Source: a virus. From it: a stretch of DNA of 37,408 nucleotides. The position numbers and the translations under genes are program-made. The stretch lies in IMG/VR virus record IMGVR_UViG_3300032086_000016, positions 1 to 37,408 of that record, one strand, 5' to 3'. Below the pieces are notes generated by a model. It had not been told where the DNA came from. It searched no databases and saw only the letters and a program-made list of their open reading frames with translations. Position 1 is the first letter of the stretch. Each line of letters opens with the position of its first letter. Shown here in pieces: positions 1 through 37,408 of this stretch.

Positions 1-290
1 TCTTGCGTACATGGTGCGCCACTAACTCCAGACATATATTTTCTATCATCCCATACTTCTTTTACAGAACCTTTAGGATACCTGGCAGATCTTACATGTT
101 CTATCGGATGGTCTAACCAATCCTGAACATCACGTAAAAATCTTTGGTTGTCGTCACCCTCTTCAAGTATAGGATTGTTAAGGATATGAATATCATTATC
201 CTTTCCGTAGGTATCTAAAGTAACCTTAGCTGCTACAGCAGATGCAGCACCGCAAGAAAACCACACAGCTATCTTTTGGTCTTTCATCAT
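1..290 (-). CDS. PP-loop / PAPS-reductase-like protein (partial, C-terminus outside window)
   Basis: The minus strand reads about 96 codons from an ATG at 290 to the window edge without a stop. The N-terminus carries WFSCGAASAVAAK, a form of the PP-loop ATP-binding motif of the PAPS reductase/adenine nucleotide alpha-hydrolase superfamily. Further on come NNPILEEGDDNQRFLRD and MSGVSGAPCT, which I recognise from phage proteins annotated as phosphoadenosine phosphosulfate reductase. Members of the superfamily adenylate or reduce substrates; the phage versions have no established substrate, so a role in sulfate reduction is not implied. The ATG overlaps the integrase stop (ATGA), so the two are translationally coupled. 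A second ATG follows at 287. Catalytic residues in the missing C-terminus cannot be checked. Confidence 0.8.
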   Translation of the reverse strand, partial: MMKDQKIAVWFSCGAASAVAAKVTLDTYGKDNDIHILNNPILEEGDDNQRFLRDVQDWLDHPIEHVRSARYPKGSVKEVWDDRKYMSGVSGAPCTQ

Positions 291-1171
291 TGTCTTTGTC
301 TCCTCTCAAGAGCATTGCTTGCAGTTTTGAAACTAAATTTATTGTACGGATTTAGACTCGAAACATTCTTGTGGCCAGACACTGACTGAATAGCCAGATG
401 ATCTACTCCACTTTCAATCATCTGAACTATCGCAGTCTTACGTAGATCCCCCACTCTCAGCTCGTCAGGAAGCCGTGCAATAGCCTTTACTTCTCCAAGC
501 AGGGCAGTCATTTGCATAACTGTTAGGGGCTTGTATGCACCGTCTGAGGGCTTGTGGTGAGGGACTACGTATTCTTGGAAGTCTAAGTCCTCTTTCTGCT
601 GAGATAACATCTCGAATAAATTATCTGGTATTGGTAATTCTACGGTAGCACCACGCTTGCTTTGCGTGATAGTAACCTTGCGTTGCTCTAGGTCTACGCT
701 ATCCCACGTAAGATTGCGTATGTCCACAGGACGTTGACCCCACTCATAACACATCAACACAATGAGTCCAATGCTACGATAATCAAAATTAGTAAATGCG
801 ACATCAAGAAAATCCATAACCTGATCGTGAGTCCATACGACAGAACGAGGGGTAGACGATCTCTTTTTAACTCTTGCCATTGGATTGTACAACAGTACAT
901 CAGTGGACACGAGATGGTTCATGAGAACGGAGAACACCCTTGCGTTATGGTTCGCATTGGAGGTAGAGGTTTCCGCTTCCCATGTATCGTATATCTCAAT
1001 ACACATCAGAGAGTTTATCTTATCAACTCTAACATTACCAAGTGTCTTTCCCATAATAGACATACGACAATAAGATGCCAGATTGTACTCGTAGTTCCTT
1101 TGAGTGGAGCGAGAGAGTGAAAGGAACTGACGAGTCCTTAAGTATTTATTTACAGCATCTTTTAATTTCAT
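287..1171 (-). CDS. int: Tyrosine recombinase / phage integrase
   Basis: This 294-residue protein has the size and layout of a phage tyrosine integrase: an N-terminal SAM-like core-binding region (about 1-100) and a C-terminal catalytic domain. Visible catalytic positions are Arg147 (GQRPVDIRNLTW), Lys172 (QSKRGATVELP), Arg244 (VGDLRKTA), His267 (SGHKNV) and the Tyr276 nucleophile (NPYNKF). The box II histidine of the usual HxxR is replaced by Gly241 (GDLR), a variant I have seen in related phage integrases. It would catalyse site-specific recombination between attP and a host site. The start ATG overlaps the stop of a 21-codon upstream ORF, and the stop overlaps the next gene, so it sits inside a coupled group driven by the promoter at 1322-1352. 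No attP site could be identified. Confidence 0.92.
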   Translation of the reverse strand: MKLKDAVNKYLRTRQFLSLSRSTQRNYEYNLASYCRMSIMGKTLGNVRVDKINSLMCIEIYDTWEAETSTSNANHNARVFSVLMNHLVSTDVLLYNPMARVKKRSSTPRSVVWTHDQVMDFLDVAFTNFDYRSIGLIVLMCYEWGQRPVDIRNLTWDSVDLEQRKVTITQSKRGATVELPIPDNLFEMLSQQKEDLDFQEYVVPHHKPSDGAYKPLTVMQMTALLGEVKAIARLPDELRVGDLRKTAIVQMIESGVDHLAIQSVSGHKNVSSLNPYNKFSFKTASNALERRQRQ

Positions 1172-1233
1172 ATTTTTCCTATCCAGTGTGTACAGTCATC
1201 ATGCGGGTCGTCTGGTCGTTGATACACTTCCAT
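1168..1233 (-). CDS. 21-residue leader peptide ORF coupled to the integrase
   Basis: A short ORF, MEVYQRPDDPHDDCTHWIGKI, starts at 1233 behind a strong Shine-Dalgarno GGAGG (complement of 1241-1245) with 7-nt spacing. Its TGA (1170-1168) overlaps the integrase ATG in an ATGA junction. The integrase itself has no comparably strong ribosome binding site, so its translation may depend on termination at this ORF. I do not recognise the peptide; it is acidic and His/Asp-rich in the middle. It could be a real small protein or only a coupling device. Confidence 0.55.
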   Translation of the reverse strand: MEVYQRPDDPHDDCTHWIGKI

Positions 1234-1261
1234 AGTAACCCCTCCTATACTTTAAGTTTAA

Positions 1262-1325
1262 CTTTAAGTATTAATAACTCTTATATTAGAATTATTAAAC
1301 ACTCTTAGTTATACTTAAAGTATTA
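1262..1325. repeat. Operator-like ACTTTAAGTATTA repeats in the integrase promoter region
   Basis: The interval downstream of the integrase -10 box holds CTTTAAGTATTA (1262-1273) and ACTTAAAGTATTA (1313-1325), with a further TTTAAGTTTAA just left of the first. On the minus strand the first reads TAATACTTAAAG, identical to the middle iteron at 7793-7804. One copy overlaps the -10 region, as expected for a repressor or autoregulator site. The function is inferred from position and repetition only. Confidence 0.5.
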
Positions 1326-1352
1326 TATAGAGGCAAACTAAAAGTGTGTCAA
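1322..1352 (-). promoter_or_regulatory. Putative sigma70 promoter for leader peptide and integrase
   Basis: The minus strand has TTGACA (complement of 1347-1352), a 17-bp spacer and TATATA (1324-1329), or a 19-bp spacer to TATAAT (1322-1327). It lies in the 132-bp gap between the leader ORF and the peptidase gene and points at the leader and integrase. TGTCGCA stands one base upstream of the -35 box. Confidence 0.65.
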
Positions 1353-1365
1353 GTGCGACAGGTTG

Positions 1366-2328
1366 TCACATATACCTCCTTGATACATAGCCATCCATGT
1401 AAGCATTAAAATGGCTGTTGTCCTCTATTTGGCATTCTTCCATTACATCATATGGATTGAAGCCATACTCAGCAAGCATCTCTGCAATGGCATACGGGTA
1501 GTCTAGAACTAGACTGTGTATTGCATCTACATTATCCTGTGATACATCGTAACCCCTTGAAACTCCAGCAGTTTTTCTATAGTAATTACCATACTCTACT
1601 ACACTAGGATCACGAACAAACACTAGCTTTGACCAGTCAGCGGACTCTAGTTTAGCCACAAGCTTATCAAGGTACAGCAGGTCTTGTGTCTCGTTGACAC
1701 CATGCTGACCATAGTAACCGACACTGATATTAGTACACTCAGAAACAACCATTGAGTACTCGTTGCTGTCTGTGTAAGAACCATTGCTATCAGCTACAAG
1801 CTCTGGCATATTAAGTGCATCGGCAAAAGACTGGGCAAACTCATCTGATGCAGTACGCAACCCCATCTGGTGAGTAATCACTGAGTTGTCACCATACCTG
1901 TCAAACGAGATCACTGCTTGAGTATCTGCCAACCATGCAGGGTAGTCAGTAACAAGTGCAGAGCTACCCTTACAGCCAACCTCCTCAGCTGCATGAACAA
2001 CATACGTACCCTCAATACCTGACTCAATCATACACAACAGTATGTATACGCCAGTAGTACAATCAGCACCAAGACAACTAGAAACTTTACTGTCTGCCAC
2101 TGAGACTACATCATTAGAAACAATAAGTTTCTGCATACCCTCTTGTTTGTGTACCGTATCATGGTGTGCAGTAAAGCATATCTTTGGCTGATCGCCAATG
2201 TGCAATATGTAATTACCATGTTCATCAGGTAAACCAAACACAGGTTCGAGAAACCTTTTACAAAACTGTCGTTGAGTGACAGTACCCTCTGGCCGCATGT
2301 AACGCAGCATTTCAATTATACTATGCAT
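1366..2328 (-). CDS. M20/M28-family-like zinc metallopeptidase
   Basis: The 320-residue protein carries the ordered metal-site signature of co-catalytic zinc exopeptidases. These are AHHDTV (His55, Asp57), LGADCTTG (Asp89), HAAEEVG (Glu115/Glu116), ISFDRYG (Asp143) and GQHGVNETQDL (His209). The last block resembles the terminal metal-binding motif of M20/M28 enzymes. Family members cleave peptides, acylated amino acids or similar amides; the substrate here is unknown. There is no signal peptide or membrane segment, so it should act in the cytoplasm. The C-terminal ~90 residues are a Tyr/Asp-rich tail outside the catalytic core. Its start overlaps the end of the upstream Cys/His-rich gene by 8 bp behind GGAGAG, so the two are coupled. 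All metal ligands look intact, suggesting an active enzyme, which is unusual for a phage early region. Confidence 0.8.
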   Translation of the reverse strand: MHSIIEMLRYMRPEGTVTQRQFCKRFLEPVFGLPDEHGNYILHIGDQPKICFTAHHDTVHKQEGMQKLIVSNDVVSVADSKVSSCLGADCTTGVYILLCMIESGIEGTYVVHAAEEVGCKGSSALVTDYPAWLADTQAVISFDRYGDNSVITHQMGLRTASDEFAQSFADALNMPELVADSNGSYTDSNEYSMVVSECTNISVGYYGQHGVNETQDLLYLDKLVAKLESADWSKLVFVRDPSVVEYGNYYRKTAGVSRGYDVSQDNVDAIHSLVLDYPYAIAEMLAEYGFNPYDVMEECQIEDNSHFNAYMDGYVSRRYM

Positions 2329-3916
2329 CTTTACTCTCTCCTTTTATCCATAGTCCACTATCATTATCTAAGACATAACCTGCCTCTTTAGCCTCATCTT
2401 TTGAGACTGACTCTGTATCCCCATGTTCATCAACAACATCTGCAAATTCATCATTAGGATACAACTCACCATCCCACGATGACCAAAAGTAATCATCAAG
2501 ATCAGCTGAGGAAATAAACTCATCTTCATACTCACAGTAATGTGCACAATCAACATGCCAGTACTCATGATCTGAACACATAACAAAGTTAGTACCATCT
2601 TCAAGTACCCACTGTGCGACAGTCTCCTCACACCTGCGGTCATTTCTCCAGAAAAAAGCAGTACCTGTCTCATTATGGTGTACGGACTCACCTGCCCAAT
2701 CACAGTAGTAATGATCATCATGGTAGCAATCAGGGCAATAGTGGTTGTCATTGTACTCAGAGTAGTAATACTCATCTTCTGAAACACCACAACCACACGA
2801 CTCACAGTGTGTATACGCAGAGCCAAGCACACCATTGTATTGGCTTGCATCAATTTCACCATAGTTACTGACCACAAGATATTTACCACAATCAGACTCT
2901 TCTAAAGACTGTGGAGATAGATCAATGTATGGCGCAATGAAGCCATCCTCATAATCACGACGAGAAAGCCTTGCACCTATCCAACAAGATGATCCAAACT
3001 TTACTGCACCAATAGTTTCTAGGTGATTGATAATCATATCAATGGCTTGCTCAGATACACCATACACAGGACTAGGCTGTGGGTTGCCACTGTCATGTTT
3101 CTTGTAGACAACACAGCGTCCTCCAATCAAGCCATCCTCATCAGTAACATAGACAATATCAAAATCACCGCTGGCATATGCCTCAGCAGGGTGCATCGGT
3201 AGATGCTCAAAGTCATACCGCATACAACTGTGAGCTAGATGCTTGCGCCAACAGCTTGTGTGAATGTTCTCAGTCTCTGACTGAACACCTGCATACGCAA
3301 GCTTGAAAGACTCAGCATCACTGGCCGTATGTACTGTGAATGTACGAGGCGCAAACCTCTGCAAAAACTCATCAGTAAGTTGAATGATAACCTTGTGCTC
3401 AAGCTCAGGAAACATCAAGCTGAATGCACGACCAGGTTTCATGGCTACCTCACGACCATCATCACGATCTTTGTGTGATTGATAGACTGTAATTTTACCC
3501 TTGTATTGTTTAGAACGTCTGGCATTGAATGCACGTAGACGAAAGGTAGGTCTGCAAGTATGGCCTAGAAAAGGTATCTTTCGTTGCAACCAGTCTTGCA
3601 AGTCAATGTCTGCTGCATGAAACATATCAAAAGATTTGTAGTCACCCCACTCACGAAGCACTGGATCTACTTCATCAGGATCTTCACGATACTGTTTCTT
3701 GACAACAAAACCATACTTAGTTGGTTCAACGACGTAGACAAACTTACCATTAGCCAGTTGCACATTACCTGCGAATGGAACTTTAGGATCATCAGCTCGC
3801 CACTCCACATTGTCAAACAGGTGCGGTTGATATGCAACCAGTCCGTCAAATATATCATCGCCATAATGATTCTTGATTTCATTACCGTCTACAGGAACAA
3901 GAGTATAATTAGCCAT
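2321..3916 (-). CDS. Large Cys/His-rich acidic protein of unknown function
   Basis: The start at 3916 (MANYTLVPVDG) is chosen because GGAGG lies 7 nt upstream; an ATG at 3943 lies inside the preceding gene and lacks such a site. The product is 531 residues. The N-terminal two thirds show no family I can name. Roughly residues 365-460 form a dense Cys/His cluster (HCESCGCG, HYCPDCYHDDHYYCDW, CSDHEYWHVDCAHYC) typical of zinc-ribbon or zinc-finger folds binding several metal ions. The C-terminus is acidic and aromatic-rich. It is coupled to the metallopeptidase downstream (8-bp overlap) and follows the glycosylase-like gene with a 1-nt gap. A regulatory, protein-binding or nucleic-acid-binding role is possible, but nothing decides between them. 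Confidence 0.75.
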   Translation of the reverse strand: MANYTLVPVDGNEIKNHYGDDIFDGLVAYQPHLFDNVEWRADDPKVPFAGNVQLANGKFVYVVEPTKYGFVVKKQYREDPDEVDPVLREWGDYKSFDMFHAADIDLQDWLQRKIPFLGHTCRPTFRLRAFNARRSKQYKGKITVYQSHKDRDDGREVAMKPGRAFSLMFPELEHKVIIQLTDEFLQRFAPRTFTVHTASDAESFKLAYAGVQSETENIHTSCWRKHLAHSCMRYDFEHLPMHPAEAYASGDFDIVYVTDEDGLIGGRCVVYKKHDSGNPQPSPVYGVSEQAIDMIINHLETIGAVKFGSSCWIGARLSRRDYEDGFIAPYIDLSPQSLEESDCGKYLVVSNYGEIDASQYNGVLGSAYTHCESCGCGVSEDEYYYSEYNDNHYCPDCYHDDHYYCDWAGESVHHNETGTAFFWRNDRRCEETVAQWVLEDGTNFVMCSDHEYWHVDCAHYCEYEDEFISSADLDDYFWSSWDGELYPNDEFADVVDEHGDTESVSKDEAKEAGYVLDNDSGLWIKGESKDA

Positions 3917-3917
3917 A

Positions 3918-4409
3918 TCAATACCTCCATTGTGGCTCCTCACCCCAACGCCAAGTCAAAGTGATATTACGTTCTTTCCAACGATCATTCATGTACATAC
4001 GATACGCTTGATGCACATCATCAACATCTGAATAATCAACTCCACGTTCTAAGTTTCTAGCACAGTTAGCAAACTCTGTCAACTCCTCATTCGGAAATTC
4101 ACCGTTGTCTACATACTGTTGAAACAAAGGAATAAGTCGGGCAGACTTGTGTGCGCCAGACTTCTGATTGAATAGCCAACTCATGTGACTGAGCAGCCAC
4201 TTGAAGTTAGCACGAGATCGCCTTGCCCATTTACTGCATGGATGATTGATGTACGCCAATTTGTACACGGGCAAGGTTGTGTCAGGATCAAGCCAACGTA
4301 CTGCGGTGGACAACATCTGAGCAGACTCAAGAATCATCTTGTTCTTACGGACATCATCCAACCACAGTGCGGATTGCATAGGACACTTGTCGAATGCGAA
4401 TATATTCAT
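3918..4409 (-). CDS. Pyrimidine-dimer glycosylase-like conserved phage protein
   Basis: The 163-residue protein opens with MNIFAFD and KMILESAQMLSTAVRW, followed by INHPCSKWARRSRANFKWLL, HKSARLIPLF and DDVHQAYRMYM. This arrangement matches a family common in T4-like and marine phages that is annotated either hypothetical or as related to pyrimidine dimer DNA glycosylase/endonuclease V. Enzymes of that family excise UV dimers. I did not verify a catalytic residue, so repair activity is an inference from resemblance. Start: ATG at 4409 with GGAGG 4 nt upstream is preferred to the GTG at 4412. The ATG overlaps the stop of the upstream HTH gene (TGATG). Confidence 0.65.
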   Translation of the reverse strand: MNIFAFDKCPMQSALWLDDVRKNKMILESAQMLSTAVRWLDPDTTLPVYKLAYINHPCSKWARRSRANFKWLLSHMSWLFNQKSGAHKSARLIPLFQQYVDNGEFPNEELTEFANCARNLERGVDYSDVDDVHQAYRMYMNDRWKERNITLTWRWGEEPQWRY

Positions 4410-4753
4410 CACACCTCCATGAATAGTGCTTTTACAGATTTGAGTAGTCTGGCATCTGCCTCTACTTTTTCGAGTCGTTGTTGCAACTCTACTACCTGAG
4501 CCTGTAACTGACCATTCTCTTTCTTGGTAATCATAAAGTTTTTACGATCACGTTTCTGCACACTGGGTTGTAACTCCTCAGTATACAAATTGTAATTAAA
4601 GAACTTGTTACGATACCCAAGAGCATTACGCCATCTGTGTAAACTCTTTCTAGTAATACCATACTTGGCAATGGTTTGATCGCCAGTATGATTGTCGTAA
4701 TACTTGCAAACCTCATGTTTGAACTCAATCGGAAATCTTGCACGTTTGTCCAT
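4409..4753 (-). CDS. Helix-turn-helix plus coiled-coil protein
   Basis: The product has 114 residues. Residues 1-50 (FPIEFKHEVCKYY, QTIAKYGITRKSLHRWRNAL) read as a homeodomain-like helix-turn-helix of the kind at the N-terminus of IS3-type transposase OrfA proteins. Residues about 75-110 (NGQLQAQVVELQQRLEKVEA) form a heptad coiled coil, suggesting a dimer. There is no transposase catalytic partner and no inverted repeats, so it is more likely a domesticated DNA-binding protein. It is the only obvious DNA-binding regulator candidate in the leftward operon. A GGAG site precedes the ATG, and the stop overlaps the next start. Confidence 0.7.
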   Translation of the reverse strand: MDKRARFPIEFKHEVCKYYDNHTGDQTIAKYGITRKSLHRWRNALGYRNKFFNYNLYTEELQPSVQKRDRKNFMITKKENGQLQAQVVELQQRLEKVEADARLLKSVKALFMEV

Positions 4754-4758
4754 GATAC

Positions 4759-4884
4759 TTACTCCTCTACACGAACGTTGATTATACCCTGCTTACGCAG
4801 AGCCTCTACAGTACCATCAACCGCACCATGCGGAAGGGTACATACTAATACGTCATCGACGTATAACTTGACAGGCCTATACAT
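4759..4884 (-). CDS. 41-residue hypothetical protein
   Basis: A short ORF beginning MYRPVKLYVDDVLVC and ending INVRVEE fills the gap between the HTH gene and the 71-residue gene. Its ATG overlaps the upstream stop by 8 nt (ATGTATAG), the same junction style as the peptidase start, which argues that it is translated by coupling. The residues alternate in a beta-strand-like pattern. No family is recognised. Confidence 0.5.
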   Translation of the reverse strand: MYRPVKLYVDDVLVCTLPHGAVDGTVEALRKQGIINVRVEE

Positions 4885-5092
4885 CTTTCACCATACGCCT
4901 GACTGTTTTCTCTACTAACTTTATCACGCCATTTGGTAGATGCAACTCAAGCTCCATCTTGTAGCGTCCAAAGTCAATATCACGATTCATCATACGACAC
5001 ACAATGTCGTTGAGGCAAACGCCAGTCTCATCATTTACCATCACATGAGAATGATCTTCTTTCTCATACCATCCAGTAAGCAATACACTCAT
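4877..5092 (-). CDS. 71-residue hypothetical protein
   Basis: The ORF encodes MSVLLTGWYEKEDHSHVMVN followed by a mixed region containing CLNDIVCRMMNRDID and a basic C-terminus (EKTVRRMVKDV). The ATG at 5092 overlaps the TGA of the upstream 38-residue ORF, and its own stop overlaps the downstream ATG, so it is part of a coupled chain of very small early genes. No function can be assigned; such genes in phage early operons often encode host-modifying proteins, but that is general inference. Confidence 0.6.
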   Translation of the reverse strand: MSVLLTGWYEKEDHSHVMVNDETGVCLNDIVCRMMNRDIDFGRYKMELELHLPNGVIKLVEKTVRRMVKDV

Positions 5093-5205
5093 TTCATTAA
5101 TCCTTCACAAATTCTGCGGTCAGTGGATATGATAATGATCTTACCGTTATCACCATACAATATCCACTTCTTACCACGTTGCACCAATTTCATTATGTCC
5201 ATCAT
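5089..5205 (-). CDS. 38-residue hypothetical protein
   Basis: The ORF reads MMDIMKLVQRGKKWILYGDN and continues through KIIIISTDRRICEGLMK. The ATG at 5205 (a second follows at 5202) overlaps the stop of the upstream gene in an ATGA junction. A GGAGG sits immediately upstream (complement of 5207-5211). The stop overlaps the next start. The pattern suggests a small beta-strand fold; no family is recognised. Confidence 0.5.
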   Translation of the reverse strand: MMDIMKLVQRGKKWILYGDNGKIIIISTDRRICEGLMK

Positions 5206-5561
5206 ACCTCCTCTACATAAACGTGTGGCCTGTTGTTTTCATCCAATACTAAGATGGCATACTTTGCCTCATGTATTGGTTCGTGAGTATCCACATCGTA
5301 AAAATAACCGTACTTGTACGGATCATACTTAACTCTTTTTAATCCGTCAACATCTGGTTTTGCATCCAAAGTTTTCATCTCACCTTTTAGGAAAGCATGA
5401 ACATTCTTTTGCTTATCTCTAAGCACAGCTGCCCTACCACCTGCTCTCACCACAAAAATTGGTCTATCAACTTTCACAGCTTTTGCATATGATACAGGCA
5501 CACTCTTTGCACGGATAGAATATATCCGTTTATTAATGTTGTAGTAAATTTCTCTGATCAT
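5202..5561 (-). CDS. Conserved phage hypothetical protein (119 aa)
   Basis: The ATG at 5561 (MIREIYYNINKRIYS) is chosen because GGAGG lies 9 nt upstream (complement of 5571-5575). The open frame extends further upstream only by running through the preceding gene. The protein contains VRAGGRAAVLRDKQKNVHAF and YDPYKYGYFYD, which I have seen in marine phage hypothetical proteins. The first ~60 residues are basic and the last part is acidic (DENNRPHVYVEEV). The function is unknown; its position among small coupled genes suggests an early role. Confidence 0.65.
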   Translation of the reverse strand: MIREIYYNINKRIYSIRAKSVPVSYAKAVKVDRPIFVVRAGGRAAVLRDKQKNVHAFLKGEMKTLDAKPDVDGLKRVKYDPYKYGYFYDVDTHEPIHEAKYAILVLDENNRPHVYVEEV

Positions 5562-5565
5562 TCTA

Positions 5566-5775
5566 CTACACCTCCTCATATCTAGCATTATATCTGCACC
5601 TTGCAGCCCACTTACGTTCTGCCAGCGTTGCTTCTCGTGCATCCTCATCCCACTCCATCATCTGCTCCACACTATCCCATCCGAGATCAGACTTAGCAGG
5701 ATCAGGAGTATCTGTCAAGCTTCCATCAGGCTGCACATAGAACGGCCATGAATCACTTGTAATATACATCTTCAT
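5566..5775 (-). CDS. 69-residue hypothetical protein downstream of tRNA-Trp
   Basis: The start at 5775 (MKMYITSDSWPFYVQPDGSL) is preferred to an ATG at 5787 because GAGGT lies 5 nt upstream. The N-terminal half is a beta-like segment. The C-terminal half (DSVEQMMEWDEDAREATLAE) is a charged helix ending RCRYNARYEEV. It is the first protein gene after the tRNA in the leftward direction. No family is recognised. Confidence 0.55.
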   Translation of the reverse strand: MKMYITSDSWPFYVQPDGSLTDTPDPAKSDLGWDSVEQMMEWDEDAREATLAERKWAARCRYNARYEEV

Positions 5776-5793
5776 GGTACACCTCATTAAAAT

Positions 5794-5867
5794 TGGCAGG
5801 GGTACTAGGAATTGAACCCAGTCTTTCGGATTTGGAATCCGATGTGCTACCGTAACACTTCACCCCT
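5794..5867 (-). tRNA. tRNA-Trp (anticodon CCA)
   Basis: The minus strand folds into a complete cloverleaf. The acceptor AGGGGTG pairs with TACCCCT. The D arm is built on GTG...CAC. The anticodon stem TCGGA/TCCGA has the loop TTCCAAA, which puts CCA at positions 34-36. The T arm CTGGG/CCTAG carries loop TTCAATT, followed by discriminator G and an encoded CCA end. It decodes UGG. With all elements present it is probably functional rather than an attachment-site remnant. It lies between two leftward protein genes and is presumably cut from a polycistronic transcript. Confidence 0.93.
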
Positions 5868-5873
5868 AACATA

Positions 5874-5920
5874 AGTATTGGAAAGCACCCCATGTAATCA
5901 CAGGGTGCTTACGCAATACT
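5874..5920 (-). terminator. Long hairpin between CDS and tRNA-Trp (terminator or processing site)
   Basis: AAGCACCC (5883-5890) pairs perfectly with GGGTGCTT (5903-5910) around a 12-nt loop. An outer stem AGTATTG (5874-5880) / CAATACT (5914-5920) extends it after a small internal loop. It begins at the stop codon of the 164-residue gene and ends just before the tRNA 5' end. No U-tract follows on the minus strand, so an RNase-processing or mRNA-stabilising hairpin is as likely as a terminator. Confidence 0.6.
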
Positions 5921-6414
5921 CACGCAATGATAGCTTTGAGTGCTTTGATCTTGTCCGCATCGACAACATCACCATCTTGCAAACCATCTTGACGACGTTT
6001 GTCCGCACGTGCAACCAGTGCAGCAATCATGTCGTCAAGGTTCATGGGCTTGTACTCAGGTTCTTTCTTGAACTCCCAAAACGGCGTAGCACACGCAGCC
6101 TTGGCATCATCAAGAGCAATCTTAGTACGCTTGGCATGATAAGCGAAACACGAATTGTCAGCATCCCACACGAATGTGGCGAAAGCCTCAACCCACGCTT
6201 TGAAAGCATTAGCACGAGCCATACTTGGTATAGCTGCAAGCAGTGCATTCATCTGGCGAACAGCAACAGACACGTCACTGCTCTCATGCCAACGACGAAC
6301 GATAGAACAAGCGGTGCGGTGGATGTCATTCTGAATAGACTTTCCACGCTTACTGATTGAAGCAATCATATCATCAATCTTTGCATCAGTTTTGATAAGA
6401 GAAATATTAGCCAT
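5920..6414 (-). CDS. Conserved phage hypothetical protein (164 aa)
   Basis: The start at 6414 (MANISLIKTDAKIDDMIASI) has GGAGG 5 nt upstream, making it clearly better than the ATG at 6426. The protein is largely helical: SKRGKSIQNDIHRTACSIVR, a central NAFKAWVEAFATFVWD segment, and a C-terminal charged tail (DADKIKALKAIIA). The opening (alanine/lysine-rich with KIDDMIASI.KRGK) resembles a hypothetical family found in many podoviruses and related phages, with no established role. It is the first protein gene of the leftward operon, behind a leader of more than 400 nt, so it is probably among the earliest and most strongly made leftward products. Confidence 0.7.
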   Translation of the reverse strand: MANISLIKTDAKIDDMIASISKRGKSIQNDIHRTACSIVRRWHESSDVSVAVRQMNALLAAIPSMARANAFKAWVEAFATFVWDADNSCFAYHAKRTKIALDDAKAACATPFWEFKKEPEYKPMNLDDMIAALVARADKRRQDGLQDGDVVDADKIKALKAIIA

Positions 6415-6880
6415 GTAAACCTCCAACGATATAGCCTAACACCATGCACTCACCATGAATGCACAGTGCGAGCTATACCGTAGGCCACACACAAACCACA
6501 GTGTATGCGGCCTATGGGTTTACTCACACGCAATGGGTGCAGGTCTCAGCTTTTATCCCATTGCATTTATGAAACTCAGAGAATTGGCGGCATGTGGGTT
6601 GACAGGCATCGCATAGCATCGCTGGCAATTTTCAGCTGACGCACTAGCATTGATGCAAACGCACCACAATAACCAAAACTCGCAAGCCTTACCGTCAACC
6701 CTAACACACGCAAGCATTAGCCATGCGTTAGGCCTTACAGCACTATCTTATTGGGCAGCACCACACCACCACCGATAAGGCATTGAGCCACTCTCGAAAG
6801 AGTGTACTATAGGCGTTGGATGGTCTAGACGCACTCCCCCAATCCATCACAGACGGGATACAATCTATAGTCCAACTATG
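6415..6880 (-). other. Gene-free, structured-looking leader of the leftward operon (ncRNA candidate)
   Basis: No convincing ORF covers this ~460 bp, yet it is less AT-rich than the sequence beyond it and holds many inverted repeats. They include TAGGCC (6481-6486)/GGCCTA (6509-6514), CCTAAC (6700-6705)/GTTAGG (6727-6732), and CACTCT-cgaa-AGAGTG (6789-6804). ACTATAG (6806-6812) / CTATAGT (6864-6870) closes an outer stem. GCATCGC is directly repeated around 6608-6622. On the minus strand this would be a long 5' leader or a separate structured RNA. I do not recognise a known riboswitch or RNA family. Confidence 0.4.
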
Positions 6881-7631
6881 GTCAAATCAGAGTTTTAACC
6901 AACTCGATATTTGATGAGACTAGAATAACGAATAAAACCAAGAATAAAACAAAAAAGAATTGTTTAAAATCAATAGGTTATAAAATAGTTTATATTCAAC
7001 AAAATGAATATGACTGTGTGTTTCCTGTTTTGTTCTCTTGATGTTCTATGTTAGTGATTCGTTCCTGATTCGTTCTCTTATTATATATAATGTGTGTCTG
7101 ATTTGAGGGGTATATTCAAGTATATGAATATGTGAATACGTTATGCTTCCTAGTTGCGAATGATTCGCAATATCAATAATACCTTACTCTTTTAGTAGGA
7201 TATAACGTGTTAGATAATGTTATATTGTATAAAATACATAATAAAAACAATAGTTTAGCCCTAGAAAACCCTGTCATATTCAAACATTCGAATACTTGAA
7301 TGTGTTGCAAGGGGTAGGCATGGGGCATACGGGGGGTGTACGTTGCGTATATATGCTCAATGACAGAGATGGGGTTTTTAAGTCTGTTAACCACATGCTA
7401 TATTAGGTCATACATGCTGACATATTTATATGTTATACTATAACACCCCTATTTTATTAAATAATAGTAGTAATAGGTAAGACATTATGACCTATATTAT
7501 GTAAATCTTGTAGGAAGCCCCAGGAATTACGTTATCTTTGCCCTGGACGTAGGGTACTGGGAGAGTCTATTGCGTTATTCTGGGGGCATCTCTGGGGTTC
7601 CTGGGCGTATTTCGTGGTGTTATCCCAAATA
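6881..7631. other. AT-rich gene-free control region with TATTCAA palindromes
   Basis: About 750 bp has no supportable gene on either strand. It contains TATTCAA-N4-ATGAATA twice with identical geometry (6993-7010 and 7113-7130) and a related TATTCAA...GAATA...TTGAAT cluster at 7277-7301. GATTCGTTC is repeated near 7056-7076. The part from about 7500 to 7620 is richer in G/C, with CCCAGG/CCTGGG-type inverted repeats. A replication origin, operators or attP could lie here, but none can be shown from sequence alone. Confidence 0.4.
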
Positions 7632-7683
7632 TACGACAAAACAGCTGTACCCTGGCGATATTTTTAAAAAATATTTTGTCGTA
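7632..7683. repeat. Perfect 10-bp inverted repeat upstream of rightward promoter
   Basis: TACGACAAAA (7632-7641) and TTTTGTCGTA (7674-7683) are exact inverted copies separated by 32 bp. The spacer includes an A/T palindrome around TATTTTTAAAAAATA. The right arm ends 4 bp before the -35 box at 7688. This is a likely binding site for a dimeric or looping regulator. Confidence 0.6.
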
Positions 7684-7687
7684 CCCC

Positions 7688-7717
7688 TTGACAGCGGGGC
7701 GTAATGTGATATATAAT
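7688..7717 (+). promoter_or_regulatory. Strong putative sigma70 promoter, rightward
   Basis: Both boxes are consensus: TTGACA (7688-7693), 18-bp spacer, TATAAT (7712-7717). It faces the lysis genes, with a leader of about 170 nt containing the iterons before the next start codon at 7896. Confidence 0.72.
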
Positions 7718-7739
7718 ATACTTAATGTATTACATTACG
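7700..7739. promoter_or_regulatory. Operator-like inverted repeats around the -10 box
   Basis: CGTAATG (7700-7706) and CATTACG (7733-7739) flank the -10 box, and TAATGTA-T-TACATTA (7723-7737) is a perfect palindrome at the expected start of transcription. Occupation of these sites would block the promoter. No cognate repressor gene is recognised in the window. Confidence 0.55.
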
Positions 7740-7780
7740 CTTAACTCTAACTTTATTATTACTTTAATATATAGTAATAT

Positions 7781-7816
7781 TAATACTTATAGTAATACTT
7801 AAAGTAATACTTCTAG
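7781..7816. repeat. Three tandem 12-bp iterons TAATACTTNNAG
   Basis: Three head-to-tail copies are visible: TAATACTTATAG (7781-7792), TAATACTTAAAG (7793-7804) and TAATACTTCTAG (7805-7816). Degenerate relatives precede them from 7765. The middle copy recurs in inverted orientation in the integrase promoter region (1262-1273). Tandem spacing near one helical turn suggests cooperative protein binding. Confidence 0.65.
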
Positions 7817-7862
7817 TACGTACACTCGCTCAAACTTTTTTCTGTCGTATCAAGAAAAAGTG

Positions 7863-7890
7863 TTGACCTTAGTGGACAAAAAGGTATAAC
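7863..7890 (+). promoter_or_regulatory. Putative promoter immediately upstream of the first rightward gene
   Basis: TTGACC (7863-7868), 16-bp spacer, TATAAC (7885-7890) followed by TA. The -10 box ends only 5 nt before the ATG at 7896, so the transcript would be leaderless or nearly so. An imperfect inverted repeat, ACTTTTTTCT (7834-7843) / AGAAAAAGT (7853-7861), abuts the -35 box. Confidence 0.55.
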
Positions 7891-7895
7891 TAAGG

Positions 7896-8150
7896 ATGTC
7901 CAAATCAAAACTGTACTCTTCGGACAAAGTGATAGAAGAGTTCTACAAAGCTTTAGCCGACAAAAACGAATCAAAGGTACGTAGGGTACACATACCACGT
8001 TCAGATGTATTCTATATACGAGAAAAAATTCACCAAGATACTGGCATACGATATTCACTCGACAGAGTAGAACGAGCTATGTATCTCGAAGGACATCTCA
8101 GCAGATACGATGTTTTAGATCCTGACAGAAAAAGAAAGTGGGAAGAATGA
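7896..8150 (+). CDS. 84-residue basic hypothetical protein, first gene of rightward operon
   Basis: The product is charged and mostly helical (VIEEFYKALADKNESKVRRV, FYIREKIHQDTGIRYSLDRV), ending DPDRKRKWEE. The second half, with VERAMYLEGHLSRYDV, has the feel of a small DNA-binding or regulatory protein, but no family is recognised. The ATG is only 5 nt after the -10 box of the promoter at 7863-7890; a transcript from the stronger upstream promoter would instead have a leader. The stop overlaps the next ATG (ATGA). It heads the lysis group, so a timing or regulatory role is possible. Confidence 0.7.
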   Translation: MSKSKLYSSDKVIEEFYKALADKNESKVRRVHIPRSDVFYIREKIHQDTGIRYSLDRVERAMYLEGHLSRYDVLDPDRKRKWEE

Positions 8151-8350
8151 CAGTAGCAATGGAAAGAGTTTTACAGTGGAAGATCATGCCACGTCTAATG
8201 ATGTTGGTAATGACTGGCATGTATATCCGAGTTATTGAATGGGGAATGTCACTGCCCGATCTATCTACACAACAAAGCGCTATGATTTCAGTAGTAAGTG
8301 GTGCAATGACAGGTGCATTTGCAGTTTGGTTAGGAAGTGAAAAGAAATGA
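8147..8350 (+). CDS. Small two-TM membrane protein (holin-like)
   Basis: The start at 8147 (MTVAMERVLQWKIMPRLMML) overlaps the upstream stop and is preferred to a GTG at 8138. The 67-residue product has two predicted membrane segments, one spanning about residues 14-33 (MPRLMMLVMTGMYIRVIEWG) and one about 43-63 (SAMISVVSGAMTGAFAVWLG), and a short charged tail. Position directly before a 3TM holin and an endopeptidase suggests a holin, antiholin or lysis regulator. Similar two-helix proteins occur in marine phage lysis regions. It overlaps the next gene by 4 nt. Confidence 0.65.
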   Translation: MTVAMERVLQWKIMPRLMMLVMTGMYIRVIEWGMSLPDLSTQQSAMISVVSGAMTGAFAVWLGSEKK

Positions 8351-8730
8351 TACAGGCCTTAATAGGACCAATAACAAGTTTAGCAGGTACATGGTTAAAT
8401 GGAAAAGTTGAAACAAAAGCTGCAGAGACTAAAGCAAAAGTTGCCAAAGCTGAAGCTGAGGCGCAGATTATGCTGTCTCGTGCAACCAGTGAGGCAGACT
8501 GGGAAAAAATTATGGCACAAGGTTCGCAGTCTTCGTGGAAAGACGAATGGCTAACAATCTTGTTTAGTATCCCACTAGTACTTGTATTTACAGGTGACTG
8601 GGGTAGAGAAATAGTTGCGAATGGTTTTACCGCATTGGAAACCATGCCGCAGTGGTATCAATACACACTTGGAGTAATCGTAGCTGCAAGCTTTGGCGTA
8701 AGGTCAGCTACTAAGTTTTTTGGAAAGTAA
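8347..8730 (+). CDS. GTA-type 3TM holin
   Basis: The 127-residue protein matches the pattern of the family of holins with three membrane segments described for gene transfer agent release. It has MIQALIGPITSLAGTWLNGK, then an Ala/Lys/Glu-rich helix (about 22-45), ADWEKIMAQ, the signature SWKDEWLT (63-70), a hydrophobic segment (70-85), and PQWYQYTLGVIVAASFGVRS at the C-terminus. Holins open the inner membrane to let the endolysin reach peptidoglycan at the end of infection. Close resemblance to alphaproteobacterial GTA versions supports an alphaproteobacterial host. It is followed after 2 nt by the endopeptidase. Confidence 0.82.
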   Translation: MIQALIGPITSLAGTWLNGKVETKAAETKAKVAKAEAEAQIMLSRATSEADWEKIMAQGSQSSWKDEWLTILFSIPLVLVFTGDWGREIVANGFTALETMPQWYQYTLGVIVAASFGVRSATKFFGK

Positions 8731-8732
8731 AC

Positions 8733-9200
8733 ATGGCATTTAAATTATCAAGTAGATCGCTGGGTAAACTAGAAGGTGTACACCCAGATATGGTAAATAC
8801 AGTTAAACGTGCTATTGAACTTACGAAGGTAGACTTCGGAGTTACATATGGCGTAAGAACTTTGGAAGAGCAGGAGAAGCTGTACAAGGCTGGACGTTCT
8901 CAAACCATGAAGTCTAAACACCTTATTCAAGACTCAGGATATTCTCATGCAGTAGACCTAGTAGCTTACGATGGATCTAACGTAGTATGGGAATTGAATG
9001 TCTATGATGATATATGCGATGCGATGGCAGAAGCTGCCAAAGAGGTTGGCGCTGCAATTAAGTGGGGTGCGGCGTGGAGCGAAGGAGATATTCGCTCGTA
9101 TGAAGGTACTGCAGAGGATGCGATGAATGCATACGTAGATCTTCGTCGTAGCCAAGGCCGTAGGCCGTTTATTGACGGACCACACTTCGAATTGATTTGA
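8733..9200 (+). CDS. M15-family peptidoglycan endopeptidase (endolysin)
   Basis: The 155-residue protein has the M15 (VanY/L-Ala-D-Glu endopeptidase) layout: an N-terminal helix, the substrate-loop region TYGVRTLEEQEKLYKAGRS, zinc ligands in MKSKHL...HAVDLV (His63 and Asp75), and a C-terminal zinc His in IDGPHFELI (His151). It would cleave the peptide stems of peptidoglycan. It lacks a signal peptide, so it depends on the holin encoded just upstream. The stretch between His63 and Asp75 is a few residues longer than the compact SxHxxGxAxD seen in many relatives. The downstream promoter starts inside its last codons. Confidence 0.88.
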   Translation: MAFKLSSRSLGKLEGVHPDMVNTVKRAIELTKVDFGVTYGVRTLEEQEKLYKAGRSQTMKSKHLIQDSGYSHAVDLVAYDGSNVVWELNVYDDICDAMAEAAKEVGAAIKWGAAWSEGDIRSYEGTAEDAMNAYVDLRRSQGRRPFIDGPHFELI

Positions 9201-9225
9201 CGGTGTAAATATTTTCTGATATAAT
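9197..9225 (+). promoter_or_regulatory. Putative sigma70 promoter after the endolysin
   Basis: TTGACG (9197-9202), 17-bp spacer, TATAAT (9220-9225). It lies at the end of the endolysin gene and in the 91-bp gap before the next gene, and would drive the block of small genes beginning at 9292. Confidence 0.65.
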
Positions 9226-9291
9226 ATATTTGCAATAAAGTTGGGGTAAACAGAGAACCGTCCTTGTTCCCCTAACAGATTAGGATACAAA

Positions 9292-9576
9292 ATGGCAACA
9301 ACTAAGGACGTGGAAAGACTACCAAGCGGTAAACTCAAATACCGTGGCGAAACCTTTCCAGGATATAATAAACCTAAGAAAACCCCAGGCGAAAATAAGA
9401 AGTCTGCGGTGTTGGCCAAGAAAGGCGACCAAGTAAAGATTGTCCGTTTTGGTGATCCTAAGATGTCTATTAAAAAAGATCAACCAGCTAGACGTAAAAG
9501 TTTTCGTGCAAGACACAATTGCGATACGGCAACTGACAAATTTACAGCAAGGTATTGGTCGTGTAAGGCTTGGTGA
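9292..9576 (+). CDS. Small basic conserved phage protein (RxSFRARHNC family)
   Basis: The 94-residue basic protein ends in a recognisable block: ARRKSFRARHNCDTATD followed by KFTARYWSCKAW. The pattern is shared by many short marine-phage and cyanophage proteins of unknown function; Cys/His spacing in it could bind a metal. The N-terminal half is Lys/Pro-rich (LKYRGETFPGYNKPKKTPGE) and probably disordered. Its stop overlaps the next start codon (TGATG). A nucleoid-like or virion-packaged role is possible because of the high charge, but is not shown. Confidence 0.7.
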   Translation: MATTKDVERLPSGKLKYRGETFPGYNKPKKTPGENKKSAVLAKKGDQVKIVRFGDPKMSIKKDQPARRKSFRARHNCDTATDKFTARYWSCKAW

Positions 9577-9764
9577 TGTGGTTGGCGATAGTACTAGCTT
9601 GTACTAATCCCTCTGCATTATCTTGTGTAGTCTACGCAAAACCAGATGAATTATTTATAACTAAACAAGAGTGTGAAGTAGAAACAAAAGCGATGGCAGC
9701 TCGTATGAATCAACTAGGTGCTTTAGCAAGACCTTCCTGCATTAAAGTAGGGACAAGTATATAG
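9576..9764 (+). CDS. Small exported cysteine-containing protein
   Basis: The ATG at 9576 overlaps the upstream TGA and is preferred to TTG/GTG codons just before it. The 62-residue product starts with a hydrophobic segment (MWLAIVLACTNPSALSCVVYA) resembling a signal peptide with a possible cut after VYA. The mature part would carry two cysteines (KQECEVE and RPSCIKV) able to form a disulfide. A lipobox is not convincing. It sits beside another exported protein gene, so both may act in the periplasm or outer membrane. Confidence 0.6.
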   Translation: MWLAIVLACTNPSALSCVVYAKPDELFITKQECEVETKAMAARMNQLGALARPSCIKVGTSI

Positions 9765-9774
9765 GATTAAAATT

Positions 9775-10125
9775 ATGAAAACTTTAGTATTCGCATCTGC
9801 GTTGGCAGTTGCAGCAACATCAGTATCGGCTATGGACTTAGGTAATGGCCTGTCAATCGGATCAGAGGTAGACATGAGCTACGTAACTGGTGCAGATACA
9901 TGGGCATTGGAAGCAACACCCTATGCAGCTATCTCACAATATGGCGTTACTCTTAAAGCAGAAACAACTGTTGACGTATTGAAAATTAATGAAGATGACG
10001 TATTCAAAGGTGTAGACCTTACAGCAGAATACGTCTGGAATAACATGACTACTTACACAGAAGTATCTTCGGATGCAGACTTTGAGTTTGGTGACATCAC
10101 TGTTGGTGCGAAGATCAAGTTTTAA
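9775..10125 (+). CDS. Outer-membrane beta-barrel-like exported protein
   Basis: Residues 1-19 (MKTLVFASALAVAATSVSA) are a clear Sec signal peptide ending in a VSA cleavage site. The mature ~97 residues alternate polar and hydrophobic residues in strand-length blocks (LSIGSEVDMSYVTG, WALEATPYAAISQYG, VTLKAETTVDVL, GVDLTAEYVWNNMT). They end DITVGAKIKF, with the C-terminal Phe typical of BamA-recognised outer membrane proteins. It would insert in or associate with the host outer membrane. Such phage products can mask receptors or block superinfection, which is inference here. An alternative is a periplasmic beta-sandwich. It lies among late genes, which is less usual for an exclusion factor. Confidence 0.65.
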   Translation: MKTLVFASALAVAATSVSAMDLGNGLSIGSEVDMSYVTGADTWALEATPYAAISQYGVTLKAETTVDVLKINEDDVFKGVDLTAEYVWNNMTTYTEVSSDADFEFGDITVGAKIKF

Positions 10126-10138
10126 TTAGGAGTTCCTA

Positions 10139-10315
10139 ATGCCTAAGAAGAGTACAGTAAATGCTGCTGGTAACTACACCAAACCAACTATGCGTAAAAA
10201 CCTGGTCGCCAAAGTTAAGGCGGGTGGAAAAGGTGGCAAGCCTGGACAATGGTCAGCGAGAAAAGCGCAGATGGTTGCCAAACAATACAAAGCAAAAGGG
10301 GGAGGCTATAAGTAA
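10139..10315 (+). CDS. 58-residue basic conserved protein (GKPGQWSARKAQ family)
   Basis: The ORF begins MPKKSTVNAAGNYTKPTMRK behind AGGAG and ends KQYKAKGGGYK. The central GGKGGKPGQWSARKAQMVAK is a signature I know from a small family widespread in marine phages and some giant viruses, possibly the one catalogued as DUF5872. It is strongly basic, and no function is established. Its stop overlaps the ATG of the next basic protein, and in my recollection the two types often occur together. Confidence 0.65.
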   Translation: MPKKSTVNAAGNYTKPTMRKNLVAKVKAGGKGGKPGQWSARKAQMVAKQYKAKGGGYK

Positions 10316-10593
10316 TGAAGGCTCCTCAAAAGTCCCTAAAGAAATGGGGAAAACAAAAGTGGCGTACTAAAAGTGGCAAACCGTCTACGCAAGGTCCAAA
10401 TGCTACTGGTGAACGTTACCTTCCTTCTAAGGCTATTAAGTCTCTTAGCAGCAGTGAGTATGCCGCTACAACCAGAGCTAAACGAAAAGGCACGAAGGCA
10501 GGTAAGCAGCATGTGGCTCAACCTAAACAAGTTGCAAAAAAGACGAAATCTTTTAGAGCCGCTAAGGGTGGACTTGCACGAGGTAAAAAGTGA
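10315..10593 (+). CDS. Basic conserved protein (RTKSGKPSTQGPNATGERYLP family)
   Basis: The 92-residue product is rich in Lys/Arg and contains KWRTKSGKPSTQGPNATGER and EYAATTRAKRKGTKAGKQ. I recognise this combination from marine phage small proteins of unknown role. The C-terminus ends FRAAKGGLARGKK, one of several KGG motifs in this region. High positive charge suggests nucleic-acid binding or packaging with DNA in the virion, but this is not proven. It is coupled to both neighbours by overlapping start/stop codons. Confidence 0.65.
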   Translation: MKAPQKSLKKWGKQKWRTKSGKPSTQGPNATGERYLPSKAIKSLSSSEYAATTRAKRKGTKAGKQHVAQPKQVAKKTKSFRAAKGGLARGKK

Positions 10594-10850
10594 GTCACAG
10601 TCTTGGTCTACTAGATCACATGCCTTTACCAAGTATGCCGTTTAATACGCATGTTAATACTGTATTTGAATCTGCAGATAAAGACAGGTCAAATAAAAAT
10701 AACGTAGAAGAAAAAAGAGAGCCTACAAGGATTACTCCCGATACTCCTGTAGAAGATCTAAAACTCGTAAACCAAAAGTACGCATACCACCCAGATCCTA
10801 ACAAGCTTAGGATGCCAGACGGTCAGATAGTGGATTTTGTCGTAGCATAA
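10590..10850 (+). CDS. 86-residue hypothetical protein
   Basis: A GTG start overlaps the upstream TGA (GTGA); an ATG at 10620 (MPLPSMPFN) is an alternative that would shorten it by ten residues. Neither has a strong ribosome site, and coupling favours the GTG. The product is hydrophilic (EEKREPTRITPDTPVEDLKL) and ends with PDPNKLRMPDGQIVDFVVA, a beta-like tail. No family is recognised. Confidence 0.55.
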   Translation: MSHSLGLLDHMPLPSMPFNTHVNTVFESADKDRSNKNNVEEKREPTRITPDTPVEDLKLVNQKYAYHPDPNKLRMPDGQIVDFVVA

Positions 10851-10863
10851 TAAGAGGTAGTTA

Positions 10864-11544
10864 ATGCCCTATTTAACAAGTAGCATTCCGCATTTCAAAG
10901 CGTGGGTTCGTAGAGAATACACAAAAAACTTAGAAGAGTATCATGGAGAGTTCCTACATTGCATGGTCATTGGCGTCACTACTATGCCAAACAGGACTCT
11001 CAGCTTTCAAGTTATTTTTACAGGCTGCGAGTCTGACTTTGATGATGGTCCCAATATACATGGCGGTGCGATGTGGGCTAGATTACCTCTTGTAGCTTTG
11101 GTGGCAGATACCCCCCTAGAAGATTGGCCAGAAGAGTTACCACCGTATTTAGCACAACCTTGGGATTGTATGTCGCACTACCACAGTGTTTACAAGTTAG
11201 AACGTGCAAGCCCAGCGCCTTGGATTGCAAAGGTAGACGGAGAGTTTTACCCAGCTAAATATTACTTTACTGTAGATTACACAGACAGTGAAGTTGCAGA
11301 CGACCCAGCACAACACAAACAGTCTCACGTACTAGAGTTGCTAGACGCTGGAGAATACACAGGTAACATTGTTGCATTACCCAATAACAGAGTGAGGGTA
11401 ACTCACCCAGCTTGGTTTGAAACAGGAGAAGGTGCTCCAGACTTTAAACCAAACCAACATGTGTACAATTCAAAAGAAGATGTAGACTACGTGTGGAATA
11501 CACAAAGAGTTTTCAATAATTTATACAGTGAGGAAGAACAATGA
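10864..11544 (+). CDS. Conserved phage hypothetical protein (226 aa)
   Basis: The protein opens MPYLTSSIPHFKAWVRREYT and contains FQVIFTGCESDFDDGPNIHG, GAMWARLPLVALV and a C-terminal block VRVTHPAWFETGEGAPDFKP. It looks like one or two beta-rich domains with no membrane segment or signal peptide. The family is one I have seen in marine phages without functional assignment. It is followed by the KGG-repeat gene with a 4-nt overlap. A virion role is possible because it lies in the late operon, but there is no direct sign of it. Confidence 0.65.
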   Translation: MPYLTSSIPHFKAWVRREYTKNLEEYHGEFLHCMVIGVTTMPNRTLSFQVIFTGCESDFDDGPNIHGGAMWARLPLVALVADTPLEDWPEELPPYLAQPWDCMSHYHSVYKLERASPAPWIAKVDGEFYPAKYYFTVDYTDSEVADDPAQHKQSHVLELLDAGEYTGNIVALPNNRVRVTHPAWFETGEGAPDFKPNQHVYNSKEDVDYVWNTQRVFNNLYSEEEQ

Positions 11545-11846
11545 AAATGAAAAAGAAAGGTTATGCTAAAGGCGGCATGATGAAAAAAGGTTACGCCAAA
11601 GGTGGGTTAAAACCAGCTCCAAACAAAGGTGCTGCATCATTACCTAAAGATGTTCGTAATAAAATGGGCTTTATGAATAAAGGTGGTATGGCTAAGAAAA
11701 AAGGTTACGCTAAAGGCGGTGCTATGATGAAGAAGAAAGCATACGCTAAAGGTGGTAAGGTAGCTATGTACAACCAAGGTGGTATGGTTAAGTCTACTGG
11801 TACAATGAACACTGGCGTAAAAACTGCTAAGAACACGTACAAGTAG
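11541..11846 (+). CDS. Lys/Gly repeat protein with GYAKGG motifs
   Basis: The 101-residue protein is built almost entirely of the motif K(K/M)(G/A)YAKGG and shorter NKGG/NQGG relatives. Clear copies are at residues about 7-12, 17-22, 55-60 and 68-73. The rest is Lys, Gly, Met and Ala (KVAMYNQGGMVKSTGTMNTG). It is probably disordered and very basic. The same xKGG(M/V/L) element ends or interrupts other proteins of this phage, implying a shared interaction signal. No enzymatic role is plausible. The start is fixed by overlap with the upstream stop. Confidence 0.7.
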   Translation: MKMKKKGYAKGGMMKKGYAKGGLKPAPNKGAASLPKDVRNKMGFMNKGGMAKKKGYAKGGAMMKKKAYAKGGKVAMYNQGGMVKSTGTMNTGVKTAKNTYK

Positions 11847-11857
11847 GAGATAATACA

Positions 11858-12376
11858 ATGGCTGTATCATTACGAACATACCTAAACAATAAACTAAAAG
11901 AAAAGGGTATGACTGCTACCCAAGCTAAAAAGAATGCTAGTAAATATAAAAGCATTGCTGCAGCTAAAAAAGCTGGGTCACTTTATTATACCAATAAAGA
12001 TGGTAAAGTAATGGCAGCTGTTTATGCAGAAGATCTTAAGAAAGCACCAGCTACTTCACCTAGACCAAAAGCTCGCCCAAAGAAAACACCTGGCAAAGCT
12101 CAAGGTCCAACTCGTCGTGGTGTAATGACACTTGACGAAAAGATAGAAGTAGATAGAGCAAACAAAAAACCTATGAGTACTACAGAGCTGAACAGAATGG
12201 TTAAAAAAGCCATCGACGCAGCTCCAGCTAAAGTAGCACCTAAAAATAAAAGTCAGTCATCTAGATTTAATGCTTGGTTTAAAAACAATCAAAGCAAGTA
12301 TGAAAGAAAAAATGGTGGCTTTAATATGGGGCAAGCAATTAAAGACTTTTCCCAAACACAACTTTATAAAAAGTAA
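11858..12376 (+). CDS. Basic alpha-helical phage protein (AKKAGSLYYTNKDGK motif)
   Basis: Of 172 residues, the first 65 hold YKSIAAAKKAGSLYYTNKDG and KVMAAVYAEDLKK, a block I recognise in marine phage proteins, possibly a small domain for virion association. A Pro/Lys/Ala-rich linker (TSPRPKARPKKTPGKAQGP) follows, then a second helical domain (SRFNAWFKNNQSKYERKNGG and GQAIKDFSQTQLYKK). There is no membrane segment. The ribosome site AGGAG precedes the ATG. The function is unknown; a DNA- or virion-associated role fits its charge and position. Confidence 0.65.
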   Translation: MAVSLRTYLNNKLKEKGMTATQAKKNASKYKSIAAAKKAGSLYYTNKDGKVMAAVYAEDLKKAPATSPRPKARPKKTPGKAQGPTRRGVMTLDEKIEVDRANKKPMSTTELNRMVKKAIDAAPAKVAPKNKSQSSRFNAWFKNNQSKYERKNGGFNMGQAIKDFSQTQLYKK

Positions 12377-12397
12377 CAATACACAGGAGACACACAC

Positions 12398-12634
12398 ATG
12401 AGTAATCCATATCAAATCCGTACTGACATTTTATCTATGGCAAAAGAAATGATGGATAAAAGTTATGATACACAAATGCAACTAGCCTACAGCGTTATGG
12501 AACAGTATAAAGATAATGCAGAACAGGCGTTAGAAGCTTGGCAACGTTATGTGCCAAAGATGTATACACCAGATGAAGTAAAAGCTCAGGCAGAAAAACT
12601 GTACGAGTTTGTTACAGAAAAAGGCGAAAAGTAA
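12398..12634 (+). CDS. 78-residue acidic helical protein
   Basis: The product is all-helical in appearance: MSNPYQIRTDILSMAKEMMD, MQLAYSVMEQYKDNAEQALE, VKAQAEKLYEFVTEKGEK. AGGAG lies 10 nt upstream of the ATG. Similar short proteins accompany the basic small genes in marine phages, but no role is known. Its last codons provide the ribosome site for the next gene, which starts directly at its stop. Confidence 0.6.
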   Translation: MSNPYQIRTDILSMAKEMMDKSYDTQMQLAYSVMEQYKDNAEQALEAWQRYVPKMYTPDEVKAQAEKLYEFVTEKGEK

Positions 12635-13000
12635 TTGGTAGCAAGAAACTATAACACAGTAACAAAAGCACTCAGCATTACCGCAACTTCAGGTGGTGCT
12701 AGTGCTGATGTTTTATACACATGTCCTGCAAATTTTGATGCAGAAATAGACTTTCTTCATATTACCAACGGTGCAGCATCTACAGATAATGTGTATATAC
12801 AATGGTATCATGCAGAAGATACCACTTATCATACTATTGTAAATGCTAAGTCTATAGCTGGTAATAACGTTTACGATGTACTACAAGGAAGCAATGTGTT
12901 CTATATGCATTCAGGTGATAAGATTGTAGTATATAATGGTGGTGGTACTTTAGGTGTAGCACTATCAGGAAAAGAGTTCTATAATCCAAATAGGACATAA
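12635..13000 (+). CDS. Beta-rich putative virion surface protein
   Basis: Translation must start at TTG 12635 (VARNYNTVTKALSITATSGG) because no ATG fits the conserved-looking N-terminus; AAGGCG lies about 9 nt upstream and the TTG directly follows the previous stop. The 121 residues alternate in short strands with many Ser/Thr/Gly/Asn (FDAEIDFLHITNGAASTDNV, VLQGSNVFYMHSGDKIVVYN, LGVALSGKEFYNPNRT). This looks like an immunoglobulin- or jelly-roll-like domain used for head decoration or fibers. No specific family is named. Confidence 0.6.
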   Translation: MVARNYNTVTKALSITATSGGASADVLYTCPANFDAEIDFLHITNGAASTDNVYIQWYHAEDTTYHTIVNAKSIAGNNVYDVLQGSNVFYMHSGDKIVVYNGGGTLGVALSGKEFYNPNRT

Positions 13001-13005
13001 CGGGG

Positions 13006-13034
13006 TTGCAATATTAACAATAGTATGTTATAAC
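13006..13034 (+). promoter_or_regulatory. Putative promoter for the packaging operon
   Basis: TTGCAA (13006-13011), 17-bp spacer, TATAAC (13029-13034) followed by TA. A second TATAACTA begins 14 bp further on at 13043. It lies in the 89-bp gap between the beta-rich protein and the DUF1127-like gene and reads into the terminase genes. Confidence 0.6.
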
Positions 13035-13089
13035 TAAATGTATATAACTACTCCTGCCTAGTTAGGGCTAACACACAAGGAGTAGAAAA

Positions 13090-13254
13090 ATGTTTAAAGC
13101 ATATTGCAACCGTATACTACAAGCTATCCAAGAGTCTCAGCAAAGACGAGCAGACTATTACATCTTAATGAACCTGTCTGATCGAGAGTTACAAGATCTT
13201 GGCATAGGCAGGTCACAAATAAAAGAACGAATTTATGGCGAGAAACCTCACTGA
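13090..13254 (+). CDS. DUF1127-like small protein
   Basis: A 54-residue ORF starts MFKAYCNRILQAIQESQQRR behind AAGGAG and contains YILMNLSDRELQDLGIGRSQ followed by IKERIYGE. The L-x-x-LxDRELxDxGIxRxxI core is the DUF1127/YjiS signature, common in alphaproteobacteria. Members there include small Arg-rich proteins linked to RNA binding and stress responses. In a phage it may be a hijacked regulator acting on RNA. It immediately follows the promoter at 13006 and overlaps the small terminase gene by 20 nt, so it is made with the packaging proteins. Confidence 0.75.
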   Translation: MFKAYCNRILQAIQESQQRRADYYILMNLSDRELQDLGIGRSQIKERIYGEKPH

Positions 13255-13600
13255 AAAACAACAAGCATTTCTAGATGCATTGTTTAACGAAGCCGAAGGC
13301 AACCCTGTCGCTGCATTAAAGATGGCAGGGTATGCTGACGGTACGTCTACGACTGTTGTTATGGCTCCTCTTAAAGAAGAGATAGCTGAACGCACTCGTG
13401 ATTTTATATCAACTCGTGGGCCTCAAGCTGTTTGGTCTATGATGCAAGTAATGAGATCCCCTACCGACTTGGGCAATAAAGAGAAGATGGCAGCAGCTAA
13501 GGACTTCCTTGATAGAGCTGGCTTTGTAAAAACAGAAAAAGTCGAAGTTAAAGCAGACAGTCCTTTGTTTATTTTGCCTCCGAAAGCAGATGAAAACTAA
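13235..13600 (+). CDS. terS: Terminase small subunit
   Basis: The 121-residue protein begins MARNLTEKQQAFLDALFNEA and continues NPVAALKMAGYADGTST, the helix-turn-helix opening typical of small terminase subunits. The middle (RTRDFISTRGPQAVWSMMQV) is the oligomerisation helix region, and the end (SPLFILPPKADEN) is a short tail. It recognises phage DNA and regulates the large subunit. It lies one gene before TerL, overlaps the next gene by 11 nt, and starts inside the DUF1127-like gene. Confidence 0.8.
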   Translation: MARNLTEKQQAFLDALFNEAEGNPVAALKMAGYADGTSTTVVMAPLKEEIAERTRDFISTRGPQAVWSMMQVMRSPTDLGNKEKMAAAKDFLDRAGFVKTEKVEVKADSPLFILPPKADEN

Positions 13601-14015
13601 AACTTGGAAATTACCTAAACCTCAAAAAGAAGATGGTGAATGGGAGTGGGAACCGATAGTAAGAATCGGAAGGTTTGTGCCATTTGGTTATAGACAAGAC
13701 CCCGATGATTGTGATATACTACAACCAATTCCAGAAGAGCTAGAGCTTTTTGAACAGGCTAAAAAACATTTAAAGCAGTATAGCTATAGAGAAGTAGCTG
13801 CTTGGTTAAGTGAAACTTCTGGTAGATACCTTTCCCACGTAGGTTTATATAAGAGAGTTAAACTTGAGCACAAGCGTAAGAAAGAAGCTTCAGTCCAACG
13901 TTTCTATGCCGAAAGGTACAAAGAGGCAGCAGAAAAGGCGGAAAAGCTCGAAGCCCAAAGACTCGGTGCAAGAAGTAGAGTTGACACCAGCAACCCCGAA
14001 GCACGAGCCAGTTGA
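13590..14015 (+). CDS. HTH-containing protein between terminase subunits
   Basis: The 141-residue product has an N-terminal Trp-rich segment (KEDGEWEWEPIVRIGRFVPF) and a DPDDCDILQPIPEELE stretch. A helix-turn-helix of the recombinase/resolvase type follows (YSYREVAAWLSETSGRYLSH, VGLYKRVKLEHKRKK), then a long charged helix. Proteins of this kind are often found just before TerL in marine phages. It may help DNA recognition during packaging, but this is inference. Its last ~110 nt overlap the start of the terL frame. Confidence 0.7.
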   Translation: MKTKTWKLPKPQKEDGEWEWEPIVRIGRFVPFGYRQDPDDCDILQPIPEELELFEQAKKHLKQYSYREVAAWLSETSGRYLSHVGLYKRVKLEHKRKKEASVQRFYAERYKEAAEKAEKLEAQRLGARSRVDTSNPEARAS

Positions 14016-15423
14016 AGTAGAGCAGGTACAAAGAGAAATAATCTTTGAACCTAACCCTGGTCCACAGACAGATTTCCTAGCATCAACAGAACAGGAGGTC
14101 TTATACGGAGGATCTGCAGGTGGCGGTAAGTCATACGCAATGATTGCCGATCCCGTTAGATACCTGAACAATCCAAATGCTCGAATGTTGCTTGTACGTA
14201 GAAGCACTGAAGAGCTTAGAGAACTTATCTCTGTTTCTAAACAGTTATATCCCAAAGCAATTCCTGGTATCAAGTTTATGGAACGAGATAAAACTTGGGT
14301 AGCCCCTAGTGGAGCTACACTCTGGATGTCTTACCTTGATCGTGATGATGATGTCATGCGCTATCAAGGACAAGCATTTAACTGGATTGGTTTTGACGAA
14401 TTAACGCAATGGCCTACACCCTATCCTTGGAACTATATGAGGTCACGTCTTCGTACAACCAAAGCTAGTGGGCTACCCTTGTATATGAGGGCAACAAGTA
14501 ACCCAGGTGGTCCTGGCCACCAGTGGGTAAAGAAAACCTTTATAGATCCAGAGACACCAAACAATGCTTTTTGGGCGACAGACACAGACAGCGGTGAAAT
14601 TATTTCTTGGCCGAAAGGACATTCGAGAGAGGGTGAGCCATTATTTAAACGTAGGTTCATACCTGCTACCCTATTCGATAATCCTTATCTAGCTGATGAT
14701 GGAATGTATGAAGCAAACTTGCTTTCGCTTCCAGAACACCAACGAAGACAGTTACTAGAAGGTGACTGGGATATTAACGAGGGAGCAGCATTCCCTGAGT
14801 TTAACCGTAACGTACATGTGGTAGAGCCTTATGATATACCAAAAAGCTGGGTTAGGTTTAGAGCTTGCGACTACGGTTATGGTTCTCACACTGGTGTTGT
14901 ATGGTTTACTGTCACTCCAGCAGAACAGTTGGTTGTCTACAGAGAACTTTACGTATCAAAGGTTACAGCTACAGATTTAGCTGACATGATACTAGAAATA
15001 GAGGGTGATGAAAAGATACGGTATGGTGTCCTCGACTCTAGTTTGTGGCACAACCGTGGTGATACTGGCCCGTCATTGGCTGAACAAATGATTATGAAGG
15101 GATGTCGTTGGAGACCTTCTGACAGATCTAAAGGTTCTCGTGTATCTGGTAAAAACGAACTACATAGAAGATTGCAGATTGATGAGTTTACTGAAGAACC
15201 CAGACTAGTATTTTTTAACAACTGCAATAATATTATTTCGCAACTACCAGCCATACCTCTGGATAAAAATAATCCAGAAGATGTAGACACAAAAGCAGAA
15301 GATCACTTGTATGATGCTTTACGTTATGGTATAATGACTCGACCACGTAGCAGCATATTTGACTTTGATGCCAGTACACAAAGATCTGGATTTCAAATGT
15401 CAGACTCAACGTTTGGTTATTAA
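13906..15423 (+). CDS. terL: Terminase large subunit
   Basis: The product has ATPase and nuclease halves. Walker A is GGSAGGGKS (about 68-76) and Walker B is NWIGFDELTQW with Asp164/Glu165. The coupling region includes RATSNPGGPGHQWVKK. The RNase H-like nuclease shows ACDYGYGSHTGVVWF (Asp near 322), GVLDSSLWHNRGDTG and AEDHLYDALRYG. The motor cuts concatemers and drives DNA into the procapsid through the portal encoded next. The ATG at 13906 (MPKGTKRQQKRRKSS) gives 505 residues; a TTG 42 nt earlier is possible but has no better ribosome site. The basic N-terminus overlaps the previous gene. Confidence 0.95.
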   Translation: MPKGTKRQQKRRKSSKPKDSVQEVELTPATPKHEPVEVEQVQREIIFEPNPGPQTDFLASTEQEVLYGGSAGGGKSYAMIADPVRYLNNPNARMLLVRRSTEELRELISVSKQLYPKAIPGIKFMERDKTWVAPSGATLWMSYLDRDDDVMRYQGQAFNWIGFDELTQWPTPYPWNYMRSRLRTTKASGLPLYMRATSNPGGPGHQWVKKTFIDPETPNNAFWATDTDSGEIISWPKGHSREGEPLFKRRFIPATLFDNPYLADDGMYEANLLSLPEHQRRQLLEGDWDINEGAAFPEFNRNVHVVEPYDIPKSWVRFRACDYGYGSHTGVVWFTVTPAEQLVVYRELYVSKVTATDLADMILEIEGDEKIRYGVLDSSLWHNRGDTGPSLAEQMIMKGCRWRPSDRSKGSRVSGKNELHRRLQIDEFTEEPRLVFFNNCNNIISQLPAIPLDKNNPEDVDTKAEDHLYDALRYGIMTRPRSSIFDFDASTQRSGFQMSDSTFGY

Positions 15424-15432
15424 GGAACTAGC

Positions 15433-17571
15433 ATGGAAGAAGATGAAACCTTTGAAAACGAAATGATCATGGATGATGAAACATCTTCGTCAATTGAGGA
15501 TGTTGAAAAGGATTTGTATCATGATCCACAAGCTGGTGAGATTGTTCAGTTTGTTAAAGAAAAGTATAACAAAGCTGAAACAGCAAGGCAACTTGATGAA
15601 GAACGTTGGATTCAGGCTTACCGTAACTATCGTGGTATTTATGGACCAGATGTACAATTTACTTCTACAGAACGTTCGCAAGTTTTTGTCAAAGTTACTA
15701 AGACGAAAGTATTAGCAGCTTACGGACAGATTGCTGATGTGTTGTTTGGTGGTAATAAGTTTCCAATTACTATTGATCCTACTAAACTTCCTGAAGGTAT
15801 TGAAGAAGTAGTAAACTTTGAAACGAATCCAGAGATTCGTAAAGCTGTAGCTGAACAACCAGACACAATGGAAGAACTACTTCCAGGCGAAACATATCAA
15901 GAGTATCAAGAACGTCTTGGTGCCATGAAAGCAAAACTTGCTCCAATCATGGACGATGTAAAACCTGGAACCAATGGTAGCCCAACCTCTGTACAGATTT
16001 ATCCTGCAGAAATAGCTGCCAAGAAAATGGAAAAGAAAATCCATGATCAACTAGAAGAATCTCACGCAAAGAAACACCTACGTGCTGCAGCTTTTGAAGC
16101 TGCCCTGTTTGGTACAGGTATCATGAAGGGTCCGTTTGCAATAGATAAAGAATACCCTAATTGGAATGACGAAGGGGAATACTCACCAGTATTCAAAACA
16201 ATTCCACAAACATCATCTGTATCTATCTGGAACTTCTATCCAGACCCAGATGCAGCTACAATGGAAGAAGCAGAGTATGTAGTTGAACGACACAAGATGT
16301 CACGCTCACAACTACGTTCTTTGAAAAACCGTCCGTACTTCCGTGAGAATGCGATTGACAATGCACTATCTCTTGGCGAAAGCTATAACAAAGAGTGGTG
16401 GGAGCATGTCATGGAAGACAACACCGAACAAGACCATGCAGATCGTTTTGAAGTTCTAGAGTTCTGGGGTTTTGTTGATACAGAGATTATTAAGAATCAA
16501 GGTGTAGAAATACCAGAAGAGTTGGAAGACTCTGAACAAGTTAGTGTAAATACATGGGTATGTAATGGACAAGTATTACGTCTTGTAATGAATCCATTTA
16601 CTCCAGCGTATATACCGTACTTTGCTGCACCTTATGAAATGAATCCTTACAGTATCTTTGGTGTTGGTATTGCAGAAAACATGGACGATACCCAAACACT
16701 TATGAATGGTTTTATGCGTATGGCAGTTGATAACGCTGCCTTATCTGGCAACTTGCTTATTGAGATAGACGAGACTAATCTCGTCCCAGGGCAAGACCTC
16801 TCCGTGTATCCAGGCAAAGTGTTTCGGAGACAAGGAGGGGCACCTGGTCAAGCCATCTTTGGCACTAAGTTCCCCAACGTATCAAACGAAAACATGCAGA
16901 TGTTTGATAAGGCAAGAGTACTAGCAGATGAAAGCACAGGTTTTCCTTCGTTCGCTCATGGGCAAACTGGAGTCAGCGGCGTTGGTCGGACTGCTTCAGG
17001 TATTTCTATGCTTATGTCTGCTGCTAATGGTTCTATTAGAAACGTAGTTAAAAACATTGACGACTATCTACTAGCACCACTAGGTAAAGCCTTTTTTAAC
17101 TTTAACATGCAGTTTAACTATGACAAAGAAACCAAAGGTGATCTTGAAGTTAAAGCTCGTGGTACAGAAAGCTTGATGGCTAACGAAGTACGTAGCCAAC
17201 GCTTGATGCAATTTATGCAGGTCGTATCTAACCCAGCGCTTGCGCCATTTGCACGTATGGATTATATTGTTCGTGAAATCGCTAAGTCTATGGATCTTGA
17301 TCCAGACAAGGTTGGCAACAATATGTCAGAGGCAGCTATACAAGCTGAAATACTAAAACAATTCCAAGCAGCAAATCCACCTGAACCACAACCAGGAGTT
17401 CCTGGTCCAGAGGGTGCTCCACCTCAAGAAGGTGCACAGGGTGCTCCTGCTGGCGCACAAGTACAGGATACTAGTGGCGCAGGGGGTGGTACTATAGGAA
17501 CTGGAACAGCACCTCAGCCAGGAGAACAGGGCTTCTCAGGCAATACTGGTGATGAACCTACAATGCAATGA
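15433..17571 (+). CDS. Portal protein
   Basis: The 712-residue protein follows terL by 9 nt and has the size of P22/podovirus-type portals. Recognisable stretches are AETARQLDEERWIQAYRNYR, FVKVTKTKVLAAYGQIADVL, the wing/stem region with WNFYPDPDAATMEEAEYVVE, and GFMRMAVDNAALSGNLLIEI. A helical barrel-like end follows before a Pro/Gly/Gln-rich tail (about 650-712). The portal forms the dodecameric ring at one vertex through which DNA passes, and binds the terminase and the adaptor encoded at 28272. The low-complexity tail is probably disordered inside the head. The stop overlaps the next ATG. Confidence 0.9.
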   Translation: MEEDETFENEMIMDDETSSSIEDVEKDLYHDPQAGEIVQFVKEKYNKAETARQLDEERWIQAYRNYRGIYGPDVQFTSTERSQVFVKVTKTKVLAAYGQIADVLFGGNKFPITIDPTKLPEGIEEVVNFETNPEIRKAVAEQPDTMEELLPGETYQEYQERLGAMKAKLAPIMDDVKPGTNGSPTSVQIYPAEIAAKKMEKKIHDQLEESHAKKHLRAAAFEAALFGTGIMKGPFAIDKEYPNWNDEGEYSPVFKTIPQTSSVSIWNFYPDPDAATMEEAEYVVERHKMSRSQLRSLKNRPYFRENAIDNALSLGESYNKEWWEHVMEDNTEQDHADRFEVLEFWGFVDTEIIKNQGVEIPEELEDSEQVSVNTWVCNGQVLRLVMNPFTPAYIPYFAAPYEMNPYSIFGVGIAENMDDTQTLMNGFMRMAVDNAALSGNLLIEIDETNLVPGQDLSVYPGKVFRRQGGAPGQAIFGTKFPNVSNENMQMFDKARVLADESTGFPSFAHGQTGVSGVGRTASGISMLMSAANGSIRNVVKNIDDYLLAPLGKAFFNFNMQFNYDKETKGDLEVKARGTESLMANEVRSQRLMQFMQVVSNPALAPFARMDYIVREIAKSMDLDPDKVGNNMSEAAIQAEILKQFQAANPPEPQPGVPGPEGAPPQEGAQGAPAGAQVQDTSGAGGGTIGTGTAPQPGEQGFSGNTGDEPTMQ

Positions 17572-17783
17572 AGCTAGTCGTGAACAATACATTAAAACCT
17601 TTTGTAAATAATCCAGAGTTTTACACACCTTATATAGAAGAGATAGCATCAAGGATTGCTTTTACTCATGTAGCTCTTGAACAATCTAGAGAACTTGATG
17701 AAGTCTATCGACTCCAAGGTGAAATACGTGCTCTTCGTAGCCTTTTAAAATTGCGAGAAAAAATAAATGGATCAGAGTCCTAG
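17568..17783 (+). CDS. 71-residue helical conserved phage protein
   Basis: The ATG overlaps the portal stop (ATGA). The product has an N-terminal segment MKLVVNNTLKPFVNNPEFYT, then amphipathic helices (EEIASRIAFTHVALEQSREL and DEVYRLQGEIRALRSLLKLR) likely to form a coiled coil. I recognise the EVYRLQGEIRALR element from other marine phages. Directly linked to the portal gene, it may assist portal or head assembly, but that is only positional. It overlaps the next gene by 17 nt. Confidence 0.65.
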   Translation: MKLVVNNTLKPFVNNPEFYTPYIEEIASRIAFTHVALEQSRELDEVYRLQGEIRALRSLLKLREKINGSES

Positions 17784-20013
17784 ACCAAAGACACGACCTA
17801 GATCTAGAACAGAAAAACGTACTGTAAGGGGTAGGCCTGTCTGGATAGATCACACTGGTGAGATTACTGGTAAAAAAGGTGGTAGTTATTCTGAGGTTAC
17901 AACTACAGTTCCTTGGGGTACTGGTTGGGCAACTTTACCTACAATAGATGGTCAAGGTAAAAGATTATCTGATGAAGAAGTATTTAAAAAGGTAGTAGAG
18001 GCTAGGAACAAACTTAGTAAGGGTGGTCCTGTTGACTTTATTACTGGTGAAGAGCTTCCTGTATTTAGTAGTCAAGAGAAAGCAGTTGAGTATGCAAAGT
18101 GGCGTTCTCGTACAATGTTTGATGCAGAAGCTTCAAAGAAAGGTTTTTCAGAAGAGTTTCCTATGCAAGAGGAACCAGAACCCAAAGGACCGATAAAAAG
18201 AAGAGTAGAGCCTTACATTGAAAAAGGTAAAGGTTTTCTGAACTACCTTAAGAACCCTAGTGAACATGGTGTTTTTAATGAGGGTGGTTTGTCAATGTTA
18301 CCTTCTGCAGATAACGACACTACTCCTACTAAACCTAAAGATACTTGGAACCCATTACGTTTTGCAGCAGACTCTTGGCAATCAGCTAAAGACCGTTTTG
18401 CAGATGCAGGTGTAACAAAGGTTGATGCTAACTCTCCTGAGTTGTACAAAGGTTATGTACGTGCTGTAGACTATTTTAAAGATATGGGTCTTGGCGGAAT
18501 AGAGCTTGTAGATGCTGCGGCAAAAGCAGTTATAGGCACTGCAGGTGAACTTATAACTAAAAGTGATTCGTCACAAAGAAGATTTGAACGTGATATTTAT
18601 TCTATGCCAGATGCTTTTCTTGGTGCAGCTGGTGCTAAGAGTTTAAGTCAATTAGATGATGCAGTAGATACTGCAGTACAATCTGCAAAGACTTTACCCA
18701 GAGTAGTAAAGAAAAAAGAACAAGGGTATAGTCCTGTCATTTCAGGATCAGATGATTATGATCCTATAGACAGCTTGGCTAGTGATATATCTGCACTAGA
18801 AAAGATGAAAAAGAAAAATAGTTTTCCTACTATAGATGAAATAATGGCAGGTGTTTCTGCAGGTGTTTTAAAAGACGATGAATATTTAGAACAACTTTAT
18901 CATTTAAACAAAAAAAATATTAAGTTATACAAGCCTGGAAGTTTTTTACACGATAATGCATCAAATACAAACAAGATACTTGAAGAACTTGGCCCAGAAA
19001 TAATTATACAGTTTGCTAAAAACTTACCTCCGTCTCCAGATTTTACTACTAAAACTTTATTTAAAGAAGGTCAGCAAGCTCAAAACGACAAGTACAGTAG
19101 GTATTTAGAAAGTATTAGAAACGAAGCAAAAGGCTCAAACTTAGATGCTGATCAAACTATTAGACTGGTTCAAGATACTGCATTAACTCTTGGTTATAGA
19201 AACAATCCTATTACAGAAAGAGAACTTCCAAGGGCAATAGACGGAGATAAATATTCTAGAAAAGCTTCTGGTTATTTTGTCAACGAAAAGACAATGCCAC
19301 CTAGAACCAAACAAGAACAAGAAAGAATAGACAGAGCAGTTGATCTTGGATTTAAAGATGTTGTATATCATACATCAAGAGCACAGTCCAGAAAGACCAG
19401 ACCTTTTTCAGAAGAGTTTACTGAGTTTAAAGAAGCTGACAGATTAGGTTCTTTACTAAAATCAGGTGATATTTATGGCGGACCTGCTCAAGATTTGTTA
19501 GGAACTCATGTAGGTACAGCAAGAGCAGCTGCAGAAAGAAGTTCTGGCATAGCTCAAAGTGGCTTTACGATGGAGCTTAGGGCTAGGTTAGATAAACCAG
19601 CCACAGCAAAAGTATTAGCCAACCTAGTTGGTATAGATAGAAATGAACTTGCAGGTGCTTATAATCTAGCAGAGTCAGACTTTGATAAAATTATAAATAG
19701 ACAGGCAGAAAAAATATCTGGTGTTGAAAAGGGTGGTAGGTTTAAACAAAAAGATAGGTTAAAAGCTGTCCAGTTTATAAGACGTGAATTAGCTAAACAA
19801 GGCTATACCCACATACCTTATGTCAACGATGTAGAGGATGTAGAAAGCATAAGTTATATTATGTTAACAGATAGACCAAAAGGTTCTAATGCAGTGTTAC
19901 GAGATATAAGAGCTGGATTTGATCCTAAGAAAATAACCAACCCTGATTTAAGGTTAGCCAAAGGTGGCGTGATAGATAAACAAATGAACGAACTATTCGC
20001 AGGGAGTAAATAA
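17767..20013 (+). CDS. Large multidomain protein with C-terminal ART-like domain
   Basis: The 748-residue protein starts with a basic tail and a domain GRPVWIDHTGEITGKKGGSY...ATLPTIDGQGKRLSDEEVF...PVFSSQEKAVEYAKWRSRTM (about 20-115). That arrangement is known from many phage virion and ejected proteins. The centre (180-500) is unassigned. Residues about 530-725 match the ADP-ribosyltransferase-like domain of phage polyvalent proteins: VVYHTSR (Tyr534, His535), LGTHVGTARAAAERS (579-), GYTHIPYVNDVED with Glu690, and SYIMLTDRP...IRAGFDPKKI. It ends with DLRLAKGGVIDKQMNELF. Such proteins can be injected with DNA to modify host targets; activity is unproven. An ATG near 17767 overlaps the upstream gene. 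Confidence 0.7.
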   Translation: MDQSPRPKTRPRSRTEKRTVRGRPVWIDHTGEITGKKGGSYSEVTTTVPWGTGWATLPTIDGQGKRLSDEEVFKKVVEARNKLSKGGPVDFITGEELPVFSSQEKAVEYAKWRSRTMFDAEASKKGFSEEFPMQEEPEPKGPIKRRVEPYIEKGKGFLNYLKNPSEHGVFNEGGLSMLPSADNDTTPTKPKDTWNPLRFAADSWQSAKDRFADAGVTKVDANSPELYKGYVRAVDYFKDMGLGGIELVDAAAKAVIGTAGELITKSDSSQRRFERDIYSMPDAFLGAAGAKSLSQLDDAVDTAVQSAKTLPRVVKKKEQGYSPVISGSDDYDPIDSLASDISALEKMKKKNSFPTIDEIMAGVSAGVLKDDEYLEQLYHLNKKNIKLYKPGSFLHDNASNTNKILEELGPEIIIQFAKNLPPSPDFTTKTLFKEGQQAQNDKYSRYLESIRNEAKGSNLDADQTIRLVQDTALTLGYRNNPITERELPRAIDGDKYSRKASGYFVNEKTMPPRTKQEQERIDRAVDLGFKDVVYHTSRAQSRKTRPFSEEFTEFKEADRLGSLLKSGDIYGGPAQDLLGTHVGTARAAAERSSGIAQSGFTMELRARLDKPATAKVLANLVGIDRNELAGAYNLAESDFDKIINRQAEKISGVEKGGRFKQKDRLKAVQFIRRELAKQGYTHIPYVNDVEDVESISYIMLTDRPKGSNAVLRDIRAGFDPKKITNPDLRLAKGGVIDKQMNELFAGSK

Positions 20014-20014
20014 C

Positions 20015-22474
20015 ATGCGGAACAATATGATGCCACCACAAGGTGGTCTTAAGACAGATGGACAACAAGTAGATCCTGTATCGGGCAATAAGGTTCCTGT
20101 AGGCTCTAACGCAAACGAAGTACGTGACGACATCCCAGCGCAATTGTCTGATGGTGAATACGTTGTTCCTGCTGATATTGTTCGTTATTATGGCGTAAAG
20201 TTTTTTGAAGATCTGCGTAACCAAGGTAAAGGTGGTTTAAAAGATATGGCTGCTAATGGTCGTATCGGTGGTGATCCTGTACCTCCAGGTGGACCACAGG
20301 CAACTGGATTTTCACCAGAAGAAACACAAGCTATGCAAAGCATGGTAGGTGCAGCTATGGGTGGAATGATGACTCAACAGATGCCGCCAGCTGATCCCTA
20401 TGCACAACAAGCTAATATGTATCAACAACGTCAAGGTTATGATGGCGGTGGTTTTGGTAGTAGATCTTTTGCTACAACTCCTACACGTTATAGCGGTGCA
20501 TTTAGTTGGGAAACACCAGACCCAGAACCAACAGGTGATGGTACAGGTGATGGCAATGGAGATACAGGTGGAGATCAAACACCAGTAACACTGTACTGTC
20601 CTGATGGTCGTGTAAACACTTTACAACTACCTGCTGACCAAGATATGTATGATCAACTTATTACAGAAGGTTGTGGTATTGATCAAAGCATTCTTCCAAG
20701 TTCTGGAGAAGGTGGTCCAGAAGTTCCTGAAGTTACTGATGAGCAACGTGCAGCTTGGATGGACGACTTTGGGTATAAGGGTGATGGTACAGAAAATTTT
20801 GAAGATATTGTTGCAGGAACTGAAGCTGCACTAGATCCAGATAACAGAAACTTTATTGAAAAACTTTTGTCAGGTGGTGCTATTGGTAAACTTCAACAAG
20901 CAACTACAGCAGCACAAGTAGCTGCAAACATTGCTATACTAGAAGCAAATGCACAAACCCCAGAAGAATTTGCTGAAGTAGAAAGATTACGATCACTTTG
21001 GAATAACTATGTTAAGACAAATAACCTAGATCTTTTACCAAAAGAATTTATTAATGGTGATCAGTTAGCAAAACAAATTAATTCTACTCAAGTAGACTGG
21101 TCTTTGGGTAGAGACTCTAAAGACGTAAACGGTAATCCAATCTTTAAATCAGATGAAGATTTTTATAAACAAATAGAAGAAGTAGCATCTGATGAAGATA
21201 GTGGTACTACTGCGACATATATTCGACCTGGAGAAACATACACTGATTCTATAACAGGAGAACAAACAACTGCTCCTGAAACAGGGGTTATTGTATATGA
21301 TTACGAAAATGACGTAGGAACTACTTTAGGGGGTGAATTACTTGAAGTTACAGATGATGGAGTAAAAGTATTTAAACCAGGTGAAGATACAATACGTCCA
21401 CCAAGCAGACCAGATGGCCCTACTACAGGTGTTATTGAAGACACTAATGTTGCACAGGTTGACGAAGGTGGGCCTACTACCGTTGATCCAACTCAAAATG
21501 TTCCCACATCAAGCGAAGCTTCTGCTGATCCTAATCTTGCTAAAGATATTCAAGATGACTTAGCAGCTACTCAAGCTATCTTTGAGCAACCTCTTGGTGG
21601 TACGGGTACAGACGACCCAACAATTACGGAAACAGTTGACCTAACTTCACCAGAAGAAACTACAACATATACCTACGAAGACCCAGGCGATTCTGTAGAT
21701 ACACCTGTTTATTCAGGTTCAAGTAGAGATGACGATGATGATTACAGCATACCAACAGTAGCTACAGGCACTCAAGCTTATGGTGGAAGTCAGGCTGCAG
21801 AAACAGCACTAATTCAATCTGACTTATCTGATGATGACTTCTGGGATGAATTTGAATCAGGTACATCAGGAGGCGGCAGCTCAGGTGGTGGAAGTTCTGG
21901 TGGCGGATCTTCAAGTACAACTACTAACACTGCATCTTCTGGTAGAACAGAGTCACAAATTCAAGCAGACATTAACCAAGCACTTCAAGACTCTGGTGGT
22001 GCATGGACATCAGAACTAAACGATCTTGTATCAGAACGTGACAGTGCTCGTTCTAATGAAGGTGGTGGTTCCTCTGGCGGTGGCGGAGGAGGAGGAGGCG
22101 GTGGTTCCTCTGGTGGAGGCTCCTCTGGTGGTGGAGGCGGTGGATGCTGCTTCATCATGCTAGAAGCTCGCTATGGTAACGGTACTATGGATGAAGTAGT
22201 ACGTAGATACCGTGATGAATATATGACTGATCGCAATCGTCGTGGATACTATCGTATGGCTGAAGTACTTGTACCACTAATGCGTAAGTCAAAAACATTT
22301 AAGTGGATTATCACAAAAACTTTTGCAGATCCTCTTGTGTCTTATGGTAAATATTACTATGGACAAAACAAACATGGTGTGATATACTCTCCGTTAAAGA
22401 ACTTCTGGATGAAAGTTTTTGACGTAGTAGGTGGTGACACCAAGTTTATAAGGGAAAATGGAGAAGTTGTCTAA
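20015..22474 (+). CDS. Large putative virion protein with C-terminal CFI-box domain
   Basis: The 819-residue product begins with a block I recognise in marine phages, VDPVSGNKVPVGSNANEVRD, DIPAQLSDGEYVVPADIVRY and FFEDLRNQGKGGLKDMAANG (about 17-90). A long acidic Thr/Gly/Asp-rich middle follows, then two Gly/Ser linkers (about 615-635 and 680-710). The last domain (711-819) starts CCFIMLEARYGNGTMDEVVR and continues RYRDEYMTDRNRRGYYRMAE. This is the CFI-box C-terminal domain found at the ends of many proteins after Gly/Ser linkers. Its role is not settled, and both sorting and binding have been suggested. The gene lies between portal and scaffold. A virion or ejected role is inferred. Confidence 0.7.
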   Translation: MRNNMMPPQGGLKTDGQQVDPVSGNKVPVGSNANEVRDDIPAQLSDGEYVVPADIVRYYGVKFFEDLRNQGKGGLKDMAANGRIGGDPVPPGGPQATGFSPEETQAMQSMVGAAMGGMMTQQMPPADPYAQQANMYQQRQGYDGGGFGSRSFATTPTRYSGAFSWETPDPEPTGDGTGDGNGDTGGDQTPVTLYCPDGRVNTLQLPADQDMYDQLITEGCGIDQSILPSSGEGGPEVPEVTDEQRAAWMDDFGYKGDGTENFEDIVAGTEAALDPDNRNFIEKLLSGGAIGKLQQATTAAQVAANIAILEANAQTPEEFAEVERLRSLWNNYVKTNNLDLLPKEFINGDQLAKQINSTQVDWSLGRDSKDVNGNPIFKSDEDFYKQIEEVASDEDSGTTATYIRPGETYTDSITGEQTTAPETGVIVYDYENDVGTTLGGELLEVTDDGVKVFKPGEDTIRPPSRPDGPTTGVIEDTNVAQVDEGGPTTVDPTQNVPTSSEASADPNLAKDIQDDLAATQAIFEQPLGGTGTDDPTITETVDLTSPEETTTYTYEDPGDSVDTPVYSGSSRDDDDDYSIPTVATGTQAYGGSQAAETALIQSDLSDDDFWDEFESGTSGGGSSGGGSSGGGSSSTTTNTASSGRTESQIQADINQALQDSGGAWTSELNDLVSERDSARSNEGGGSSGGGGGGGGGGSSGGGSSGGGGGGCCFIMLEARYGNGTMDEVVRRYRDEYMTDRNRRGYYRMAEVLVPLMRKSKTFKWIITKTFADPLVSYGKYYYGQNKHGVIYSPLKNFWMKVFDVVGGDTKFIRENGEVV

Positions 22475-23153
22475 AGAACCATATGACAACCCTAACCTAG
22501 TAGAAATATACGAAGAAAGATACATCCATCACCCAAATCAAAAAGCTGATGTTAATTTTGAAATAACAGTTATAGAAAAGGTGATGGATTACTACGACCA
22601 CGAATCTTGGTGCGATGTTGCCTGTGGTACTGGTTATCATTTGCGAAAAGCTTCTGGTAACTTTAAAAGGTTAGGTGTTGATAAATCTAAGTTGATGATG
22701 GATCAACATAAAGAAGATACAGAGTATGATGTAGATTATTCTGTTGCAAACATACTAAGTTGGAGAACCAAAAAGAAATTTGACTTAGTAACAAACTTTT
22801 GGTTTGGTTATTCACACCAACCATCTTTGGAAAAGGTACTAGACTTTTTTCAGAAAATGATAGACCTCACTGCAAAGCATGGATCTATAATACTGTCTTA
22901 CCACAATAACTGGAAGTTGTTTGATAAGATACCTATGAGTACACCAGAACCTATGGGTGGTCAGTTTAGCTTCGATGCGTTGCAATGGTCTTATGTAGAA
23001 CCAAGTACAGGTGATAAATACCATTGTATATCCCCTCACAAAAACCTTATCATAGGGCTTTTTGGTTCACAGTTTAAACGTTACAAAATAGTAGACTATC
23101 CTACGTTTGCTGGAAAAGAGCTGTTAGTATTAGAGGGTAAACTATGGAACTAG
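22458..23153 (+). CDS. Class I SAM-dependent methyltransferase
   Basis: The 231-residue protein has the Rossmann methyltransferase order: motif I WCDVACGTGYHL (Asp53-Gly59), an acidic residue after the second strand (RLGVDKSKLMMDQHKED), and motif IV-like FDLVTNFWFGYSHQPSLEKV. GSIILSYHNNWKLFD follows as the fifth strand, and the C-terminus closes with YPTFAGKELLVLEGKLW. It transfers methyl from S-adenosylmethionine to an unknown acceptor. No DNA target-recognition domain is present, so small molecule, protein, RNA or lipid substrates are all possible. It overlaps the CFI-box gene by 17 nt and the next gene by 10 nt, indicating co-expression with virion genes. Confidence 0.8.
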   Translation: MEKLSKEPYDNPNLVEIYEERYIHHPNQKADVNFEITVIEKVMDYYDHESWCDVACGTGYHLRKASGNFKRLGVDKSKLMMDQHKEDTEYDVDYSVANILSWRTKKKFDLVTNFWFGYSHQPSLEKVLDFFQKMIDLTAKHGSIILSYHNNWKLFDKIPMSTPEPMGGQFSFDALQWSYVEPSTGDKYHCISPHKNLIIGLFGSQFKRYKIVDYPTFAGKELLVLEGKLWN

Positions 23154-23347
23154 ACGAATATAAGAACACTATAGCAAAACGTCATGGTGATCTTTCTGAA
23201 GAAGAGAAAGAAACTGTAAGACGTATGATAGGTACACCAGTAGGAAATGTTCTAACAAAACTTGTTGGACCAGAATTAGGTAAAGCAATTACGGTAGGAC
23301 AACCAACAAAGATTAATCCCAAGCGTGGTGGCTTAGGATCAAGATAG
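23144..23347 (+). CDS. 67-residue hypothetical protein
   Basis: The product begins MELDEYKNTIAKRHGDLSEE and has a helical charged N-terminal half. A hydrophobic middle (MIGTPVGNVLTKLVGPELGK) and a basic Gly-rich tail ending RGGLGSR follow. It overlaps the methyltransferase gene by 10 nt. A short gap with a small hairpin (CCAGC-gca-GCTGG at 23361-23373) separates it from the scaffold gene. No family is recognised. Confidence 0.55.
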   Translation: MELDEYKNTIAKRHGDLSEEEKETVRRMIGTPVGNVLTKLVGPELGKAITVGQPTKINPKRGGLGSR

Positions 23348-23394
23348 GCAATAAGGCTACCCAGCGCAGCTGGCCCCAACATAAGGAGAAATAA

Positions 23395-24339
23395 ATGCCT
23401 GAACTAGCAGAAGTTGAACCAACTAAGACTGCGGGTTTTGTTGACCGTGGTTATAACTATGAACGTAAACGTAAACGTCTTGAGGAAGAAGAAGCAGAGA
23501 TTGCTAAACTAGAAGCAGAGGCTCGTGGTGAAAAGGTCGAGGAAGAAGAATCCGATGGCGAAGGATCTGAGACAGCCGAAGTATCGGATGCAAGTGATAC
23601 CGAACAAGAAGAAGCCAAAGCGGAACCCGAAGCATCGGAAGACGACTCAAACCTGAGCCGTGAAGAAAAGTCGTTTAAGAAACGTTATGGTGATCTTCGT
23701 CGCCATATGAACGAAAAAGAAAAAGAGTGGAAAGAACGTCTATCTGCGTTGGAAGAGCGTATGAAGGGCGAGAACATTGTTCCACCAAAGTCTAGTGAAG
23801 ATATTGAACAGTGGGCTAAAAAGTATCCTGATGTAGCTGGTATTGTGGAAACAATTGCTGCAAAGAAAGCACAAGAAATGTTTTCTAAAGCTGAAGGTCG
23901 GCTTAAAGAACTGGATGATGCCCATGCAGAAGCCACTCGTGTAAAAGCAGAAAACGTAATTCGTAAGTCACACAAAGACTTTGATACGTTACGTGCATCA
24001 GATGAGTTTCATGATTGGGCTGATGAACAGCCTAAGTGGGTACAGGATGCACTGTACGAAAACTCAGATGATCCTAAGTCTGTAATACGAGTTATTGATT
24101 TGTATAAGTCAGACAAAGGTTTAACTTCTGCAGCAAAGAAAGAAAAAACAAAAGCAGCAGCTAGTCCTGTAACTAAGCGTAGCAAAACGCAAGTGGACGT
24201 AAATGATGCTAATGACGCAATTCGTGAATCAGAGGTTTCAAGAATGTCTGATAAAGAATTTGAAGAACGAGCAGATGAAATTAATAAAGCTATTCGTTCT
24301 GGCAAATTTATATACGATGTTTCTGGCAAAGCCAGATAA
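23395..24339 (+). CDS. Putative capsid scaffolding protein
   Basis: The 314-residue protein is acidic and helix-rich, with coiled-coil stretches (KRKRLEEEEAEIAKLEAEAR and MNEKEKEWKERLSALEERM) and a disordered Glu/Asp/Ser-rich section (about 50-90). It ends in EVSRMSDKEFEERADEINKA, a tail element typical of scaffold-type proteins just before the major capsid gene. It should direct procapsid assembly and then leave or be degraded. No protease motif is apparent. AAGGAG lies 7 nt upstream of the ATG. The assignment rests on composition and position, as sequence is poorly conserved in such proteins. Confidence 0.75.
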   Translation: MPELAEVEPTKTAGFVDRGYNYERKRKRLEEEEAEIAKLEAEARGEKVEEEESDGEGSETAEVSDASDTEQEEAKAEPEASEDDSNLSREEKSFKKRYGDLRRHMNEKEKEWKERLSALEERMKGENIVPPKSSEDIEQWAKKYPDVAGIVETIAAKKAQEMFSKAEGRLKELDDAHAEATRVKAENVIRKSHKDFDTLRASDEFHDWADEQPKWVQDALYENSDDPKSVIRVIDLYKSDKGLTSAAKKEKTKAAASPVTKRSKTQVDVNDANDAIRESEVSRMSDKEFEERADEINKAIRSGKFIYDVSGKAR

Positions 24340-24343
24340 ACTG

Positions 24344-24371
24344 TTGACAATAAAGAAATCAGCAGTATAAC
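24344..24371 (+). promoter_or_regulatory. Putative promoter for the capsid gene
   Basis: TTGACA (24344-24349), 16-bp spacer, TATAAC (24366-24371) followed by TA, starting 4 nt after the scaffold stop. It leaves a leader of about 205 nt before the major capsid start and can raise capsid expression above that of upstream genes. Confidence 0.65.
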
Positions 24372-24381
24372 TATGAGCATA

Positions 24382-24416
24382 GAGACAAAAGCCTCTTAAT
24401 GACTACCTTTTGTCTC
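24382..24416 (+). other. 10-bp hairpin at the 5' end of the capsid mRNA leader
   Basis: GAGACAAAAG (24382-24391) pairs perfectly with CTTTTGTCTC (24407-24416) around a 15-nt loop. It begins about 10 nt after the -10 box. There is no T-tract after it, so it is more likely a 5' stabilising or processing hairpin than a terminator. The rest of the leader to 24583 contains no ORF I would call. Confidence 0.55.
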
Positions 24417-24583
24417 AACTCAATTTCCAAAAGTCTAAAACTAATAAGAACGACCTGTTTAAGTATAGGCCCGTTGAATATCTGGTAGGCCAACTAGATA
24501 CAATACGCACCCTAGAAAACGAACAGCCTCTTGTCGGTGTTTAGCTTTGTAACCCGAAGCCAAATATCATGGAGGATTTAATC

Positions 24584-25657
24584 ATGGCTTTTACAACAGC
24601 AGGGGGTTACGGCAACTTACCAAACGGTAACTTTTCATCCGTAATCTATTCCAAAAAGGTGCAGCTTGCATTCCGTAAGTCTACGGTTGCAGGTGACATC
24701 ACCAACTCAGATTATTTTGGCGAGATCGCTGCTCAAGGTGATACCGTTAAAATTATCAAAGAACCTGAAATCTCAGTTAGCTCTTATGCACGTGGTACAC
24801 AAATCACTGCACAAGATCTTGATGATGAAGATTTCTCTCTTGTCGTAGATAAAGCAAACTACTTTGCGTTTAAAATCGACGACATTGAAGAAGCTCACTC
24901 ACATGTGAACTTCATGGACTTGGCTACTAACCGTGCAGCATATCGCCTAGCGGATCAGTACGACCAAGAAGTATTAGGTTACTTGTCAGGATACAAACAG
25001 TCTGCACTACATTCTGCAGCTGACACTGTAAACGACCAAGTAAACGGTACAAAAGCTGTTTCAACCGCAGGTTCAGACGAATTGCTTTCAAGCATGAAGT
25101 TGAACAAAGGTGACTTCGGCAACATTACAACAACTTCTGCTGGTGATCACTCGATTCCAGTAGCAGCTCGTTTGCCAGGTGCAACAGCTCTGCCAACAGC
25201 CACAGCTTCACCAGCAATGGTTGTAGCTCGTATGGCTCGTCTGCTTGATCAACAACAAGTTGATAAAGACGGACGGTGGCTTGTAGTTGACCCAGTATTC
25301 ATGGAGATTCTACGTGATGAAGACTCACGTCTATTCAACGCAGACTTCGGTGAATCAGGTGGACTACGTAACGGTCTTGTCTTGAACAACTTCCACGGCT
25401 TCCGTGTATACACTTCAAGCAACCTACCGTCAGTTGGTACAGGACCAGGTACAACTGGTACTGCAAACCAAAACTCTAACTATGGTGCTATTGTTGCAGG
25501 TCATGATTCTGCTGTCGCAACTGCGGAGCAAATCAATAAGACTGAAACTTACCGTGATCCAGACAGCTTTGCTGACATCGTTCGTGGTATGCACCTATAC
25601 GGTCGTAAGATCCTTCGTCCAGAAGGCATCGTTACTGCCAAGTATAACGCAGCGTAA
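24584..25657 (+). CDS. Major capsid protein
   Basis: The start at 24584 (MAFTTAGGYGNLPNGNFSSV) has GGAGGA at the expected distance; an ATG at 24569 lies before that site and is rejected. The 357-residue protein shows a HK97-fold layout: an N-arm, FGEIAAQGDTVKIIKEPEIS and DEDFSLVVDKANYFAFKIDD (E-loop and spine helix region), and a long helix with HVNFMDLATNRAAYRLADQY. The A-domain includes RWLVVDPVFMEILRDEDSRL and YTSSNLPSV, and the P-domain ends ADIVRGMHLYGRKILRPEGI. It forms the icosahedral shell. Its own promoter and strong ribosome site match the need for high expression. Confidence 0.9.
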   Translation: MAFTTAGGYGNLPNGNFSSVIYSKKVQLAFRKSTVAGDITNSDYFGEIAAQGDTVKIIKEPEISVSSYARGTQITAQDLDDEDFSLVVDKANYFAFKIDDIEEAHSHVNFMDLATNRAAYRLADQYDQEVLGYLSGYKQSALHSAADTVNDQVNGTKAVSTAGSDELLSSMKLNKGDFGNITTTSAGDHSIPVAARLPGATALPTATASPAMVVARMARLLDQQQVDKDGRWLVVDPVFMEILRDEDSRLFNADFGESGGLRNGLVLNNFHGFRVYTSSNLPSVGTGPGTTGTANQNSNYGAIVAGHDSAVATAEQINKTETYRDPDSFADIVRGMHLYGRKILRPEGIVTAKYNAA

Positions 25658-25671
25658 GGGGGGATTGAATT

Positions 25672-26157
25672 ATGGCATTAGGTGATAACACACTCCAAGC
25701 GGCACGTGGTAACTCACAACGTGGACGTAACCCTTACATGGTTCAAACTGTATTGAACCTAGCAACTGCTTTGTCAGATAAAGGATCAGCTCTTGCAGCA
25801 GCAGACGTTGTTCCTGTAATCGCAGTACCTAAAGGTCACTTGATCTTGAATGCAGGTATTGAGGTTGACACAGCATCTGATGGTTCTACATTTACTGTAG
25901 ACCTTGGAACTGGTGTAGACGCTGACGTATTCGTTGATGGTTTTGACGGTACATCTGCAGCAGCAGTAGTTGCACAAAACCCTGCAGCATATCAGCCAGT
26001 AATGGCTGTAGCTGATGACAACATCGACATGACAATTGCTTCATTGTCTGGTGGTGCTGTTACTACAGGTAAATTCCGTATCTGGGCTGTCCTAATGGAT
26101 TGTACAGACATGGGTAACGATGGTACTGCAAACGAAGTTGCACGTGACCAAGTATAA
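25672..26157 (+). CDS. Putative head decoration or minor capsid protein
   Basis: The 161-residue protein is beta-rich: VVPVIAVPKGHLILNAGIEV, SDGSTFTVDLGTGVDADVFV, DNIDMTIASLSGGAVTTGKF, RIWAVLMDCTDMGND. It follows the major capsid gene by 14 nt with a GGGGGG-type ribosome site. The position and fold are those of capsid-stabilising decoration proteins in marine phages, but no specific family is established. A hairpin terminator candidate follows it, separating the capsid unit from later genes. Confidence 0.7.
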   Translation: MALGDNTLQAARGNSQRGRNPYMVQTVLNLATALSDKGSALAAADVVPVIAVPKGHLILNAGIEVDTASDGSTFTVDLGTGVDADVFVDGFDGTSAAAVVAQNPAAYQPVMAVADDNIDMTIASLSGGAVTTGKFRIWAVLMDCTDMGNDGTANEVARDQV

Positions 26158-26166
26158 ATAAACTTT

Positions 26167-26191
26167 AGGGGCTGCTTTTTGAGTGGCCCCT
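26167..26191 (+). terminator. Hairpin terminator candidate after the capsid unit
   Basis: AGGGGC (26167-26172) pairs with GCCCCT (26186-26191) around a 13-nt T-rich loop, followed only by TTAGC. The stem is short and G/C-rich, and the U-tract is weak, so termination is probably partial. Confidence 0.5.
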
Positions 26192-26204
26192 TTAGCACAT
26201 CTAA

Positions 26205-26597
26205 ATGATACTCAAGGCTAAAAATAAATTATCTAATTGGGACGTTAGGGTATTCAACATAAGTGAAGTATATTCACAAATGGATGAAGCTGCTTTATTA
26301 GATAGAAACTTTTTAGCTGCTATAAAGAAATCACTAGATGACAATGGAATGCTTTGGCCTCCTATAGTTTGGACACAAGAAACTTTTTTAGTTTATTGCC
26401 AAGAGCAACCACACAGACAAGACCCTAACAAACTTGTAGACACAAATTTAAAGTATCGTTGTGCTATAGGAAATAATAGATTTAACTACGCTAAAGAAAA
26501 TGGATATACACAAATAGAATGTGTTTATGTTCCAACTTGGCAAGATAAAGACACAGTTCTAGAAACAACTAGAATGGAATACTGTGTAGACTTTTAA
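26205..26597 (+). CDS. ParB/sulfiredoxin-fold-like protein
   Basis: The 130-residue protein contains LDDNGMLWPPIVW, then KYRCAIGNNRFNYAKENGYT followed by QIECVYVPTW. This resembles the GNxRxxAAxxxGYxxIxxxV strand-helix-strand of ParB/Srx-like nuclease or nucleotide-binding domains. It lacks a DNA-binding second domain. It lies between capsid and tail genes, without its own promoter. The role is unknown; CTPase/nuclease or structural use are possible. No ribosome site is obvious before the ATG. Confidence 0.55.
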   Translation: MILKAKNKLSNWDVRVFNISEVYSQMDEAALLDRNFLAAIKKSLDDNGMLWPPIVWTQETFLVYCQEQPHRQDPNKLVDTNLKYRCAIGNNRFNYAKENGYTQIECVYVPTWQDKDTVLETTRMEYCVDF

Positions 26598-26612
26598 AGA
26601 GGAAATCCAAAC

Positions 26613-27050
26613 ATGGCTATTACAACAGCAATGTGCACAAGTTTTAAACAAGAGCTTCTTGGCGGTACTCATGATTTGGATACCGACACTATTAAACTAG
26701 CACTTATTAAAGACTCACCATCAGGTACGTATGGTGCAGCAACAACTAACTATTCAGATGTAACAGGTAACTCTGATGAAGCATCTGGAACAGGATATTC
26801 AGCAGGTGGACAAGAGCTAGACGGTGCAGCTATTTCTGCAGACGGTACTACTGCCATTGTTGACTTTACTGACGAAGTATTTTCAAACGTAACTACATCA
26901 GCAGATGGTTGTATTATTTATAACTCTTCACAATCAAACAAAGCTATTTGTGTAATTGATTTTGGTGGCACAGTTAGTGCTACAGCAGGTGACTTAACTA
27001 TTGAATTTCCAACAGCAGATGCATCTAACGCAGTAATACGTATTGCCTAA
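26613..27050 (+). CDS. Conserved phage structural-type protein
   Basis: The 145-residue protein begins MAITTAMCTSFKQELLGGTH and continues DTDTIKLALIKDSPSGTYGA. A Gly/Ser/Thr beta-rich region follows (TAIVDFTDEVFSNVTTSADG, CIIYNSSQSNKAICVIDFGG), ending DLTIEFPTADASNAVIRIA. The opening is shared by many phage virion proteins of unknown precise role. The position before the tail genes suggests a head-tail or neck component. AGAGG lies before the ATG. Confidence 0.7.
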   Translation: MAITTAMCTSFKQELLGGTHDLDTDTIKLALIKDSPSGTYGAATTNYSDVTGNSDEASGTGYSAGGQELDGAAISADGTTAIVDFTDEVFSNVTTSADGCIIYNSSQSNKAICVIDFGGTVSATAGDLTIEFPTADASNAVIRIA

Positions 27051-27060
27051 GAGGTAAGCT

Positions 27061-27807
27061 ATGGCTGTTATTAAGTCTTCAGCATTATACGGAACAGGTG
27101 TATATAGTGGTTCTGTATTTGGTACTCGCAATGTTTCCTTTGCTTTAACAGGAGTAGCAGGAACAGGGGCGATTGAACCAGTAGCTGCTGGTGGCTTTGA
27201 AATTGATATATCTGAAAGATTAGGTAGCGTATCTGCTACTGGTTCTATTGGAACTATATCTCCTAATATACAAGAAGATATATCAGGTGTATCAGCAACA
27301 GGTGCTATAGGCACACTTACATTTAGCACTTCTCACAGTCTTGCAAGTGTATCTGCAACAGGAAGTATTGGTACACTAGCTATCAGCAACACTGTTGGAC
27401 TAACAGGGGTAGCTGGTACAACTGCAGTAGAGTCTGTTTCAGTAGACGGTTTTGAAATAGACATTACTGAAAAAGTAACTGGTGTATCTGCTACAGGTGC
27501 TGTTACAACAGTTCAACCTGTATTTAGTTTTACTGAGATACTTCCAAGTTTTGGTCTTACTGGTTCTATTGGAACTATAAGTCCAAATGTAAAAGAAGAA
27601 CTAGGTGCAAACGCTGTTACAAGTGTAAGTGGTACAGCCCTAGTAAACACTGTAAAAGTTAATACTAAAGAAAACCTACTGTCTACATCTGCAACAGGAT
27701 CAATAGGTTTTGCAAACTCAAATGTAATTGCAGTACAGTTTAATTTTGAAGCAGTAAAAACAAGATACAGTCGTAGACGAACAGTTATATTGCCGAGGGT
27801 AGCATAA
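27061..27807 (+). CDS. Repeat protein with VSATGSIGT motifs
   Basis: The 248-residue protein carries about nine loosely spaced copies of a (G/S)VSATG(S/A)IGT(I/L) element, for example SVSATGSIGTISPN, GVSATGAIGTLTFS, SVSATGSIGTLAIS and GVSATGAVTTVQP. They are separated by 10-20 residues including twice a DGFEIDITEK/GGFEIDISER unit. The C-terminus is basic (KTRYSRRRTVILPRVA). The repeats should build a beta-solenoid or beta-spiral fiber segment. It overlaps the next tiny gene in TAATG. A virion fiber or neck role is inferred from the repeats and location. Confidence 0.65.
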   Translation: MAVIKSSALYGTGVYSGSVFGTRNVSFALTGVAGTGAIEPVAAGGFEIDISERLGSVSATGSIGTISPNIQEDISGVSATGAIGTLTFSTSHSLASVSATGSIGTLAISNTVGLTGVAGTTAVESVSVDGFEIDITEKVTGVSATGAVTTVQPVFSFTEILPSFGLTGSIGTISPNVKEELGANAVTSVSGTALVNTVKVNTKENLLSTSATGSIGFANSNVIAVQFNFEAVKTRYSRRRTVILPRVA

Positions 27808-27920
27808 TGCCTACAACATCAGCAGAAAGAACAGTGTTAGTTCGTTCACAAAACAGAATAGTATATGTACTAAGAAAAACAACATCGGCGGATAGAACTG
27901 TATACGCAAATGAGGATTAA
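27807..27920 (+). CDS. 37-residue protein of ERTV repeat type
   Basis: A short ORF, starting at an ATG overlapping the previous stop, reads MPTTSAERTVLVRSQNRIVY and VLRKTTSADRTVYANED. It is an internal duplication of (T)SA(E/D)RTV. Similar small proteins appear next to fiber-tail adaptors in marine phages, so I call it a real gene. The basic beta-strand pattern suggests it packs against a structural partner. Confidence 0.6.
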   Translation: MPTTSAERTVLVRSQNRIVYVLRKTTSADRTVYANED

Positions 27921-27922
27921 AC

Positions 27923-28270
27923 ATGAGTTTTCGTTGGCCAAGTAAAGACCCAGATGAAACGTTAGATTACAGTGTAGACTGGTCACGATTTCTTGAAAGC
28001 GCTGTAATAGACAGCGTTAAATGGTTCGTACAATCTAACTTATATAATACAAAAACAGAACTGCAAGCTGGTCAAACATTAACTACCGCTTCTAGTAATG
28101 CAACTACCGACAGTGTTCAAAACGTATCTCAAACAAATACAAACACTGTTGCTACAATTAATATTGCTGGTGGTCAAAACAATGTAGAGTATACGTTTTC
28201 TTGTCAGATGACAGATGATACAGGAAGCACAGCAGAACGTACAATTAAGCTACGAATGAAAGAACGTTAA
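27923..28270 (+). CDS. Phage fiber-tail adaptor-like protein
   Basis: The 115-residue protein starts MSFRWPSKDPDETLDYSVDW and has the WPSKDPDExLDY.xDW opening of proteins annotated as phage fiber-tail adaptors. The remainder is beta-rich (ATINIAGGQNNVEYTFSCQM, TDDTGSTAERTIKLRMKER). Such proteins link tail components to fibers. It follows the tiny ERTV gene by 2 nt and precedes the tail adaptor gene, consistent with a tail module. Confidence 0.65.
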   Translation: MSFRWPSKDPDETLDYSVDWSRFLESAVIDSVKWFVQSNLYNTKTELQAGQTLTTASSNATTDSVQNVSQTNTNTVATINIAGGQNNVEYTFSCQMTDDTGSTAERTIKLRMKER

Positions 28271-28271
28271 T

Positions 28272-29009
28272 ATGGCATATGATTATATTGGGATTGTTAA
28301 TGATATAAATCGTAGACTTAATGAAGTTGAGTTAACTGGTGGTACAGGAAGTAATGCAAACTTTCTTACTGCCAAAGGTGAATACTCGATGATTAAAGAT
28401 GCAGTTAATTCTGCAATACGTTTTATTAATCAACACGAATATGAGTGGCCTTTTAATCACGTTGAGGAAACTGAAACACTTACCCCAGGTCTTGTTCGTT
28501 ACGCTTCTCCAGCAGACTGTAAGGTAATTGACTTCGACAGTTTTCGTATCAAGCGAAATGATACACTAGGTAATGAGACTAAAAAACTAAGGCTACTGTC
28601 TTATGAAGAATACTTAGAAAAATATTCTGATTATGAATACAACACTTCTACTGGAATAAGAGCTTTACCTGAGTTTGTATTTAGAACACCAGATGAGGGT
28701 TATGGTATCGTAGCTCCAGCAGATAAAGCTTATGAAGTAGTGTACGAATACTTTAGATTGCCTGTAGACTTGGTAAACGATACCGATGTTCCTACAGTAC
28801 CAGAACAATTTAGACATGTTATTGTAAATGGTGCTATGCACTTTGCCTATATGTTTAGGGGTGAAACGCAAGAAGCTATGCTTATGCAACAAAAGTTTGA
28901 ACAAGAAATTAAACAGATGAGGAGCCTGTATATTAACCGTTACGACTACGCTAGATCTACTGTTGTAAACAGAGGTAACGTTTCTTACAACACTATCAAG
29001 GTTTCTTAA
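28272..29009 (+). CDS. Head-tail adaptor / tail tubular protein A-like
   Basis: The 245-residue protein has long helices (IGIVNDINRRLNEVELT, YSMIKDAVNSAIRFINQHEY) followed by WPFNHVEETETLTPG and a beta-region RIKRNDTLGNETKKLRLLSY. The helical C-terminus contains QFRHVIVNGAMHFAYMFRGE. This layout matches podovirus adaptors related to T7 gp11/P22 gp4, which form a ring below the portal. The gene directly precedes the nozzle gene, as in those phages. Identification is by architecture and order rather than a single motif. Confidence 0.75.
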   Translation: MAYDYIGIVNDINRRLNEVELTGGTGSNANFLTAKGEYSMIKDAVNSAIRFINQHEYEWPFNHVEETETLTPGLVRYASPADCKVIDFDSFRIKRNDTLGNETKKLRLLSYEEYLEKYSDYEYNTSTGIRALPEFVFRTPDEGYGIVAPADKAYEVVYEYFRLPVDLVNDTDVPTVPEQFRHVIVNGAMHFAYMFRGETQEAMLMQQKFEQEIKQMRSLYINRYDYARSTVVNRGNVSYNTIKVS

Positions 29010-29012
29010 TAA

Positions 29013-31424
29013 ATGCCTACAAATCGTCAGACATACCCCATTAAGTTTGGTGGTGGACTTGTAACTAACATGAGTCCTTTGCAGCAAGGTATAGACATGC
29101 CAGGTTCTGCAAGAGTACTTAGAAACTTTGAGCCATCTGTTGAAGGTGGTTACAGGCGAATAGACGGTTACACTAAATATAACACTAGTATTGTACCACC
29201 ATATGGTGCTCCTGTTGTACATGGTGCAAGTCAAACTGGTACAACTTTAATTATAGCTAATATACGGCAGACACCAGAAGCAGCAGATAAGTTTAAACTA
29301 GTTCATGGTACAGCAGATATTAATGGCTCAACAACTATTAATACTGTCAACGGACCTACCGCAGATGTAAACGGTGCAATTACATCAAGTAAACAAATAC
29401 TAGTTGATAACATTGCTTCAGGTACTATTGCAGTAGGACAAGCTGTTACAGGTGCAGGTATTTCTGGAGTTGTTACGGTAACTGCTGTCGTAGGTAATAA
29501 TGTAACAGTTTCTTCTGAATTAACTTTAGCAGACGATACAGCCTTACAGTTTACATACAAAACAACTACAGTTCCAATCGACAATACATCAGGAACTATT
29601 CAAGCTGGAATGGAGATAGTTGGTACTGGTATTCCAGTAGGTACAACGGTAGCTGCGTATAGCTCACCTAATATTACGCTTGGTACATCTTCTTCTGGTG
29701 TTGCACTTACACTTACAGATGACACAGCACTAGAATTTAAAACAGAATATACTATTGCATCTGGTGGTGTTACGTTTGATGATGACGACAACAGAGCTAC
29801 ACTAACGCTAACAGATAGTTTAACTGCATCTCCTGCAAACGGTGATGCTGTAGAGTTTAGCAGCACAAACAGTAATTATCTTACAGTAGGTCTTGGTGTT
29901 TTCTTAGATACCGTAATAGTAGCTAGAAACGAAAGTATATTTAAAGCTACCAATACTGGATATACTCATGCTAACGTACCAAACTACGGAACAGTATTAG
30001 TAAACGGTGCATCTCAAACTGGTAGCAGTTTAATTGTAGATGGACTAGATGCTACGCCACAGTTAGGTGATGTGTTTAAAATTGCAGGTGTAGACTTAAT
30101 CTATACTGTTACAGCAACACCAACAGTTACGTCAGGTGGAGCTACAATAGCAATTGACCCTGCACTAGATAGTTCTCCAGCAGATAATGCTGCCTTAACT
30201 TTTTTAAGTACGTCAAGAGAAAATGCTGGTAAAACTAGATTTTCTAGGTATAACTATACTGGTACAGAAAAGATAGCTATAGTAGATGGTACAAATGTTC
30301 CTGCACTATATGATGGAACTACCTTTACAGCACTTAATGATGCACCCTCAGATGTAAATGCAGCAGAGTTTGTAACAAACTTTAAAAACCAACTATTCTT
30401 TGGTAAAGATAATTTATTAACTTTTACTGCACCTTTTACAGATAATGACTTTACAGCAGCTGCTGGGTCTGGTACAATATCTGTAGGAGCAAATATTACA
30501 GGTCTTGTAGTATTTAGACAACAACTTATCGTATTTACAGAATCGTCTATATTCCAAGTTGTTGGTAATACTATCTCTGACTTTCAGCTACAACCAATTA
30601 CAATTGATATAGGTTGTGTTGACAAAGACACTATTCAAGAAGTCGGTGGTGATATTATGTTTCTTGGGCCAGACGGTCTAAGACTTCTTAGTGCTACAGA
30701 TAGAATAGGAGACTTTGGTTTAGGGGTTGTATCTAAAGCCATACAGGAACAGGTTACAGACTTTCTTACAGCTAATACATCATTTACAAGTGTAGTTATT
30801 CGTAACAAATCACAGTATAGGTTGTTAGGTTACAACAACAATATTACTCAAGAAAACGCTCAAGGTATACTAGGCACACAGTTTGCAGGTCAAGGTGGGG
30901 AAGGTATGGCATGGGCAGAATTAAGAGGTATAAGAGCATACGTAGCAGACAGTAGGTTTTATCAAAACGCAGAAACAATTGTCTTTGCAAATGATGATGG
31001 TTACATTTATCAGATGGAAGAAGGCAACAGCTTTGATGGATCAAACATACAAACTACTTTTGCTACACCATTTATGCCAATTAATGATCCAAGGGTACGC
31101 AAGACATTTTACAAAATGTTTTTGTACACAGACCCACAAGGTAGTGTGTCCTTTGATGTAAGTTTAAAATTAGACTTTGACCAAAAGGACAGTGTACAAC
31201 CTACAAAGATTGACTTTAATAACTCTACAGGAACTGTTGCGTTTATGGGTCAAGCTACATTTGGATCAACAGCGGTATATAGTACTAAACTAAAAACATT
31301 GTTTGAAACACAAATCATAGGAACGGGCTTTGTCGTATCTTTGCAGTATACATCAGATAGCACAGATCCCCCATTTTCATTAGACGCTATTACGTTGGAA
31401 TACAGCACTAATACAAGAAGGTAA
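29013..31424 (+). CDS. Tail nozzle / tail tubular protein B-like
   Basis: The 803-residue protein starts IKFGGGLVTNMSPLQQGIDM followed by PGSARVLRNFEPSVEGGYRR, the N-terminal signature of podovirus nozzle (tubular B/stabilisation) proteins. Inside are repeated beta modules, YGAPVVHGASQTGTTLIIAN (near 65) and YGTVLVNGASQTGSSLIVDG (near 330), apparently duplicated insertions. A propeller-like second half contains ENAGKTRFSRYNYTGTEKIA and GDIMFLGPDGLRLLSATDRI. It forms the tube or nozzle of the short tail and contacts the adaptor. The length matches the larger members of the class. Confidence 0.78.
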   Translation: MPTNRQTYPIKFGGGLVTNMSPLQQGIDMPGSARVLRNFEPSVEGGYRRIDGYTKYNTSIVPPYGAPVVHGASQTGTTLIIANIRQTPEAADKFKLVHGTADINGSTTINTVNGPTADVNGAITSSKQILVDNIASGTIAVGQAVTGAGISGVVTVTAVVGNNVTVSSELTLADDTALQFTYKTTTVPIDNTSGTIQAGMEIVGTGIPVGTTVAAYSSPNITLGTSSSGVALTLTDDTALEFKTEYTIASGGVTFDDDDNRATLTLTDSLTASPANGDAVEFSSTNSNYLTVGLGVFLDTVIVARNESIFKATNTGYTHANVPNYGTVLVNGASQTGSSLIVDGLDATPQLGDVFKIAGVDLIYTVTATPTVTSGGATIAIDPALDSSPADNAALTFLSTSRENAGKTRFSRYNYTGTEKIAIVDGTNVPALYDGTTFTALNDAPSDVNAAEFVTNFKNQLFFGKDNLLTFTAPFTDNDFTAAAGSGTISVGANITGLVVFRQQLIVFTESSIFQVVGNTISDFQLQPITIDIGCVDKDTIQEVGGDIMFLGPDGLRLLSATDRIGDFGLGVVSKAIQEQVTDFLTANTSFTSVVIRNKSQYRLLGYNNNITQENAQGILGTQFAGQGGEGMAWAELRGIRAYVADSRFYQNAETIVFANDDGYIYQMEEGNSFDGSNIQTTFATPFMPINDPRVRKTFYKMFLYTDPQGSVSFDVSLKLDFDQKDSVQPTKIDFNNSTGTVAFMGQATFGSTAVYSTKLKTLFETQIIGTGFVVSLQYTSDSTDPPFSLDAITLEYSTNTRR

Positions 31425-31429
31425 AAATC

Positions 31430-34400
31430 ATGGGAACAGGTTACACTAGAAACGATACAGCAAATAACATTGCTGACGGTAACGTTATTAACGCTGCGGA
31501 CTTTGACGGTGAATATGATGCCATCGAAGCCGCATTTAACTCGTCTACGGGTCACACTCACGATGGTACATCTGCTGAAGGTGCGCCTATTACAGTTCTT
31601 GGCCCAAGCCAAGAGTTTGTAGCAAGCTCTTCAGAAGTTAAACCAAGCACAAATGCTGGACTTGACTTGGGTACATCAGCACTTAAGTTTAAAGACCTAT
31701 ATCTTGATGGTACTGCTTACATTGATGGACTTGGTGGAAATCTTCTTGTAGACACAACCAACGCTTTACAATTCCGTGATGCCCAACTTTCTATTAACTC
31801 TAGTGCTGATGGTCAGTTAGACATTGCAGCAGATACAACAGCTAAAATTACCTCACCTGAAGTTATTGTTACTGATGACTTTAGATTACAGAGTGATGCT
31901 GCTATTCTTACATTTGGTGCTGATAATGACGTGACTGTAACCCACGTTGCTGATACAGGACTAGATGCTAAAGCTGCTAGTGGTTTTGTTCTCAAACTAC
32001 AAACAGGCGATACAACAGTTGAGTCTGGCAATACAGTTGGTAAGATCAGCTTTAATGCTCCAGACGAAGCTGGTGGTACAGATGCTATATTAGTTGGTGC
32101 TGAGATTGAAGCTGCAGCAGAAGCTACCTTTAGTTCTACAGACAACTCTACTGCTCTTGTATTTAAAACTAATACATCAGCAGCAGCCACAGAGCGTATG
32201 CGTATTAAGTCTGATGGTGACATTGTAACTCAAGGTGCTAACTATACTATGACTTGGGATCATAGTGCAGATGCACTAACTTTTGTAGATAATGCTAAAA
32301 TTATTTTAGGCACTGGTTCTGATTTAGAAATTTATCACGATTCTTTAAATAGTGTAATAAAAGATGCTGGAACTGGTAATTTAGTTATTGCCGCTGATGA
32401 TTTTCGTTTACAAAACTCTTCTCAAACTGCAAATATGATTTCTGCAAATGATGACGGGGCAGTAACACTTACATATAATGGTGGTAATAGAATTGCAACC
32501 ACAGACGAAGGTGTTGACGTAACTGGTGATATTAGTGTAGGCAACCTAAACATTATCACAAACACTATTTCAAGCACAGATACTAATGGTGACATTAACC
32601 TGTCTCCAAATGGTACTGGTACAGTTGTAATCAACACAGACCTTGATGTAGACAACATTAACATTAACGGTAACAGCATTACTTCTACTGATACTAACGG
32701 TGACATTAATATTACACCTAATGGTACAGGTAAAGTTAATATTGCTGGTGGTTTTGTACCAAGTGAAATTAACCTAACATCTACAGATGCAGGTGCTACA
32801 GAAGGTCCAGTATTTGAATTACACAGAAACTCTGCAAGTCCTGCTGACAATGATCTAATAGGTGCAATTGACTTTGCAGGTCAAGACGATGGTGGTAATA
32901 AAGTTACTTACGCTAAACTATATAGTAAAATACTAGATGTTACAGATGGAACAGAAGATGGTTTCTTTGCTATAAACACTTTTCAAAATGGTTCGCAAGT
33001 TGAAAGAATGCGTACTAATGCAACTGAAACTATCTTTAATGAAGGTGGTAATGATTTAGATTTTCGTGTTGAAAGTAGCGGAAATCAACATATGATATAC
33101 GTTGATGCTGGTAACAATCATGTAAATATTGGAACGTCTACCGATCTTGGTGGCGTCTTTAACGTAAGTGGGTCTACCCATCCAATTTTAAACGTTCAAA
33201 GCTCATCTGACGGTACATTGGCTAAGTTTGTGTGTACTGACGCAGACGCAAATGTAGGCCCTGTTTTAGAGCTTTACAGAAACTCTGGAAGCCCAGCAGA
33301 TAATGATCTTATCGGTGCAATTACATTTTTTGGTGAAAATGATGCCGATAGCAACATAGAATATGCAAAAATACGGACTCAAATGCTTGATGTTACAAGT
33401 GGCACAGAGGACGCAAAATTTGTAATTCAAACAAGAGTTGCAGGTGCTGGTCGTGAACGCTTGATGTTGACCAACACAGAAACAAACTTTAACGATGACG
33501 GTTATGACATAGACTTCCGTATTGAGGGTGACGGTGACAACAACTTATTTTATGTAGATGCATCTCAAGATAGAGTTTATGTTGGTACTAATTCTAATGT
33601 CGAAAATGCAAAATTAGGGGTATCGGGTGGAAAATCTATTTCAGCAGGTATTCCTCAAGGTGGGTTAGGTGTAACTGACACAACCGCTATGGCGCAAGGT
33701 GTTGGGGGTGGTATTACTCTTAATGGGCAATACAAAACTGACGGTACATACACATCTTTTGCAGGAATAGAAGCTGAAAAAGTAAACGGCACAACAAATA
33801 ATTATGATGGTAAACTTGTTTTAAAGGCCAGAAAGCACGGCAGTTCAAACATTAGCCGTTTAGAGTTGTCTCAATCTGAGGCAGTGTTTAACCAAGATTC
33901 TGAAGATACTAACTTCCGTATTGAAAGTGACGCTAACAGCAACCTATTCTTTGTGGATGCAGGGTTCGACAGCGGTCAAGGCGCAGTTGGTATTGGTACA
34001 AGTTCTCCTCAAAGGGGAAGCGGTTTTGGTGGTAGTCAATCTGTATTACACATTACAGGTTGTACCGTTCCTGAAGTACGCATTCAATCCTCTACCGCTG
34101 GTCAAGGTGACTTGTCCATTTATGCTTCTAACTCAGGAGCACAAGCATATATAGATAACGAAAACGGAAATCTTTTGCTTGGACGTGGTGGTAACAACAT
34201 ATTGGTGCTTGGTAATAGTGTTATCTTTAATGAGGATAGCGATGATGCTGATTTCCGCATTGAAAGTAACAATAACGCCAATATTTTTAAAGTCGATGCT
34301 GGCGAAGACAGAGTTTTGATTGGTACATCAGGCGTCTTGGGGAAATTTACAGGTGCACCTCTTCAAGTTAGTAGTTTTGGCATAAGAAGTATGGGCGTTA

Positions 34401-34672
34401 GTAGTTCGGCTACTGATACAGGCATAAGTGTAAATGCTGGAAGTACAGGTATGGGTATGCTTGTACTTGCATCTCGTAACACTTCAAACGGAACGGCAAC
34501 TGCTTCAGCTTTATATTTGATTAACTTTTATCACGATGGAAATCATACCCCTGCGGTGTCACACATTTCAGGTACTAACTTTATAACTTTTTCAAAAAGC
34601 GGCAGCAATACTTTAACGATGGCAAACGCATCTGGGGGTAATTGTATTGCTACAATGTTAATGTCAGGATAA
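31430..34672 (+). CDS. Long tail fiber with tandem internal repeats
   Basis: This 1080-residue protein is the likely receptor-binding fiber. The N-terminus (YTRNDTANNIADGNVINAAD, FDGEYDAIEAAFNSSTGHTH) attaches to the tail. There follow LDLGTSALKFKDLYLDGTAY and duplicated TDTNGDINLSPNGTG / TDTNGDINITPNGTG units. RNSASPADNDLIGAI and RNSGSPADNDLIGAI repeat (near 465 and 615). Four copies of a DFRIES..NNLFYVDAG..RV.IGT module lie near 540, 690, 820 and 935. The last ~110 residues (SSATDTGISVNAGSTGMGML onward) differ and are probably the tip. The repeats could support length variation by recombination. No chaperone or lyase domain is seen. Confidence 0.8.
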   Translation: MGTGYTRNDTANNIADGNVINAADFDGEYDAIEAAFNSSTGHTHDGTSAEGAPITVLGPSQEFVASSSEVKPSTNAGLDLGTSALKFKDLYLDGTAYIDGLGGNLLVDTTNALQFRDAQLSINSSADGQLDIAADTTAKITSPEVIVTDDFRLQSDAAILTFGADNDVTVTHVADTGLDAKAASGFVLKLQTGDTTVESGNTVGKISFNAPDEAGGTDAILVGAEIEAAAEATFSSTDNSTALVFKTNTSAAATERMRIKSDGDIVTQGANYTMTWDHSADALTFVDNAKIILGTGSDLEIYHDSLNSVIKDAGTGNLVIAADDFRLQNSSQTANMISANDDGAVTLTYNGGNRIATTDEGVDVTGDISVGNLNIITNTISSTDTNGDINLSPNGTGTVVINTDLDVDNININGNSITSTDTNGDINITPNGTGKVNIAGGFVPSEINLTSTDAGATEGPVFELHRNSASPADNDLIGAIDFAGQDDGGNKVTYAKLYSKILDVTDGTEDGFFAINTFQNGSQVERMRTNATETIFNEGGNDLDFRVESSGNQHMIYVDAGNNHVNIGTSTDLGGVFNVSGSTHPILNVQSSSDGTLAKFVCTDADANVGPVLELYRNSGSPADNDLIGAITFFGENDADSNIEYAKIRTQMLDVTSGTEDAKFVIQTRVAGAGRERLMLTNTETNFNDDGYDIDFRIEGDGDNNLFYVDASQDRVYVGTNSNVENAKLGVSGGKSISAGIPQGGLGVTDTTAMAQGVGGGITLNGQYKTDGTYTSFAGIEAEKVNGTTNNYDGKLVLKARKHGSSNISRLELSQSEAVFNQDSEDTNFRIESDANSNLFFVDAGFDSGQGAVGIGTSSPQRGSGFGGSQSVLHITGCTVPEVRIQSSTAGQGDLSIYASNSGAQAYIDNENGNLLLGRGGNNILVLGNSVIFNEDSDDADFRIESNNNANIFKVDAGEDRVLIGTSGVLGKFTGAPLQVSSFGIRSMGVSSSATDTGISVNAGSTGMGMLVLASRNTSNGTATASALYLINFYHDGNHTPAVSHISGTNFITFSKSGSNTLTMANASGGNCIATMLMSG

Positions 34673-34704
34673 CCCCCCACCAGCCATAAAAGGAGAAACA
34701 AACA

Positions 34705-35046
34705 ATGGCACAAACAACTACTTGGAAAATATTAGACATGAAACGTGCAACCGATACTGGTGCAGTTGATACTGTCTATTGGGAATGTCGTGTAGAAGAC
34801 GATACTCATGGATGTCAGGCAGTAGAGGGCGGTAAACTACGCCTTGATCCTGATCCTGATGCGGCAGACTTTATTGCATACGCTGACCTAACTGAAGCAA
34901 CAGTTTTGGGTTGGGTATATAACAGTCTAATTGAAGGTGACGAAACAGCAGACGAAGCAAAGGCTCGTATTGAAGCTAATCGTCAAGGAAAGGTTACAGC
35001 ACAAGTTGCTCGTAAAACAGCCGAAGCATCTGGAATGCCTTGGTAA
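34705..35046 (+). CDS. Conserved marine-phage protein (113 aa)
   Basis: The 113-residue protein reads MAQTTTWKILDMKRATDTGA and DTVYWECRVEDDTHG with an acidic middle (RLDPDPDAADFIAYADLTEA). A C-terminal helix ends KTAEASGMPW. It is common after the fiber gene in marine phages and has no assigned function. AAGGAG lies 8 nt upstream. The TVLGWVYNSLIEGDETADEA segment looks like a helix-loop for protein contact. Confidence 0.68.
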   Translation: MAQTTTWKILDMKRATDTGAVDTVYWECRVEDDTHGCQAVEGGKLRLDPDPDAADFIAYADLTEATVLGWVYNSLIEGDETADEAKARIEANRQGKVTAQVARKTAEASGMPW

Positions 35047-35075
35047 TCAGTAAATAATAATAAAGGAGAAAAACA

Positions 35076-35303
35076 ATGGCAGAGAAACAACCAAAAACCA
35101 TTGTCATCAACGACAAAGAATACACTGAAGATCAACTTACTGATCAACAAAAAGTAATGGTCAATCATCTAGCTGACCTAGAACGTAAGATTGGATCAGT
35201 ACGATTTAACCTTGATCAGTTAACTGTAGGCCGTGATGCATTTATGAAGATGCTTACACAGTCTTTAGAGCAACCTGCAGAAACAAAAGAAGAGGCGGCA
35301 TAA
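35076..35303 (+). CDS. Small coiled-coil protein
   Basis: The 75-residue product begins MAEKQPKTIVINDKEYTEDQ with two short strands, then a helix ADLERKIGSVRFNLDQLTVG typical of a coiled coil, and an acidic tail. It resembles the IDGxEYxxxxLSDEAKxQ small protein type found in phages. AAGGAG lies upstream. It directly precedes the next ORF without a gap. Function unknown. Confidence 0.62.
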   Translation: MAEKQPKTIVINDKEYTEDQLTDQQKVMVNHLADLERKIGSVRFNLDQLTVGRDAFMKMLTQSLEQPAETKEEAA

Positions 35304-35489
35304 ATGAAGTTTGAGCAACTAATTGGTGTTGTCGCAATTGGCATCTTAAGTTGGGGAGCACTTCAGCTTTATCAGATGAATGCTAACATGGCAGTAGTTT
35401 CGTATAAAGTTGACGAAAACTATAAGATGATTAAACCAATGTGGCAAGACTTTTTAGTTCGCCAGAACAGAGTAGCAGAGAACAATTAA
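35304..35489 (+). CDS. 61-residue membrane-anchored protein
   Basis: The N-terminus FEQLIGVVAIGILSWGALQL is a hydrophobic membrane helix followed by a soluble ~40-residue segment (VDENYKMIKPMWQDFLVRQN). The ATG follows the previous stop directly. With the next gene it makes a pair of single-helix proteins, as for spanin or other envelope-acting late proteins, but no lipobox is seen. Confidence 0.55.
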   Translation: MKFEQLIGVVAIGILSWGALQLYQMNANMAVVSYKVDENYKMIKPMWQDFLVRQNRVAENN

Positions 35490-35490
35490 C

Positions 35491-35853
35491 ATGGAAAACA
35501 TCAAACTCCCAATAGCATTAGTAGCTGCAATGGCTGTCCAACTTGCAGGTGGAGTTTGGTGGGTTTCCCAACAAGCTGCTACAATAACCTCATTAGAAGA
35601 AACAGTTAGTCAACTGGGTAGCCGCATGGCTATAGAAGACAATGTAAATCTTAGACGTGATGTTCAAGACAACACCTTGGACTTGATAGATGTCTGGGAT
35701 GACAGTGATGAAATATGGGAAGAAATAGCTGCCCTAGCTAATTCAATAAACTCTATCAATGAACTAAAACAACGATTGGCAATATTAGAGAATGAACTAA
35801 AGTACGTTAATCGTGACCATAATAATATGATGATGGACAAAGATGGTATTTAA
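35491..35853 (+). CDS. Single-TM coiled-coil protein (spanin-like candidate)
   Basis: The 120-residue protein has an N-terminal membrane helix (about 5-25, LPIALVAAMAVQLAGGVWWV) and then heptad-rich stretches (ITSLEETVSQLGSR, NSINELKQRLAILENELKYV) forming a long coiled coil. That topology fits an inner-membrane spanin or a virion inner-membrane contact. It starts 1 nt after the preceding small membrane gene. No partner outer-membrane spanin lipoprotein is identified, so the lysis role is only a possibility. Confidence 0.55.
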   Translation: MENIKLPIALVAAMAVQLAGGVWWVSQQAATITSLEETVSQLGSRMAIEDNVNLRRDVQDNTLDLIDVWDDSDEIWEEIAALANSINSINELKQRLAILENELKYVNRDHNNMMMDKDGI

Positions 35854-35855
35854 TA

Positions 35856-36332
35856 ATGATAGATCCAGCTACAGCTATTGCATTAGCTACTACCGCTTTT
35901 AGTGGAATTAAAAAAGCCGTTAGTGCTGGTAGGGAAATCAGCGAACTAGGTAAAGATATTTCAGCTTTTGGTAAAGCTGTATCTGACTTAGACTACTTAG
36001 GTAAAAAAGCTAAAGACCCACCTCTGTGGAAAAAAATTAATCCTAAATTTGATACTTCAGCTGTAGAAATTTGGGCTGCACAACAAAAAGCCAAAGAGAT
36101 GCGAGAAGAGTTAAGATCATACATCTCGCTATACTATGGGCCATCTGCTTGGGAAAGCATTGTTCAAATCGAAGCAGAGCAACGCAGAATGCAAAAAGAA
36201 GCTGTATATCGTAGGCAAGAGAAGATAGATAATTTAATAAATTGGACTGTCGGAATACTTATAGTATTAACAGGATTTGTTTTATTTGGTGCAATAATTT
36301 ATTTTATCGGGAAGCATCGAGGAAATTGGTAA
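35856..36332 (+). CDS. Conserved helical protein with C-terminal membrane segment
   Basis: The 158-residue protein begins MIDPATAIALATTAFSGIKK, followed by helical GREISELGKDISAFGKAVSD, a central WAAQQKAKEMREELRSYISL helix, and a C-terminal hydrophobic segment (WTVGILIVLTGFVLFGAIIY). I recognise the MIDPATAxAxATxAFxxIK opening from many marine phages, where it is unassigned. The topology fits an internal virion or membrane-penetration accessory. It lies just before the internal virion gene. Confidence 0.65.
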   Translation: MIDPATAIALATTAFSGIKKAVSAGREISELGKDISAFGKAVSDLDYLGKKAKDPPLWKKINPKFDTSAVEIWAAQQKAKEMREELRSYISLYYGPSAWESIVQIEAEQRRMQKEAVYRRQEKIDNLINWTVGILIVLTGFVLFGAIIYFIGKHRGNW

Positions 36333-36344
36333 TAGGAAATAAGC

Positions 36345-37408
36345 ATGGAACAAAATAAAACAACAAGAGATATAGAATTAGATGCCATGTATACTATGGC
36401 AAGCAAGTTCATGAATTACGAAGGCCCAAAAACTCGTAAAGCCATGCTTCAGTTTGCTAATTCTAGTCCTGCTATTGCCGCAAAGATGGGTCAATACCAA
36501 CAAGCTATGAAGGGTATGTCTAAAGGTGGCGTTATCTATGCTAGTGATGGCACAGATGTATTTAGCTACGAAGATGATGTTGTTCCTGCTTTTGGTGAAG
36601 CTGTTAAAAAGACAATGGACCCAAAAGATCCTGAAGTTGCTAAAATAACAGAAACATCTGGTCAAATAATTGGTGCTGGTACAGGTCAAGTTACAGGACC
36701 ATCTGGTTATACAGCAACAACACCAGGAACTACTGCTACAGCTACAGCACCAACTCAACCAGGTGCAGCAACATACACAGCCACAGGAGCTGCTCCTGCA
36801 GTAGGCCAAGTAGTTGATGATGTAGACAGTGGAAAATACCAAACAACTGTAGATCCTCAATCTATGGTTACTGCTGCACAAATGAACCAATCATCTGTAA
36901 GCGGTATGCAAGCAGCTCAAGGTGCTGCAACTATGATGAACAACCCTGTTCAACGGCAGATACAACAGGGTGAGCTTATCTCTGGTGCTGCTGATGCAGC
37001 CAAAGCTGCTGCCTTTGCTGAACAGGTACAAGCAGCTACAGCCTCTCCCTCTCAACAAGCTACAGTACAAGGTCAACTTGGAGATCTTATGCAGGACTTC
37101 GAAGGTGGTAAGACACCTGCGTGGGCTGCTGGTGCTATACGAGCTGCAATGGGACAAATGGCTGCACGTGGACTAGGGGCTTCATCACTAGCTGGACAAG
37201 CTGTCGTACAGGCTGCAATGGAATCAGCATTACCAATTGCACAAGCTGACGCAGCGACACAAGCAAGATTTGAATCTCAGAACTTGTCAAACCGTCAACA
37301 ACGTGCTATGCTTGCAGCAGAACAACGTGCTCAGTTTATTGGCCAAGAGTTTGACCAAGCGTTTCAATCTCGTGTAATTAACGCTTCTAAGATTGCTGAT
37401 GTCGCCAA
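36345..37408 (+). CDS. Internal virion / ejected protein (partial, runs off the window)
   Basis: The frame is open from the ATG at 36345 to the window end (354 codons). The N-terminus (RDIELDAMYTMASKFMNYEG) leads to a QQAMKGMSKGGVIYASDGTD element. A Thr/Ala/Gly/Pro-rich linker (TGPSGYTATTPGTTATATAP) follows, then a helical domain with LMQDFEGGKTPAWAAGAIRA, MAARGLGASSLAGQAVVQAA and ESALPIAQADAATQARFESQ. I recognise that domain from marine podovirus internal or ejected proteins. It probably helps form the DNA-ejection channel or is injected with the genome. Its end is not visible. The stretch has no stop on this strand, so antisense frames here are shadows. Confidence 0.75.
   Translation, partial: MEQNKTTRDIELDAMYTMASKFMNYEGPKTRKAMLQFANSSPAIAAKMGQYQQAMKGMSKGGVIYASDGTDVFSYEDDVVPAFGEAVKKTMDPKDPEVAKITETSGQIIGAGTGQVTGPSGYTATTPGTTATATAPTQPGAATYTATGAAPAVGQVVDDVDSGKYQTTVDPQSMVTAAQMNQSSVSGMQAAQGAATMMNNPVQRQIQQGELISGAADAAKAAAFAEQVQAATASPSQQATVQGQLGDLMQDFEGGKTPAWAAGAIRAAMGQMAARGLGASSLAGQAVVQAAMESALPIAQADAATQARFESQNLSNRQQRAMLAAEQRAQFIGQEFDQAFQSRVINASKIADVA

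Follow-up and report, generated by a model that had tools for sequence, protein, structure and literature searches.

A putative di-zinc peptidase and a Ser-Cys-Met protein are encoded as a pair in phages, plasmids and conjugative elements

A gene for a putative di-zinc peptidase and a gene for a large partner without a named family, here called the SCM protein, are linked in podoviruses, Autographiviridae, a Thermus phage and Cellulophaga (crAss-like) phages, and also in proteobacterial plasmids and Bacteroidales conjugative elements, with a gene order that varies. This pairing is firm. It was studied starting from the copy in a 37,408-nucleotide stretch of viral DNA (IMG/VR record IMGVR_UViG_3300032086_000016, positions 1 to 37,408), the whole of which is referred to below as the window. 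The original prediction, made from the letters of this DNA, had proposed that the two proteins may form a two-part system acting on host peptides or on a modified amino-acid substrate. Taken as a whole, this interpretation is partly supported; for the proposed coupling of two parts into one system, co-occurrence of the genes in viral contigs, plasmids and Bacteroidales provides strong support.

The gene pair in the window and its peptidase

The two genes overlap as originally described (Table 1), making translational coupling of partner and peptidase possible, and in most homologous pairs the genes overlap or are separated by short gaps. The partner has an alternative GTG start at position 3943, which would extend it to 540 aa and would overlap the PHROG 624 gene, located 1 bp from the partner ATG. 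A tyrosine integrase gene (287-1171, minus strand) adjoins the pair, and the phage carries a tRNA-Trp gene (5794-5867, minus strand); the phage may be temperate. Judged from position, an early-operon placement of the pair is plausible. Elsewhere in the window are a ferredoxin-like auxiliary gene (10864-11544, plus strand; PHROG 3704, E 3e-29) and a relative of mycobacteriophage L5 gp82 (5202-5648, minus strand; Pfam PF25735, E 2e-20), whose family has no known function. A phage RNA polymerase domain turned up neither in the window nor in 14 relatives, but the controls of this search came back empty as well.

Table 1. Features of the gene pair and its upstream neighbour in the window.
Feature	Position	Strand	Basis or remark
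Peptidase, putative clan MH di-zinc (M28/M20/M42-like), 320 aa	1366..2328	-	profiles, ligands, predicted structure
HHD motif, His55-x-Asp57 metal ligands	2158..2166	-	sequence; invariant
Asp89, bridging metal ligand	2062..2064	-	invariant
Glu115-Glu116, catalytic base and ligand	1981..1986	-	invariant
Asp143, metal ligand	1900..1902	-	invariant
His209, metal ligand in PepT-like 'GY..H..NE' motif	1702..1704	-	invariant; PepT alignment
Overlap (8 bp) of partner stop and peptidase start	2321..2328	-	ORF calls
Partner 'SCM protein', 531 aa from ATG, without named family	2321..3916	-	
Partner conserved core, residues ~190-340	2897..3349	-	GNAT-like in model; remote-homology core
Ser230-Cys231-Met232, invariant, in predicted a1-a2 loop	3221..3229	-	alignments of homologues
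Pro329-Tyr330-x-Asp332, Pro and Asp invariant	2921..2932	-	alignments of homologues
Partner C-terminal Cys/His-rich region (LIM/zinc-ribbon-like), residues ~371-487	2456..2806	-	
PHROG 624 'DNA binding protein' gene, directly upstream of partner	3918..4412	-	outside conserved pair

The claim that the peptidase retains all co-catalytic zinc ligands was confirmed. The seven ligand or catalytic residues of the di-zinc site (His55, Asp57, Asp89, Glu115, Glu116, Asp143 and His209) are present in the window peptidase, and are unchanged across 31 aligned homologues and in 14 representatives from differing phages, plasmids and conjugative elements. The protein matches Pfam M28 (24.8 bits, cut-off 21.3) and PHROG 4191 'peptidase' (E 8e-73), and its predicted structure resembles TET/M42, PepT and DapE (best E 6e-8). 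Ligand geometry had been named as a point on which the prediction could fail; the ligands, and the fold in the model, agree with the di-zinc exopeptidases. Ligands and family profile together point to a clan MH di-zinc peptidase with putative activity.

The fold, the co-catalytic ligands and a PepT-like C-terminal motif are common to this peptidase and to PHROG 4191 and M28, with their nearest solved structures PepT, TET/M42 and DapE. By contrast with these relatives, it carries neither an M20 lid nor an M42 insertion, and it is tied to the SCM gene. Against the M20 PepT-like model TIGR01883 it scores 12.9 bits versus a cut-off of 274. The M20 lid domain between the fourth and fifth ligands is absent, the Asp143-His209 spacing being only 66 residues, and the M42 PDZ-like insertion is likewise absent, with a His55-Asp89 spacing of 34 residues. 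Because there is no space for either element, the peptidase appears to consist of a minimal catalytic domain and a helical extension. The suggestion that an enzyme of this kind is unusual in a phage did not hold, since it occurs in 365 phage records, chiefly Autographiviridae of Klebsiella, Pectobacterium and Vibrio.

Linkage across phages, plasmids and conjugative elements

Scanning IMG/VR viral contigs for the peptidase yielded 65 loci, grouped into 31 clusters at 95% identity. At 60/65 of these loci the partner lies directly upstream on the same strand and at one (L065) it is divergent, and at the remaining four the contig breaks off less than 400 bp from the start of the peptidase, so that the partner is present at 61/61 loci having sufficient upstream sequence. 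In the reverse direction, the partner as query retrieved 81 loci, of which four are truncated and 76 have the peptidase adjoining, corresponding to an adjacent intact peptidase at 76/77 assessable loci. The exception (L142:6001-8594) has frameshifts that break both genes, which are still neighbours. Neither a lone peptidase nor a lone partner was found among the assessable loci of these viral-contig scans. A complete lack of co-occurrence among homologues had been named beforehand as refuting the coupling; co-occurrence was observed in both directions.

In cultured phages, the ORFs upstream of the peptidase in KpV475, SFN6B, PhiM1, Peat1, YMC11, MA2, VpM9 and Pasto are remote partner homologues (hmmsearch over these eight sequences, E 6e-54 to 5e-5). 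Those of KpV475, PhiM1, YMC11 and VpM9 belong to PHROG 6980 or PHROG 13313 (KP34p10, PhiM1_09), families located directly upstream of the peptidase, whereas the window partner scores against neither PHROG model. Counts of records by organism for peptidase and partner genes agree, at 230 and 231 in Klebsiella, 42 and 42 in Vibrio, 51 and 51 in Pectobacterium, 10 and 10 in Escherichia, and 4 and 4 in Shigella. These neighbouring core genes had been reported as a hypothetical gene beside a 'putative peptidase', with no function given and no link to other elements reported (PMC4411677, PMC6115819).

The pair recurs in unrelated elements. In the megaphage LR756501 an SCM core adjoins a peptidase and is divergently transcribed, in Thermus phage TSP4 the peptidase has SCM genes on both sides, and in the crAss-like Cellulophaga phage phi38:1, whose peptidase matches the A2 profile (E 3e-18), the pair is present with gene order reversed. 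Profile-profile comparison joins the podovirus partner family to the megaphage/Cellulophaga/Thermus family (probability 97.5, E 6e-12). Searching plasmids by tblastn with the peptidase matched six records, and an SCM gene lies directly upstream in 6/6; plasmids of Methylobacterium and Phocaeicola carry tandem double SCM-peptidase pairs (L281:1-6584 and L283:1-5825). A bacterial-genome scan with alignment A1 returned no relative. A search with a single Parabacteroides protein found SCM loci on Bacteroidales chromosomes, with the peptidase directly downstream, within ~20 bp, at 8/8. The pair in Bacteroidales neighbours DUF4121 and N6-methylase genes, and a plasmid copy adjoins tra genes. Divergence of the peptidase correlates with that of the partner (Mantel r 0.83 for 30 pairs and r 0.66 for 14 representatives, P <= 2e-4), which shows co-inheritance rather than function.

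The linkage has limits. The peptidase occurs within 5 kb at just 7/80 SCM loci of jumbo phages. Both genes are present in 22/36 jumbo-phage contigs overall, and in 11/12 of those over 170 kb. Two megaphages contain 8 and 16 SCM matches with five peptidases in each, and rotation tests for SCM-peptidase proximity in these two genomes were not significant (P 0.07 and 0.32). At the megaphage loci L170-L194 (LR756501, LR745206), SCM-core genes are multi-copy, often in tandem arrays, and outnumber the peptidase. In Thermus phage G20c the SCM match is weak and lies far from the peptidase. In Bradyrhizobium, seven plasmid records gave a match to the SCM query, and no peptidase was found near the SCM gene in the single record inspected, a large plasmid whose lone SCM gene (L293:4782-5828) is close to a phosphoenolpyruvate mutase gene.

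The SCM protein

The profile search proposed for both proteins, which placed the peptidase in M28 and PHROG 4191, assigned the partner to no family, with zero matches in Pfam, PHROG, NCBIfam and PADLOC. The original description of the partner as lacking a named family therefore stands, and its description as a zinc-cluster protein proved too narrow, since the protein also has a conserved enzyme-like core. Several cysteines and histidines in the Cys/His-rich C-terminal third are conserved (C371, C374, C394, C397, H402, C405, H413 and C447), suggesting metal binding, and some relatives weakly match LIM/zinc-ribbon models. The best-conserved part is the SCM...PYxD core and not this Cys-rich tail, of which several homologues have a short or dissimilar version. 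The shared core consists, in order, of Ser-Cys-Met, a Tyr, an Arg, a Tyr and Pro-Tyr-x-Asp.

An AlphaFold2 model of the partner from 46 sequences (mean pLDDT 88, pTM 0.56) predicts the topology b1-a1-(SCM loop)-a2-b2-b3-b4-a3-b5 for the core, a strand and helix order like that of the GNAT superfamily. In a Foldseek search of the PDB with this model, the top 50 matches are nearly all GNATs and relatives (Eis2, GCN5, L-PGS, TofI), with modest statistics (best match E 0.026, probability 0.94). Unlike GNATs, the partner has no GNAT profile match, with an hhalign probability of 0.2 against a small, low-power set of six GNATs (positive control 98.9); no CoA-binding P-loop (RxxGxG/A) was found on reading its conserved core, and it has an invariant Ser-Cys-Met. 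Comparison of the partner profile with PDB sequences gave chance-level matches only. Given the modest Foldseek statistics and the negative six-GNAT profile test, the partner is described as GNAT-like by predicted topology only, and its enzyme class is tentative. In the GNAT fold, the a1-a2 loop faces the acceptor. The location of the SCM cysteine in the corresponding loop of the model would suit a catalytic role, as we infer.

Two other relationships were considered. PcfJ (PF14284), suggested as a relative of the SCM core by an 'HCV' motif, was rejected (hhalign probability 1). The BFVD model A0A6J7X5D3, a phage 'Amidoligase enzyme', shows a weak structural match to part of the partner model (rmsd 4.4 over 121 columns), which may reflect a common Cys-rich tail. 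An Amidoligase_2 gene was found in 0/6 pair-bearing records, the controls of this search being empty as well.

Possible roles of the pair

In both proteins, sets of polar residues stay invariant across very distant relatives, indicating that both are under selection as functional proteins, and both are probably active. The best explanation that we can offer, with a likelihood somewhat short of even, is a conserved two-enzyme module of mobile elements that is used early, in which the partner transfers a group and the peptidase trims, removes or exposes. The partner would be a transferase with a GNAT-like core and an invariant cysteine on the acceptor side, its zinc-binding tail selecting the target, and it would couple an aminoacyl, acyl or peptide group to an amine on a host protein, peptide or small molecule. 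As a dedicated aminopeptidase or deacylase, the peptidase would trim or remove this group, or expose the amine beforehand. In its simplest form the scheme would have both enzymes working on one substrate soon after entry: the SCM protein puts a group on an amine or takes one off, and the peptidase trims or removes it. Made early, at entry or establishment, the pair would blunt a host function or defence. Early timing is suggested by the position of the pair before the primase/helicase genes in Autographiviridae and by two of its neighbours, ArdA, which it adjoins in phage Pasto, and the DNA methylase gene. A precedent for a phage GNAT acting on host proteins is Rac of phiKMV, which triggers RNAP alpha cleavage (PMC7552054); it comes from a related phage family, and its transferase-plus-proteolysis logic is like that proposed for the SCM pair. 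As described there, Rac is set apart by its location downstream of the phage RNAP gene, its CoA pocket and its use of host proteases. A bolder proposal, and a doubtful one, is that the SCM proteins make up a superfamily of their own, consisting of GNAT-like transferases that depend on a cysteine. Together with the dedicated di-zinc peptidase they would constitute a hitherto undescribed system for modifying proteins or metabolites, which phages, plasmids and conjugative elements would direct against the host.

The pair might instead serve nutrition or turnover, with the peptidase finishing the breakdown of host peptides for virion synthesis, and the Cys-rich protein acting as a metal chaperone, adaptor or regulator. 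This is unlikely: the peptidase fold is indeed nearest to the broad aminopeptidases TET/M42 and PepT, and the partner tail is Cys/His-rich with LIM/zinc-ribbon-like matches, but the pair is also found on plasmids and conjugative elements, for which bursts of amino acids are not a requirement, and the enzyme-like core outranks the variable tail in conservation. Another alternative is that the pair disables one specific host defence, for instance through modification of a defence protein or through alteration or hydrolysis of a signal molecule; it shares its role with the two-enzyme module and differs as a defence-specific claim. Domains that phages have in common with conjugative elements are characteristic of functions in early conflict (PMC5512222), which the sharing of the pair among phages, plasmids and conjugative elements fits, as do ArdA in Pasto and the DNA methylase gene in Bacteroidales. 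The argument from neighbours is however indirect, and neither protein matches any model of PADLOC 2.0, a library of defence rather than counter-defence proteins; we regard this narrower claim, too, as improbable.

A toxin-antitoxin or addiction system, in which the GNAT-like protein would modify aminoacyl-tRNA, translation or some other process of the host and the peptidase would relieve the effect, would suit the overlapping genes and the double tandem pairs on the Methylobacterium and Phocaeicola plasmids; it is very improbable given that both proteins are large, that lytic phages carry them, that gene order varies, that some elements have several SCM genes per peptidase, and that the Bradyrhizobium plasmid has an SCM gene alone. 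Least probable is plain inherited synteny of the phage early region without functional linkage, since, although related podoviruses, whose common descent preserves order, supply most linked cases, the two genes are again found linked in phages, plasmids and conjugative elements that are unrelated and in which the neighbours differ, as does the order or orientation.

No paper describing the peptidase-SCM pair was found in the open-licence literature. The single genes are already in databases; what is new is the two-gene system, nothing similar being described in the libraries and papers searched. Its joint spread among phages, plasmids and integrating conjugative elements that are unrelated makes the pair look like an undescribed two-part tool used by invading DNA inside the host cell. 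Its carriers include cultured phages of Klebsiella, Pectobacterium, Vibrio, Cellulophaga and Bradyrhizobium as well as Bacteroidales conjugative elements, making the pair testable now. Two genes annotated just as 'hypothetical' and 'putative peptidase', and kept together in this way, point to an unnamed task in cell invasion that these elements share.
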